This document shows positions 1 to 64,000 of a stretch of 64,000 nt of DNA, piece after piece. Both the position numbers and the translations under genes were made by a program. The stretch's first letter is position 1; each line of letters opens with the position of its first letter. The notes under the pieces are model-generated. The model saw nothing but the letters and a program-made list of their open reading frames with translations, made no database searches and had not been told where the DNA came from. Source of the stretch: a gamma proteobacterium HdN1 (GTDB taxonomy: Bacteria; Pseudomonadota; Gammaproteobacteria; Pseudomonadales; Ketobacteraceae); contig FP929140.1 of NCBI GenBank assembly GCA_000198515.1, positions 2,640,527 to 2,704,526 of the forward strand, given 5' to 3'.

Positions 1-66
1 TACCAGCCGTGCGGGGCAGTCGCGCTGCACGAGCGCCATGCGTTGTTCTTTCTGTAGCGTCATCAT
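1..66 (-). CDS. sufT: SufT-like Fe-S assembly protein (5' end only)
   Basis: Only the first 22 codons lie in the window; the gene runs off the left edge. The fragment begins MMTLQKEQRMALVQRDC and continues PARLV. The stretch V-x-R-D-C-x-A-x-L-V resembles the N-terminus of SufT (DUF59/MIP18-type Fe-S maturation factor), which usually reads near LKRDCPAVLIPSG. It starts 42 bp after the sufA stop on the same strand, the usual last position of a SUF operon. The start may be ATG at 66 or the adjacent ATG at 63. The identification rests on a short match plus context, so it is only moderately secure. Confidence 0.6.
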   Translation of the reverse strand, partial: MMTLQKEQRMALVQRDCPARLV

Positions 67-108
67 GGTCGGGTACCTGTTCTGCCGTAGATATTTAACC
101 GTAAAAAG

Positions 109-462
109 TTATTTAACGGTAAAGCTTTCGCCACAGCCGCATTCGCCGGTCGCATTGGGGTTGCGAAACTGGAGCGAGCTGTTAAGCCCCTCTCTGACAT
201 AATCAACCTCAGTGCCTGCGAGCATAGGTAGGCTTTCTGGGTCGATGAATACAATCAGCCCGCTGGCAACTTCTAGGCTGAGATCGTTCTCTTTTGGTTG
301 ATCCGCACAATCCAGCACATAGCGGTAGCCGGAACAGCCGCTCATTTTTACGCTGACTCGTACGCCTTGTGCGGTGTTCGATTGTAGAATTTTGCGCAAG
401 TGGGCAATTGCGTTCGGAGTAAAGCTAAGCCCTACGCTTGGGGCGAAAGTTTGTACACTCAT
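109..462 (-). CDS. sufA: SufA/HesB-family A-type Fe-S carrier
   Basis: 117-residue A-type carrier that binds a Fe-S cluster and passes it from the SufBCD scaffold to target apoproteins in the cytoplasm. The three conserved cysteines are visible: Cys43 in SGCSGY and Cys108/Cys110 in the C-terminal GECGCGESF motif. Length fits IscA/SufA/ErpA. It lies 29 bp downstream of sufS and 42 bp upstream of sufT, so it is the fifth gene of the operon. By sequence alone it could be called ErpA or IscA; the operon position makes SufA the best name. Confidence 0.9.
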   Translation of the reverse strand: MSVQTFAPSVGLSFTPNAIAHLRKILQSNTAQGVRVSVKMSGCSGYRYVLDCADQPKENDLSLEVASGLIVFIDPESLPMLAGTEVDYVREGLNSSLQFRNPNATGECGCGESFTVK

Positions 463-491
463 TTAGACAAAATCCGTCAAAGTCGTGCTGA

Positions 492-1769
492 TTATAAGAA
501 ACTAACTACTTTGTGAAGTGCGCGAAACAATGCATCCACTTCTTGGTGGGTGTTGTAAAACGCAAACGAGGCGCGTACCGTGCCGGGAATGCGGTATTGG
601 TCCATGATGGGCATCGCGCAATGATGGCCGGTACGCACGGCAATTCCTTGCTGATCCAGCAGCGTGCCGACGTCTTGGGGATGGCTCTGATTGAGCAGAA
701 AAGAGAGTACGCCAGCCTTATGGCGTGCTCGGCCAATGCGAGTGATGCCTTTGAAATCATCTGCTTGCGCGTGTGCATAGGCCAAAAGGGAATCTTCGTG
801 GCGGCAGAACGCCTCACGGTTTTGCGCGTTTAACCATTGCACCGCTGCACCGAGCCCTATAACGCCCGCAATGTGGGGGGTGCCGGCTTCAAATTTATAC
901 GGCAGTTCGTTGTAGGTGGTTTTTTCGAAGCTCACGCGCGCAATCATTTCGCCGCCGCCGTGCCATGGGGGCATGGCTTCAAGTAAGCGTCGCTTTCCGT
1001 AGAGTGCGCCGATGCCAGTGGGCCCGAACATTTTGTGCCCAGAAAATGCGTAAAAATCGCAGCCGATATCTTGTACGTCTACCTGCCAGTGGGGCATGGC
1101 CTGTGCGCCGTCGATCAACACCGTTGCACCGGCGGCGTGCGCTTGTTCGGTAAGCTGCTTTACGGGGTTGATGGTGCCGAGTGCGTTGGATACGTGAGTG
1201 ATGGCGACCAATTTCGGGCGGCGGGTCAGTAGGTTCGCATAGACTTCTAAATCCAATTCGCCGTCGCCAGAAACTGGAATGACTTTGAGTAGCGCGCCCG
1301 TGGCTTCGCAAAGCAGTTGCCATGGAACGATGTTGGCGTGGTGTTCCATTGCGGAGACGAGAATTTCATCGCCCTTGGATAGTTGGCTTCGGCCCCAGGT
1401 TTGGGCAACCAAGTTAATGGATTCCGTGGTGCCGCGTGTCCAGATGATTTGTTCGGCGGCTTCTGCGTTCAGATATTTGGCAAGTGCGATGCGGGCTTCT
1501 TCAAAGCCTTGTGTGGCACGATCGGCAAGCAGGTGTGCACCACGGTGGACGTTTGAATTATCGTTGCAATAGTACTGTTGCAGTGCATCAATCACCGCAC
1601 GCGGTTTTTGCGTGGTAGCGGCGTTGTCGAAATAAATCAGCGGCTTGCCGTGGACCGATTGTTGTAGCGTCGGGAACTGTTCGCGTAGCGCGTTGAGTTC
1701 AGATTCGTCCAAGGGTGCAGATGCGGAGAGGTTTGTGCCCATACTGGTACTCGTGTCTACTCTTGCCAT
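492..1769 (-). CDS. sufS: SufS group II cysteine desulfurase
   Basis: 425-residue PLP enzyme that takes sulfur from L-cysteine, leaving alanine, and supplies persulfide to the SUF scaffold. The PLP lysine is Lys246 in SGHKMFGPTG and the catalytic cysteine is Cys384 in RTGHHCAMP, the group II (SufS/CsdA) arrangement rather than the IscS loop. An N-terminal extension of about 20 residues precedes the usual start. The ATG at 1769 lies inside the end of sufD (13-nt overlap), which suggests translational coupling; an internal ATG at 1739 is possible but has no visible ribosome site. No sufE or sufU is seen, so the sulfur acceptor must be encoded elsewhere or be SufBCD itself. Confidence 0.96.
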   Translation of the reverse strand: MARVDTSTSMGTNLSASAPLDESELNALREQFPTLQQSVHGKPLIYFDNAATTQKPRAVIDALQQYYCNDNSNVHRGAHLLADRATQGFEEARIALAKYLNAEAAEQIIWTRGTTESINLVAQTWGRSQLSKGDEILVSAMEHHANIVPWQLLCEATGALLKVIPVSGDGELDLEVYANLLTRRPKLVAITHVSNALGTINPVKQLTEQAHAAGATVLIDGAQAMPHWQVDVQDIGCDFYAFSGHKMFGPTGIGALYGKRRLLEAMPPWHGGGEMIARVSFEKTTYNELPYKFEAGTPHIAGVIGLGAAVQWLNAQNREAFCRHEDSLLAYAHAQADDFKGITRIGRARHKAGVLSFLLNQSHPQDVGTLLDQQGIAVRTGHHCAMPIMDQYRIPGTVRASFAFYNTHQEVDALFRALHKVVSFL

Positions 1770-3127
1770 AAGGCCCCCAGCTGTTTCACATCACGAAAAT
1801 AACGCATTAGACGTGAGGTACTTGCTTCAACCAAGCTTGGGATGGGCAGCTTTTCAATGATTTCATTGATGAAGCCAAAGCTTAGCATGGCTTCCGCGGT
1901 AGAACGATCAATGCCGCGTGACTCAAAGTAAAAAAGCGAGCGATCATCAAGCTGGCCGATGCTGGCGCCATGGGCACATTTTACATCATCGGCGTATATT
2001 TCTAGTTCGGGTTTGGTGTCAATTTCCGCTTCGCGCGAGAGCAGCAGATTTTTGTTGTTCAGTTGCGCGTCGGTTTTGATGGCGTGTGGATGGATATGGA
2101 TACGACCATTAAAAATCGCGCGTGAGCGGTCTGTGACTAAGCCTTTGTATTGCGTAGTGGATTGGCAATAACCGCTGACATGTTCAAGGTTCAGGTGGTT
2201 ATCGACGTGCTGGTTGTGTTTACTCAAAAACGCACCGTACAGTTCGGCCTCTGCGCCTTTGTCATTAAAAAGTAGATGCAGGTCGTTGCGTAAAAGGTTG
2301 GTGCCTAACAGAACGTTGTAGTGGCGGTAGCGCGCATCGCGGCCCAGTTGGGTTTGCGTGGTACAGATCTGTTGACATTGTTCATCGGCAAGTTGCAGTT
2401 GCACGTGCTGAAGTTGCGCGTTATCGTGCAGATGAATTTGGAGCAGGCTCATTTGTAGACTTGCGGCGGCGTTTTCGCTGCTGTCCGTAATCTGTACAAG
2501 AGTGGCTTGTGCTTCGCTTTCCACGACGACAAGAACGCGTAAATCGTTGGTGGTTGCGGTTGCACTATCGAACCATTGTTCGATCACAATGGGTTTTTCA
2601 AGGATTTGCCTTGATTTAACAATGACTACCCAACTTTTATGCAGGTTGGCTTCGCAGAGCTGTACAAAAGGGTGAGTCTGCCAAGTTTCGCCTAAGGCGA
2701 GCTTGGGGAGGTAACGAGCTTGCTCATCGGCATTCAGGCTTTCCAATGCGCGTACTTCAAGAATATCAGCAGAAACGGGTGCACCGGAGCTGCTAGAAAT
2801 CAGTTGGACGCTGCCTCCGCGCAATACCAAGCGCGCCGCACAGTCCAGTGTAATGGCGTCGTTGGGAAGGGGGAGTGCTTTTGGTTGGGCCGCGTCAATC
2901 GGCTGCCAAAGCTCGCTTTGGTTGAGCGTATTGAGGGCGGTGTATTTCCAGTTCTCGGTTTTGCGATCTGGAAAACGCATGGTTTGCAGGTGCGCCCGAG
3001 CCGCTCGCTCCCGCGCCTGAAAAGCAGGTATTTGCGATTGAGGTTGTGTTTCCAGCCAATTCAGTGCAAGCCTTTGCAGGGCGAGCGCATGTTCAGAACG
3101 GGATGTTGCCGATGCCAGTGCGCTCAT
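1757..3127 (-). CDS. sufD: SufD, Fe-S scaffold complex subunit
   Basis: 456-residue SufD subunit of the SufBC2D scaffold. The C-terminal half carries the SufB/SufD right-handed beta-helix core, including the stretch around EIDTKPELEIYADDVKCAHG (about residue 380) with the conserved Cys-Ala-His-Gly, followed by a region ending RGIDRSTAEAMLSFGF. The start is placed at MSALASATSR, one base after the sufC stop; an upstream in-frame extension of 42 codons only re-reads sufC sequence. Its 3' end overlaps sufS. The order B-C-D-S fits the standard operon. Confidence 0.95.
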   Translation of the reverse strand: MSALASATSRSEHALALQRLALNWLETQPQSQIPAFQARERAARAHLQTMRFPDRKTENWKYTALNTLNQSELWQPIDAAQPKALPLPNDAITLDCAARLVLRGGSVQLISSSSGAPVSADILEVRALESLNADEQARYLPKLALGETWQTHPFVQLCEANLHKSWVVIVKSRQILEKPIVIEQWFDSATATTNDLRVLVVVESEAQATLVQITDSSENAAASLQMSLLQIHLHDNAQLQHVQLQLADEQCQQICTTQTQLGRDARYRHYNVLLGTNLLRNDLHLLFNDKGAEAELYGAFLSKHNQHVDNHLNLEHVSGYCQSTTQYKGLVTDRSRAIFNGRIHIHPHAIKTDAQLNNKNLLLSREAEIDTKPELEIYADDVKCAHGASIGQLDDRSLFYFESRGIDRSTAEAMLSFGFINEIIEKLPIPSLVEASTSRLMRYFRDVKQLGALWQE

Positions 3128-3128
3128 A

Positions 3129-3884
3129 TCAGCTTGCCTTTGCTTCTTCGAGTACCCAGCTGTAGCCTTTGTCTTCAAGCTCCAGCGCCAGTTCACGGGT
3201 GCCGCTCTTGATGATGCGGCCTTGCGCGAGAACGTGCACATAGTCCGGTACAATGTAGTCGAGCAGGCGCTGATAGTGGGTGATCAGTACTACGGCGCGT
3301 TCGGGGCTTCGGAATGCGTTTACGCCTTCTGCAGCGATTTGCAGGGCATCAATATCGAGCCCGCTATCGGTTTCATCCAGCAGTGCGAGTTTTGGTTCTA
3401 GAAGCGCCATTTGCAGGATCTCGTTGCGTTTTTTCTCACCCCCAGAAAAGCCTTCGTTGACGCCGCGCTTAAGGAAATCGGGGTTTAAGGCGAGCCCTTT
3501 GCACTTTTCGCGGGCAAGGCGCATAAAGGCGCTGGCGTCCAACGGGGTTTGTCCGCGATGGTGGCGCATGGCATCTACGGCCGCTTTGAGAAATTGCAGG
3601 TTGGTTACACCGGGAATTTCAACGGGATATTGAAAGGCGAGAAATAAACCTTCGCGTGCGCGCACGTCGGGGCTGAGTTCCAATAGGTTTTTTCCTTCGA
3701 ACAGCGCTTCGCCGCCGGTGACTTCATAGCCCGCACGCCCTGCCAATACGTTTGCGAGTGTGCTTTTTCCTGAGCCGTTGGGCCCCATGATGGCGTGGAC
3801 TTCGCCCGGTTTTACCTGAAGATTCAAACCGTTGAGAATCTTTTTTCCATCGACCTGTGCGGTTAGATTTTTAATTGTCAACAT
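3129..3884 (-). CDS. sufC: SufC, ABC-type ATPase of the SUF scaffold
   Basis: 251-residue soluble ABC ATPase that dimerises on SufB and SufD and drives the conformational change of the Fe-S scaffold. Walker A is GPNGSGKST (about residues 34-42), the signature is [11 protein letters not shown] (about 146-156) and Walker B is [12 protein letters not shown]. The KKRNE form of the signature is typical of SufC. It lies between sufB (90 bp upstream) and sufD (1 bp downstream). It has no membrane partner, as expected for SufC. Confidence 0.97.
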
Positions 3885-3974
3885 GCGTAATGCTACCTAG
3901 TCTCATGGATTTTTTGATTTTTCGGAGCGCATCCGAATTAAAAATTGTGCCACCAAATAACAATGAATTTCCGC

Positions 3975-5423
3975 CTAGCCTACGGCGCCTTCCAAGCTGA
4001 CTTCCAGCAGTTTGCCGGCTTCGACCGCAAATTCCATTGGCAGCTCACGGAAAACTTCTTTGCAGAAGCCGTTTACGATCATCGACACGGCTTTCTCCGC
4101 GTCAATTCCGCGCTGCTGGCAAAGGAATAGCTGGTCGTCACTCACTTTGGACGTTGTGGCTTCGTGTTCTACGATGCTGTCACTGTTGCGGTTTTCAATA
4201 TAGGGGAAGGTGTGAGCGCCGCATTTGTCACCAATGAGCAGGGAATCGCACTGAGTGTAGTTGCGCGCACCCACGGCATTGGGGGATACGCGCACAAGTC
4301 CGCGATAAGTGTTCTGGCTGCGCCCAGCAGAAATCCCTTTGGAGACGATGGTGCTGCGGGTGTTTTTCCCCATGTGTATCATTTTGGTGCCGGTGTCGGC
4401 TTGCTGGAAGTGGTGAGTGAGCGCGACCGAGTAGAACTCGCCCACGCTATTGTCGCCGCGCAGAACGACGCTCGGATATTTCCAAGTAATTGCCGACCCG
4501 GTTTCTACCTGTGTCCAAGAAATTTTGGAGTTTACGCCTGCGCATAATCCGCGTTTAGTCACGAAATTATAAATCCCGCCATCGCCGTTCTCGTCGCCTG
4601 GATACCAGTTCTGAACGGTGGAGTACTTGATTTGCGCGTTGTTGCGCGCGACCAGCTCAACGACGGCTGCGTGCAGCTGGTTTTCATCCCGCTTGGGCGC
4701 TGTGCAGCCTTCGAGATAACTTACATAGGCGTCGTCGTCGCAGATAATCAGGGTGCGCTCGAACTGCCCTGTATTCTGCTCGTTAATGCGAAAATAGGTG
4801 GATAGTTCCATCGGGCAACGTACGCCTTTGGGAATGTACACAAAGGAGCCATCGCTAAAAACGGCGGAGTTCAGTGCCGCATAAAAGTTGTCGCGCACTG
4901 GCACCACGCTGCCGAGATACTCTTTTACAAGCTCTGGATATTCACGGATAGCTTCGGAGATCGGGCAAAAAATAACGCCAACTTTGCCAAGTTCTTCGCG
5001 GAAGGTGGTGGCTACGGATACACTGTCAAAAACCACATCCACGGCAACACCCGCGAGAGCGGCGCGTTCGTGCAATGGTATGCCCAGCTTTTCGTAGGTG
5101 GCGAGCAGTTCGGGATCAACTTCGTCGAGGCTTTTGGGGCGGTTCTTTTGCGATTTTGGCGCGGAGTAATAGCTAATGGCGTCGAAATCAACAGGTGGAT
5201 GCTTGAGGTGCGCCCATTCTGGAGGCGTCATGGCGCGCCATGTCCGATAGGCTTCAAGACGCCAGTCTAGCATCCATTGGGGTTCGTTTTTCTTTGCGGA
5301 GATCGTCGCAATGACATCTTCGTTGAGGCCGGGTGGAATGGTTTCACTTTCGATGTTGGTAACGAAACCTGCGGCGTATTCCCGGCCAATTAAATCGGCA
5401 ATCGGTTCTGAAGCGTTCGCCAT
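3975..5423 (-). CDS. sufB: SufB, Fe-S scaffold complex subunit
   Basis: 482-residue SufB, the subunit on which the cluster is thought to form. Recognisable blocks include [20 protein letters not shown], the [16 protein letters not shown] region and the C-terminal [17 protein letters not shown]. The start is put at [13 protein letters not shown] because a GGAGAGAGAG ribosome site lies just upstream; 26 further in-frame codons upstream look like leader sequence. First gene of the minus-strand SUF operon and divergent from the Rrf2 regulator at 5627. The 203-bp gap between them carries the operon's control elements, including an IscR type I-like site. Confidence 0.97.
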
Positions 5424-5515
5424 GACGTTCTCTCTCTCCGGCGTCAGACAAGTAAGGACTAAAGCATAGCCGCGTGGCGTGACTGCACGAGTTACGAGCA
5501 CGACTAGTCATTGGA

Positions 5516-5540
5516 ATGGCAGAGTAAAATAGTCGGACTT
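5516..5540 (-). promoter_or_regulatory. IscR type I-like operator in the suf promoter
   Basis: Compared by eye with the 25-position E. coli IscR type I consensus, 19 positions match on either strand, including the GACT and AGTC cores in degenerate form. On the minus strand it covers a possible -10 (TATTTT) placed 18 bp from TTGGTA, that is, the likely sufB promoter. Placement is from sequence only. Confidence 0.45.
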
Positions 5541-5547
5541 GAAAATC

Positions 5548-5564
5548 AATACCAAATTGGTATT
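5548..5564. promoter_or_regulatory. Palindromic operator between sufB and its regulator
   Basis: AATACCAA-A-TTGGTATT is a perfect 8-bp inverted repeat around one base. On the plus strand it fills the spacer and -10 of a possible promoter for the Rrf2 gene (TTGAAA at 5539-5544, TATTCT at 5561-5566). On the minus strand its left part supplies the TTGGTA -35 proposed for sufB. It is a good candidate for the binding site of the divergent Rrf2 protein, giving both autoregulation and operon control. Confidence 0.55.
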
Positions 5565-5626
5565 CTTTGCAGACGCCAAGCCTCTCTTTCAAAGCCCCTC
5601 TCACATGGAGCGCTCAAAAGCACGCT

Positions 5627-6097
5627 ATGTTACGCATTGGAAAACTGACTGACTATGCCTTGATTCTTATGAATTGCATGGCAACCCGCCCCGCGCAATT
5701 GTGGCGGATGGAGCTGTTGGCGGACACTACCCGTTTGCCGCAACCGACGGTACGTAAACTGATGGGCCAGTTGGTGGCAGCGAATCTGGTGCGCTCGGAA
5801 CGGGGGGCGCGGGGTGGTTATCAGCTATCGAGGCTGCCCAACCTGATCAGCATGGCCGAGATCATCATCGCCATTGAGGGGCCAATCGCGATTACTGAGT
5901 GCTGTGAAGTGGTGCCTAGCTGTGAGCGCTTGGGGGCTTGTGATATGGAGGGTCGCTGGCCTGCGATTAACGATTTGATCTTACAGCTTTTGCGCGTGGT
6001 CACGCTCTCGGATATCCAGTTTACCCAAGATCGCCGCATGGATGTTGCGGTGCTGCTGGAGCGGCTCCAGCATCGCTCTTGCCCCTATCCCGCTTGA
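5627..6097 (+). CDS. Rrf2-family SUF regulator
   Basis: 156-residue winged-helix regulator of the Rrf2/IscR family, of the type found next to SUF operons in Xanthomonas-like bacteria. The N-terminal helix-turn-helix covers about residues 10-60 (LTDYALILMNCMA, TVRKLMGQLV) with the family wing GARGGYQLSR. Cysteines 92, 93, 99 and 105 lie where IscR carries its Fe-S ligands, so it probably senses cluster status. The start MLRIGKLTDYAL was chosen because Rrf2 proteins begin this way; 20 upstream codons are dispensable. Divergent from sufB and separate from the true IscR at 50982. Confidence 0.88.
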   Translation: MLRIGKLTDYALILMNCMATRPAQLWRMELLADTTRLPQPTVRKLMGQLVAANLVRSERGARGGYQLSRLPNLISMAEIIIAIEGPIAITECCEVVPSCERLGACDMEGRWPAINDLILQLLRVVTLSDIQFTQDRRMDVAVLLERLQHRSCPYPA

Positions 6098-6284
6098 CGT
6101 CCCTATCCTGCTTATTGCCCCAGTTTTGCTCTCCGTGTAACGCTGGTGTTGCCGGGGATGCTTTTTGGACTGACCTAGGTGATTGGCGGATTTTCCTTTG
6201 TATTTGATCGGTTTGGCTACTGACGCCAGTAATTTACTGCTCTATCCTGAAAAGATCTATGCGCCTGACTAGGAGTTGCGTCTT

Positions 6285-7511
6285 ATGGATAATGCTAGCG
6301 ATATCATTTCCCGCGTTGCGAACGAAACCTATAGTGCAACGCGCTGCACCATGCCCGAGCAGCCGTGGTGGGATAATCTTGAAGCGAATTTTTACAAGTT
6401 CCCAGACGATTTCGCGCTGGACAGTAAAACCCAAGCCGTGGTGGAAGGCACGGCCTATGCCGATCTTGCTTTGCGCACCGCGGCCGCCTCGCTAGTTTCG
6501 GCAACCGCGCTGCCTTTGAGCGCAAATCCCTTCCAGCTCAGAAAAGATTTAGAAGAGCCCATGTATCGTGAGTTTGCCAATCAGGGCGATTCTCGGCTGT
6601 TCTTTCAAGACCCGCCCAGCAAAGTAAAAATCCGTGAGGCGGAACCGAGCTTTTTGCATTTTGCACCGACCGCAGGGGAGTGCAAGCTGCTGTCCTTCAA
6701 GAGTCCGTTCGAGCCGGTAAATTTCAAGCTGCGTGATCGCTATTTACGGCACAAAGAAAACCGCATCGCTTGGGCGCAATACTGGCACCACAAGCGCGGC
6801 CCGCGCCCCACGATTTGCGTAATTCACGGCTTTATGGCGGATCCCTATTGGCTGAATCGTGCATTTTTGGCGCTGCCGTGGTTTTACAAGCAAGGGTATG
6901 ACATTTTGTTATATACCTTACCGTTTCACGGGCGTAGGCAATGGAAATATTCGCCGTTTTCAGGGCACGGTTATTTTTCTTGGGGAATGTCGCACATCAA
7001 CGAGACGGTGGCGCATTCGGTGCACGATTTTCGGATTTTTATGAACTATCTGGAGTCGCGTGGCGTGGAAAAAATGGGTGTGACTGGGATCAGTTTGGGT
7101 GGCTACACTTCCGCATTGTTGGCGGCAGTGGAGGAGCGTTTGTATTTCAGTATTCCCAACGTACCCGTGGTGAGCGTGTTTGATTTGATGCTGCAATGGG
7201 AGCCCGCAGGCACGGTGATACGTGCGGGAATGCGTATGTCGGGTGCGAGCGTTCAGGATGGGCGGCATATGCTTGCAGTGCATTGCCCTCTCACCTATCC
7301 AAGCAAGATTCCCAAAGAGCGGCTGATGATTATCGGCGGCGCCGGCGATCGTTTGGCGCCACCCAAGCACGCCCGCTTATTGTGGGATCACTGGGGGCGG
7401 CCGCGCATTCACTGGTTTCCGGGGAACCACTTGCTGCACCTTGATCAAGGTAGGTATTTGAAAGAAATGGCAAGTTTTCTACGCGAGATTGATTTCGCGC
7501 CGAAGCGTTAG
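6285..7511 (+). CDS. Alpha/beta hydrolase (ABHD18-like)
   Basis: 408-residue alpha/beta hydrolase, likely an esterase or lipase of unknown substrate. The oxyanion-hole segment VIHGFMADPYW (about residue 180), the nucleophile elbow GISLGGY (about 270) and the late FPGNHLLH that should supply the catalytic histidine are all present. The start ATG at 6285 has AGGAG at 6271-6275; an upstream TTG reading adds only three residues. No signal peptide, so cytoplasmic or peripheral. The 187 bp before it show no gene. The large N-terminal region (about 150 residues before the hydrolase core) resembles the ABHD18-like group. Its link to SUF, if any, is unknown. Confidence 0.75.
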   Translation: MDNASDIISRVANETYSATRCTMPEQPWWDNLEANFYKFPDDFALDSKTQAVVEGTAYADLALRTAAASLVSATALPLSANPFQLRKDLEEPMYREFANQGDSRLFFQDPPSKVKIREAEPSFLHFAPTAGECKLLSFKSPFEPVNFKLRDRYLRHKENRIAWAQYWHHKRGPRPTICVIHGFMADPYWLNRAFLALPWFYKQGYDILLYTLPFHGRRQWKYSPFSGHGYFSWGMSHINETVAHSVHDFRIFMNYLESRGVEKMGVTGISLGGYTSALLAAVEERLYFSIPNVPVVSVFDLMLQWEPAGTVIRAGMRMSGASVQDGRHMLAVHCPLTYPSKIPKERLMIIGGAGDRLAPPKHARLLWDHWGRPRIHWFPGNHLLHLDQGRYLKEMASFLREIDFAPKR

Positions 7512-7685
7512 AAAATTAGCCTTTTTCTAAGGATATAAGCCGCGCCGCGCTGAATGACGAGTCAGTCCTTTGCTGCGCACGGCTTAGGTTGCCAGTTCAA
7601 ATAAAAGGGATTACCCTTCGCGTCGACCGTTTTGATCGTCATTTTTGATCGCAGTACTTCCGAACGCGACCCCAAAGGTATCCCA

Positions 7686-7988
7686 ATGAACGCAAAAAAA
7701 CTCACCGATCTGGCGCTTCAGCAGCTAGACAATCTCGGCTATCAACTCCGCACACGCGGCATCACCAGCAAGGTGACTCGGCATGATCTCGCAGCATTTG
7801 CGATGGCACAAAAAGACCGTCTAGCAGGAGAGAAGTCGCGTCTTGAATTGCACGTTGAACTACAAAAGGCGCGCGCGCTTAAATTGCGGGATGAGGCAGA
7901 GGCGCTGACCGATAAGTATGTAGCCCATCTACCGCAAGTCTTGGCCGAACCTGCAGGCCGTATCAAGCAAAAAGTGTTTCACGGCTAA
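7686..7988 (+). CDS. Small helical protein, function unknown
   Basis: 100-residue protein beginning MNAKKLTDLALQQLDNLGYQ, rich in Lys, Arg, Glu and Leu, with a predicted long helix or coiled coil across about residues 45-80 (AQKDRLAGEKSRLELHVELQ). No cysteine motif, signal peptide or membrane segment. The ATG at 7686 is preferred over an upstream 18-codon extension because the conserved-looking part starts there. It follows the hydrolase by 174 bp and may be its own unit. I do not recognise the family. Confidence 0.6.
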   Translation: MNAKKLTDLALQQLDNLGYQLRTRGITSKVTRHDLAAFAMAQKDRLAGEKSRLELHVELQKARALKLRDEAEALTDKYVAHLPQVLAEPAGRIKQKVFHG

Positions 7989-8064
7989 TTTTGTGTTGCA
8001 GTGGCGTGCGCATGGATTCCGGCGCACCGCCACACCGATTGCGATAGCGTTTCAATATAGCGCT

Positions 8065-8637
8065 TCAATAAGGCCAGTTTACGTCTCTGGCTTTACGCGG
8101 CTTTTCCTTCTCGGCAGGCTTTTCTTTCGTAACTTTATCGCGTGCTTCTTTGCGTTCCTCGCGGGCCGCTGCCGCTTTTTTATCGTCTTTGCTATCCGAT
8201 GGCCGTTTTGGGTCGGATGAGCGTGATTCTTCGGTCTTGCTGCCTACTAGATTCCACAACGGTAGTTTGCGGGTGATTTCGCGCACGCCGTCCATGGTGT
8301 TTGCCACGCCCGTCAGCTTTTGTGAGAGCGCGTAGAGCTCGTCTACGTTTGCGGCGAGGCGAAAGATCACGATATACAGTTCCATCAGCGCACGGGTAAT
8401 CACCGCGATGGCAATAAATGCCACCGGCCCAGCCACAGTCAGGTAAAAAGCGCCTTTCCAAAGCGTTTCCATGAAGGCTTCAAAGGTCAGATAGCCGATG
8501 CCTACGAGGCTGGAGGCAAGAATGATTCCGTAAATCGCCGGAAACATCTGCACAGTGATGAAGTTGGCGAAGGAGAAATCGAACAGGGTGGAAAAAAATG
8601 TGCGGGTGCCCCGAATGGTTTTCTTGGGTGAGCTCAT
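8065..8637 (-). CDS. DUF4282 membrane protein
   Basis: 190-residue inner-membrane protein. The N-terminal part is a DUF4282 domain: FDFSFANFITVQ, then two hydrophobic segments (about residues 35-55 and 66-90), then the family's ALMELYIVIFRLAANVDELY. The C-terminal 60 residues are a highly charged Lys/Glu/Asp tail, probably cytoplasmic and disordered. It lies downstream of the MATE gene on the same strand, 171 bp away, with a hairpin between them, so it may be transcribed separately. Function of the family is not known. Confidence 0.8.
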   Translation of the reverse strand: MSSPKKTIRGTRTFFSTLFDFSFANFITVQMFPAIYGIILASSLVGIGYLTFEAFMETLWKGAFYLTVAGPVAFIAIAVITRALMELYIVIFRLAANVDELYALSQKLTGVANTMDGVREITRKLPLWNLVGSKTEESRSSDPKRPSDSKDDKKAAAAREERKEARDKVTKEKPAEKEKPRKARDVNWPY

Positions 8638-8724
8638 TGTGTGTCCATGCGCTGACGAAATGTGGGTGTGCTTGGTATACGAAGTGTTCTGGTAACGTAT
8701 AACCTGTTGGTATTGTTCATGATA

Positions 8725-8745
8725 CCTGTAGTTTAGCGCTACAGG
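8725..8745. promoter_or_regulatory. Short hairpin between MATE and DUF4282 genes
   Basis: CCTGTAG and CTACAGG form perfect 7-bp arms around a 7-nt loop. There is no T-run after it on the minus strand, so it is either a weak or Rho-assisted terminator for the MATE gene or a binding site ahead of the DUF4282 gene. Confidence 0.35.
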
Positions 8746-8808
8746 AAATGGCTAGCCGAAGGAATTTCGGGAGCGGTAGAGCCACCTGCGGGCTTCTTTG
8801 TGCACAAT

Positions 8809-10188
8809 TTAGGCATCTTGGTGCAAGGTCGTGAGCGTGCGTGAGTGAATCTTGGCGCGAAACCATAGGAAAGCAACAACGCCACTTACGAGATTGGCAA
8901 GCACGATGCCGACGAATAAACCGGTGAGCCCGTACAGTTGGTCGCCCAGCCACGCGACGGGAATTGCGAGAAAAAAGAGCCGCCCCACGCTGATGATGGT
9001 GCCCAGTAGCGCGCGTCGAAGTACGTTCAGTGATGCGCAAATGATCATCACAAAGCCGAGGCCAAAATAGCCCGCCGGAACGATCTGTAAGTAGAGAACA
9101 ATCCCTTTTTGAATTTCGCTGTCATTACTAAAGAGCAGTGCGATGGAGTCACCCGTAAAGGCAAGAATCGTTATGGCCAAGGCCGACCACGCAAGGCAAA
9201 GCTGAAAAACGACCCGCAGGCCTTGCGCGATTCTTTGATGATTTCCGGCGCCGTAGTTCTGCCCGATAAAGGGGGAGGCAGCCGAGGTCAGCGCGATGAT
9301 GACTACGAGCGCGAGTGCTTCTACCCGTGTTCCGACGCCATACGCAGCGACCGCGTGAGCTCCGTGGGTGGCGACAATTGCAGTGAGAATGGCCGAGGAG
9401 AGGGGGCCTGCAAGGTTGGTGAGGGCCGCGGGCGCAGCGATTTTCAATAGGTCACGGCGGGATTGTGCCCAAGGTTGTTCTTTGCAGCGTCGGAAGGAAA
9501 CAAAGTCGATATGCAGTAGCGCACGCAGCGCGCCGCAACTGGCAAATAGCCACGAAACTAAAGTGGCTAGGGCCGCCCCGCGAATGCCCATTTCAAAATG
9601 GAACATAAAAATCGGATCGAGTACACCGTTGAGCAAGCCCGCGATACCCATGACAATGCTCGGGGTGCGGGTGTCGCCGGTGGCGCGAATGGCAGCATGT
9701 GCAGTCATTGGAATGGCGAGAAAGACCACTCCGGCGTACCAGGTCACCATATAGTCGCGGATCATCGGCAATAATTCGGGGCCAGCGCCAAGCAAACTAA
9801 AGAGTGGGCCAATCGTAAGAATGCCGAGGGTGGAAAGCGGCACGATCACCGCCACCGATAGCCCTAAAGCATGAAGGTTAAGGCGACGTGCGCGCACAAC
9901 ATCGCCTTGCCCTAGGCGCATTGCTGTCAGAGAGGTTGTGGCTGTTCCGATCGCCATGGCGATGTTGATCAGGATAAAGCATACCGGAAAGGTAAAGCTG
10001 ATTGCGGCCAGCTCTTGCGTGCCGAGCAGCCCGACAAACCAAGTGTCTACCACATTGAACAGTAGGATCAGCAGGATGCCGAGCACGACTGGCCCCGTCA
10101 TGCGGAGCAAAATCGGCGCAATCGGCCCGTCCAGCATGGAAGGGCGAGCGGGGCGGCGGGCTGCGCCGGTTGTGGGAGATGAGGGCAT
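8809..10188 (-). CDS. MATE-family multidrug efflux transporter
   Basis: 459-residue integral membrane protein with about 12 hydrophobic segments, in two homologous halves starting near MTGPVVLGILLILLFNVVDTWFVG and IAAPAALTNLAGPLSSAILT. This fits the MATE/NorM family, which exports cationic drugs or organic cations in exchange for Na+ or H+. The conserved ATSPFIGQNYGA-like segment is present as SAASPFIGQNYGAG (about residue 300). It is followed by non-coding sequence and preceded by the FliL-like gene (43 bp), so it is probably the last gene of the RND/FliL/MATE unit. Substrate unknown. Confidence 0.9.
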   Translation of the reverse strand: MPSSPTTGAARRPARPSMLDGPIAPILLRMTGPVVLGILLILLFNVVDTWFVGLLGTQELAAISFTFPVCFILINIAMAIGTATTSLTAMRLGQGDVVRARRLNLHALGLSVAVIVPLSTLGILTIGPLFSLLGAGPELLPMIRDYMVTWYAGVVFLAIPMTAHAAIRATGDTRTPSIVMGIAGLLNGVLDPIFMFHFEMGIRGAALATLVSWLFASCGALRALLHIDFVSFRRCKEQPWAQSRRDLLKIAAPAALTNLAGPLSSAILTAIVATHGAHAVAAYGVGTRVEALALVVIIALTSAASPFIGQNYGAGNHQRIAQGLRVVFQLCLAWSALAITILAFTGDSIALLFSNDSEIQKGIVLYLQIVPAGYFGLGFVMIICASLNVLRRALLGTIISVGRLFFLAIPVAWLGDQLYGLTGLFVGIVLANLVSGVVAFLWFRAKIHSRTLTTLHQDA

Positions 10189-10231
10189 GCGATACAGATT
10201 TCCGAGAAAGAGGGTCAGTATCGCATAGAGA

Positions 10232-10696
10232 TCAGTTAATTACGAAGGACGTAAACAGTACCTCGTCTACTGCAGCGGGTTCGTGCTGTTCTTCCAAAAC
10301 GCCAATTACTTCCGTGGTTGCCTCGGTAGCCAGTTGGGTGCGGCCCTCAATGGAGCGCATATCTTCATCGGTTTGGCTGTTGAGCAGCATGATGAGCTGA
10401 TGGCGGATTGCCGGATTGGATTTGCGAATGGCTGCGCGAGTCGCGTCGTCAGCGACTTTGATGGTGATTTCGGTGCGCACATAGCGGATGCGATCGTCGG
10501 TAAAGTTGGTGACGAACGCGGGTTCCATCTGGACATAGACGGCCTTTGCAGGGCCGCCACTGGCTTCTTTTTCGCCGCCGCCACCACTGGCGAGCGTGTG
10601 CGTGGACAAGCCTAATCCAGCACTGAGCGTGAGCGCGCAAGCAACACGCTTGAGTGTGGTGCGAGCCTGTGTTGGATGAGCAGGGGAACAATGCAT
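10232..10696 (-). CDS. Secreted FliL-like protein
   Basis: 154-residue protein with a FliL-type C-terminal domain: YVQMEPAFVTNF, RYVRTEITIKV, then IRHQLIMLLNSQTDEDM and VLFTSFVIN. True FliL is a single-pass inner-membrane protein of the flagellar motor. Here the N-terminus looks like a signal peptide (RVACALTLSAGLGLSTHTLASG), so the mature form is probably periplasmic. No flagellar gene is nearby; it lies between an RND pump (52 bp upstream) and the MATE gene (43 bp downstream). The family call is fairly secure, but the role is unknown. Confidence 0.75.
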   Translation of the reverse strand: MHCSPAHPTQARTTLKRVACALTLSAGLGLSTHTLASGGGGEKEASGGPAKAVYVQMEPAFVTNFTDDRIRYVRTEITIKVADDATRAAIRKSNPAIRHQLIMLLNSQTDEDMRSIEGRTQLATEATTEVIGVLEEQHEPAAVDEVLFTSFVIN

Positions 10697-10748
10697 AAGA
10701 GAACCACCATAGAAATACCCGGATACGGTATAACAAAGTAGTCGGATT

Positions 10749-13700
10749 CTAGGCTCTTTCCAGTGGCTTTTTCACATTGAACCAAATGGAATAAAGCGCT
10801 GGGAGACTTAGTAGCGTAAGAAACGTTCCTACAATCAATCCGCCCATGATGGCAACGGCCATCGGCCCCCAGAAAATGCTGCGCGTAAGCGGGATCATGG
10901 CGAGCACGGCAGCCGCTGCCGTGAGCATAATGGGGCGGAAGCGGCGTACTGCAGCCTCAATAATGGCATTCCAGCGATCCACCCCGTGGGCGATGTCCTG
11001 CTCGATCTGGTCGATCAGAATGACCGAGTTGCGTATGATCATGCCGTTGAGCGCGATGACGCCGAGCATTGCCACAAACCCGAAGGGGCGATCCAGCGCC
11101 AGCAAAGCCGCCGAGGCGCCGATAATGCCCAAAGGCCCCGTTAAAAACACCAGCAAACTACGCGAAAAGCTGCGAAGTTGGAGCATCAGCAGAGTAAACA
11201 TGATAAATAGCATCAGCGGCATGTTTGCGTTGATGGAGGCTTGGCTCTTACCAGACTCTTCCAGCGTGCCGCCGGTTTCGATTCGATAGCCTGCGGGTAG
11301 GGCATCACGAATGGGTTGAACGGCTTGTTCCATCCGAGTGGCAAGTGTTGCACCTTGTACACCATCCCGCGCGTCTGCTTGCACGGTGATCGCATATTGA
11401 CGGTTCTCACGCCAGACTACACCCGGCTCCCACGCCAAATGCCCTTGTACAACTTGGCTCGTCGGAATGGCCTTGCCGGATTTTGCGCGAATGTAAGAGC
11501 TCGCAAGCGTGGTCATGGTGTCGCGTTCGTTCTCAGGTTGCCGCAGCATGATGGGGATGAGCTCATCGCCATCCAGATATTGGCCAATAGGAAGGCCGTT
11601 AAGCAGTAGCGTGGATGCAAGTGCGACATCTTTGGAGGATAGCCCCAGCGCGCGAGCCTTCGCTTGATCCATTTCCAGTTTGAGCGTCTTGATCGACTCG
11701 TTCCAGTTGTCGTTGATGTTGATCGTATCCGCATCTGCGTAGAGCACCGCTTTGAGCTGTTCCGTAATGGGGCGCAGTACGACAGGATCGTCACCAATCA
11801 CTCGAAGCTGCACTGGATAGGCCACAGGTGGGCCGTTAGCGAGAATTTTTGCCCGCATCCGTGCCTCAGGGAATTCTTGTGAAAACAGGGAGATTAGTTT
11901 TAACCGCAGCCGATCACGCGCTTCAAGGCTGGTGGGCATAATTAAAAGCTGGACAGCATTGGTTTGCTCTAAGGTTTGATCGAGTGAAAGATAAAAACGT
12001 GGCGCTCCAGAACCAATAAAGCTGGTCAGTGAGTGAATATCCGTTTCTTGCAAAAGGCGTTCCTCTGCACGCTTTGCCAAGTCTTCACTCGCAAAAAACG
12101 AAGACCCTTCTGGAAGCCATAGATCAACCAGAATTTCCGGGCGGGTAGAATCCGGAAAAAATTGCTTATCAACAATTTTCATTCCATAAATACCAAGGCC
12201 CAGCGCAAATAGCGTAACGAACAGAGTAAGCCAGCGATACTGCAGGCATGTACTTACAGTAGCGCGAACGGCTTTGTAAAATGGTGTGCGGTATAACTCG
12301 TGGTGTTCACCGTTGCTTTGTCCACCGTTGTTTTGTTCGTCGGCGCTTTGTTCATCATTGTTTTTCTTATGGTTTTGTGATGGGCGTGCTTTAAGCAGCT
12401 TAAAGCCCAAATACGGCACAAAATATACGGAAACAAACCAAGAAATTACAAGTGCGGCGGTGGTTACCGCAAAAATGGCAAATGTGTATTCGCCGACGGC
12501 AGATTGTGCAATGCCAATCGGTAAAAAGCCCATTGCTGTAATGAGTGTGCCAGTGAGCATGGGCATTGCGGTCACTTCAAAAGCGTAACTGCTGGCTGTT
12601 AGCTTATCGAAACCTTCTTCTAGTTTGCGCACCGTCATTTCAATGACGATAATGGCATCGTCTACCAATAAACCCAGTGCAATAATCAGAGAGCCGAGCG
12701 AGACCTTGTGTAGGTAAACGTGATTGCGCTGCATCACCAGAAAGGTCACTGCCATTACTAACGGGATGGCAAGCGCAACCACGAGGCCGGGACGCACGTC
12801 GAGACGCAGGGGGCGCGTGTGCAAGCCCAGGGTAACAAAGCAGACCAGTAACACAATAATGAGCGCTTCTGCGAGCACCTTGAGAAATTCATTGACGGAC
12901 TTGGAGACAACGCTGGGCTGATCCTGAAATTTTTGCAGCTCAATGCCAATCGGTAGCTGTTGCTGGAGTTGATGCGCGGTTTCGTCGAGATGCTTCCCCC
13001 AAGCGATGATGTCACCGCCTTTGGCCATGGAAACGCCCAAGGCAATAATTTCATGCCCGTTGAAGCGTACTTTGGGCGCAGGTGGGTCTTGATAGCCGGG
13101 TATGATATTGGCGATGTCTCCGAGGCGGAAGGTGCGCTCATTGAAGCGTAACGGCAGTTGGCGAAGGTCGTTCGCCGCGTCCAGTTTCCCTGATACGCGT
13201 ACAAAAATGCTATCGCCTTGGGTGTGTAGGATGCCAGTTTGATGGATGTCGTTCTGCTCGTTGATTGCAGCAAGAACCTCCGAAATGTCAATCCGCATCT
13301 GTGCGAGTTTGCGCTGGGAAATTTCGATAAACAAGCGCTCTGCCTGCAAGCCGAATAATTCCACCTTGGCAACATCGGGTACGCGCAATAACGCCAACCG
13401 GATGTCTTTGGCGTAGTCTTTTAATTCTGCGTAGCTGAAACCATCCGATTCCAGCGCGAACATCACACCGTAAACATCGCCAAATTCGTCGTTAAAGAAG
13501 GGCCCCTGGACGCCGTTTGGCAGCGTATTCCGCATATCGCCAATCTTTTTTCGGACGGAATACCAGACTTCTGGAATGACAGCAGGATCTGCGTTATCCC
13601 GAACACGCAGAATTAGCGTGGTCTCACCGGGTTTGGAATAGCTCTTGATGCGGTCGATCTGGGTGATTTCCTGAAGCTTTGCTTCCAGCTTGTCGGTGAC

Positions 13701-13919
13701 TTGATCGGTGATTTGCATGGCAGTTGCACCGGGCCAATAAGCGCGCACCACCATATTGCGGAAAGAGAACGGCGGGTCTTCGTCTTGGCCTAGCTGAAAA
13801 TAGGAAATCGTGCCAGCGAGTAGCAATGCGATAAAAAAGTACAGGGTGAGCGCAGGCTGCTGGATCGCCCAGCGCGAGATATTTAGGCGAGAAGTCAGGG
13901 AGCGTGTAGGTGACGACAT
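10749..13919 (-). CDS. RND-family efflux permease
   Basis: 1056-residue RND permease with the typical plan: N-terminal membrane helix, first large periplasmic loop (about residues 45-340), six helices, second large loop (about 590-880) and six more helices. The membrane motif [13 protein letters not shown] (about 425) contains the paired aspartates of the proton relay. A hydrophilic linker at about 518-537 is Asn/Gln/Glu-rich and encoded by imperfect 15-bp repeats. The gene starts 10 bp after the adaptor stop, so both are co-expressed. It belongs to the drug/solvent export side of the RND superfamily; the substrate cannot be told. No TolC-type gene is adjacent. Confidence 0.95.
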   Translation of the reverse strand: MSSPTRSLTSRLNISRWAIQQPALTLYFFIALLLAGTISYFQLGQDEDPPFSFRNMVVRAYWPGATAMQITDQVTDKLEAKLQEITQIDRIKSYSKPGETTLILRVRDNADPAVIPEVWYSVRKKIGDMRNTLPNGVQGPFFNDEFGDVYGVMFALESDGFSYAELKDYAKDIRLALLRVPDVAKVELFGLQAERLFIEISQRKLAQMRIDISEVLAAINEQNDIHQTGILHTQGDSIFVRVSGKLDAANDLRQLPLRFNERTFRLGDIANIIPGYQDPPAPKVRFNGHEIIALGVSMAKGGDIIAWGKHLDETAHQLQQQLPIGIELQKFQDQPSVVSKSVNEFLKVLAEALIIVLLVCFVTLGLHTRPLRLDVRPGLVVALAIPLVMAVTFLVMQRNHVYLHKVSLGSLIIALGLLVDDAIIVIEMTVRKLEEGFDKLTASSYAFEVTAMPMLTGTLITAMGFLPIGIAQSAVGEYTFAIFAVTTAALVISWFVSVYFVPYLGFKLLKARPSQNHKKNNDEQSADEQNNGGQSNGEHHELYRTPFYKAVRATVSTCLQYRWLTLFVTLFALGLGIYGMKIVDKQFFPDSTRPEILVDLWLPEGSSFFASEDLAKRAEERLLQETDIHSLTSFIGSGAPRFYLSLDQTLEQTNAVQLLIMPTSLEARDRLRLKLISLFSQEFPEARMRAKILANGPPVAYPVQLRVIGDDPVVLRPITEQLKAVLYADADTININDNWNESIKTLKLEMDQAKARALGLSSKDVALASTLLLNGLPIGQYLDGDELIPIMLRQPENERDTMTTLASSYIRAKSGKAIPTSQVVQGHLAWEPGVVWRENRQYAITVQADARDGVQGATLATRMEQAVQPIRDALPAGYRIETGGTLEESGKSQASINANMPLMLFIMFTLLMLQLRSFSRSLLVFLTGPLGIIGASAALLALDRPFGFVAMLGVIALNGMIIRNSVILIDQIEQDIAHGVDRWNAIIEAAVRRFRPIMLTAAAAVLAMIPLTRSIFWGPMAVAIMGGLIVGTFLTLLSLPALYSIWFNVKKPLERA

Positions 13920-13929
13920 GCCTGGCTTC

Positions 13930-15144
13930 CTATTGTGGTCTGGGGGAAGTGTTGGGTGGAAGAGGCTGTCGTGGTGGCGGCTCTAATGAAAAATTGGAGG
14001 AGCTGGGTTCTGGGGGTGGTGGTCCTAGGCGCGCCACCTTTTGGTTGTCTACAAGAACATGCACGCCGGCCGTTACGACTTCCTGTTTGGGAGTGAGTCC
14101 AGAAACGAGCACAAGGTTGCCGCTTACGCCGAGAATTTCGACTCCTTGGCGATGAACGCTGCCGCTAACCGGCTCAAAGATCCACACTTGAGTCTTGCCC
14201 TGCTTTTCCAATAGCGCCGTTGTTGGGAGCATTACGGCCTTTTGTTCAGGCGGGCGTAAAGTAAGAAAAGCGGTCTGGCCAAGCTGCAGTTTCGCGCTTG
14301 GGTCTTCAATTTGATAACGTGCAGAGTAGGTGCGAGTCACCGGATCGGCGGCAGCGGAGAGCTCGCGCAAACGTGCAGGGTAGGATTGCTCTGGGTGTGC
14401 CCACGAGCTGGCGGTTGCAATGGAAGATTGTGCGAGCAGGCGTTTGTCTTCTGGAAACTCCACCTCGACTTCGAGCTTGCCCTGCTGTGCGAGGCGAACA
14501 ATCGGCTGGCCAACGGCAACAACCTCACCAACGTCTGCGTCGATTCCTATGATGACGCCATCCGCATCGGCGCGTAAGTCGGCATATTGTTTCTGGTTGC
14601 GCTGCATATCGAGTTGTGCGCTGGCTTCGTTCAGGCGCGAGCGCGCAGCTTCTAGCGCAGCTTCACGCGCATCAAACGTGCTTTGTGGAATTACTTCTTG
14701 GCGAAGTAGCTCTGCAAAGCGCTTACGTTCGGTTTCCGTAAGGCGATAGTCGGCACGAGCGCTCTCAACGCGCGCCTGTGCGGCGGAAAGCGCAAGCTCA
14801 AGGTCGCGCATATCAATGCGAGCAATCAAATCTCCCGCCCGCACTTGGCTGCCTAAATTCACTTTGCGCTCAATGATGCGTCCGCCAACCTGAAAAGCGA
14901 GCCTGGATTCGACGCGCGCTTTGATTTCTCCCGCGAGTCGGTAATCTGCGTCAATGCCACTGACGCCTGCAACCATCGTGCGAACTGCACGCGGCTGCGC
15001 CTCGGTAGTTTGTGGTGGTTGGCAGCCCATTAGTGCAGCAATCAGCGCAAAGGATGCGATCCCATGAAAGGATGCTGCGCCATTAAATGTAACGATCGAC
15101 TTGGATCGTCTGAAAAAAGGCGGGCGTAGTAGCACAAGCGGCAT
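13930..15144 (-). CDS. RND adaptor lipoprotein (membrane fusion protein)
   Basis: 404-residue periplasmic adaptor that links the adjacent RND permease to an outer-membrane channel. A hydrophobic stretch ends in the lipobox LMGC (Cys41), so it is probably lipid-anchored in the inner membrane. Then come the lipoyl half (ARVESRLAFQVGGRI), a helical hairpin (about residues 115-195), the second lipoyl half (YADLRADADGVIIGI) and beta-barrel domains. The last 30 residues are Pro/Ser-rich. The 40-residue leader before the lipobox is long, so the real start may be internal. First gene of the minus-strand pump unit, divergent from the PP2C gene. Confidence 0.92.
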   Translation of the reverse strand: MPLVLLRPPFFRRSKSIVTFNGAASFHGIASFALIAALMGCQPPQTTEAQPRAVRTMVAGVSGIDADYRLAGEIKARVESRLAFQVGGRIIERKVNLGSQVRAGDLIARIDMRDLELALSAAQARVESARADYRLTETERKRFAELLRQEVIPQSTFDAREAALEAARSRLNEASAQLDMQRNQKQYADLRADADGVIIGIDADVGEVVAVGQPIVRLAQQGKLEVEVEFPEDKRLLAQSSIATASSWAHPEQSYPARLRELSAAADPVTRTYSARYQIEDPSAKLQLGQTAFLTLRPPEQKAVMLPTTALLEKQGKTQVWIFEPVSGSVHRQGVEILGVSGNLVLVSGLTPKQEVVTAGVHVLVDNQKVARLGPPPPEPSSSNFSLEPPPRQPLPPNTSPRPQ

Positions 15145-15288
15145 AGGAAAAAGCCTTGTGATGTCGATCGGTTCTGAAACCGGTAAGCTATAAAATGATT
15201 GGGCATGGCTAGTCTGTATACATGATAACCCTAGGTGATTCCAGACACTTTGTCAGGTTTAATGAGTAGGCTTCTCGTATGATCTGTC

Positions 15289-15330
15289 CTCTCGGTGGAA
15301 AACTCTCGGTGGAAAACTCTCGGTGGAAAA
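15289..15330. repeat. Three perfect 14-bp tandem repeats
   Basis: CTCTCGGTGGAAAA is repeated three times without a mismatch in the 313-bp gap between the RND adaptor and PP2C genes. Nothing else was recognised in this gap except possible -10-like TATAC/GATAAC elements near 15220-15232. The repeat lies 128 bp before the PP2C start, so it could sit upstream of or within its 5' leader. Confidence 0.9.
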
Positions 15331-15457
15331 ACCAGCTATATTTAACCTCTGGGTGCTGCCAAATCATCAGGCTAGCTGCGCGAAATGTATGGGCAGGTTG
15401 ACGTCGATGCAAAATGGCACCGTAATGAGAGGTTCATTTGAGGAATGAGGTGCTTGC

Positions 15458-16186
15458 TTGGTAGATGAACTGCGATGGCAAAGCAGTGCGATGAGCCACG
15501 CTGGAGCGGTTCGCACGATCAATGAAGATGCCCTTCTTGAACGCGGCCAAGAAGGGCTTTGGGTTGTGGCCGATGGCATGGGTGGGCACGAGGCGGGGGA
15601 GGTGGCGAGTCAGATGGTTGTGGATTCTCTGCGCTCAATTAGTTTTTCTGCCATGGATGTTGCAGATGCGGTTGATTGTGTAGAAGATTGCCTGCTTGAA
15701 GTGCATCAGCGCATACGCCAGTATTCGCGAGACGTGTGTAACGGCCGCGTTGTGGGGAGTACGGTTGTTGCGGTGGTGAAGCGAGGGGCGCGTGGAGTTT
15801 GCATTTGGGCGGGCGATTCACGCCTTTACCGGTTGCGCGGCTTTGAATTGAAGCAGATCACGGAAGACCACAGCCAGGTAAACGAGATGGTGGCGCGTGG
15901 GTTGCTGCGCCCAGACCAAGCCAAAGGACATGCACTTCGCAATGTGATTACGCGCGCCATTGGTGCAATGGAAACGCTTTATCTGGACATGACCCTGTTT
16001 GATTTACGAGAGGGCGACTGCTTTTTGCTATGTAGCGATGGCTTGTATGGTGCGATTTCTGAAGAGTGCATACGGATGCATCTCTTGAAAAGCAATCCAG
16101 ACGTGATTGCCAGTGCATTGGTGGAGGATGCCTTGGTGCAAGGAGCGCGCGATAACGTGACAGTTGTGGTGATAAAGGCGAGTTAA
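15458..16186 (+). CDS. PP2C-type Ser/Thr protein phosphatase
   Basis: 242-residue soluble PPM/PP2C phosphatase (Stp1/PrpC type) that removes phosphate from serine or threonine using two metal ions. Metal and phosphate motifs are present in order: RTINEDA (about 19-25), VADGMGGHEAGE (37-48), a late CSDGLYG and the C-terminal ARDNVTVVVI. The TTG at 15458 is taken as start because GAGG lies 7 nt upstream and it gives the usual N-terminus; ATG at 15491 would begin only a few residues before the NEDA motif. It is followed 3 bp later by a small membrane protein. No Ser/Thr kinase gene is in the window, so the substrate is unknown. Confidence 0.9.
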   Translation: MVDELRWQSSAMSHAGAVRTINEDALLERGQEGLWVVADGMGGHEAGEVASQMVVDSLRSISFSAMDVADAVDCVEDCLLEVHQRIRQYSRDVCNGRVVGSTVVAVVKRGARGVCIWAGDSRLYRLRGFELKQITEDHSQVNEMVARGLLRPDQAKGHALRNVITRAIGAMETLYLDMTLFDLREGDCFLLCSDGLYGAISEECIRMHLLKSNPDVIASALVEDALVQGARDNVTVVVIKAS

Positions 16187-16189
16187 TCC

Positions 16190-16489
16190 ATGGCAAAAAT
16201 GTCCACTTCAGAGGAAGTCTCTCCAAACCTTCCAACGGAAGCGCTCCAGTTGCTCGCGCGCAATTATGCAGAAGGCTGTTTTAACAAGGAAGAATATCGT
16301 AACCGCCGCAGAGTTTTGCTGCAGTCGCTCTCCGAAGAAATGGCTGTTCCAAACATCGGTAGCGAAAATAAAACGCGGAATACAAGTGGCGAGGCTGGCG
16401 GACATGCCTTGGGGTTTGGTATTTTTACGGGGTTGGTGGCGGTCTCGGCGTTTGTGATCATGATGAATTGTTTTGGCGGATTGCTTTAG
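16190..16489 (+). CDS. Small tail-anchored membrane protein next to PP2C
   Basis: 99-residue protein with a soluble N-terminal part (about residues 1-70, with the helical segment ALQLLARNYAEGCFNKEEYR) and one C-terminal membrane helix (about 74-95, FGIFTGLVAVSAFVIMMNCF). No signal peptide. It starts 3 bp after the phosphatase stop and is almost surely co-translated with it. The arrangement suggests a membrane partner or anchor for the phosphatase, but that is inference. The NYAEGCFNKEEYRNRR segment resembles short SHOCT-like helical motifs; I do not assign a family. Confidence 0.7.
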   Translation: MAKMSTSEEVSPNLPTEALQLLARNYAEGCFNKEEYRNRRRVLLQSLSEEMAVPNIGSENKTRNTSGEAGGHALGFGIFTGLVAVSAFVIMMNCFGGLL

Positions 16490-16754
16490 CGGCTCAAGAG
16501 CTACAACCGCGCAAAGCTATAAGCCGCACGAAGCGACAATATGACGCTACAAAAAACGTTGCGTCGGCCATCAGAAGTAACCACACCGGTAAAGAGGCTA
16601 TGCCTTAATGGGCAGTCTCTTGCGCTCGGTCAATCGGATGGTAATATCGGGTCGGTATACTGGGTGTATCTGGGGCGCGAAAGACCGCAGAAATGCCACA
16701 AAGGATCAAGCGCACCACAAGCGCACAAAAGAAGTAGGCGAGGAGACAGTAGCC

Positions 16755-17528
16755 ATGTCGAACATGATGAAAGAAAAAGTACTGAGCGTGCACCACTGGA
16801 ACGACACGCTGTTCAGCTTTACGACCACCCGCGATCCTGGGTTCCGGTTCAAGAGTGGGCAGTTCATCATGATCGGCCTTGAAGTGGACGGACGCCCTTT
16901 GATGCGCGCTTATAGTATCGCCAGCCCGCACTATGAAGAAACCTTGGAGTATTTTAGTATCAAGGTACAGGATGGCCCGCTCACCTCACGCTTGCAGAAG
17001 ATTCAGCCGGGCGATGAGATCATGATGAGCAAAAAGCCGACCGGGACATTGATTCTCGAAAACCTTCTTCCAGGCCGGAACTTGTGGCTGTTGAGCACAG
17101 GAACGGGCCTTGCGCCTTTTATGAGTATCATTCGTGATCCTGAAACGTATGAGCAGTACGACAAGGTTATTGTCACACACGGTGTGCGCGTCTGCTCTGA
17201 GTTGGCGTATGAACAGCTCATCACCAAAGAGTTGCCGGAAAACGAATACTACGGCGATCAAGTTCGTGAAAAACTCATTTATTTCCCAACCGTTACCCGC
17301 GAACCTTTCCGTAATCAGGGTCGTCTGACCGATATGCTGGAGAGTGGTGAGCTGGAAAAGCGGGTTGGGCTGCCGCCGGTAAGTCTTGAGAATGATCGCT
17401 TTATGCTCTGCGGAAGCCCGAGCATGCTAAAGGATTTTTGCGCGATTTTAGATGCAAAAGGCTTCACCGAAGCACGCCAAGGTGATCAAGGACACTATAC
17501 GATTGAGCGTGCTTTCGTAGAAAAATAG
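16755..17528 (+). CDS. fpr: Ferredoxin/flavodoxin-NADP+ reductase
   Basis: 257-residue FAD enzyme that moves electrons between NADP(H) and ferredoxin or flavodoxin. The FAD motif RAYSIASPHYEE (about residues 50-61) and the NADP motif LSTGTGLAPF (about 112-121) are clear, and the C-terminus HYTIERAFVEK is of the Pseudomonas/Azotobacter FprA type. The ATG at 16755 has AGGAG at 16741-16745, so the 49-codon upstream extension is not used. It stands alone, with a possible -10 TATACT at 16656-16661. It could supply electrons for Fe-S assembly or the oxidative stress response. The 265 bp before it hold no gene I can support. Confidence 0.95.
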   Translation: MSNMMKEKVLSVHHWNDTLFSFTTTRDPGFRFKSGQFIMIGLEVDGRPLMRAYSIASPHYEETLEYFSIKVQDGPLTSRLQKIQPGDEIMMSKKPTGTLILENLLPGRNLWLLSTGTGLAPFMSIIRDPETYEQYDKVIVTHGVRVCSELAYEQLITKELPENEYYGDQVREKLIYFPTVTREPFRNQGRLTDMLESGELEKRVGLPPVSLENDRFMLCGSPSMLKDFCAILDAKGFTEARQGDQGHYTIERAFVEK

Positions 17529-17604
17529 CGAGCGCTCCAAAAGAAGATATACCGGAAAAAGGCGCGCCGCAGTGCGCCGCCTAAAACCTGCGCTAAACGC
17601 GTTG

Positions 17605-17635
17605 TATAACCTGTTGTTCCTCTGTAGAATAACAG
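17605..17635 (+). promoter_or_regulatory. Possible promoter and operator of the TetR gene
   Basis: TATAAC at 17605-17610 is a possible -10; no good -35 was found. Directly after it, 17611-17635 forms an imperfect inverted repeat (CTGTTGTTC and GAATAACAG, 8 of 9 pairs, 7-nt centre). Its position fits autorepression by the TetR protein that starts at 17686. Confidence 0.4.
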
Positions 17636-17685
17636 CGTTTCAGTGTATAGCTGGCCATCGCAGTAGTTTTTGGGTGTTTGATATC

Positions 17686-18414
17686 ATGGAAAATCAGCAA
17701 GATACAGTCAATCAGCGTTCTTTGGATGAGCCGCAGGATAATGCGTTTGTTTCCGCCCTGCTAAAAGAAACGGAGCGCGAACTGGATGGCAGCGAGCCAT
17801 CTGCCTTTCCAGTGCCCGGCCAGAGTGCGAAGGCAAACGTGTTGTTCTATTCCATTGGTGTCTTTGCGCGCAAAGGAATTGCAGATACTACTGTGCAGGA
17901 TTTGCTGGAAGCAGCAAATGTTTCGCGCCGTACCTTTTACAAATATTTCAAGAACAAGGTAGATGTGCTGGAATGCATCTATGAGATCGCGTCCAATCAG
18001 CTGATTGGTCGTTTCCGTGCTGAGATGAACCTTGATAGCGTGTCGGTATTTGTCGTGCGCTGCGTTGGCTTGTATTTCGACTATCACACTACGCTTGGCC
18101 CGCTGGTTCGAATGATGACGGAAGAAGCACGCCGTTCAGACTCGCCTCTCGCTCAGCATCGCGAAAAAACCATTGATCATCTTGTGCGCCTGTTTAACGA
18201 TAAATACGTCGAAAAAGTGGGTGTACACCTTGATTTGCAGGTCTATTATGCGCTGATTTGGGCGATGGAGAGTGCCAGCATTCATTTGCTGACCAATACA
18301 AAATGCACTCATGAAGACGTAGAGCGCTGTAAGAGCGTAATGGCCGCAATTGCTGCGCGCGTTATGGTGAGTGATCCCGACGAGGCGATTCCGTTGCCTA
18401 CCGTTAGTGCCTAA
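17686..18414 (+). CDS. TetR-family transcriptional regulator
   Basis: 242-residue regulator. After a 45-residue acidic N-terminal arm, the TetR helix-turn-helix spans about residues 50-95: GVFARKGIADTTVQDLLEAA then NVSRRTFYKYFKNKVDVLE. The C-terminal ligand domain has no obvious relative here. The ATG at 17686 was chosen because the preceding 38 codons cross the likely promoter. It follows fpr by 157 bp and is probably transcribed alone. Ligand and targets are unknown; the arm before the helix-turn-helix is longer than usual. Confidence 0.88.
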   Translation: MENQQDTVNQRSLDEPQDNAFVSALLKETERELDGSEPSAFPVPGQSAKANVLFYSIGVFARKGIADTTVQDLLEAANVSRRTFYKYFKNKVDVLECIYEIASNQLIGRFRAEMNLDSVSVFVVRCVGLYFDYHTTLGPLVRMMTEEARRSDSPLAQHREKTIDHLVRLFNDKYVEKVGVHLDLQVYYALIWAMESASIHLLTNTKCTHEDVERCKSVMAAIAARVMVSDPDEAIPLPTVSA

Positions 18415-18455
18415 CGCAGTTTGTAGCGTAGCAGCTTGCGTCAGGGCTTCTTTAC

Positions 18456-18503
18456 TCAAAGCCTTTTGAGTCAAAGCCTGTTAAGTCAAAGCCTCTTAAG
18501 TCA
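18456..18503 (-). repeat. 15-bp tandem repeat with in-frame stop codons
   Basis: Three 15-bp units (TCAAAGCCTnTTnAG on the plus strand, 1-3 differences) plus a partial fourth. Read on the minus strand in the frame of the DUF1653 gene, the gene's own TGA (18501-18503) is followed by TGA every fifth codon at 18486, 18471 and 18456. It lies between two convergent genes. Confidence 0.85.
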
Positions 18504-18755
18504 ATCCGGCGCAACCCATTGAAAACGCGACGTAAGCACGCCGTCGCGTTCTACATAATCCACGAACTCTCGCAGCGATCGTAACCAAAGTTCCTGCTCT
18601 CCGTATAAAGCGCGATATACTGCATAAACTTCCTCGGTATCGCAGTGCCGCGCGACGCCGATGACTTGGTAGTAGTTTCCTTTGAAGTGCCGATAGATGC
18701 CTGTGCGCAAGGTTGTGGGTTCAGTGCTGGCGGTGTCGGTGGTTCGCGATTTCAT
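18501..18755 (-). CDS. DUF1653 family protein
   Basis: 84-residue protein with a DUF1653 domain: GIYRHFKGNYYQVIGVARHCDTEE (start about residue 18), VYRALYGEQELWLRSLREF, and the end RFQWV. These are the family's conserved blocks (YRHYKG, HSET/DTEE, YRALYG, WVRP). The ATG at 18755 fits the family length; a 42-codon upstream extension is poor in family-like sequence and crosses the divergent promoter region. Small soluble protein of unknown role. The 3' end runs into the 15-bp repeat. Confidence 0.85.
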   Translation of the reverse strand: MKSRTTDTASTEPTTLRTGIYRHFKGNYYQVIGVARHCDTEEVYAVYRALYGEQELWLRSLREFVDYVERDGVLTSRFQWVAPD

Positions 18756-18857
18756 TTGAGTGTGCTTATGGCTTTTGCGGGGCTTGGCAAAAACGGCGGG
18801 CAGTGCGGGGCCGAGTTTTGCGTAACAAGGGGCTGTTGGTTGGTGCGTGGCGGGCGA

Positions 18858-20789
18858 GTGCCTTGTTTGGTTGTACCGCAATCTCTCGGTCAGGTAAAGC
18901 GCTGTTGTTCACGTTTGGTTTTCGTGGGCCTGCCAAGCCTTCTTCTTTTGGCAGTACTTTGTTTCGCTGGTGCCGGGGCTCATGCGGCAACGCCACGCGC
19001 TGAGCTTGCGCAGCCTCCAAGTGTACAGCTGCGCTATTTGCTTGATGCAGACCACAGCCTGAATATTTCAGCGATTCTTGCAAATCCGGACATACTGCCA
19101 TGGCAGGCAAAGAGCGCCGGTTCGCTCGGCCTTGGTTTCCGTGATGGAGCGGTATGGCTGAGAGTCGATGTGCAAAGCGCATCTAATATTGATGATTGGT
19201 TGCTGGTTGTAGAATTCCCCTTGTTGCGCGCGCTGGATGTTTTCGTGGTGCGCGCTGGCGTGTTGGATCAAGTGTTTCAAACTGGGGATCGGTTTGAGTT
19301 TGCGGCCCGCCCGATTGAGCATCGAAACTTTGTTTTTCCAATTCAGATCAGTGCGCAGAATGCAGCTAGCACCACGCTCTACTTACGTATCGAAACACCT
19401 TACTCTATGGTTTTTCCTGTGTATTTCGCACAGGCGGATGATTATTTACAGGGGCCGCACTATGTAACCTGGCTCTTTGGCATACTTTGCGGCATCCAGC
19501 TGGGAATGGCGTTATACCATTTGCTTGTGTTTGCATTCGTGCGAGATATTAGTTATCTGTTTTACGCGCTGTTTGCGCCGGCAATCCTCTTGGTTTTTAC
19601 TGCACAACAGGGGTTTGGCTATCAATACCTCTGGCCGGAGGCAATTTGGTGGCAGCAAAAGGCGATGTTGTTTGGGTTGCTGTGGAGTGTGGCAATTGGC
19701 TCGGTTTTTGTGATTTCCTTCTTGCGCATCCATCGTCATCGCCACAACTTGTTTATCGTGCTGCTTTGCCAGCTATTTGCGATTGCAGTATGCGCACTAC
19801 TCGCGATTTTTGTCGATAGCCCATTCTTGGTTGAGATAAGCCATTACCTGATTATGTTTGCTGCGAGTTTTTGCTTGTGGTGCGGCATTGTTTTGTTGCG
19901 GGAAGGTTTGCGCGACGTGCGCTTTTTTGTTGCGGCTCTCATGGTGTTGGTGACGGCTACGGTGCCGTACTGCCTGTCAGCCCTCGGTTATATTGATTAT
20001 TCCTCCAAGTGGATTTACGGAATGGAGATTGGCGCTGCCATTCAATCTTTGCTGCTTGGTGTTGCGCTTGCGGATCGCTCGAACCGAGAGCGCCGATTGC
20101 GCTTGATGCGTGAGGAGGAGATTCAGGGCTTGCATGTCCACATCGACCAGCTACAGGAACGGGCACAAGAGCGTGAGGAGGGTCTAGAGAAGCGCATGTC
20201 ACGAAAACTCGAGGAGCAATCTCGTGAGCTGCACGAAGCGTTGGAAGTGGCTGCACTACTGAGACGGAAGCTGGAATCTATCAGCCAATTGGACGAGGTG
20301 ACCGGACTTCGCAATCAAAACTACTTCTTTGAGTTACTGCATCGGGAATGGGATCGTGCCTTACGCGAACAGCGCGAGCTTAGCCTAATGGTCATTGAGC
20401 TAGATGATTTTTACGAGATTGGTGAGCGGTACAGTGTCGTTATACAAGAGGAATGCTTAAAGGTGGTTGCCAAGCTGTTGCAGGATACGTTTAGCCGCCC
20501 GGCGGACGTGGTGGTTCGTTATGGTGACAAAGTATTTGGTGTTCTGCTTCCTGAGACAGGGTCGCAAGGGGCGCGCCAGCTCGCCAATATACTTCGCTCA
20601 AAAATCAGGGATGCGGACTACGATTTTGGTTTTGGTAAAATCACACTCTCTTTGAGCGTCGGTATCGCGACTTGCAAGCCTTCTGCGAAGCGTAATTTTA
20701 AGGATATGCTAGAAACCGCCGAAAGTGCGCTTTATGTGGCGCACAGTAACGGCGGTGGTCAGGTGCAGCATGCGGCAACGTTAGCGTGA
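18858..20789 (+). CDS. 7TMR-DISM sensor with degenerate GGDEF domain
   Basis: About 643 residues from a GTG start; an ATG at 18768 would add 30 codons but leaves only 12 bp to the divergent DUF1653 start. Domains in order: signal peptide (VKRCCSRLVFVGLPSLLLLAV), periplasmic 7TMR-DISM extracellular domain (about 45-200), seven membrane helices (about 205-400), a coiled coil (about 410-475) and a GGDEF-fold domain. In that domain the motif GG(D/E)EF reads GDKVF (20523-20537) and the KxxND region reads YEIGE, so diguanylate cyclase activity is very unlikely. The product-binding I-site RxxD, five residues before, is kept as RPAD (20496-20507). It probably works as a c-di-GMP-binding sensor. Confidence 0.85.
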   Translation: MPCLVVPQSLGQVKRCCSRLVFVGLPSLLLLAVLCFAGAGAHAATPRAELAQPPSVQLRYLLDADHSLNISAILANPDILPWQAKSAGSLGLGFRDGAVWLRVDVQSASNIDDWLLVVEFPLLRALDVFVVRAGVLDQVFQTGDRFEFAARPIEHRNFVFPIQISAQNAASTTLYLRIETPYSMVFPVYFAQADDYLQGPHYVTWLFGILCGIQLGMALYHLLVFAFVRDISYLFYALFAPAILLVFTAQQGFGYQYLWPEAIWWQQKAMLFGLLWSVAIGSVFVISFLRIHRHRHNLFIVLLCQLFAIAVCALLAIFVDSPFLVEISHYLIMFAASFCLWCGIVLLREGLRDVRFFVAALMVLVTATVPYCLSALGYIDYSSKWIYGMEIGAAIQSLLLGVALADRSNRERRLRLMREEEIQGLHVHIDQLQERAQEREEGLEKRMSRKLEEQSRELHEALEVAALLRRKLESISQLDEVTGLRNQNYFFELLHREWDRALREQRELSLMVIELDDFYEIGERYSVVIQEECLKVVAKLLQDTFSRPADVVVRYGDKVFGVLLPETGSQGARQLANILRSKIRDADYDFGFGKITLSLSVGIATCKPSAKRNFKDMLETAESALYVAHSNGGGQVQHAATLA

Positions 20790-21119
20790 GCCATCAACCT
20801 CTTCACGTTTGGCGTCTAGTCCTTTTTCCTTGATAACGTTATCTACATGCTTTGCATCTTCGATGGCTTCGAAAACATCGCTCGCCATATCGCCAATCAA
20901 ACGATTGATTTCACGGATTTTGTCGTAGACATAACCAATCGGTTGTAGCGCCAAGTCCTGCTTTTTTTGCAAGTCGTCTTCTAAAAGGCCAGACCGCGCA
21001 GCGACCTCAAAGGGAATTCGTGCAATTGCTTTGTGGACTTCTTCAACGCTGGTTGCGCCTTTGTCGATCGCTTCTTGGACCATATCTTTCAGCATTTCAA
21101 GGCGACTTAACAACGCCAT
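20781..21119 (-). CDS. Helical protein, function unknown
   Basis: 112-residue mostly helical soluble protein, MALLSRLEMLKDMVQEAIDK at the start, then TSVEEVHKAIARIPFEV and IGYVYDKIREINRLIGDMAS. No membrane segment or signal. The start at 21119 has AAGGAG six bases upstream; longer starts lack a site. Its last 9 bp overlap the end of the convergent sensor gene. It lies 154 bp downstream of the protein coupled to the desaturase, on the same strand, so it may belong to that unit. I do not recognise the family; amphipathic helices would fit a surface- or lipid-associated protein, but this is a guess. Confidence 0.6.
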   Translation of the reverse strand: MALLSRLEMLKDMVQEAIDKGATSVEEVHKAIARIPFEVAARSGLLEDDLQKKQDLALQPIGYVYDKIREINRLIGDMASDVFEAIEDAKHVDNVIKEKGLDAKREEVDGSR

Positions 21120-21273
21120 GGGCATCTCCTTAATGACCGTTTTCATTTTACTTTTGCAGCTTCGGTGAGAGCTCAAGTGTTTACGAACTAGTGTTTACAA
21201 GCTAGCACTTATGAGCTCTGGCTCTGCGAGTCATATTGTAAAGGTTTTGCCGCAAGCGGAAATGCCTAAACGT

Positions 21274-21807
21274 CTAATCTTCGTCTTTATGAGTGAGAAA
21301 TTTTATGTTCCCACGATGCTCTAACGCACCCAAAAGCTCCGCAATGGCGAGCCCGAGCCGGTTATTGATTTCCCTTAGAAACTGGTAACGCTGATTGATA
21401 CGCTGGTGGCGCAGCGCTGTCAATGCCTTGGCATCTCCGACTGGTTGGTCATTGCTTTGCTCACGGCTGGCGGAAAAATTATCGAAGATTTTATGTAGGT
21501 CTTCAACGAGCGTAATAAAGCGATCCATGCCTAAATTCAGGAGGTTGCTGTATACCAAGGCGGTGTGTGCGCTGCTGCTTTGCGCGCTTTCGCCGCTATT
21601 TTTATTTTGCAGAGAATTGTTATTCTTGACGGGTGTTGCGTTTGCTTTGTGGGTTTTTTTGTCGTTATCGCTGCGGCGCTCGGCGCGTGGGTATGCCCAC
21701 GCGCCTAACGATGCTTGGTAGTCCTTCGGCGTTTTTTGCGAGAGGTGCTCGCTACGAGAAGCGGTGGAGCGTGGTTGTACGGATTCAGAATGAATTTTGT
21801 GGTTCAT
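21274..21807 (-). CDS. Unknown protein translationally coupled to the desaturase
   Basis: 177-residue protein. The first 75 residues are polar and low-complexity (many Ser, Asn, Lys, His), probably disordered. The rest is helical: ALVYSNLLNLGMDRFITLVE, then RINQRYQFLREINNRLGLAI, ending in a charged tail. Its ATG overlaps the desaturase stop as ATGA, so translation is coupled. No known domain was recognised; the helical half is loosely phasin-like in character. Third gene of the reductase-desaturase unit and a reasonable candidate for a partner of membrane-lipid desaturation. Confidence 0.65.
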   Translation of the reverse strand: MNHKIHSESVQPRSTASRSEHLSQKTPKDYQASLGAWAYPRAERRSDNDKKTHKANATPVKNNNSLQNKNSGESAQSSSAHTALVYSNLLNLGMDRFITLVEDLHKIFDNFSASREQSNDQPVGDAKALTALRHQRINQRYQFLREINNRLGLAIAELLGALEHRGNIKFLTHKDED

Positions 21808-22871
21808 GATAAAAGTGCCTCGGGCTTGGGAGGGGTGGAAAATGCCAGCACCCGCCGCAGTACGGTTTTGTATTGATCAAAGAAACCGCCTGTGTTGTAG
21901 GGTAGCTGGTGTCTTTCGCAGATTTCCCGAACTTTTACGGACATTTCAGGGTAGCGCCAAGCGGGAATGTCTGGAAATAGGTGGTGTTCGATTTGGTAGC
22001 TAAGGTGGCCGCTCATCATGTGCAGCAGTTTTCCACCTTCAAAGTTAGAGGAGCCGCGTAGTTGCCGGAAATACCAGTGGCCGCGTGATTCGTTGGCGCA
22101 TTCTTCTTCGGTGAAGGTTTCTGCGGATTCGGTAAAGTGGCCACAAAAAATAATCGTCGAAGCCCACAGGTTGCGCGTCAGGTTTGCAAGCATATTGCCC
22201 AGCAATACCTTTAGGAAGAACGGCCCGGCTAATAGCGGGAATAGCACATAGTCTTTGAAAACCTGTTTGCCGCTTTTACGGAAAAATTCCTTGAGGAATG
22301 GTTTTTTGTCTTTAAGGGTAATTTCGCCACGGCGAATTTTTTCAAATTCAAGCTCGTGCAATCCTACGCCCCACTGAAATAAAACACTTAGCAGAAAGTA
22401 GTAAACGAGTTGAATTCGATACATCGGGTGCCAAGGCGTGTCGTTCGATAGGCGCAGTAATGCGTATCCGTAGTCACGGTCTTTTCCGACGATATTGGTG
22501 TATGTGTGATGCTCATAGTTATGGGTGCGTTTCCAGCTGGCGGCGTCGCATACGGTATCCCATTCCCATGTGGTGGAATGGATGCATGTATCATTCATCC
22601 AGTCGTATTGGCCGTGCATGATGTTGTGGCCAAGCTCCATATTTTCCATGATTTTTGCGACGCTAAGAGCCGCAACGCCGGCGCTCAGGCCGATAGGGGT
22701 AAAGCTAAATTGTAAGAGTACGCGGCCGATTACTTCCATGGTGCGCTGTTGGCGAATTACTTTGCGAATGTAATTCGCGTCGCGTTCGCCAAGATCTGCG
22801 CGGATTTGGTCGCGCAGTGCATCAAATTCGTGTGCCAGTTGGTCCAGTACTTCTTTGGATGGCGTATTCAT
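21804..22871 (-). CDS. Membrane fatty-acid desaturase
   Basis: 355-residue integral membrane di-iron desaturase that introduces a double bond into an acyl chain, probably acyl-CoA delta-9. All three histidine boxes are present: His82/His86 in GHNIMHGQ, His117/His121/His122 in THNYEHHTY and QIEHH at 293-297. Hydrophobic regions lie at about 50-80, 155-172 and 205-245. The third box in the QxxHH form is usual for DesA/linoleoyl-type front-end and acyl-CoA desaturases. It starts 28 bp after the reductase gene and ends overlapped with the next gene. The operon is probably repressed by the divergent FabR/DesT-like protein. Confidence 0.92.
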   Translation of the reverse strand: MNTPSKEVLDQLAHEFDALRDQIRADLGERDANYIRKVIRQQRTMEVIGRVLLQFSFTPIGLSAGVAALSVAKIMENMELGHNIMHGQYDWMNDTCIHSTTWEWDTVCDAASWKRTHNYEHHTYTNIVGKDRDYGYALLRLSNDTPWHPMYRIQLVYYFLLSVLFQWGVGLHELEFEKIRRGEITLKDKKPFLKEFFRKSGKQVFKDYVLFPLLAGPFFLKVLLGNMLANLTRNLWASTIIFCGHFTESAETFTEEECANESRGHWYFRQLRGSSNFEGGKLLHMMSGHLSYQIEHHLFPDIPAWRYPEMSVKVREICERHQLPYNTGGFFDQYKTVLRRVLAFSTPPKPEALLS

Positions 22872-22899
22872 TGAAAACAGAGTCCTTGTTTTGCGATGA

Positions 22900-24039
22900 T
22901 TAAAGATCTAGGGTGATTTCGGTTTCTGGAACGCTGATGCAGAGCTGGATAATATCTTCGCCTGCATCGGAAATTTCGCCGGTAAGAAGATTGCGAACGC
23001 GCCCTTCGGTTTTGCGGCATTTGCAGGTGTGGCAAATCCCCATCCGACATCCGGAGGGTGGATTCAGGCCGGCTTGTTCTGCGGTTTCCAGCAAGGTTTT
23101 TCCAGTGCTCGCATCCAGAATTTGGGAGGAATTCAGCAGGCGTAACGGATGGCTGCTTGGGTTTTCCCTATTAGACGCAGGTAATGCCAAGCCACCAAAT
23201 GATTCCGTTGTGATAGCGATTTCGTTGAGGTCGACGGATTCCAGCATTGATTTTGCGTTGACTTCAAATCCGCGCGGCCCGCAGATATAAATTTGCGTTG
23301 GCTTGCGATTTTCGAGCGCCTTTTCCATGTGGGAAAGACAAATACGCCCTTGTAGAGATGCGCGTCCGCCTGCTTCCCTCGTGTTGGCGACGAGAAGGCG
23401 AAGGCGCGGCGAAGCTTTGGCAATCGCGCGCAGCTCGGGTAAAAAAATATGCTCGTCTTTGCTGCGTGCGTAATAGAGCACGGTGACAGGCATGGTGAAG
23501 CCTTCTTCGACGAGCTGCCTAATGTGTGACATCGCGGGTGTGATTCCGGAGCCTGCGACCAGATAGAGCAGGGTGTGTTCTAGATCGGCGGGTAGTAAAA
23601 ATTCACCTGCAGAAGGAGAAATGTTTACTCGCGCGCCGATACGCATCTCATCGTGCAAGTAGTTGCTAAGCCGTCCATCTGGGTTGCGTTTTACGGTGAG
23701 CGCAAGGGTTCCGGTGGTTCGAAAGCGATGGGGCGTCGACGCGATGGTGAATGTTCGTACCAAGTAGCGCCCGTTCACCTGAACCGACAGGCTGACGTGC
23801 TGGCCGGCCTGAAAACCTTTCCAGCCGTTTTCGGGGCGCAGAATAAATGTTTTGGTATCCGCAGTTTCGGTGTAAATCCGTTCGAGTGTTGCGACGGTTC
23901 CGCCGGGTACCCAGTCGGGATCAATCGCTTGGAAAAATGGCGCAAAGTAGTCACTTGCTGTGCGATCGGTGAACACTGCGTCTCGAAACCAGTGGCGGAT
24001 GCGTGTAGTTGTGTGGCGTAAACCTGAATGAGTTTCCAT
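22900..24039 (-). CDS. Flavin/[2Fe-2S] reductase for the desaturase
   Basis: 379-residue electron-transfer protein: FAD-binding barrel (about 45-150, with LVRTFTIAS), NAD(P)-binding domain (about 150-275, with YLVAGSGITPAM) and a C-terminal plant-type [2Fe-2S] ferredoxin domain with Cys331, Cys336, Cys339 and Cys367. The plan equals that of the reductases paired with acyl-CoA desaturases (P. aeruginosa DesC, M. tuberculosis Rv3230c). First gene of the desaturation operon; its start lies 20 bp inside of a FabR/DesT-like operator. It passes electrons from NADPH to the desaturase at the inner membrane. Confidence 0.9.
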   Translation of the reverse strand: METHSGLRHTTTRIRHWFRDAVFTDRTASDYFAPFFQAIDPDWVPGGTVATLERIYTETADTKTFILRPENGWKGFQAGQHVSLSVQVNGRYLVRTFTIASTPHRFRTTGTLALTVKRNPDGRLSNYLHDEMRIGARVNISPSAGEFLLPADLEHTLLYLVAGSGITPAMSHIRQLVEEGFTMPVTVLYYARSKDEHIFLPELRAIAKASPRLRLLVANTREAGGRASLQGRICLSHMEKALENRKPTQIYICGPRGFEVNAKSMLESVDLNEIAITTESFGGLALPASNRENPSSHPLRLLNSSQILDASTGKTLLETAEQAGLNPPSGCRMGICHTCKCRKTEGRVRNLLTGEISDAGEDIIQLCISVPETEITLDL

Positions 24040-24058
24040 ACTTCCCTCTCTTGTTGAT

Positions 24059-24095
24059 GTGTACAGTTGTACACTTGTGAGTGATCGCTTGTCAA
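24059..24095 (-). promoter_or_regulatory. Desaturation operon promoter with FabR/DesT-like operator
   Basis: On the minus strand TTGACA (24090-24095) and TACAAC (24066-24071) are 18 bp apart. The -10 lies within a perfect palindrome, GTGTACAGTTGTACAC (24059-24074), which has the GTACAnnTGTAC core of E. coli FabR boxes. Repression by blocking the -10 is the likely mode. Confidence 0.7.
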
Positions 24096-24272
24096 CAAAC
24101 TAGGTATATGGATTTGTAAATCAAAAATTATGTATATAAAAAACATAGAGTTACGGTTGTTTCGGATGTGTTCATATGGACACTATAAAGCCTGCTTTGT
24201 GTGGTCGCGCCTAGGAGCTTGTAGAGTTTTTGTTCGTCTTGCGCAATCAGACCTCAAGAGGCGGGCGTTTTT

Positions 24273-24288
24273 GTGTACAATTGTACTT
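24273..24288 (+). promoter_or_regulatory. Second FabR/DesT-like operator
   Basis: The core GTACAATTGTAC (24275-24286) is a perfect 12-bp palindrome of the same form as the operator at 24059. It contains TACAAT, a good -10 for the regulator gene, and lies about 30 bp before the regulator's probable GTG start, which fits autoregulation. Confidence 0.6.
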
Positions 24289-24316
24289 TCTGCAAGCTGC
24301 AGTATTGGGGGTGGTT

Positions 24317-24955
24317 GTGAGGCGCGTTGAGAAAAAAGTGCATACTCGGCAGGCGTTGATGTTGGCGGCCTTACAGTTGGTAGAGGGCGGGCAGCATTTT
24401 TCGAGTTTAAGTATCCGCGAGATCACCCGCCAAACAGGGGTTGTTCCGACATCCTTCTATCGACATTTTCGCGATATGGATGATTTGGGTTTGGCGTTGG
24501 TGGATGAGCTAAGCATGATTCTTCGCCAGCTCATGCGTGAGGTGCGCGAAAGTCAGGCCAATGCCGCGAAACCTGAACAATTGATTCGCCATTCGGTGGA
24601 TTTTTTTATGCAGCAGGTGGATGCGAATCGAGGGATTTTTGTGTTTCTCACGCAAGAACTTACTGGAGGTTCGGTGGCGGTGCGGCAAGCGATTCGTAGT
24701 GAATTGAACTTTTTTACGAATGAGTTGGTCTTGGATATCAATCGTTATCGGATTTTGCCGGATCTGTCGCGTGAAATGCTGGAGGCGGCGGCTTTGCTGG
24801 TAATCCAGATCGTTTCGATGGCAATTGTCGAGTGGCTGGACACTGCGCAGACGCTGGCAAGCCAACGCGAAACCATTCGCCAGCGGATCGTGCGGCAAAC
24901 GCAGCTGACCTTTCTGGGGGCGTCTCACTGGAAGGAAAAGGAAAAAACTGTCTAG
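24317..24955 (+). CDS. FabR/DesT-like TetR repressor of unsaturated lipid synthesis
   Basis: 212-residue TetR-type regulator. The N-terminal helix-turn-helix covers about residues 8-55: TRQALMLAALQLVEGGQHFS, SIREITRQTG and VVPTSFYRHFRDMDDLGLAL, which is the sequence style of FabR and DesT. The C-terminal domain should bind acyl-CoA and judge saturation. GTG at 24317 is used because a GGGGGTGG ribosome-site-like stretch precedes it and the product then begins just before the DNA-binding domain; a TTG at 24305 is possible. Divergent from the reductase/desaturase operon, with a GTACAnnTGTAC site on each side. Confidence 0.85.
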   Translation: MRRVEKKVHTRQALMLAALQLVEGGQHFSSLSIREITRQTGVVPTSFYRHFRDMDDLGLALVDELSMILRQLMREVRESQANAAKPEQLIRHSVDFFMQQVDANRGIFVFLTQELTGGSVAVRQAIRSELNFFTNELVLDINRYRILPDLSREMLEAAALLVIQIVSMAIVEWLDTAQTLASQRETIRQRIVRQTQLTFLGASHWKEKEKTV

Positions 24956-25135
24956 GGTTCGGGTGGCGATCGGCTGCTTTTCGAAGTGGCATTCTGCGAT
25001 AACGGGTTTCCGCGGGAATTGCTTGCACCAAGTGTATTGTTGGTTACACTTTGGTGGCCGCTATCAGATGAGGATGTCGCATTGAACAATTGTCGGGTGG
25101 GTTGCCAGCAGTTTCGGCAACAAAGTTCGCTTTTT

Positions 25136-26332
25136 ATGGCGCCTCTTTTGTTTGTGGTGCTCGCGCTTTTGTTTGTGGTGCTCGCGCTTGGTGGCTGCGG
25201 TGCTGGTGAAGCGAAGTCATCAAGCCCCTCGCCTAGCGCAAAACAGCCGCCAGCGGTTGAAACCACTCTGCTTAAAACCCAGCCCTTGGAGCTTACGGAA
25301 CGTCTGCCGGCCCGTATTGTGGCATCGCGCATTGCGGAGATTCGCCCACAAGTAAGTGGTCTGATTTTGCATCGCTATTTTGAGGAAGGCGCTAAGGTTC
25401 GCGAAGGTGACAAGCTCTATCAAATTGACTCTGCACTCTACGAAGCCGCGCTCGCCAGTGCTCAAGCGCAGCAGAGTGTAGCCGAAGCAAATGCAGATAT
25501 TGCCCGCCTGAAAGTAAAGCGTTATCGAAAAATCGTTGGCAGCCAAGCAGTGAGCGAGCAAGATCTGGACGATGCCGAAGCACAGGCGCGCCAAGCGGAC
25601 GCGCAGGTGCGAATGGCAAAAGCTGCGGTGATGGCTGCGCAGGTAAACCTGAACTACACCTTGATTCGCGCACCCATTTCCGGCGTGATTGATCGTTCCG
25701 TGCTCACGGAAGGCGCGCTGGTCACTGCGCAGCAAGCGGTGGCGTTGACTACGATTCGGCAGCTTGAGCCGATTTATGTAGATATTCAGCGACCAGTGAT
25801 TTCCTCAGAGACGAATGTGCCCCACTCTTTAGACGTTACGCTGGAGTTGGTTGGCGGGCGCATTTATCACGAGACGGGCAAGCAAAGCTTTACTTCTGCA
25901 AGCGTTGATCCCGGTACGGGGAGTGTGGTTGTGCGCGCACGTTTTGCTAATCTGGATGGCGTTTTGTTGCCGGGGATGTTTGTGCAGGCGCAGATTTCTG
26001 GACGACACCTGGATCACGCGTTACTGATTCCTGAAGTTGCGGTTGTGCGCCAGCCCAATGGGGTTACTACCACCTTTGTGGTGACGGATCAGGACAAGGT
26101 TGAGCGACGTGTGATCAAGATTTCACAAGCGGTTGGCAATCAGTGGTTGGTGTTGGATGGCCTGAAGGAAGGTGAGCGCGTAGTGACGAGCGGCATCCAG
26201 AAAATCAGTAACGGCGATACCGTCATCCCTGTAGACGCAGCGAGTGAAAATCAAGCAGGGCAAATCGCTTTGCCCACTCAGACTTTGTCTACTCAGACTT
26301 TACCCACTCAGACTCTATCCACTCAGAACTAG
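25136..26332 (+). CDS. RND adaptor lipoprotein (AcrA/MexA-like)
   Basis: 398-residue periplasmic adaptor, with hydrophobic leader and lipobox LGGC (Cys21). Domains follow the AcrA/MexA plan: lipoyl half with [15 protein letters not shown] (about 58), helical hairpin (about 100-160), second half [15 protein letters not shown], then beta-barrel and membrane-proximal domains. The hydrophobic core of the leader contains a perfect 21-bp duplication (LLFVVLA twice), and the last residues are a 15-bp repeat encoding TQTL(S/P). ATG at 25136 is chosen since the 50 codons upstream cross the region after the regulator. It precedes its permease by 14 bp. Confidence 0.93.
25145..25186 (+). repeat. Perfect 21-bp tandem duplication in a signal peptide
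   Basis: CTTTTGTTTGTGGTGCTCGCG occurs twice with no mismatch (21 bp each), adding seven residues (LLFVVLA) to the hydrophobic core of the adaptor's lipoprotein leader. Being perfect, it looks recent. Confidence 0.95.
26276..26329 (+). repeat. 15-bp tandem repeat at the adaptor C-terminus
   Basis: Three 15-bp units beginning ACTCAGACT plus a 9-bp partial unit, each coding TQTL(S/P), end directly at the TAG stop. The repeat makes a short polar tail not found in typical adaptors. Confidence 0.9.
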
Positions 26333-26346
26333 GGCGCGAAACGATC

Positions 26347-29300
26347 ATGGCTAGATTTTTTATTGATCGTCCCATTTTTGCCTGGGTGCTCGCAATTCTC
26401 ACTATGCTGGCGGGTGCGCTTTCTCTGTTAGAGCTGCCGGTACAGCAATATCCCGATATTGCTCCACCACAAGTGCGGATTTCCGCGAATTATCCAGGTG
26501 CGTCTGCAAAAAACATTGAGGATAGCGTTACCCAGATCATAGAACAGAATATGACAGGTTTGGACGGCCTGCTGTACATGTCGTCGCAAAGTACAAGCTC
26601 CGGCAATATCAACATCAGCCTCACCTTTGCGCCAGGCACGAATCCTGATATTGCACAGGTGCAAGTGCAAAACAAGCTTTCGCTTGCGGAACCTTTGTTG
26701 CCTACCGAGGTGCAGCAAATGGGGATCATGGTGACCAAGGCGTCGTCGTCTTTCTTTATGATCGTCGGCTTGGTATCCACTGACGGAAGCATGACGCGCA
26801 ACGACCTGTCCGATTACGCGAACAGCTATGTAAAAGAGCCGCTATCACGAACTCCCGGCGTTGGAGAATTGCGAGTTTTTGGGGCTCAATATGCCATGCG
26901 AATCTGGTTGCAGGCGGATAAGCTCAATGCCTATGGCCTGACACCTTTGGATGTGAAGGCGGCTTTGGGTGAACAGAACAGCCAGTTTGCCGCAGGCCAG
27001 CTCGGTGCGTTGCCGGTGGTGAAGCATCAGCAGCTGAATGCAACTGTTATTGCGCAAACGCGTTTGGAGAGTGTGGAGGAATTCAAGAATATCCTTCTCA
27101 AGGTCAATCCCGATGGCTCTCAAGTGCGGGTTAAAGATGTCGCACGCGTGGAATTGGGTGGTGAAAACTATAACGCAGAGAGCTTTTATAACGGCAAGCC
27201 CGCAACGGGAATTGCCATCCAGCTATCGACTGGTGCGAATGCGCTTGATACGGCCAAGGCAATACGTGCTCAGATAGAGCAGCTGCAAAAATTTTTCCCG
27301 CATGGTGTCGAGGCGGTATACCCATTTGACACAACACCTTTTGTGCAGATTTCCATTAGTGAAGTATTAAAAACGCTGGTAGAGGCGATTGTGCTGGTGT
27401 TTTTGGTGATGTTTTTATTTCTGGGTAATTTTCGCGCTACCTTGATCCCAACGATCGCCATTCCAGTTGTATTGCTGGGGACGATCGGAGTGATGGCGGC
27501 GGCGGGCTTTTCAATCAACACCTTAACCATGTTCGGGATGGTGCTTGCCATCGGCTTGCTGGTGGATGATGCGATTGTTGTGGTGGAGAACGTGGAACGT
27601 ATTATGGATGAGGAGGGGCTTTCGCCGAAAGAAGCCGCTCGCAAGTCCATGGATCAGATTACCAGCGCGTTGGTGGGGATTGGTCTGGTACTTTCTGCGG
27701 TATTTGTGCCGATGGCATTTTTGGGTGGTTCCACCGGCGTAATTTACCGGCAATTTTCGATTACCATCGTGACGGCGATGGGCCTATCGGTGTTGGTGGC
27801 GATTGTTCTAACGCCAGCCTTGTGCGCAACTTTGTTGAAGGCGAGCGATGTCGGAAACGCATCGCAACGGCGTGGATTTTTCGGTGTGTTTAATCGTTGG
27901 TTTACCCGCGTTACCCACGGCTATGTGGGCAGCGTGAATTTCAGCATTCATCGGCCGCTGCGGATGATGGTGATCTATGCGGTGCTGGTAGGCGGGCTTG
28001 CAGTACTCTATTTGCGGATGCCCACCTCATTTTTACCCGTAGAAGATCAGGGGGTAGTGCTCAATTTGGTTCAATTGCCACAGGGGGCCACAATTTCTCG
28101 TACCGTAAAAGTGCTGCAGCAGGTTCGCGAGCACTATGAAAAAGAGCCCTCAGTGATGTCAATTTTTCAGGTGGCAGGATTTAGCTTTGCAGGCCAAGGG
28201 CAAAATATGGGGCTTGCTTTTGTGCGCCTGAAGGACTGGAGCGAACGCAAAGACCCTTCGCAGTCGGCCAATGCCATACTTGCGCGTGCAAAAAAAGCCT
28301 TTGCCAAAATTAAGGATGGCAAGGTGAATCCAATTAACCTTCCGCCAATTCCGCAATTGGGCACTGCATCTGGTTTTGACATGATTTTGCAGGATCGCAA
28401 TAGCCTCGGGCACGATCGTTTGATGGAAATTCGCAACCAACTGGTTGAGTTGGCAGACCACGACGCGCGTCTGCAGAACGTGCGCGCAAATGGAATGGAA
28501 GATGTGCCGATCTTCAGGATTGATATTGATTACGAAAAAGTGAAAACGCTCGGCCTAAGTATTGCGAGCGTGAATCAGACCTTGGGCACTGCTTGGGGCG
28601 GTTCCTATGTGAATGATTTTATTGATCGTAACCGCGTGAAAAAAGTGTATCTCCAGGCGGATGCGCCTTTCCGGATGGTGCCGGAAGATATTGACAAATG
28701 GTATGTGCGTAACGATAAAAATCAGATGGTACCGTTTTCTGCATTTACTACAACACGCTGGGACTATGGCTCCCCACGGCTGGAGCGGTTTAATGGAATT
28801 CCTTCTGTAAATATTCAGGGTGAGGCCGCCGAAGGGCAGAGCAGTGGCGAAGCGATGGCGGTCATGGAGGCATTGGTGCAGCAAATGCCCGATGGCGTGG
28901 GCCTTGAATGGACGGGAATGTCCTATCAGGAACGTGTTGCTGGCTCACAAACGCCGTTTTTGCTGGCGATTTCCCTGTTAACCGTGTTTCTATGCCTTGC
29001 CGCCCTCTACGAAAGCTGGTCGGTGCCGTTCTCGGTGATGCTGGTTGTTCCGCTCGGCGTTTTTGGCGCGTTGCTGATGGCCTTATCGCGGGGCTTGAGC
29101 AATGATGTGTATTTTCAGGTCGGGTTGCTTACTACCATTGGGCTTTCTGCCAAGAACGCGATTTTGATCGTGGAGTTTGCCAAAGAGCAGGTGGATCAGG
29201 GCAAAGAGTTATTTTCTGCCGCCATTGATGCAGCGCGTTTGCGGCTACGCCCGATCATTATGACCTCGATGGCGTTTGTGCTTGGTGTGTTTCCCCTTGC

Positions 29301-29484
29301 GATTAGTAGCGGTGCAGGCGCAATGAGCCGGCAAGCCATTGGCAGCGCTGTGATTGGTGGGGTCTTGGCAGCTACCTTTTTGGCGATCTTTTTTGTGCCG
29401 CTGTTTTATGTGTTGGTGATGAAGCTTAGCTTCTGGATGCGCGGCGTAAAACCAGCCCAAGCCCACCCAGTAGAGCGCCTGTAA
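26347..29484 (+). CDS. RND multidrug efflux permease (AcrB/MexB-like, HAE1)
   Basis: 1045-residue inner-membrane proton-driven pump. It starts [20 protein letters not shown] like AcrB, continues [14 protein letters not shown] and [13 protein letters not shown], and carries the relay motif [16 protein letters not shown] (about 400-415) and FVPMAFLGG. Twelve membrane helices and two large periplasmic loops are evident. It pairs with the adaptor 14 bp upstream and should export hydrophobic drugs through a TolC-type channel that is not adjacent. The last 59 bp overlap the convergent rhombosortase-like gene. The close FabR/DesT-like gene does not obviously control it. Confidence 0.97.
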
Positions 29485-30040
29485 TCGCACCGTAAAAATG
29501 TGCATCGTAGGCGACTCTGCCCTCAATTAACTGCTCCATGAGGTTGTCTTGCGTACCAAATAGCTGCTCGTAGCTGACTTTTGCGATCACATACAGCAGA
29601 AAAACGCCGGAGATCAGCGGCGTTTGTCGGAATCCCAGAATCAGGTGATGTACCAGCACACTGTAGATGGCCCCTGAAAGGCCCACATACCAGCTGATTT
29701 CTGGGTTCCACCAGAAAATTCCCATGCCCACACAAGCCATGCTGATCAATAGCACGGTAATTTCTCGCCATGCAGAGACTTCGTTTCGAAAGCTTAGGCT
29801 TACGATGCCGAATCCAGCAGCATTTAGCAGCGCGTGCCAGCCGTTCAAGTGTACGATCTGGCTGGTCCAAATGCGCCACCACTCGCCCGCACGAACGCCC
29901 TCACGAGTGAGTGATAACGCTTGTACCACGCTTTCAGGCATCAGGCTGAAGATCAGCACTAAGCCCACTACGAATGCAGTGGACCAGTGCTTTTTTTCTT
30001 GCGCAAGCCAGCGCTGGAGGGTGCGCTTGGAAATCGGCAT
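29426..30040 (-). CDS. Rhombosortase-like rhomboid protease
   Basis: 204-residue membrane serine protease of the rhomboid family. The conserved loop [20 protein letters not shown] holds His64/Asn66/His69/Asn73, the nucleophile is Ser122 in [10 protein letters not shown] and the catalytic His is His181 in [15 protein letters not shown]. Short length, six membrane helices and the ending match rhombosortases, which process proteins with a GlyGly-CTERM tail; here the residues after GLSG are AIYS rather than VLHG. No GlyGly-CTERM substrate was seen in the window. The start lies 15 bp after valS, and the 3' end overlaps the RND permease by 59 bp. Confidence 0.75.
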
Positions 30041-30055
30041 TGCTTTTTTAGCCCA

Positions 30056-32893
30056 TCAAATGCTGCGAATCCGCTCGGCCTGCTCTTGCAGGGTACGAAT
30101 GGCGGCACGTGCATCTTCTAGCTTTTGGCGTTCTTTTTCTACTACGGCCGCTGGTGCTTTATCGGCGAATGCGGGGTTGTTTAGCTTGGTTTCGCCGCGC
30201 TGGATGTCGGCTTCCAAACGGCCAATTTCTTTGCCAAGGCGAGCAAGCTCTGCGTCCTTGTCGATCAAACCGGCCATTGGAATCCTCACTTCCAGCGTGC
30301 CAACAAGTTGCGTTGCAGACATCGGCGGCTCGATGTGATCTTCCAGCCATTGCAGGCTTTCCACTTTGGCGAGGGTTTTCAGGAAGGCAAGATTGCGTTC
30401 GCTGCGCTCCCGATCGCGCGTATCGCCTTTTTGTAGAAGCACAGGAACAAATCGGGCGGGCGAGATATTCATTTCACCACGAATCTGGCGAACGGCAAGA
30501 ATCAGCTGCTTGAGCCATTCCACGTCCTGAGTTGCCTCGGCATCCACTTGCTGTTCGTCGGCTTTGGGCCACGGTTGCAACATGATGGTCGCGCCCTGTT
30601 TGCCTGCGAGTGGCGCGATGTTTTTCCAAATAGATTCAGTAATAAACGGAATCATCGGGTGCGCCATACGCAGAATGGTTTCGAGTACCTGAACCAAAGT
30701 GCGGCGTGTGCCGCGTTTGGCGGCGTCGCTGGCGGATTCGGAATTGAGTACGGTCTTGGAGAGTTCCAGATACCAGTCGCAGTATTCGTTCCAGACAAAA
30801 TCGTATAACGCTTGCGATGCGTGATCAAAACGATATTCGTCCAGTGCCTTGCTGACTTGCTGCTGCGCGCTGGCAAGCTGCGAGAGAATCCAGCGATCAA
30901 CGATGGAAAGCTCTACGTCTGCGCTGTTCAAACCGCAATCCTGACCTTCGGTGTTCATCAGAACATAGCGGGCTGCGTTCCAGATTTTATTGCAGAAGTG
31001 CCGATAACCTTCGAGGCGCGCAATATCGAATTTAATATCGCGGCCGGTGGAGGCGAGCGATAAAAAGGTAAAACGCAGGGCATCGGTGCCGTAAGAGGCA
31101 ATGCCTTCCGGGAATTCCTTGCGGGTGCGTTTTTCGATTTTTTCCGCATCTTTGGGCTGCATCAGGCCCGTGGTACGTTTGCTGACGAGGGTTTCCAAGT
31201 CGATTCCGTCAATGATGTCGAGTGGGTCGAGCACATTGCCCTTGGATTTCGACATCTTTTTGCCTTCCGAATCGCGCACGAGCCCGTGAACATAGACGGT
31301 CTTAAAAGGCACCTGAGGCTGGCCGTTTTCGTCCTTGATGAAGTGCATGGTCATCATGATCATGCGTGCCACCCAGAAAAAGATAATATCGAATCCGGTG
31401 ACTAACACTTCGGTTGGGTGGAAGGTGCGAAGTTCTGGCGTCGCTTCTGGCCAGCCCAAGGTTGAGAAAGTCCAAAGCGCGGAGCTGAACCAAGTGTCGA
31501 GTACATCGTCGTCTTGGCGCAGAGTGGTTTCTTCAGGAATGGAATAGTGTGCGCGAACTTCTTGCTCGCTGCGGCCAACATAGACTTTGCCTTGCTCGTC
31601 GTACCATGCGGGAACACGGTGGCCCCACCACAATTGGCGGGATATGCACCAGTCTTGGAGGTTCCGCATCCAAGCGAAGTACATGTTTTCGTACTGCTTG
31701 GGCACAAACTGGATTTGGCCTTCTTCTACTGCGCGAATGGCAGGCCCGGCCAAACCTTCGGTGCGCACATACCACTGGTCTGTGAGCCACGGTTCGATCA
31801 CGACGTTGGAGCGATCGCCGCGCGGTACTTTTAGCGTGTGCGGGTCGATTTTTTCGAGCCAGCCTTCGGTTTCGGCTTGTTCGACGATCTTTTTGCGGGC
31901 GACAAAGCGGTCGAGACCAGCGTAGCCTTCGGGACATTTTTCGCCGTGCAGAAGTTCGTAGCTGCCGAAGGTGAGCACGGTAAAATCCGCCAGAATCGCG
32001 GCGTTACGATCCAATACGTTGATCAGCGGCAGGTTGTGGCGTTTGCCTACTTCGTAGTCGTTGAAATCGTGTGCGGGCGTGATTTTGACGCAGCCGGTGC
32101 CGAAGTCTTTGTCGACGTAGGTATCGCCAACAACCGGAATTTCGCGGTGGGTTACGGGTAGGCGAACGGTTTTGCCGATCAGGTGTGCGTAACGCTCATC
32201 TTCTGGGTGAACCGCGACGGCGGTATCGCCCAGCATGGTTTCGGGGCGGGTGGTTGCCACGGTTAAGTGGCCGCTGCCGTCGCTAAGCGGGTAGCGGAAG
32301 TGCCACATGGAACCTTGTTCTTCTTCACTCAATACTTCGAGGTCGGAGATTGCGGTGTGCAGGCGCGGGTCCCAGTTGACGAGGCGTTTGCCGCGATAGA
32401 TCAAGCCGTCTTCGTAGAGGCGTACAAATACCTCTTGAACGGCGTTGGAGAGGCCCGCGTCCATGGTAAAGCGCTCGCGTGACCAGTCTACAGACGATCC
32501 TAAGCGGCGAATCTGGCGGGTGATGGTACCGCCAGATTGTTCTTTCCATTCCCAGATTTTGTCGAGAAACGCGCTACGCCCTAAATCGTGACGGGTAATC
32601 CCTTGGGCCGCGAGCTGGCGCTCTACTACCATTTGCGTTGCAATGCCGGCGTGGTCGGTACCGACTTGCCAGAGGGTGTTTTCGCCTTTCATGCGGTGGT
32701 AGCGGATCAGCGTATCCATGATGGCATTGTTAAAGCCGTGGCCCATGTGGAGGCTGCCGGTCACGTTGGGCGGCGGAATCATGATGCAGTAGGGGCGGCC
32801 TTGGCCGGAAGGCTTGAAAAATCCTTCGCGTTCCCAGTGCTGATAAGTGGCGGTTTCGATTTCTTCGGGGCTAAAGGTTTTTTCCATGGTCAT
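30056..32893 (-). CDS. valS: Valyl-tRNA synthetase
   Basis: 945-residue class I synthetase that charges tRNA-Val. Class I signatures are clear: [15 protein letters not shown] (HIGH-type, N-terminal) and KKMSKSKGN (KMSKS). The connective editing domain includes [17 protein letters not shown], and the C-terminal 70 residues form the typical coiled coil ([20 protein letters not shown]). Length is normal for bacteria. It is upstream of the rhombosortase-like gene and divergent from the LVIVD lipoprotein. A possible -10 TATACT lies at 32957-32962 on the minus strand. Confidence 0.98.
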
Positions 32894-33108
32894 GAGGCAG
32901 TTTGAAGTCCAGCGGTCGGAATGAAAAAGCGGTCAGGAATGAAAATATCCCCGCTAGTATACCCTTATGAGGCCGGTCAGTTTGAACAGATTTGGCGCAA
33001 GGCGATCACTCTATCCAGCCATTGATGTGCTCGCGAGCGATATTTTTTCTAAAGGCATGCATTTTGCAAACCGTAGACGCAACAAGCTTTGTTGGTGGAG
33101 ATATCAAT

Positions 33109-35613
33109 ATGCGTAGAGCGTTTTGGGGACTGTTGGCGGTTGCATTGGCGATGACGGCAACAGGCTGTGGCGGTGGTGGTGGCAAAAGTGGTGGCAGCAC
33201 TGCCGATGAAGAACCGGAGAATGATCGTATACGCATTACCGGTTACACCGTGCTGGATAGCGCCATCAAGCTGGAGGGCGCGAGCGTTAGTTTGGTAGGC
33301 GCCGGCAAAAATATTCCTACGGGGGCAACGGTTGGCACGGACGGGTATATTGGCTTTGCGCTGTATCCCACAACGATTGAGGACGCGCGAATCTACTCCA
33401 TCAGCGTCCAGTGCCCTGTACCGGAAACCGAAAAATGCCCGCTCGTTCGCCCGTTACATGCGTTGATCTCCGGCGATCGCCTGAAAAGCCCCGGCTGGAA
33501 CGTCAGCGTGGCGACAGAGTACGCCTATCAGTTTTCGGCCTACTACCGCGCAGCGGGCTATAGCGATGCGGAAATCAAGACCGAGCTCAAAACAGCGGCA
33601 GATGCTTTGCTGAAACGCGATATTAACGGCTCTGGCGCGCTGGATTACGACGATATCCTGAGCTGGCGGCCCGATGGTACGCTCACTGCGGCAGAGATGC
33701 TCAAACGCCCAAGCGAATTTACCGCGCTCTCGCAAACCCTGAAGAGCGTGGGTGGGGGAAATAACGGCATTCAGAGTGCTGTGCAGCGGCTCGCAGGAAA
33801 GAGAATCGGTAGTGTGCTTACCCAAGATCGTGCGTCGGCCGTCTCCGTGGTGAATGATTATGCCTATGTGGCCGATGGCGTTGCTGGTTTGCAGGTGATC
33901 GAAATCAGCGATCCCTATAACCCGAAAATTGTGGGCACGGGCGACACGCCAGGAACCGCCTTGGATGTTGCGGTTAGCATTTCCAATGGCAAGGCTTCGT
34001 ATGCCTTCATTGCCGATGGCGTTCACGGTTTACAGGTCATTAATGCCAATGAACCCACTGGGCCGAGCCCGTCTGGTTCATTAGCGCTTGCGGATCGCGC
34101 TCAAGGCGTTGCGCTTGCGACTTTGGGGGGGATTCCTTACGCGTTTGTGGCGGATGGCGCGGGTGGCCTGCAAGTGGCTGATGTGACCAAGCCCGCCATG
34201 CCCACTCTTGCCGGCAGCTTAACCACAACGGGCGATGCGGTGGCGATTGCGGTCGCAGGTGAGCGCGCTTATGTCGCAATGGGGGAGGCGGGTCTTGATA
34301 TCATTGATATCAGCGTTCCCGCCAGCCCGATTCGTGACAGTCAGTTGGCGATTCCGGGGGAGGCGCGTGCGCTTAGCTATTCCAATGGCTTTTTGTTTGT
34401 GGCTGCGGGGAGTGCGGGCCTGCAAATTGTGGATGTGCGCCTGCCAGAGAGCCCTCGAATTATTGGTGCGGTAGGGTTGCCGGAGGATGCGAGAGCGGTA
34501 ACGATTGTTGGGTCCCAGGTGTTTGTGGCGAGCGGTGGTTTGCAGATGATTGATGCAAGTAACCCGCGTGAGCCGGTGGTTTTGGGGGCGGTAAGTTCCT
34601 CTGGAACAGCTTCGGGGCTGTTTGTGCGCCACGATCTGACTTATCTGGCCACCCAAGAGTCTGGGCTGCAAATTGTCGATCATACACCGACGCTTGCACG
34701 CACGCGGGTGGGAGCGGTTGCCATTCCCAATGCGTATGGCTCTGCGCTGGCGGTCGTCGGGCCGTATACCTATGTCAGCAGTTTTGATGGCCGCGTGCAT
34801 GTTATTGACGCGAGCATCCCTGCCGATCCCATTATAAAAGGGTCGGCACCGCCCACACCTGCGGGTCGTGTGTACGCATTGGATGCGGCAGATGGCTACG
34901 CCTATCTTGCCAATCAAGAATCCGGGTTGCAGGTAGTGGATGTGACTTCTCCGCAAAGCCCGCTCTTGGTACAAGAGCTGGCGAGTTCATCCACGGCGGG
35001 CGTTTGCTGCGTAACGGTTTCTGGCACGTTGGCGTATATGGTGGGGCTAGACTCGCGCTTGCGGGTGGTGGATATCGCGAATCCTCCCAACCCGCAAGTG
35101 CTGGGTTCAGTGCGGATTGGGAGTGGAGCTACGAGCATCACCGTGGATGGCGGATATGCTTATATTGCAGGCGGCCAAGCCAATGGCAGTTTGCAGGTTG
35201 TGGATGTGTCTAAGCCAAGCGCGCCGGCGCTGGTGGCGGCGGTTGCACTGCCAAGCACCGTGTACGGAGTGGCGGCCCGTGGCGGTTATGCCTATGTTGC
35301 AGGCTACGATTTTTATCAGTTCACTGGTGGCTTATGGATTGTGGACGTGCGCACACCGTCCGCTCCGGTGATTGTCGGGTCGCTCAAAACGCCGGGGGTT
35401 GCGTCGGCTGTGGCGGTACAAGGGGCGGTTGCGTACATTGCGGATGATTTTGCGGGTGTGCAGGCCATTGATGTGCAAAAGCCCAATCTCCCGCAGCTGA
35501 TCGGTTCCGCGCGCACTCAATCGAATGCGACTGGGGTGCGCGTCTCAGGCTCGCTGTTGCAAGTTAGCACGGGGAGAGGGCTTGAATTGTTGCGGGCGAT
35601 TCCTGAAGGTTGA
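33109..35613 (+). CDS. LVIVD-repeat lipoprotein (beta-propeller)
   Basis: 834-residue predicted lipoprotein: leader with lipobox ending ATGC (Cys20), a Gly/Ser linker, an N-terminal domain (about 40-240) and then 13 clear LVIVD repeats plus a partial fourteenth, spaced about 44 residues. Typical units read YAYVADGVAGLQVIEISDPY and FLFVAAGSAGLQIVDVRLPE. Thirteen to fourteen units could make two seven-bladed propellers. The ATG at 33109 has GGAG ten bases upstream and gives the leader directly. It stands alone between valS and the PA3833-like gene and is an insertion relative to the order I remember for Pseudomonas. Probably a surface or periplasmic binding protein; ligand unknown. Confidence 0.85.
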   Translation: MRRAFWGLLAVALAMTATGCGGGGGKSGGSTADEEPENDRIRITGYTVLDSAIKLEGASVSLVGAGKNIPTGATVGTDGYIGFALYPTTIEDARIYSISVQCPVPETEKCPLVRPLHALISGDRLKSPGWNVSVATEYAYQFSAYYRAAGYSDAEIKTELKTAADALLKRDINGSGALDYDDILSWRPDGTLTAAEMLKRPSEFTALSQTLKSVGGGNNGIQSAVQRLAGKRIGSVLTQDRASAVSVVNDYAYVADGVAGLQVIEISDPYNPKIVGTGDTPGTALDVAVSISNGKASYAFIADGVHGLQVINANEPTGPSPSGSLALADRAQGVALATLGGIPYAFVADGAGGLQVADVTKPAMPTLAGSLTTTGDAVAIAVAGERAYVAMGEAGLDIIDISVPASPIRDSQLAIPGEARALSYSNGFLFVAAGSAGLQIVDVRLPESPRIIGAVGLPEDARAVTIVGSQVFVASGGLQMIDASNPREPVVLGAVSSSGTASGLFVRHDLTYLATQESGLQIVDHTPTLARTRVGAVAIPNAYGSALAVVGPYTYVSSFDGRVHVIDASIPADPIIKGSAPPTPAGRVYALDAADGYAYLANQESGLQVVDVTSPQSPLLVQELASSSTAGVCCVTVSGTLAYMVGLDSRLRVVDIANPPNPQVLGSVRIGSGATSITVDGGYAYIAGGQANGSLQVVDVSKPSAPALVAAVALPSTVYGVAARGGYAYVAGYDFYQFTGGLWIVDVRTPSAPVIVGSLKTPGVASAVAVQGAVAYIADDFAGVQAIDVQKPNLPQLIGSARTQSNATGVRVSGSLLQVSTGRGLELLRAIPEG

Positions 35614-35616
35614 GGC

Positions 35617-36303
35617 TTAACGCCCCTCTTTCAAAATCCGGTCTACTTCAGTTTCTAGCTTCATCCGTAGTTCCGCCTCCAGCCGCGGCAGGCTGGCGCG
35701 GATGATGTCGTTCACTACGAGCGACGCTTTCTGGCGCAGCTTCTGGTATTCCTGACTGGTGGGGTCTAAGTCAAAGCGCGGCCGGCCTACGCTGGGAGCA
35801 TTGAGTAGCTTTCGTAGCTCTTCACCGGCGTCGAGAGGTTTTTCTGCGTCCAGGCGTTTGCTTGTGGCGAATTTTTCGGTGGGCCGTGCGGCGCTCTGAA
35901 AGTGCTGGTCGCGAAAGCGTTCGTATTCGCTGCGTGCGCGTGAACTTGCACCTGTAGGCTCGGCGTGATCCGAATTGCGATCCAGGTGAAAGTTGGGTTC
36001 TAGCGGTTCCTCGCCAGTACCTGCGCGGTGTTGCTGGCGAACGGATGCGCTAATCGCCAGTGGATCGTCGTCCAGAAAGTCGCGGTCGTGCTGGATACGA
36101 TCATTCAGAATAGGCACGTCTTCCACGAAGCTTTTGAGTACGGGAAGATCGTCGAATGCGGGCTTTTCTTCCTCGCTATCCAGAATCCCGCTTAGTGATT
36201 TCAGTTCATTCAGCATCTTGTTGCGCTGCTTGTTGTCCAGTGGCGAGTTGCTGGAGGGTACGTTGGAGGGTGGATTGCTAGAGGGTGGCTTGTCAGAACT
36301 CAT
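35617..36303 (-). CDS. Conserved hypothetical protein between valS and holC
   Basis: 228-residue soluble protein. The first 25 residues are a low-complexity Pro/Ser/Asn stretch encoded by imperfect short repeats; the middle is acidic and disordered; the C-terminal 45 residues (SLVVNDIIRASLPRLEAELR) form a helix similar to DUF2486/PopZ-like ends. In Pseudomonas a hypothetical gene (PA3833) also lies between holC and valS. It ends 3 bp from the convergent LVIVD gene. Function unknown. Confidence 0.75.
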   Translation of the reverse strand: MSSDKPPSSNPPSNVPSSNSPLDNKQRNKMLNELKSLSGILDSEEEKPAFDDLPVLKSFVEDVPILNDRIQHDRDFLDDDPLAISASVRQQHRAGTGEEPLEPNFHLDRNSDHAEPTGASSRARSEYERFRDQHFQSAARPTEKFATSKRLDAEKPLDAGEELRKLLNAPSVGRPRFDLDPTSQEYQKLRQKASLVVNDIIRASLPRLEAELRMKLETEVDRILKEGR

Positions 36304-36342
36304 GCCTGCGAACGCTCCTGTGGCCTTCGGTAAAGCGAACGG

Positions 36343-46126: not shown

Positions 46127-48241
46127 ATGACAATAAAAAAAATCTCAAAGCCCTGCTGGAATTGGGCTGGGGCGAAGCATGCGCTCCGCCACATTTTTGT
46201 GGCAGCATTTGTGCCGATGGTCGGCGTGAGCGTGGCTTGGAGCGCAGCAAGCGTAGCTTGGAGCGCAGAGAGTAGCGTTCTTTCTCTCATGGAGCTTCCG
46301 CTCAATGAGCTTGTCAACGTACAGATTGCAACGGCATCCCTCACTGGCAGCACGCAAGCGGATGCAGCAAGCTGGGTGTCTACCATCGACGAGTCGGATT
46401 GGCGGCGCTACGGCAGCCGCTATATGCTCGATGTGATCAAGCAGCAGCCTTCAACTCAAGTGATTCCGCTCGTGGCGGGTGGTGATGCCGTCGCGATTCG
46501 TGGTTATTCCAACACCTCTTCTTTGCGCGGCGTTGCCATCCTGATTGATGGAATTCCAATGGCGGACTACAGCGCTAGCGCGCCGACTCTGTATCTTCCC
46601 CACCTGCCGCTATTTGCGCTCACCTCTATGGAGCTCAGTGAAGGCGCGGGTTCGGCCCTGCACGGTAGCGATGCTTTTTATGGGGTGTTGGGGATCAATA
46701 CGTTCAATGGATCGGGTTCAGCGCAGAATCGCGTGACAGCGAGTGTGGGAAGCGATGGATACTATGAAGCCGGTGTGCGTGGCAGCGTGGCGCTTGGAGA
46801 ACACTGGTCTTCCTCGCTCGCGGCCGTCGCGGATGGGCAGCCGAGTCAGCACCTTGACTATCGCTCGTATTCGCCTGTCCTTGATCAGTATGTGGATAAC
46901 CGCCTCAACAATCGTTACGACAGCAGTTTTCTGGTCAGCCATCTAAACGGCGATCTTTCATCTCAAAGCAGCTTGCGGCTCAGTCTGTATCGACTGCAGT
47001 ACAATGCGCACGGCTTTCCCGGTGCGGGTATTCGCCAAGCGCCCTTTAATGACAACGGCGCCGAATTTACTACGTTAGAGATGGTTAGGATTGGCGCGGA
47101 GCGCCGCTATTCAGAAACGGGTAAGCTCGGATTTTGGGTGTATCACTGGGATCTTGAAAATTCAATCGACCTCAACCTTGGCTTGCAGAATGGCGCGGTC
47201 GAAGTGGTGCAGAACGCCGCGGGTGAGCTTTATCGGCGTGGCGTTCGCGTGCAGTTGAGCGATACGTTTGCAGAACTCGCAACCGAGTGGGCGGTAGAAC
47301 TCGGTCGCGATTTGTCCTCGGTGGGGGATACCTATGAGAGCCTGCGAAATCCGGATGGCAGTTTGATGATGTGGTTGCCAGACACGTACAGCAACCGTAC
47401 CGGTGGGATTAATTCGGCAACGCTAGAGGCAGATAGTCGCTTGGCAGGCAGTAACTGGCATCTTGTGTGGGGTGGGCGTTTGGATGACTATTCTGACTTC
47501 GGCCGTCAACGTTCGCCTCGTTTTGCGCTGCTATACCATCTGGATTCTGAAAACACCTTAAAACTGATCTACAGCGAAGCCTTTCGCGCGCCGACGGCCT
47601 ATCAGCTATATGGTTCGGCCAGTAGCATTTTAAGTAATCCCAACCTCAAGCCTGAAACACTGGTGAATCACGAGCTGCTATGGCTGCACCAAGGCGCATC
47701 CAGCTTTTATCAGATCAGCGTGTTTCAGTCGCGGTGGGAGCGGGGGATTGTTGCGGGTAGGATTGACGGTGATCCGCGCACCAAAAACCAAAACATTGGC
47801 AATAGTCGCGCAAGCGGCGTTGCAGCCCAACTACGCTGGCAGGTTGCGCCATGGCGGGTTGAGCTGGACGCCTCTTGGACTCAGAGCCGTAACCAGACGG
47901 ATCATCTTGAGTACGGTGCATTTCCCACTTGGATTTTGAATACCCGCTTAGGATATGAAGCCGCCCACCTGCGAACTGGGTTTTACCTAGATCACCGCCT
48001 CCTTTTAGGCCGCGATGATGTGTTGGCAGCGTCAACCAACCCCGATGTTGAAGCAAAAAAGCTTCCGCCCTATCATCGCTTCGATTTGATCGCGATCTGG
48101 CAGGCGTTTGAAGATACCGAAGTGCAGGCGGCGCTGCGCAATCTTTTTAATCGCGATAACCGCGTACCGTCCATGTACACGCCCGGCGGCTTTCCGGAAG
48201 AAGCGCGCAGCTTGGTGCTTAGCGTTCGTCACGGATTTTGA
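46127..48241 (+). CDS. TonB-dependent outer-membrane receptor
   Basis: 704-residue receptor: leader with hydrophobic stretch HIFVAAFVPMVGVSVAWSA, a plug domain (about 55-190, with AIRGYSNTSSLRGVAILIDG and SALHGSDAFYGVLGINTF), and a beta-barrel ending in aromatic residue (VLSVRHGF), as outer-membrane barrels do. Late blocks FRAPTAYQLYGSAS and NLKPETLVNHELLW are typical. A 21-bp near-duplication sits at the signal-cleavage region. No TonB, ExbB or regulator gene is adjacent. Substrate (siderophore, haem, vitamin B12 or sugar) cannot be told; the barrel is similar to vitamin B12/colicin-type receptors by general plan only. It occupies the place of secF. Confidence 0.88.
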   Translation: MTIKKISKPCWNWAGAKHALRHIFVAAFVPMVGVSVAWSAASVAWSAESSVLSLMELPLNELVNVQIATASLTGSTQADAASWVSTIDESDWRRYGSRYMLDVIKQQPSTQVIPLVAGGDAVAIRGYSNTSSLRGVAILIDGIPMADYSASAPTLYLPHLPLFALTSMELSEGAGSALHGSDAFYGVLGINTFNGSGSAQNRVTASVGSDGYYEAGVRGSVALGEHWSSSLAAVADGQPSQHLDYRSYSPVLDQYVDNRLNNRYDSSFLVSHLNGDLSSQSSLRLSLYRLQYNAHGFPGAGIRQAPFNDNGAEFTTLEMVRIGAERRYSETGKLGFWVYHWDLENSIDLNLGLQNGAVEVVQNAAGELYRRGVRVQLSDTFAELATEWAVELGRDLSSVGDTYESLRNPDGSLMMWLPDTYSNRTGGINSATLEADSRLAGSNWHLVWGGRLDDYSDFGRQRSPRFALLYHLDSENTLKLIYSEAFRAPTAYQLYGSASSILSNPNLKPETLVNHELLWLHQGASSFYQISVFQSRWERGIVAGRIDGDPRTKNQNIGNSRASGVAAQLRWQVAPWRVELDASWTQSRNQTDHLEYGAFPTWILNTRLGYEAAHLRTGFYLDHRLLLGRDDVLAASTNPDVEAKKLPPYHRFDLIAIWQAFEDTEVQAALRNLFNRDNRVPSMYTPGGFPEEARSLVLSVRHGF
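46229..46270 (+). repeat. 21-bp tandem duplication in the receptor leader
   Basis: Two 21-bp copies (AGCGTNGCTTGGAGCGCAGNN, 2-3 differences) code for SVAWSA twice, across the likely signal-peptidase site. Same size and place as the duplication in the RND adaptor leader at 25145. Confidence 0.85.
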
Positions 48242-48294
48242 GAAATACTGCCAAGCGTGAGAAAAGCAGCCAAGCGACTTTGCGAAATGCGTTG

Positions 48295-49101
48295 CTATTT
48301 TTTAGCGAGCGCCGGCTGCGTGACTTGCAACAAGGCTTTGAATACCTTGGCCGGCCCGCAAACGATATTGCCGGTGTCCATATGGGACATACCGCCGGTC
48401 GGGTCGCCTACTAGGCCGCCGGCTTCTTGTATCAGTAGAATGCCCGCCGCCATGTCCCAACTTTGCAGCCCGAACTCCCAGAAGCCGTCAAAGCGGCCTG
48501 CGGCAACCCATGCAAGGTCTAGCGCAGCCGCACCCGGTCTACGAATTCCGGCAGTCTCTTGGGTTAGCGTTCTCAGGATGTTGATATAGGGCTCGACGTA
48601 TTTGGCCTGATCGGGCCGGAACGGGAACCCAGTTCCCAGTAATGCGCCCTGTAAGCCGCGGCGATTGCTTACGCGAATGCGTTTGCCGTTTAGCGATGCG
48701 CCGCGCCCGCGGGTGGCGGTAAATTCTTCTTTCTTGACGGGATCATACACCACGGCAACTTCCAATTGCCCCTTGACTTCAAGCGCGATGGAAATCGCAA
48801 ACTGCGGAATGCCGTGGATGAAATTGGTGGTGCCGTCCAACGGGTCGATGATCCAAAGATAATCTTGGCCCTCGTCGGTTCCTGCGATGCGGCCCGATTC
48901 CTCTGCCAAGAATCCATGTTTTGGGTAGCGCTTTTGCAAGCCGGTGATAATGGTTTCTTCCAACCCGCGATCGACGCTTGTAACGTAGTCGTTAGCGCCT
49001 TTGGTTTCGACTTTGAGCGAATCGACGTTGTCGAATGCACGAACGAGTAGGTCGCCGGCTGTGCGCGCAACGGACAGGGCGGAGTTGAGCATCGGATGCA
49101 T
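48295..49101 (-). CDS. suhB: SuhB, inositol monophosphatase family protein
   Basis: 268-residue Mg2+/Li+-sensitive phosphatase fold; in E. coli SuhB also acts in rRNA antitermination. The metal motif WIIDPLDGTTNFIHG (about residue 81) and the second motif SWDMAAGILLIQEAGG (about 210-225) are present. It starts MHPMLNSALSVARTAGDLLV. Divergent from trmJ, the same arrangement as in Pseudomonas. Confidence 0.95.
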   Translation of the reverse strand: MHPMLNSALSVARTAGDLLVRAFDNVDSLKVETKGANDYVTSVDRGLEETIITGLQKRYPKHGFLAEESGRIAGTDEGQDYLWIIDPLDGTTNFIHGIPQFAISIALEVKGQLEVAVVYDPVKKEEFTATRGRGASLNGKRIRVSNRRGLQGALLGTGFPFRPDQAKYVEPYINILRTLTQETAGIRRPGAAALDLAWVAAGRFDGFWEFGLQSWDMAAGILLIQEAGGLVGDPTGGMSHMDTGNIVCGPAKVFKALLQVTQPALAKK

Positions 49102-49164
49102 GTTAAAGATCTACCTTTTAGGTCTGGCCACGGCCATGGGTGCCACGAAAAGGCGAGATTCTAC

Positions 49165-49192
49165 CAGACAGTTTCGCTTCAGGCAGTATAAT
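49165..49192 (+). promoter_or_regulatory. Probable trmJ promoter
   Basis: CAGACA (49165-49170), 16 bp, TATAAT (49187-49192), about 100 bp before the trmJ start and in the gap between it and divergent suhB. Confidence 0.5.
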
Positions 49193-49293
49193 CTCGCGAC
49201 CTGAGCGGCATGAACCGCACAACGCTTGTCTTGGTGGTGGGTGCTTGCATCCGTTCGCTCGTTTCTTTTTCTTGTATTGCAGTGGCTTGCCTA

Positions 49294-50058
49294 ATGAATG
49301 ATCTCGACCGAATCAGTATCGTCATGGTACACACGACCGACTCCGGCAACCTCGGTTCGGCCGCACGCGCCATGAAAACCATGGGAATCCATGATTTGCG
49401 CCTAGTTGCGCCAGAGGATTCGCCCGACACCGCCAAGGCCATTGCGCGTGCCTCTGGTGCGGCCGACCTGTTGCTGGCTGCACGTCAGTTCGATACGCTC
49501 GAAGAAGCATTAGCCGACTGTAGCTTGGTGTTTGGCGCATCGGCGCGTAAGCGCACGATTCCTTGGCCGCTGATCACGCCGCCCGTGATGGCCGATCTTG
49601 TACTGAAAGAGCCTGTAGAAGGCCGAGTCGCGGTACTTTTTGGTCGAGAAGACAACGGCCTCACGAACGAAGAACTCAGCCTTTGCCACTACCACGTTAC
49701 GATTCCCTGCAGCGATGAGTATTGTGTGTTGAACGTATCGCAGGCGATCCAAGTGATTTGTTACCAGCTTCGCCAAAGTCTCGTTGAACGTCCGAAAGGC
49801 GAAGAAGCGGCGCTTGACACGGGTAGCTTTGGGCTGCGTGAATGGGACGCCCCACCCGCAACCGGTGAAGAAATGGAGCGCTTTTTTCGCCATCTTGAGG
49901 AAACGCTCGTTGCGCTTGAATTTCTGAAGCACGAAAACCCAGGCCAACTGATGACAAGAATGCGTAGAATGTTTGGCCGGATTCGGCCCGATCATATGGA
50001 AGTAAACGTGTTACGTGGTGTGCTGACTGCGATGCAAAAGAAACTGCGCGGCCAATAA
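49294..50058 (+). CDS. trmJ: tRNA (Cm32/Um32) 2'-O-methyltransferase
   Basis: 254-residue SPOUT methyltransferase that modifies position 32 of the anticodon loop. Knot motifs: [19 protein letters not shown] at the N-terminus, [17 protein letters not shown] and [22 protein letters not shown] 49294 begins [19 protein letters not shown], the usual family start; 28 codons upstream are hydrophobic and would not fit. Leads the trmJ-cysE-iscR-iscS row. Confidence 0.95.
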
Positions 50059-50122
50059 AGGCGGCGTGGCCGATAGGGGTTGGCGGGTGCCAGCCAATGC
50101 TTGTATAAGGAATGAACATCTT

Positions 50123-50899
50123 ATGTTCCAACAGATTTCTGAAGATATCCGTTCCGTGTTTGCGCGTGATCCTGCCGCGCGCTCCAGCGTAGAAGTTTTT
50201 CTAACCTATCCGGGCGTGCATGCGATGATTTTTCATCGTATGGCGCACAGCTTGTGGCTGCGCGGTTGGAAGCTTTCCGCGCGGTTGTTGGCAATGGTAG
50301 CTCGCGGTATCACTGGCATCGAAATTCACCCCGGTGCCACGATCGGGCGACGTTTTTTCATTGATCACGGTATGGGGGTGGTGATCGGTGAGACCGCCGA
50401 GATCGGGGACGACGTGACGCTCTATCACGGTGTAACTCTCGGTGGAACCAGTTGGAACAAAGGAAAGCGCCATCCCACCGTCGGCAATGGCGTAGTTGTC
50501 GGAGCGGGTGCAAAAATCCTCGGCCCCATCTCCGTGGGCGAAGGCGCACGCGTAGGTTCCAATGCGGTGGTCACCCGCCCCGTACCGCCCGGCGCGACGG
50601 TGGTAGGGATTCCAGGGCGAATTGTGCGCCGAGAGGAGGAGCATGGCGACGAGCGCGAGCAGCGCCGTCGTGCAATGGCTGAAAAAATCGGCTTCGACGC
50701 CTACGGCATGACGCCCGATATGCCAGACCCGATTGCGAACTCAATCCGCGCAGCTTTAGATCATCTGCAAGCGGTTGACGAAAAACTCAACGATATCTGC
50801 GTTGCTATGCAAAAAGCCGGAATTAGCATTTGCGAAGAAATGCCGGAGCTTAAAAATGAACTGGATGTATTGGAGCCACAAAACGGCGGAAATACTTGA
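50123..50899 (+). CDS. cysE: Serine O-acetyltransferase
   Basis: 258-residue enzyme that acetylates L-serine with acetyl-CoA, the first step to cysteine, the sulfur donor for IscS and SufS. The left-handed hexapeptide repeats run from [20 protein letters not shown] through [20 protein letters not shown] to [20 protein letters not shown]. It begins [20 protein letters not shown], the short CysE form common next to iscR. Its last bases overlap an IscR-type box. Confidence 0.95.
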
Positions 50900-50916
50900 C
50901 CCAAAAAGTAGGGTAT
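50892..50916 (+). promoter_or_regulatory. IscR type I site and promoter of iscR
   Basis: 21 of 25 positions agree with the E. coli IscR type I consensus by eye, with both outer ATA/TAT ends kept. It contains TTGACC (50896-50901), a good -35, with CAGAAT (50919-50924) 17 bp on as -10. It overlaps the cysE stop codon. Binding of IscR here would give the usual autorepression. Confidence 0.7.
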
Positions 50917-50981
50917 AACAGAATGGCACCGATCTCGCCGCTGTACGCGCGATCGTATACTTCAGCGTTGCAGAGGTGCTT

Positions 50982-51482
50982 ATGCGCTTAACTACTAAAG
51001 GCCGTTACGCAGTGACCGCGATGCTCGATTTAGCATTGCACACTGGCAAAGGCCCCGTCAGCCTCGCCGAGATCTCCGAGCGACAGGGAATCTCCATTTC
51101 TTATCTAGAACAACTGTTCGCCAAGATGCGCCGCAAAGATCTGGTGCAAAGCGTGCGTGGGCCGGGTGGTGGCTATTTGCTCAGTCGCGATGGAAGCACG
51201 ATCTGCGTTGCTGAAATCATTGATGCGGTTGATGAATCGGTAGATGCCACGCGCTGCCAAGGCTTAGGCGATTGCCAAAACGGCGAAACCTGCCTTACGC
51301 ACGATCTTTGGCAAGAGCTTTCGATTGAAATCCACCGTTTTCTTGGTGGTATCAGCTTAAAGAGCTTAGTGTCGCGTTCGCAGATACAGCAAATTTCCGC
51401 TCGGCAAGACGCGTATCAGCGCGGCGAAAAGCGATCGGCAGAAGGGCGGATCATCGCGCAAGCGCTGGATGCGCTGAACTAA
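50982..51482 (+). CDS. iscR: IscR, Fe-S-sensing transcriptional regulator
   Basis: 166-residue Rrf2 regulator. It starts [20 protein letters not shown], has the wing PGGGYLLSR and carries all cluster ligands: Cys92, Cys98, Cys104 and His107 ([18 protein letters not shown]), numbered as in E. coli. It should therefore bind a [2Fe-2S] cluster and switch between type I and type II sites. ATG 50982 is used; the GTG six bases earlier is possible. It is kept although most of the isc operon is gone, and the suf promoter contains an IscR-like box. Confidence 0.97.
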
Positions 51483-51507
51483 CCTTCCACAAAGCCAAGT
51501 TACCTTG

Positions 51508-52659
51508 ATGAAACCGATCTACCTGGACTATGCGGCGACCACGCCCGCTGCACCCGAAGTTGCGGCGGAAATGGCGCGCTACCTCACCTTGGATGGTGTT
51601 TTTGCAAACCCTGCATCCCGCTCGCACGGCCCCGGCTGGCAAGCGGAATCTGCCGTTGAAGACGCGCGCCGCGATTTGGCCGAACTGATTGGTGCGGACC
51701 CTCGTGAAATCGTCTGGACGTCGGGCGCGACCGAAGCTGACAATCTTGCGATCAAAGGCAGCGTCGAAGCAGCCGTCGGCCTTGATTACAGCCGCGCCCA
51801 TATAGTGACGTCGGCATATGAGCACAAAGCGGTGCTGGATTGCTGCAAGCATCTGGAAACTTTCGGTGCTCGCGTGACCTATGTTGCGCCTGAACCCGAT
51901 GGCCGAGTCTCTCCCGCTAAAATTAGCGCGGCGATTACGCCAGAAACCGTGTTGATCAGCGTAATGCACGTCAATAACGAATTGGGCACCATCAACGACA
52001 TCGGCACAATCGGTGCAGAAGCGCGCGCAAAGCAAATTTCGTTTCATGTAGATGCCGCACAATCGGTGGGTAAGCTTGCAGTGGATCTAAAACGCCTCCC
52101 CGTGGATTTGTTGTCAATCTCTGGCCATAAGTTTTATGGTCCCAAAGGCATTGGTGCGCTCTATGTGCGCCGCAGCCCTTATGTGAAAATCGCCGCGCAA
52201 ATCCACGGTGGCGGCCATGAGCGTGGCATGCGTTCAGGCACCTTGCCGACGCATCAAATTGTTGGGATTGGCTGCGCTGCGCGCTTGGCGAAACAGCAAA
52301 TGGCGGCAGACTATGCGCATCTGGAGCGCCTGCAAGCTGCGCTGATGGAAGGTTTGGCGGATCTGGACGGCTGTTTTTTGAATGGCAGCGGGCCGCGCTT
52401 TCCTGGGATTACCAACCTGTCTTTTGCTGGGGTAGATGGCGAGACGCTGCTCAACAGTTTGGCAACCCTGGCGCTCTCTAGCGGGTCGGCCTGCAATTCG
52501 GCCACCGTGGAGCCTTCTTATGTGCTCAAGGCGCTGGGCGTGCCGCGTGCATTGGCGCAAAGTGCGTTGCGTGTATCCATCGGGCGCTATACCACGCAGT
52601 CCGATATAGAAGGTGCGCTTCAGGCGATTCGTTCAAGTGTGATGCGTTTGCGCAAATAA
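51508..52659 (+). CDS. iscS: IscS cysteine desulfurase, C-terminal tail missing
   Basis: 383-residue group I desulfurase. PLP lysine Lys208 in SISGHKFYGPKG and the mobile-loop cysteine Cys329 in SSGSACNSATVEPSYVL match E. coli IscS (Lys206, Cys328). E. coli IscS has about 404 residues and ends with a tail (LSPLWEM to SIEWAHH) used in IscU contact; this protein stops at VMRLRK just where that tail begins. It still should feed sulfur to TusA, ThiI and other acceptors. It follows iscR by 25 bp, but the next gene is ndk, not iscU. Confidence 0.95.
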   Translation: MKPIYLDYAATTPAAPEVAAEMARYLTLDGVFANPASRSHGPGWQAESAVEDARRDLAELIGADPREIVWTSGATEADNLAIKGSVEAAVGLDYSRAHIVTSAYEHKAVLDCCKHLETFGARVTYVAPEPDGRVSPAKISAAITPETVLISVMHVNNELGTINDIGTIGAEARAKQISFHVDAAQSVGKLAVDLKRLPVDLLSISGHKFYGPKGIGALYVRRSPYVKIAAQIHGGGHERGMRSGTLPTHQIVGIGCAARLAKQQMAADYAHLERLQAALMEGLADLDGCFLNGSGPRFPGITNLSFAGVDGETLLNSLATLALSSGSACNSATVEPSYVLKALGVPRALAQSALRVSIGRYTTQSDIEGALQAIRSSVMRLRK

Positions 52660-52690
52660 GGGCGTTTCACTCAAATAAGGGCGTTTCACT
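52653..52690 (+). repeat. Perfect 19-bp tandem duplication across the iscS stop
   Basis: CAAATAAGGGCGTTTCACT occurs twice in tandem. The first copy includes the iscS stop TAA (52657-52659). The second is out of frame. It lies at the point where iscU would be expected. Confidence 0.95.
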
Positions 52691-52746
52691 CGCAAGCTTG
52701 CTGGTACAAGGCGTGATCAGGCTTACATCCCCACGCCAATCCTGCG

Positions 52747-52752
52747 TATAAT
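52747..52752 (+). promoter_or_regulatory. Probable -10 of the ndk promoter
   Basis: A perfect TATAAT 127 bp before ndk, in the 220-bp gap that replaces iscU-iscX. No convincing -35 was found. Its presence suggests that ndk is transcribed separately from iscRS. The rest of the gap shows only the 19-bp repeat. Confidence 0.5.
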
Positions 52753-52879
52753 CGCAGCCTTTCGCGGTTTGCCTAGTATTGGCGGGCCGTAACGTGGCTT
52801 TGCTCAGTTGAGAAAGCTGCGGGTAAGTTTTTGTTTCATCTGTTTTTAACTGCCCAACCACCCCACACTGGAGCTCTTT

Positions 52880-53311
52880 ATGGCGATCGAACGCACGCTT
52901 TCCATTATCAAACCCGATGCAGTAGCCAAAAATGCGATTGGCGACATTTACAGCCGGTTTGAAAAAGGCGGCCTAAAAATCGTAGCAGCACGTATGATGC
53001 ACTTAAGCCAAGCGCAAGCCGAAGGCTTTTACGCAGAACACCGTGAGCGCGGTTTTTTCAAAGACCTCGTGGCGTTCATGACTTCAGGCCCCGTGATTGT
53101 ACAAGTTTTGGAAGGCGAAAACGCGGTATTGTGCCACCGTGACCTGATGGGCGCGACCGATCCAAAGAAAGCAGCCGCCGGCACGATCCGCGCAGACTTC
53201 GCAAGCAGCATTGACGAGAACGCAGTTCACGGCTCAGACTCGACCACTTCTGCAGCGCGTGAAATTGCCTATTTCTTTAGCGAAACCGAAGTGTGCGCAC
53301 GCACCCGCTAA
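52880..53311 (+). CDS. ndk: Nucleoside diphosphate kinase
   Basis: 143-residue enzyme that balances nucleoside triphosphates by phosphate transfer through His117 (NAVHGSDS). The start [20 protein letters not shown] is standard; the Kpn loop and RADFASSI are present. First gene of the conserved row to der, and normally placed right after the isc operon. Confidence 0.98.
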
Positions 53312-53456
53312 GCATTTTGGTACATCATGCCGTGATAGAGCGCGAATCACCGCAGCTTTATCTCGGCAGCTTCTGTAATTTGCTGTTGAAGGCAGGCGCT
53401 ACTTTTTGCGAGTCGCCTGCATTCGCAGCCGCCTGTACGATCGAGAGGTAGCTCCC

Positions 53457-54689
53457 ATGACCGTGGCCACTGAAAAAGCGAATCTGCTCGGGATGACGCG
53501 CCGGGAACTGGAGGACTTCTTTGTCTCATTGGGCGAAAAGCCGTTTCGCGCGCATCAGGTAATGAAGTGGATTCACTTTTTTGGCGTTGATGATTTCGAT
53601 CAGATGACCAACGTAAGCCGTGACCTGCGCGAGAAACTCAAAGCCGTTGCGGTCATTCCGGCGCCTGCAATTTCGTATGAGAATATCTCTAAAGACGGCA
53701 CCCGCAAATGGGTGATCCGCCTAGATAACGGCAATGCGGTAGAAACCGTATTTATTCCCGACGGCAATCGCGGCACCTTGTGCGTATCTAGCCAAGTCGG
53801 CTGCTCTTTGGATTGCAGTTTTTGCTCTACCGGCAAACAAGGTTTTCAGCGCGATTTGACTGCTGCGGAAATCATTGCCCAGCTTTGGGTGGCGAATCGC
53901 TCTTTTGGTGTACCCGACAACAAGGGGCATCGCAATATCACCAACGTCGTGATGATGGGCATGGGTGAGCCGTTATTGAACCTTGATAATGTGGTTTCTG
54001 CGATGGAAATCATGAAAGACGATCTTGGCTACGGCGTGGCCAGAAAGCGCGTAACTTTGAGCACCTCGGGTGTTGTTCCGAAAATGTACGAACTGTTTGA
54101 CCGTATTGACGTATCGCTGGCCGTTTCTTTACACGCGCCCAACGATACGCTGCGCGATGAGCTGATGCCGATCAACCGCAAATATCCACTCGCGGAGTTA
54201 CTGAAGGCTTGCCGTTATTATGTTGATAAGTATAACGATGGCCGCCGCGTGACGATGGAGTATGTGCTGCTCGATGGCATTAACGACACCTTCGCACATG
54301 CAGCCGAGCTGGTGGAACTTTTGCGCGACGTGCCGTCTAAAATCAATCTGATCCCCTTTAACCCGTTCCCGCACGCGCCTTATAAGCGCCCGAACGGCTA
54401 CCGCGTCAAAGCGTTTCAAGAAGTTTTATTGAAAGCGGATTATGTCACGACGATTCGCACCACAAGAGGCGATGACATTGACGCGGCTTGCGGGCAATTG
54501 GTGGGCCAAGTGCAAGATCGCACGCGCCGCCAAGCGCAATGGTCGCAACAGATCAGCGAGCGTGAATCGCGCCGCCTGAACGTAAAAGATATTAGCCCGG
54601 TAGAAGTATCACGCCGCCCTTCAATTGCTACGGTTGCCAAAGCGAGTGTTGTTCAAACTACGGCGACCAATGACCTGCGTGAGCATTGA
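53457..54689 (+). CDS. rlmN: RlmN, 23S rRNA/tRNA adenine-C2 methyltransferase
   Basis: 410-residue radical SAM enzyme that methylates A2503 of 23S rRNA and A37 of tRNAs. The cluster motif is C116-x3-C120-x2-C123 (GCSLDCSFC), and the methyl-carrying/resolving cysteine pair is Cys109 (GTLCVSS) and a cysteine near 346 (DIDAACGQL). It needs a 4Fe-4S cluster, so it depends on the SUF/ISC supply. The ATG at 53457 gives the usual length; a GAGAGGTAG precedes it. Its TGA overlaps the pilF start (TGATG). Confidence 0.97.
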
Positions 54690-55450
54690 TGAAACGTCTA
54701 ACACTTTTTTTGCTACTGGCTTTGACCTTGAGCGCTTGCGTCATTGAATCGACCACGGATCCAATGGCCAAAAACCGCGACGAAGGCAAAGCGTTGCGTG
54801 CCTACGTCCAGCTAGGCATGGCGTACATCCAAGATCGTGAAATGACGCAAGCCAGCCGAGTGTTGAACAAAGCGGCCAAGATTAATAGTGATGACGCCGC
54901 GCTCAATAACGCCTACGGCCTGTTTTATTTGCTGGAGGAAGACAACAAAAAAGCCGAGGAGCATTTTCTTCGCGCGATACGTTCCGACGCAGAATTTTCG
55001 GCAGCCTACAATAACTATGCGACGCTATTGTATAACGCGGGCCGTTACGCTGAAGCCGTCAAATATCTAAAGGTTGCGACGCGCCAATATCGTTACGACC
55101 GGCGCTTTCAGATATATGAGAGCCTTGGAAATTGCTACATTCAACTAAATGAGCAAGACAAAGCAGAACATGCCTACCTGAAGGCGCTGCAACTTTTTCC
55201 GCGCTTGCCAAATAGTATGCTTGGTTTGGCGGAACTGTATCTGGAGAAGGGTAACTATGCGCTTTCCAAGCAGTATCTCACGCAGCATGAGGCCATTGCG
55301 AAGCCCAGTGCAAAGCAGTTGTGGGTAGGAATTCGCTTGCAGCGGCAGCTAGGTGATGTAGACAAGCTGGCCAGCTATGAATTAGCGCTGCGCAGACTTT
55401 TTCCAGGATCCCCTGAATATCGCGAATACGAAAAGACGGCCACACCATGA
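54689..55450 (+). CDS. pilF: PilF/PilW-like TPR lipoprotein
   Basis: 253-residue outer-membrane lipoprotein with lipobox LSAC (Cys17) and about six TPR units (such as AYVQLGMAYIQDREMTQASR and AYNNYATLLYNAGRYAEAVK). In Pseudomonas PilF guides the secretin PilQ to the outer membrane during type IV pilus formation. Start overlaps the rlmN stop by one base and the end overlaps rodZ (ATGA). Suggests the organism makes type IV pili, although no other pilus gene is in the window. Confidence 0.92.
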   Translation: MKRLTLFLLLALTLSACVIESTTDPMAKNRDEGKALRAYVQLGMAYIQDREMTQASRVLNKAAKINSDDAALNNAYGLFYLLEEDNKKAEEHFLRAIRSDAEFSAAYNNYATLLYNAGRYAEAVKYLKVATRQYRYDRRFQIYESLGNCYIQLNEQDKAEHAYLKALQLFPRLPNSMLGLAELYLEKGNYALSKQYLTQHEAIAKPSAKQLWVGIRLQRQLGDVDKLASYELALRRLFPGSPEYREYEKTATP

Positions 55451-56613
55451 CAGCAGCAAAACCCACTCCGGTGCCAAGCCCAAAACTGACGGTTGTGGAG
55501 GGTTCGCAGACGAACTCTCCAGGGCAGCGTTTAGCGCGCGCGCGCACTCAGCAGGCGCTCACGCCTGAAACCGTGGCCAAGCGCCTGAATCTTTCGGTGT
55601 CCATGGTCAAAGCCATTGAGGCTGATAATCCACGCTTATTGCCTGGCCCCGCTTTTACTCGTGGCTACATTCGTAACTATGCCAAATTGCTAGGCGTTCC
55701 GGCAGATGAGTTGGTGGAAGCTTACGATCGCATCCATTCGGCCAGTAAAGCAGCCTCACAGCCCGTCGTTGAGCCTGTGCGAGGGCGTTCACGCTGGCTT
55801 GCGCACCTTGGCCAAGGCGTTGTGTTGCTGATCGTTCTTGCGCTTGTTGGGGGCGTGGGCTTGCTGATTTATCGACACGGCGGCAGCGTGATCGGAAAAG
55901 CGCTGGAAACCGCCAAAAGCCTTTCGGCCGAAGGAGAGGCTGCATCCGGAGTGCCCACAGTGAGTGAGGTTGCGCCGACGCAGGTGGATGCTGCCGGCAC
56001 TGTGAAACTTTCCATTCCGCTTAAGCCCGTCGGCGCAGACAGCGCGCCAGCGGTTCACGAGCCTGCTCGCCAACCGCCGGTGGGTGAGAAAAACAGCACG
56101 CAAGAGGGTGGCACGAACCAAGCAGGTGCACCACAAGCAAATGCAGGCGTTCAAGAAGGGGCGGTATCGGCTGAGCCGAAACAAATCCTTCCTGTGCAAG
56201 AGCGCGTTTCAGTGCAAGCAGGCCAGCCAGCCCAGGAAAGCATTCCGGCACAAAAAAACCTTGAGCAAGCTGCAAGCTTCGCTGTCATGGGTGGTTCTCA
56301 AGGGCCGAGCGCTTCAGAAAGCGCGACTGGCGCTGAAGGTGCGTCTAGCGTGACCCGCAGTGATACGCCGTTGGCGCAGGTAAGCCTTGCGTTCTCGGGG
56401 GCAAGTTATGTGGATATCAAGGATGCAAAGGGTAAAACCTTGTTCAAGGGGCTTAAGCCGGCGGGTTCTGACCTTCAGCTGCAAGGTGCGCCACCGATGA
56501 AAGTGTTGGTGGGATATGCGCCGGGTGTGAAGGTGAGTTTTAACGGTAAACCGTTCGCGTTTTCCGCGCCACGCGGCAGAAATGTTGCCCAATTTACACT
56601 CGGTGCTATATAG
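55447..56613 (+). CDS. rodZ: RodZ-like cytoskeleton/cell-shape protein
   Basis: 388-residue bitopic protein: N-terminal Cro-type helix-turn-helix (about 25-95, RLARARTQQALTPETVAKRL and FTRGYIRNYAKLLGVPADEL), one membrane helix (about 122-142), a Gln/Ala/Glu-rich linker (about 150-300) and the C-terminal DUF4115 domain (about 310-385, DIKDAKGKTLFKGLK). In E. coli RodZ binds MreB and keeps rod shape. ATGA overlap with pilF. Confidence 0.92.
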   Translation: MTAAKPTPVPSPKLTVVEGSQTNSPGQRLARARTQQALTPETVAKRLNLSVSMVKAIEADNPRLLPGPAFTRGYIRNYAKLLGVPADELVEAYDRIHSASKAASQPVVEPVRGRSRWLAHLGQGVVLLIVLALVGGVGLLIYRHGGSVIGKALETAKSLSAEGEAASGVPTVSEVAPTQVDAAGTVKLSIPLKPVGADSAPAVHEPARQPPVGEKNSTQEGGTNQAGAPQANAGVQEGAVSAEPKQILPVQERVSVQAGQPAQESIPAQKNLEQAASFAVMGGSQGPSASESATGAEGASSVTRSDTPLAQVSLAFSGASYVDIKDAKGKTLFKGLKPAGSDLQLQGAPPMKVLVGYAPGVKVSFNGKPFAFSAPRGRNVAQFTLGAI

Positions 56614-56675
56614 CGAACGGCCGCAATATTGCACTTGGATCCCCGCTGCCTCCGAGTGCATTGTGTCGCTATAAA

Positions 56676-56750
56676 GTTGTGTCGCAAAAAATTGCGCTGT
56701 TAAAAATTGCGTTTGTAAAAACTGCGTTTGTAAAAAAAGTGTCGTTAAAA
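56676..56750 (+). repeat. Five degenerate 15-bp tandem repeats before ispG
   Basis: Units like ATTGCGTTTGTAAAA repeat every 15 bp in the 173-bp gap between rodZ and ispG. TAA recurs at 56701, 56716, 56731 and 56746, all in the reading frame of rodZ. The region is AT-rich with short inverted parts (GCAAAAAATTGC at 56683-56694). No promoter was clear. Confidence 0.85.
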
Positions 56751-56786
56751 ATTGCTTTGCGCGAAATGTTGTAGGCAGGAGAGCAT

Positions 56787-57911
56787 ATGTTTCAAGAAAA
56801 CCCCATTAAACGCCGTAAATCTCGGCAGATCATGGTCGGCAATGTACCCGTTGGCGGCGATGCGCCGATTTCCGTGCAAAGCATGACGAACACCAAAACC
56901 ACCGACATTGACGCCACAGTAGCGCAAATCGTGCGGATGGAAGCGGCCGGGGCCGACATCGTGCGGGTGAGCGTACCCAGCATGGAAGCGGCGGATGCGT
57001 TTGGCGAAATTCGCAAGCAGGTGAATGTACCGCTGGTAGCGGATATTCATTTTGACCACAAAATTGCGCTTGCGGTGGCAGAGAAGGGGGTTGATTGCTT
57101 GCGCATCAATCCGGGCAATATCGGTAAAGAAGATCGTATTCGGGCGGTGGTTGAATCGGCAAGAGAGAAGAAAATTCCGATTCGTATCGGTGTGAATGCA
57201 GGTTCTTTGGAGCGCGATTTGTTGCGTAAATACCACGAGCCCACAGCAGACGCGATGGTGGAATCGGCGATGCGCCACGTTGGGATTCTAGAGCAGCTGG
57301 ATTTTCCTGATTTCAAGCTTAGCTTGAAGGCTTCTAACGTATTTATGACGGTAGATGCCTACCGCAAAATTGCAGGATTGATTGAACAGCCGCTGCATTT
57401 GGGCGTTACCGAGGCGGGGACGTTTCGGTCGGGCACGGTAAAATCTGCAATCGCGCTGGGTGCATTATTGATGGAAGGTATTGGCGATACCTTACGAATT
57501 TCGCTGGCCGCTGATCCGGTTGAAGAAATCAAAGTGGGTTTTGATATTCTGAAAAGCCTTGGTTTACGCAGTAAGGGGATCAACTTTATTGCCTGCCCGA
57601 GCTGTTCCCGGCAGAATTTTGATGTGATCGGTACGGTGAACGAACTTGAAGCCCGCCTTCAGGACATTAACGTACCGCTGGATGTGGCGGTGATTGGCTG
57701 TATCGTAAACGGCCCAGGTGAGGCGAAAATTTCCGACGTCGGCCTTACGGGCGGTACCCCCGCAAATTTGATTTATCGGGAAGGCAAACCCAGCCACAAG
57801 ATTGATAACGCCGGCCTTGTGGATGAGTTGGAGCGTATTGTTCGGGCGAAGGCGGCAGAAGTGCAAGCATCCGGCAGTAAGGAACGCAAAACCGTTAAAC
57901 TGCTTGGATAA
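56787..57911 (+). CDS. ispG: IspG, HMBPP synthase
   Basis: 374-residue enzyme of the non-mevalonate isoprenoid route. The 4Fe-4S ligands Cys270, Cys273 (CPSC) and Cys305 plus Glu312 (NGPGEAK) are present. It starts [24 protein letters not shown] lies about 8 bases before the ATG. It reduces the cyclic diphosphate substrate to HMBPP with flavodoxin or ferredoxin. Position before hisS is conserved. Confidence 0.97.
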
Positions 57912-57933
57912 TCACTCCACGAGGAATTCCGCT

Positions 57934-59211
57934 TTGGGAAAACGTATTACCGCCATTCGTGGCATGAACGATATTCTGCCATCGCAATCCGTTGCGTGGC
58001 GCCACTTGGAAGATACAGTAAGAAATCTGCTTACTGGCTACGGCTATGGCGAAATTCGCCTGCCCATTGTTGAATATACCGAGCTTTTCAAGCGCTCTAT
58101 CGGCGAGGTCACTGACATCGTCGAAAAAGAGATGTACACCTTTGAAGATCGCAATGGCGAGAGTCTGACGCTACGCCCTGAAGGTACGGCCGGTTGTGTG
58201 CGCGCAGGTGAGGAGCAAGGCTTGCTCTATAATCAGGTGCAGCGCCTTTGGTATGCGGGCCCGATGTTTCGCTATGAAAAGCCCCAAAAAGGCCGCTACC
58301 GGCAGTTTCACCAGATTGGTGTCGAAACCTTCGGTATGGTGGGCCCAGATATTGATGCCGAGTTGATCGTTTTGACAGCTCAACTTTGGGCCGCGCTAGG
58401 GATCAGCGAGCTGGTGCGCCTACAGCTGAACAGCTTAGGCACCTCGGCCGAGCGCGCCCGCTACCGTACAGATCTTGTTGCGTGGCTGGAACAGCATCGC
58501 GAACAGTTGGATGAAGACAGCCAGCGCCGTCTGACCAGCAATCCGCTCCGTATCTTGGACAGTAAAGATCCAGCAACCCAAGCGATCCTTGACCAAGCAC
58601 CGAGTTTGGCGGATTACTTGGAAGATGAATCGCGCACGCACTTTGACGGCCTGAAAGCGATGCTGGATGCTGCGGGGGTGCGCTATGAGATCAATCCACG
58701 CTTGGTTCGTGGATTGGATTACTACGGAAAAACCGTATTTGAGTGGGTGACTACTGCATTGGGTGCTCAGGGAACGGTTTGTGCGGGTGGTCGCTACGAT
58801 GGTTTGGTCGAACAGTTAGGAGGGCGCGCTACGCCCGCCGTTGGTTTTGCCATGGGGGTTGAACGTCTGGTGCTTTTGCTGGAAACCTGCGATAAAGTGG
58901 CCCACCTGAATCTGCAACCTCACGCCTATTTTATTGTCAGTGAAGGCTTGGAAGCGCAGAGCCTCGCAATGGCTGGGCGCTTGCGTGCTGCGCTGCCGGG
59001 GCTGCGCCTGACCATGCACTGCGGCGGTGGGAAATTTAAAAAGCAGGTGAAGAAGGCAGACGAGAGCGGCGCACGGGTGGCCCTGATTTTGGGCGAGAAC
59101 GAGGCGGCGAGTGGCGAACTTGCGATCAAATACATGCGTGAAGATCGACCCCAAGAAACCATCACAGAAGCGGCGGTGGTCGAGCGTTTGCTTGCCTTGA
59201 TGCAGGGTTGA
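57934..59211 (+). CDS. hisS: Histidyl-tRNA synthetase
   Basis: 425-residue class II synthetase. Motif 2 ([20 protein letters not shown]), the histidine loop [13 protein letters not shown] and motif 3 ([11 protein letters not shown]) are present. TTG at 57934 is the start: GAGGA lies 8 bases upstream and the product begins [16 protein letters not shown] as in relatives. The longer reading frame upstream re-reads ispG. Confidence 0.97.
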
Positions 59212-59307
59212 TCCGTTGGCATTGCGGCGTGGTTTTTGAGCGTTGCAGCCGTTTTTAGTGCAAAATTTTTATTCATTTTTCAGGCGTAAGCGCCTTTGGA
59301 GAACACA

Positions 59308-59994
59308 GTGGCCGGCTACCATACAGAAGAAGAGCAAATCCAGGCGATCAAGGATTGGTGGAAGGATTACGGCAATACCGTATTGATCGGTTTCGGCCTT
59401 GCTTTGGCCATCCTGTTTGGCTGGAAGGCTTGGCAGTCTAGCGCGAAAGATAAATCCGACACGGCGGCTACGGCGTATATGCAGATGCAGGATGCGGCGC
59501 AGGCCATGCGCCAACAGCCGCCGGTTGCGTCTGCTGCTGATGGTAGCAAAGTGGAGACCCCACAGCATGCCACGTTCTTACATATGGCAGAGCAAATCAA
59601 GAAAGACTACCCCGATAGCGGCTACGCGATTATGGCGGCGCTGCAGTTAGCGCGTGACAAGGTCGACAATAACGACGCAGCTGCAGCAGAGGTTGAGCTG
59701 CGCTGGGCGTTAGATCACAAGCCCAACCCCGCATTGACTACGATTATCAACATGCGCCTTGCACGGGTGCTGGCGATGAAAGGTGATATCGACGGCGGCT
59801 TAAAGGTATTGGAAGGCATTCAGCCGGAAGCGCAGCGCGCCGAATATGAGGAGGTCAAAGGTGATCTCTATTATGCAAAAGGCGATATGACCAAGGCGCG
59901 TGAAGCCTATCAGGCAAGCATGAACGCAGGTGGTGGTTCGGCGAGCCAAGCGATTTTGAAAACCAAACTAGATGATTTGGCGGTAGCAGAATGA
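59308..59994 (+). CDS. yfgM: YfgM-like translocon-associated TPR protein
   Basis: 228-residue inner-membrane protein with cytoplasmic start (AGYHTEEEQIQAIKDWWKDY), one membrane helix (about 25-45) and a periplasmic TPR domain. In E. coli YfgM binds SecYEG and chaperones such as PpiD. GTG at 59308 is preferred because GGAG lies six bases before it; a TTG at 59296 is possible. ATGA overlap with bamB. Confidence 0.9.
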   Translation: MAGYHTEEEQIQAIKDWWKDYGNTVLIGFGLALAILFGWKAWQSSAKDKSDTAATAYMQMQDAAQAMRQQPPVASAADGSKVETPQHATFLHMAEQIKKDYPDSGYAIMAALQLARDKVDNNDAAAAEVELRWALDHKPNPALTTIINMRLARVLAMKGDIDGGLKVLEGIQPEAQRAEYEEVKGDLYYAKGDMTKAREAYQASMNAGGGSASQAILKTKLDDLAVAE

Positions 59995-61169
59995 GTTTAT
60001 CTTTGCGCGTGCCTCTACCAAAAGTTGCGCTATCCGCTTGCTTGCTGGCAATGGTGGCTACGTTGTCGGCCTGCAGCGATGACGATGTTGCGCCGCCTTC
60101 TCCGCTACCAGATTTTGATTCGACGCTCGTTTTGAAGAAAATGTGGTCGGCTTCTGTAGGCGATGGCGTGGGCGATTACTACATTTCGCTTTCGCCTAGC
60201 GTGACAGACACAAGCGTTTTTGCCGGTTCTGTCGATGGCACCGTGGCCCGCTTCGAGCGCCGAAAAGGTGCAGAGATGTGGGAAAAGGAAACCGATTATG
60301 CAATTACCGGCGGTGTGGCCGCGGGGCATGGCGTGGTTGCGTTTGGCACATCAAGTGGTGATGTGGTTGCCTTGCGTGAAGAAGATGGCAGCCAATTGTG
60401 GAAGGTGAATCTTGGCGGCCAGATTTTATCGACGCCCGCATTGGCTGAAGACCGTGTGGTTGTGCAAACCGTGGATGGACGCTTGCATGGGCTTGCGCTG
60501 GCGGATGGCAGCCGGCAATGGCTTTACGATACCTCGATCCCGATCCTGACGCTGCGCGGTGAAAGCAATCCTTTGCTGGTGGGCAATGTGGTGCTGGCCG
60601 GATTTGCTAACGGCAAATTAGTGGCGCTGCAAGCGGATAACGGCTTTGTTGGGTGGGAGCGCCAAGTTGCCGAACCGGATGGCCGCTCGGAGCTGGAGCG
60701 CCTTGTGGACATTGATGGCCGCATGGATATTGAAGGCGCAAATGTCTATGCCGCCACTTATCAAGGCCGTGTTGCGGCGGTTGAAGTGCCGAGCGGTCGG
60801 CAAGTTTGGAGCAAGCCATTTTCATCGCATTCTGGGCTTTCTGTCGTAGATGGATTGGTATTCATCAGTTCCGACGATGGCGATGTGGTGGCTTTGGACT
60901 CTGCGACGGGTGCGGAGCAATGGCGTCAAACGGGGCTCAAACGCCGCTCTGTAACGGCGCCGGTTGCTTATGAGGACTTCGTTGTCGTAGGTGATTTCGA
61001 AGGCTATTTGTTCTGGTTGGATCGCCGCACGGGTGAGTTCCTTGCGCGGGTTCGCGTAGACAGCGATGGCCTGCGGGCACCGGCGGTTGTGGTCAAAAAT
61101 GTGGTTTATGTTCAGGCCAATGACGGTACTTTGGCCGCTTACCGTGTGAAGAAGCGAATTTCCAAATGA
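59991..61169 (+). CDS. bamB: BamB, outer-membrane assembly lipoprotein
   Basis: 392-residue lipoprotein of the BAM complex with lipobox LSAC (Cys28) and an eight-bladed WD/PQQ-like propeller; units such as [20 protein letters not shown] and [20 protein letters not shown] recur. It assists folding of outer-membrane barrels with BamA. Overlaps yfgM and der by ATGA on both sides, so the three are coupled. Confidence 0.96.
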
Positions 61170-62590
61170 AAGCTGCCGTTGCCCTTGTCGGGCGTCCCAA
61201 CGTAGGAAAGTCTACGTTATTCAACCGCTTAACCAAAACGCGAGATGCGATCGTTGCGGATATGCCTGGCCTTACGCGCGATCGTAAGTACGGCGAAGCG
61301 CGTGTGGGGGCGCATGCCTTTTTGGTGATTGATACCGGAGGCATTACCGGCGAGGAGGAGGGCATTGATAGCTTGATGGCAGAGCAGTCGATGCTGGCGA
61401 TTGAAGAAGCCGATCTGGTGTTCTTTATCGTAGACGCGAAGGCGGGTTTAACGGCAGGTGATGAGGTTTTAGCGCAGCGTTTGCGCGTTCGTGAAAAGCC
61501 GCTTTATGTGGTCGTGAACAAAATCGACGGACAGGATAGTGATGAAGCGCTGGCGGAGTTTTCGCGCTTAGGTTTGGGGGATCCGTTCTTCATCTCTGCG
61601 AGCCATGGGCGCGGCGTTACTCAGATGATCGACGATGTGTTCGGTGCGGTGGGTGAAGATGCCATTCTACCCGAGCCTACACCTGAAGATACCGGCATTC
61701 GCATTGCGGTAGTGGGGCGGCCCAACGTTGGAAAATCCACGCTGATCAACCGGATGCTGGGTGAGGAACGTGTCGTGGTATTCGATATGCCAGGCACTAC
61801 TCGCGATAGCATCTACATTCCTTATGAGCGGCGCGGCCAGAAGTACACTCTCATTGATACGGCGGGCGTACGCAAACGTGGCAGGGTGGATGAGGCCGTT
61901 GAAAAGTTTTCGGTCATAAAAACCCTGCAAGCAATCGAAGATGCGCACGTTGTGATTCTAGTGCTGGATGCGCGCGAGGGGATCGTCGATCAAGACCTGC
62001 ATTTGTTAGGGTTTGTGCTGGAAACGGGGCGCTCTCTGTTAATCGCCTTGAACAAATGGGATGGCATGGACGATTATCAGAAATCCCGCGTGAAGGTCGA
62101 GATTGATCGGCGCATGGAATTTGTCAGCTTTGCGAAAATCCACTTTATTTCCGCATTGCACGGCACGGGCGTTGGCGATTTGTACGGATCGGTAGAGCGT
62201 GCCTATCAGTCGGCGTTTCGGCGCCTGTCTACTCCGGCACTCACTCGCATTTTAGAAGATGCAATTGCAGATTATCAGCCGCCGCTCGTGGGTGGCCGAC
62301 GCATCAAGTTGCGCTATGCCCACATGGGCGGCGTGAATCCGCCTCGGATCGTTATCCACGGCAATCAGACGGATAGCGTGCCCGGTTCGTATCGGCGTTA
62401 TCTGGAAAATACTTTTCATCGCCTGATGAAGCTGGAAGGTACGCCACTCCAAGTGGAATTTAAGACCAGTGAGAACCCTTTTGCGGGCCGCCCTCAAGAG
62501 CTTTCCGCCCGCCAAACGGCGAAGAAAAAGCGTTTGATGACTCATGTGAAAAAAGCAGAGTACAAGCGCAAGCAAAAAACTCGCAAATAA
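61166..62590 (+). CDS. der: Der (EngA) GTPase
   Basis: 474-residue ribosome-assembly GTPase with two G domains: [14 protein letters not shown] (residues 8-21) and [14 protein letters not shown] (about 186-199), each with DxxG and NKxD elements (NKIDG, NKWDG), and a C-terminal KH-like domain. The basic tail [21 protein letters not shown] is usual. The stop lies in an AT-rich repeat. Confidence 0.98.
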
Positions 62591-62644
62591 CTCTCAAAAA
62601 ATTGCAAATAATTCCCAAAAAAATCGCAAATAACTCGCAAATAA
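62583..62644 (+). repeat. Repeated GCAAATAA units after der
   Basis: GCAAATAA occurs four times (62583, 62604, 62626, 62637), the first being the end of der. Copies at 62609-62611 and 62642-62644 put TAA again in the der frame. The gap to the convergent DUF2914 gene is 109 bp and contains no clear terminator. Confidence 0.85.
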
Positions 62645-62699
62645 CGACAGGCAGCAGTGCGAATCTGCTGCCCAATACATTCAGGTAAATTTTTCCCCC

Positions 62700-63563
62700 T
62701 TAATCCATTCGTTTTGCATTGAAGGCGCTTGCTGCTAGCAATTTGCCTTGACGATCGACTACTTGCACCTGCCATGCGCCCGGTGCGAAATAGCTTACAA
62801 ACTTGCTGGAAGTTGATTTTGCATCGTGATCGCTGCGTGTTGCAACGCTCGCCTTCAGCTTTCCGTCTAGATACCAGTGGTAGTTGACCTGCTCGTTTGG
62901 CTTTCCTGTGTTTGCGCTGAAGACTACGCGCACAGCCTTTTTCTTGCCAACTGAAATACTGCCTCGCTCAAGTGCTAGCGGGTCATGATCAATGATTTGT
63001 TGGAGCGTTACATCTTTCAGGCGCTTGTCGGCGATATAGATTTGGCCGGGACGAATGCCTGCGGCGGGGGCGGGTGCTTCGTTGATGGCTTTCAGCGCTG
63101 CGCTGCGGTTGGCGTTCGCGGTTTCAGCGGGCTTAGGATTTGTTTGTGCTGTCGTTGTAGCGACTGCTGCTGCGCTTTCGGTAGTGGAGGGCGCTGCTTT
63201 GGCTGGGTTTTCGGTGGGTTTTTTCGCAGAGATTGTTGGTAAATTCACGACGATGTGTTTGTCTGCGGAGGCGCTTGTCGCGCTCTTGGTAGCGCTTGCC
63301 GTAGTGCTCGTGGTGAGGGCAGACTGCGCTGGATGTGCTGCAATTTTGTTTGCGGTTCCCGCGTTACTGGGAATGGAATCTTCTTGGGTACTGACCGCTG
63401 CGGTTGGGGTGGCTTGATCCGCAGTGGAGGAGGGCCATAGCCACGTGGCGGCTCCGGCAACGGCGACGATCACGCCAACGATGGGGACGATACGGTTCCA
63501 GTGGTAGACGTATTCATATTGCGGACGTGTTTCTTGGTTCGGATGAGCAGATTTTTTTTCCAT
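62700..63563 (-). CDS. DUF2914 membrane protein
   Basis: 287-residue bitopic protein: short cytoplasmic start, a membrane helix (about 28-45, IVPIVGVIVAVAGAATWLW), a long Ala/Thr/Ser-rich periplasmic linker (about 50-165) and a C-terminal DUF2914 domain with VRVVFSANTGKPNEQVNYHW and GAWQVQVVDRQGKLL. The domain probably binds sugar or peptide in the periplasm, but this is not established. Divergent from the partial gene at 63678. Confidence 0.8.
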   Translation of the reverse strand: MEKKSAHPNQETRPQYEYVYHWNRIVPIVGVIVAVAGAATWLWPSSTADQATPTAAVSTQEDSIPSNAGTANKIAAHPAQSALTTSTTASATKSATSASADKHIVVNLPTISAKKPTENPAKAAPSTTESAAAVATTTAQTNPKPAETANANRSAALKAINEAPAPAAGIRPGQIYIADKRLKDVTLQQIIDHDPLALERGSISVGKKKAVRVVFSANTGKPNEQVNYHWYLDGKLKASVATRSDHDAKSTSSKFVSYFAPGAWQVQVVDRQGKLLAASAFNAKRMD

Positions 63564-63677
63564 GGGGTCACATTTTTATTGGAGGTTTTCGGATCAAGCA
63601 CCAAGCTTCCAGCAAGTGTAGCACCTATTTTTAGCATAAGTGGCTGATTTTCGACGTGGTATGGTGGGTGGGGTAAT

Positions 63678-64000
63678 ATGACTTCGGCTTTTTTCCAACT
63701 TCGAGTGCCTAGTGCATCGGCTTTCTGGTTTGCCGCGTATGTGCTTTGGTTGACAGCCTTTCCCATGTCGGGAGTACTGCTCGCACCGGGGGAACGCATG
63801 ATGTGGTTTACCTTGCCGCACGCCCTCACACTGATGGTTTTGGGGCATAGGCTATTGCTCTCCCAGTTGTATCAATGGTTGCCGTGGGCAGTGGCGGGGG
63901 CTGCTTTTTTGACCGTGGTTTATGGGTTTGTCGCCGGTCAGTTGAGCGGGCTGGGTTCTGGCTTGTTGCTGTTGCTGGGCGTGGTGACGGCTCCTCTTTC
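63678..64000 (+). CDS. Membrane protein, 3' end outside window
   Basis: 107 codons from ATG 63678 remain open to the window end. The product begins MTSAFFQLRVPSASAFWFAA and has three or four hydrophobic segments (about 15-32, 50-65, 72-90, 95-107). No family recognised from this part. Divergent from the DUF2914 gene, 114 bp away. Confidence 0.6.
   Translation, partial: MTSAFFQLRVPSASAFWFAAYVLWLTAFPMSGVLLAPGERMMWFTLPHALTLMVLGHRLLLSQLYQWLPWAVAGAAFLTVVYGFVAGQLSGLGSGLLLLLGVVTAPL

Follow-up and report, generated by a model that had tools for sequence, protein, structure and literature searches.

The window analysed here is the whole stretch of 64,000 nucleotides from the gamma proteobacterium HdN1, whose genome (4.59 Mb on a single contig) was the sole representative of its genus in the 15 family genomes that were searched. 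On its forward strand it carries a gene for a predicted 7TMR-DISM membrane sensor ending in a degenerate GGDEF domain. The genes at this locus and the domains of the encoded protein were as follows.

17572-18414, forward strand: TetR-family regulator (Pfam), a neighbour in 9/9 flanked ortholog loci
18501-18881, reverse strand: DUF1653 gene (Pfam), also a neighbour in 9/9 flanked ortholog loci
18645-20789, forward strand: predicted 7TMR-DISM pseudo-cyclase gene, a mechanical ORF of 714 aa counted from the first GTG
19026-19430, forward strand: periplasmic 7TMR-DISMED2 sensor domain (Pfam PF07696, E=1.5e-30)
19470-20078, forward strand: 7TMR-DISM_7TM membrane domain (Pfam PF07695, E=1e-40)
20004-20288, forward strand: long helix connecting the membrane part with the GGDEF domain (helix 373-467 of the AlphaFold2 model)
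20286-20756, forward strand: degenerate GGDEF domain (Pfam PF00990, E=8.2e-30)
29426-30040, reverse strand: rhomboid gene (Pfam), downstream synteny anchor
30056-32893, reverse strand: valS (Pfam), downstream synteny anchor

Since the mechanical ORF shares its 5' part with the DUF1653 ORF of the opposite strand (18501-18881), the true start of the receptor gene probably lies later; the ORF starts of the orthologs, judged by eye, stand just ahead of a hydrophobic stretch. The protein belongs to the DISMED2 type of 7TMR-DISM receptors, with a DISMED2 sensor followed by the 7TM part, both far over the Pfam cut-off. The GGDEF domain likewise scored far above its cut-off, and the sensor type named in the original prediction was thus recovered. 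In the AlphaFold2 model of the whole protein (mean pLDDT 82.9, pTM 0.59), the sensor, the transmembrane bundle, the long helix and the GGDEF fold were all present, and the long helix may act as a coiled-coil signalling helix. In a structure comparison the modelled GGDEF domain reached Z 26.9 (rmsd 1.5 over 166 residues) with 3ign, a GGDEF structure, many other GGDEF structures being tied with it. Because active and degenerate domains matched alike (Z 21-27, FimX 25.0), these matches indicate the fold and not the ligand. The nearest solved relative by sequence was WspR (E 2e-27), the P. syringae form of which has RPSD at the place of RPAD.

Modelled alone (mean pLDDT 88.6), the DISMED2 sensor matched the RetS sensor 3jyb (Z 15.9, rmsd 2.8, 136 residues), and the matches below RetS were mainly jelly rolls of sugar enzymes (Z 6.4-10.4). 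It is the fold alone that suggests a carbohydrate-type ligand, and a common fold does not by itself reveal what is bound. For the DISMED2 domain of the active cyclase NicD, the extracts of two papers differ, one citing carbohydrate binding and the other glutamate sensing, and a review, also in extract, places DISMED2 among the sensor domains with a predicted rather than validated role.

The gene order TetR, DUF1653, receptor, rhomboid and valS was found in all nine flanked loci (L061-L069; the genes of G002 and G005 stood outside this check). Between the receptor and the rhomboid-valS anchor, positions 20781-29484 of the window hold other genes that were not seen there in the nine flanked ortholog loci. 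Among these are a desaturase, ferredoxin-reductase and TetR group (its TetR assigned by Pfam), which we take to resemble DesB-DesC-DesT, and presumably an efflux-type gene pair. The small gene at 20781-21176 on the reverse strand was ruled out as an operon partner, since it is convergent and homologs of its product lie elsewhere in relatives. In three genera a gene for a protein of about 393 aa, with a long C-terminal part and a weak receiver-domain match below the cut-off (L063:4347-5528 and L061:3154-4332), lies next to the receptor gene, flanked by TetR and DUF1653; there was no copy at the window locus and a remote match only (E 1e-13) elsewhere in the window genome. This pseudo-response-regulator was also rejected as an operon partner, because there was none in G005 and in L066 it was not located between TetR and DUF1653. 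The corresponding locus of G012 comprised TetR, the pseudo-response-regulator, DUF1653 and a rhomboid-like ORF (by eye) with the receptor absent, which indicates that the receptor gene is dispensable and can be lost.

A profile search in which up to 91 candidates were scored per genome yielded 12 orthologous genes in 11 of the 15 family genomes, the 11 other proteins being 29-37% identical to that of the window. As two of the genes come from one assembly (G009), they do not amount to 12 independent lineages. One ortholog-bearing relative is a Ketobacter sp. (L063), and the family genomes without an ortholog were G012, G013, G011 and G001, the last three being 91%, 87% and 54% complete, respectively. 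When the best three candidates per genome were considered for 390 genomes of the order, the 12 orthologs scored 819-986 bits and the rest at most 532, the latter value belonging to a GGEEF protein of G025; in 369 genomes of the class, again with the best three candidates of each, nothing but the gene of the window reached E<=1e-150. A contig scan gave ten loci; one of these, L070 (Rhizobiaceae), matched in nothing but the GGDEF part and was set aside as non-orthologous. The 12 dead-domain orthologs formed one clade (ultrafast bootstrap 100); with its stem counted, the tree length was about 6.6 substitutions per site. They were compared with 30 canonical 7TMR-DISM paralogs (29 GGEEF, one GGEEM), which are the top-scoring matches and not a random sample. 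Left out of the comparison were L050, the longest ORF of which lacks a GGDEF at the place, and L051, the domain of which was masked, as well as L061-L069, L071-L082, L086, L087, L097 and L098 as repeats of genes already used; L046 has an in-frame stop and was entered with its longest open piece alone.

The residues on which the interpretation of the GGDEF domain depends were located as follows.

20355-20357, forward strand: Arg at the PleD R313 position (R in 12/12 orthologs and 16/30 canonical paralogs)
20364-20366, forward strand: Arg of the same helix at the position that we assume, in residue number and role, to be that of WspR R198 (R in 12/12 orthologs and 26/30 paralogs)
20397-20399, forward strand: Glu replacing the metal-binding Asp (PleD D327; E in eight and S in four of 12 orthologs, D in 30/30 paralogs)
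20421-20423, forward strand: Gly replacing the guanine-binding Asn (PleD N335; G in five, L in five, V in one and I in one ortholog, N in 30/30 paralogs)
20496-20507, forward strand: RPAD, the I-site motif RxxD (12/12 orthologs)
20523-20537, forward strand: GDKVF, the degenerate active-site motif (GDKVF in 8/12 orthologs, E(V/I)A(Q/M)F in 4/12)

Positions 20496-20537, in frame with the ORF 18645-20789, read CGC CCG GCG GAC GTG GTG GTT CGT TAT GGT GAC AAA GTA TTT, that is, RPADVVVRYGDKVF. The original prediction had described GDKVF in place of GG(D/E)EF with RPAD at the right distance and a changed substrate-binding Asn region, and both descriptions agree with the sequence: between the D of RPAD and the signature there are five residues, the same spacing that the consensus of 122 aligned GGDEF rows shows (RPSD-TVARY-GGEEF), and the window protein has Gly at N335 and Glu at D327. 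It therefore lacks the combination of GG(D/E)EF, metal Asp and guanine Asn that marks an active diguanylate cyclase. Replacement of the equivalents of PleD D327, N335, G369, E370 and E371 was found in all 12 orthologs, whereas the canonical paralogs carried D, N, G, G, E and E at the key places in 30/30. Within the signature the orthologs had G (eight) or E (four) at the G368 place, D (eight), V (three) or I (one) at G369, K (eight) or A (four) at E370 and V (eight), Q (three) or M (one) at E371. The co-conservation of GDKVF and RPAD that the original prediction proposed to look for was borne out in part: RPAD and the loss of the catalytic places extend to all 12 orthologs, but GDKVF itself is common to eight, which are 33-37% identical to the window protein, while the four genes of genus g4 diverged otherwise.

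From these replacements we infer that the GGDEF domain is catalytically inactive. The idea that it might still make c-di-GMP by means of an unusual active site draws on reports, seen in extract, that some degenerate signatures are active, as in the AGDEF cyclase VCA0965, and on the partial retention of other places, F372 being kept in 12/12 orthologs and D344 being Asp in eight of them (Glu in the other four, including the window protein). Since none of the 12 has kept the metal, guanine (N335) or catalytic residues, a loss that goes past the first Gly, this idea is extremely improbable. At the K442 place the eight orthologs possessing the segment had Lys (four), Gln (three) or His (one), and with F372, D344 and K442 partly kept, some residual nucleotide binding at the active site is possible; the R446 place was Gly in these eight, the other four being without the segment. 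Those four (L039, L040, L041 and L052, genus g4) lack in the aligned ORFs the end of the GGDEF domain, which in active cyclases bears K442/R446, and yet RPAD is retained.

The I-site motif followed a different course. Apart from RPAD, no stretch of the protein has four or more successive residues unchanged across the 12 orthologs, and the codons of RPAD varied synonymously over the 12 genes, the Arg being encoded by CGC, CGG, CGA and AGA. Loss of the RxxD from orthologs had been named beforehand as the outcome that would count against the reading, and it occurred in none of the 12. Chance and a pseudogene were ruled out by the open ORF, by RPAD in 12 and GDKVF in 8 of 12 distant orthologs and by the synonymous codon variation. 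The I-site of PleD is described, in the extract of a paper, as four residues, namely the RxxD pair, R390 and an R313 given by the dimer partner. At the R390 place the orthologs were variable (R in four, K in three, E in three, Q in one and I in one, the last being the window protein). With an active site that is inactive by its residues and an RxxD five residues before the signature, the domain has, as judged from its sequence and fold, two of the features expected of a dead-GGDEF I-site receptor; the supporting I-site residues are split, with Arg at the R313 place in 12/12 orthologs and at the R390 place in 4/12.

Invariance of this kind has to be read against the domain as a whole. Across the 12 orthologs 31 of the 161 domain columns were invariant, and when the invariance mask was slid round the domain, four invariant RPAD columns were obtained in the real placement only (1/161). 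For R and D together with the R313 place, 3/161 placements matched, and for R and D alone 9/161 did as well, the real one included; the invariance of R and D alone is only modestly unusual. A Fisher test (three of four I-site against none of 11 A-site positions), being post hoc, carries no weight here. In rate percentiles within the domain, the dead clade was slower than the canonical paralogs at R359 (12-15 vs 36-37), x360 (25-27 vs 79-80) and x361 (2-4 vs 65) and faster at G368 (52-53 vs 17-20), G369 (62-63 vs 17-20) and E371 (47 vs 7-8). D362 had an equal rate rank in both sets and was invariant in all 30 paralogs, those without the Arg included, so that its retention says little. The Arg place itself was R in 19, W in nine and H in two of the 30 canonical paralogs, and this loss from 11 of them indicates that the fold has no need for the Arg.

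An RxxD is ordinary in GGDEF domains, being carried by 24 of the 27 canonical domains of the window genome. In hand tallies of the window genome and G002 together, it was kept in 6/11 domains in which the signature, D327 and N335 are all changed (three apparent ortholog pairs) compared with 55/77 canonical domains, and the notion that retention of RxxD alone proves function was rejected on these counts. RPAD might also be a mere leftover, maintained through structural constraint or slow turnover and without a function today, and the same 6/11 and the 31 invariant columns speak for this. Against this stand the freedom of the Arg to change in relatives (11/30) and the depth of the clade, at about 6.6 substitutions per site, over which codons turned over and residues did not, and we regard a mere leftover as improbable. 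Two REC-GGDEF proteins of the same genome also look dead and keep RxxD (L104:130-1323, G000:C1 1116178, RQED with GLARF; L108:520-1674, G000:C1 1011984, RPLD with GINEF), with apparent counterparts in the Ketobacter-like G002 (L166, RKED with GLARF; L175, RPLD with SNEQF); the proteins of L104 and L108 are further candidate c-di-GMP receptors.

Since the active site is lost and the I-site motif kept in all 12 orthologs, the receptor probably reads c-di-GMP instead of making it. We lean, with considerable reserve, towards a conserved pseudo-diguanylate cyclase that would be an I-site reader of the nucleotide in the manner of PopA and SgmT, built into a RetS-like 7TMR-DISM receptor. According to extracts of the published accounts, PopA of Caulobacter and SgmT of Myxococcus use the I-site of a dead GGDEF domain to bind c-di-GMP and resemble the window protein in having a degenerate active site with an intact RxxD, SgmT having GGGVF with RHPD, kept in homologs of six myxobacteria. 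Both differ in that their c-di-GMP binding has been demonstrated and that of the window protein is predicted only, and in architecture, PopA having a REC-REC-GGDEF layout and SgmT being predicted to be a cytoplasmic kinase that contains a GAF domain. PelD of Pseudomonas aeruginosa is, like the window protein, membrane-bound with a dead GGDEF domain and an RxxD, which in PelD is the c-di-GMP site, but it is described in its extract as TM-GAF-dGGDEF acting on the Pel polysaccharide, with no 7TMR-DISM part. NicD of P. aeruginosa has the same DISMED2-7TM-GGDEF architecture as the window protein but is reported, again in extract, to be an active diguanylate cyclase.

The nearest architecture tested elsewhere is RgsP of Sinorhizobium meliloti, which according to the extract combines a 7TMR-DISM part with a dead GGDEF domain (GGDQF) and an intact RxxD, differs by a PAS and an active EAL domain, and in which the PAS-GGDEF portion showed no c-di-GMP binding in DRaCALA. 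In Shewanella PdeB an inactive GGDEF domain is described, also in extract, as docking to HubP through its far C-terminus and a degenerate I-site region that forms part of the contact. In view of these two cases the intact motif is a lead and not proof, and the I-site surface of the window protein could instead serve for the docking of a partner protein, the receptor passing its outside signal on with no nucleotide involved. The invariance of P and A of RPAD alongside R and D would suit a protein contact as well. The I-site of PdeB is degenerate, however, whereas in the window family the canonical R and D are retained together with the Arg of the partner helix, and no conserved partner gene was found at the ortholog loci, the pseudo-response-regulator being weakly matched and far off in the window genome; docking is accordingly an unlikely explanation, though one that we take more seriously than a leftover.

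A further alternative, which we consider improbable, is that the protein is a dead subunit acting in trans, pairing with active 7TMR-DISM cyclases and braking them through its I-site and c-di-GMP, those paralogs lacking the I-site Arg included. Possible partners are numerous: counting the window protein itself, the window genome has at least five 7TMR-DISM cyclase matches at 1e-40, and genomes of the Ketobacter-like genus have at least 15-23, these counts being lower bounds from the best 23 candidates scored in each genome. Nine of the 30 paralogs have W at the I-site Arg, and six of these (L055-L060) carry Arg at both helix places, the other three (L042, L053 and L054) not having Arg at both. 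In the window genome, on the other hand, three of the 27 canonical GGDEF domains are without RxxD and none of these has W. As an observation in its own right, the nine W-bearing paralogs (L042 and L053-L060) carry WPSD, WPTD or WPAD where RxxD would stand, with the catalytic motif kept, and are thus a mirror image of the window protein.

For the preferred reading as an I-site reader of c-di-GMP, the following course of events may be proposed. The protein would have originated among 7TMR-DISM cyclases and lost catalysis before the genera of the family split, and would later have been retained as a membrane receptor with the dead GGDEF domain as its sole cytoplasmic domain. The c-di-GMP would presumably come from the cell's other cyclases, 27 of the 42 GGDEF domains of this genome being canonical. 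Binding could take place at the I-site between two dead GGDEF domains, with the RPAD of one subunit and the helix Arg of its partner, and might lock or release the dimer; the change would then travel along the long helix and reach either the 7TM part or a partner protein, in a direction that we can only suppose.

An extension of this reading that we put forward tentatively, and hold to be rather doubtful, is a two-faced receptor in which DISMED2 reads an outside ligand and the dead GGDEF domain reads c-di-GMP, the two being compared across one 7TM dimer. Such a coincidence detector would resemble LapD, which is not known to be a 7TMR-DISM protein, with a dead cyclase replacing the dead phosphodiesterase, and might also lend its I-site to sister cyclases without theirs. 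As described in the extract of its account, LapD of Pseudomonas fluorescens is an inside-out membrane receptor for c-di-GMP with a dead catalytic domain, so that the logic may be shared, but it reads the nucleotide with a dead EAL domain.

Dead-GGDEF receptors (PopA, SgmT and PelD) and the active form of the architecture (NicD) are already known, and in the open-licence literature searched no report was found of a 7TMR-DISM protein with a dead GGDEF domain as its sole cytoplasmic domain. The window protein bears on the rule that a dead A-site with an RxxD makes a receptor, which RgsP breaks. While 7TMR-DISM receptors couple to cyclases and kinases, this one has no recognisable enzyme and carries a candidate c-di-GMP site, and it would therefore offer a clean case of whether 7TMR-DISM receptors can take a signal from inside the cell.
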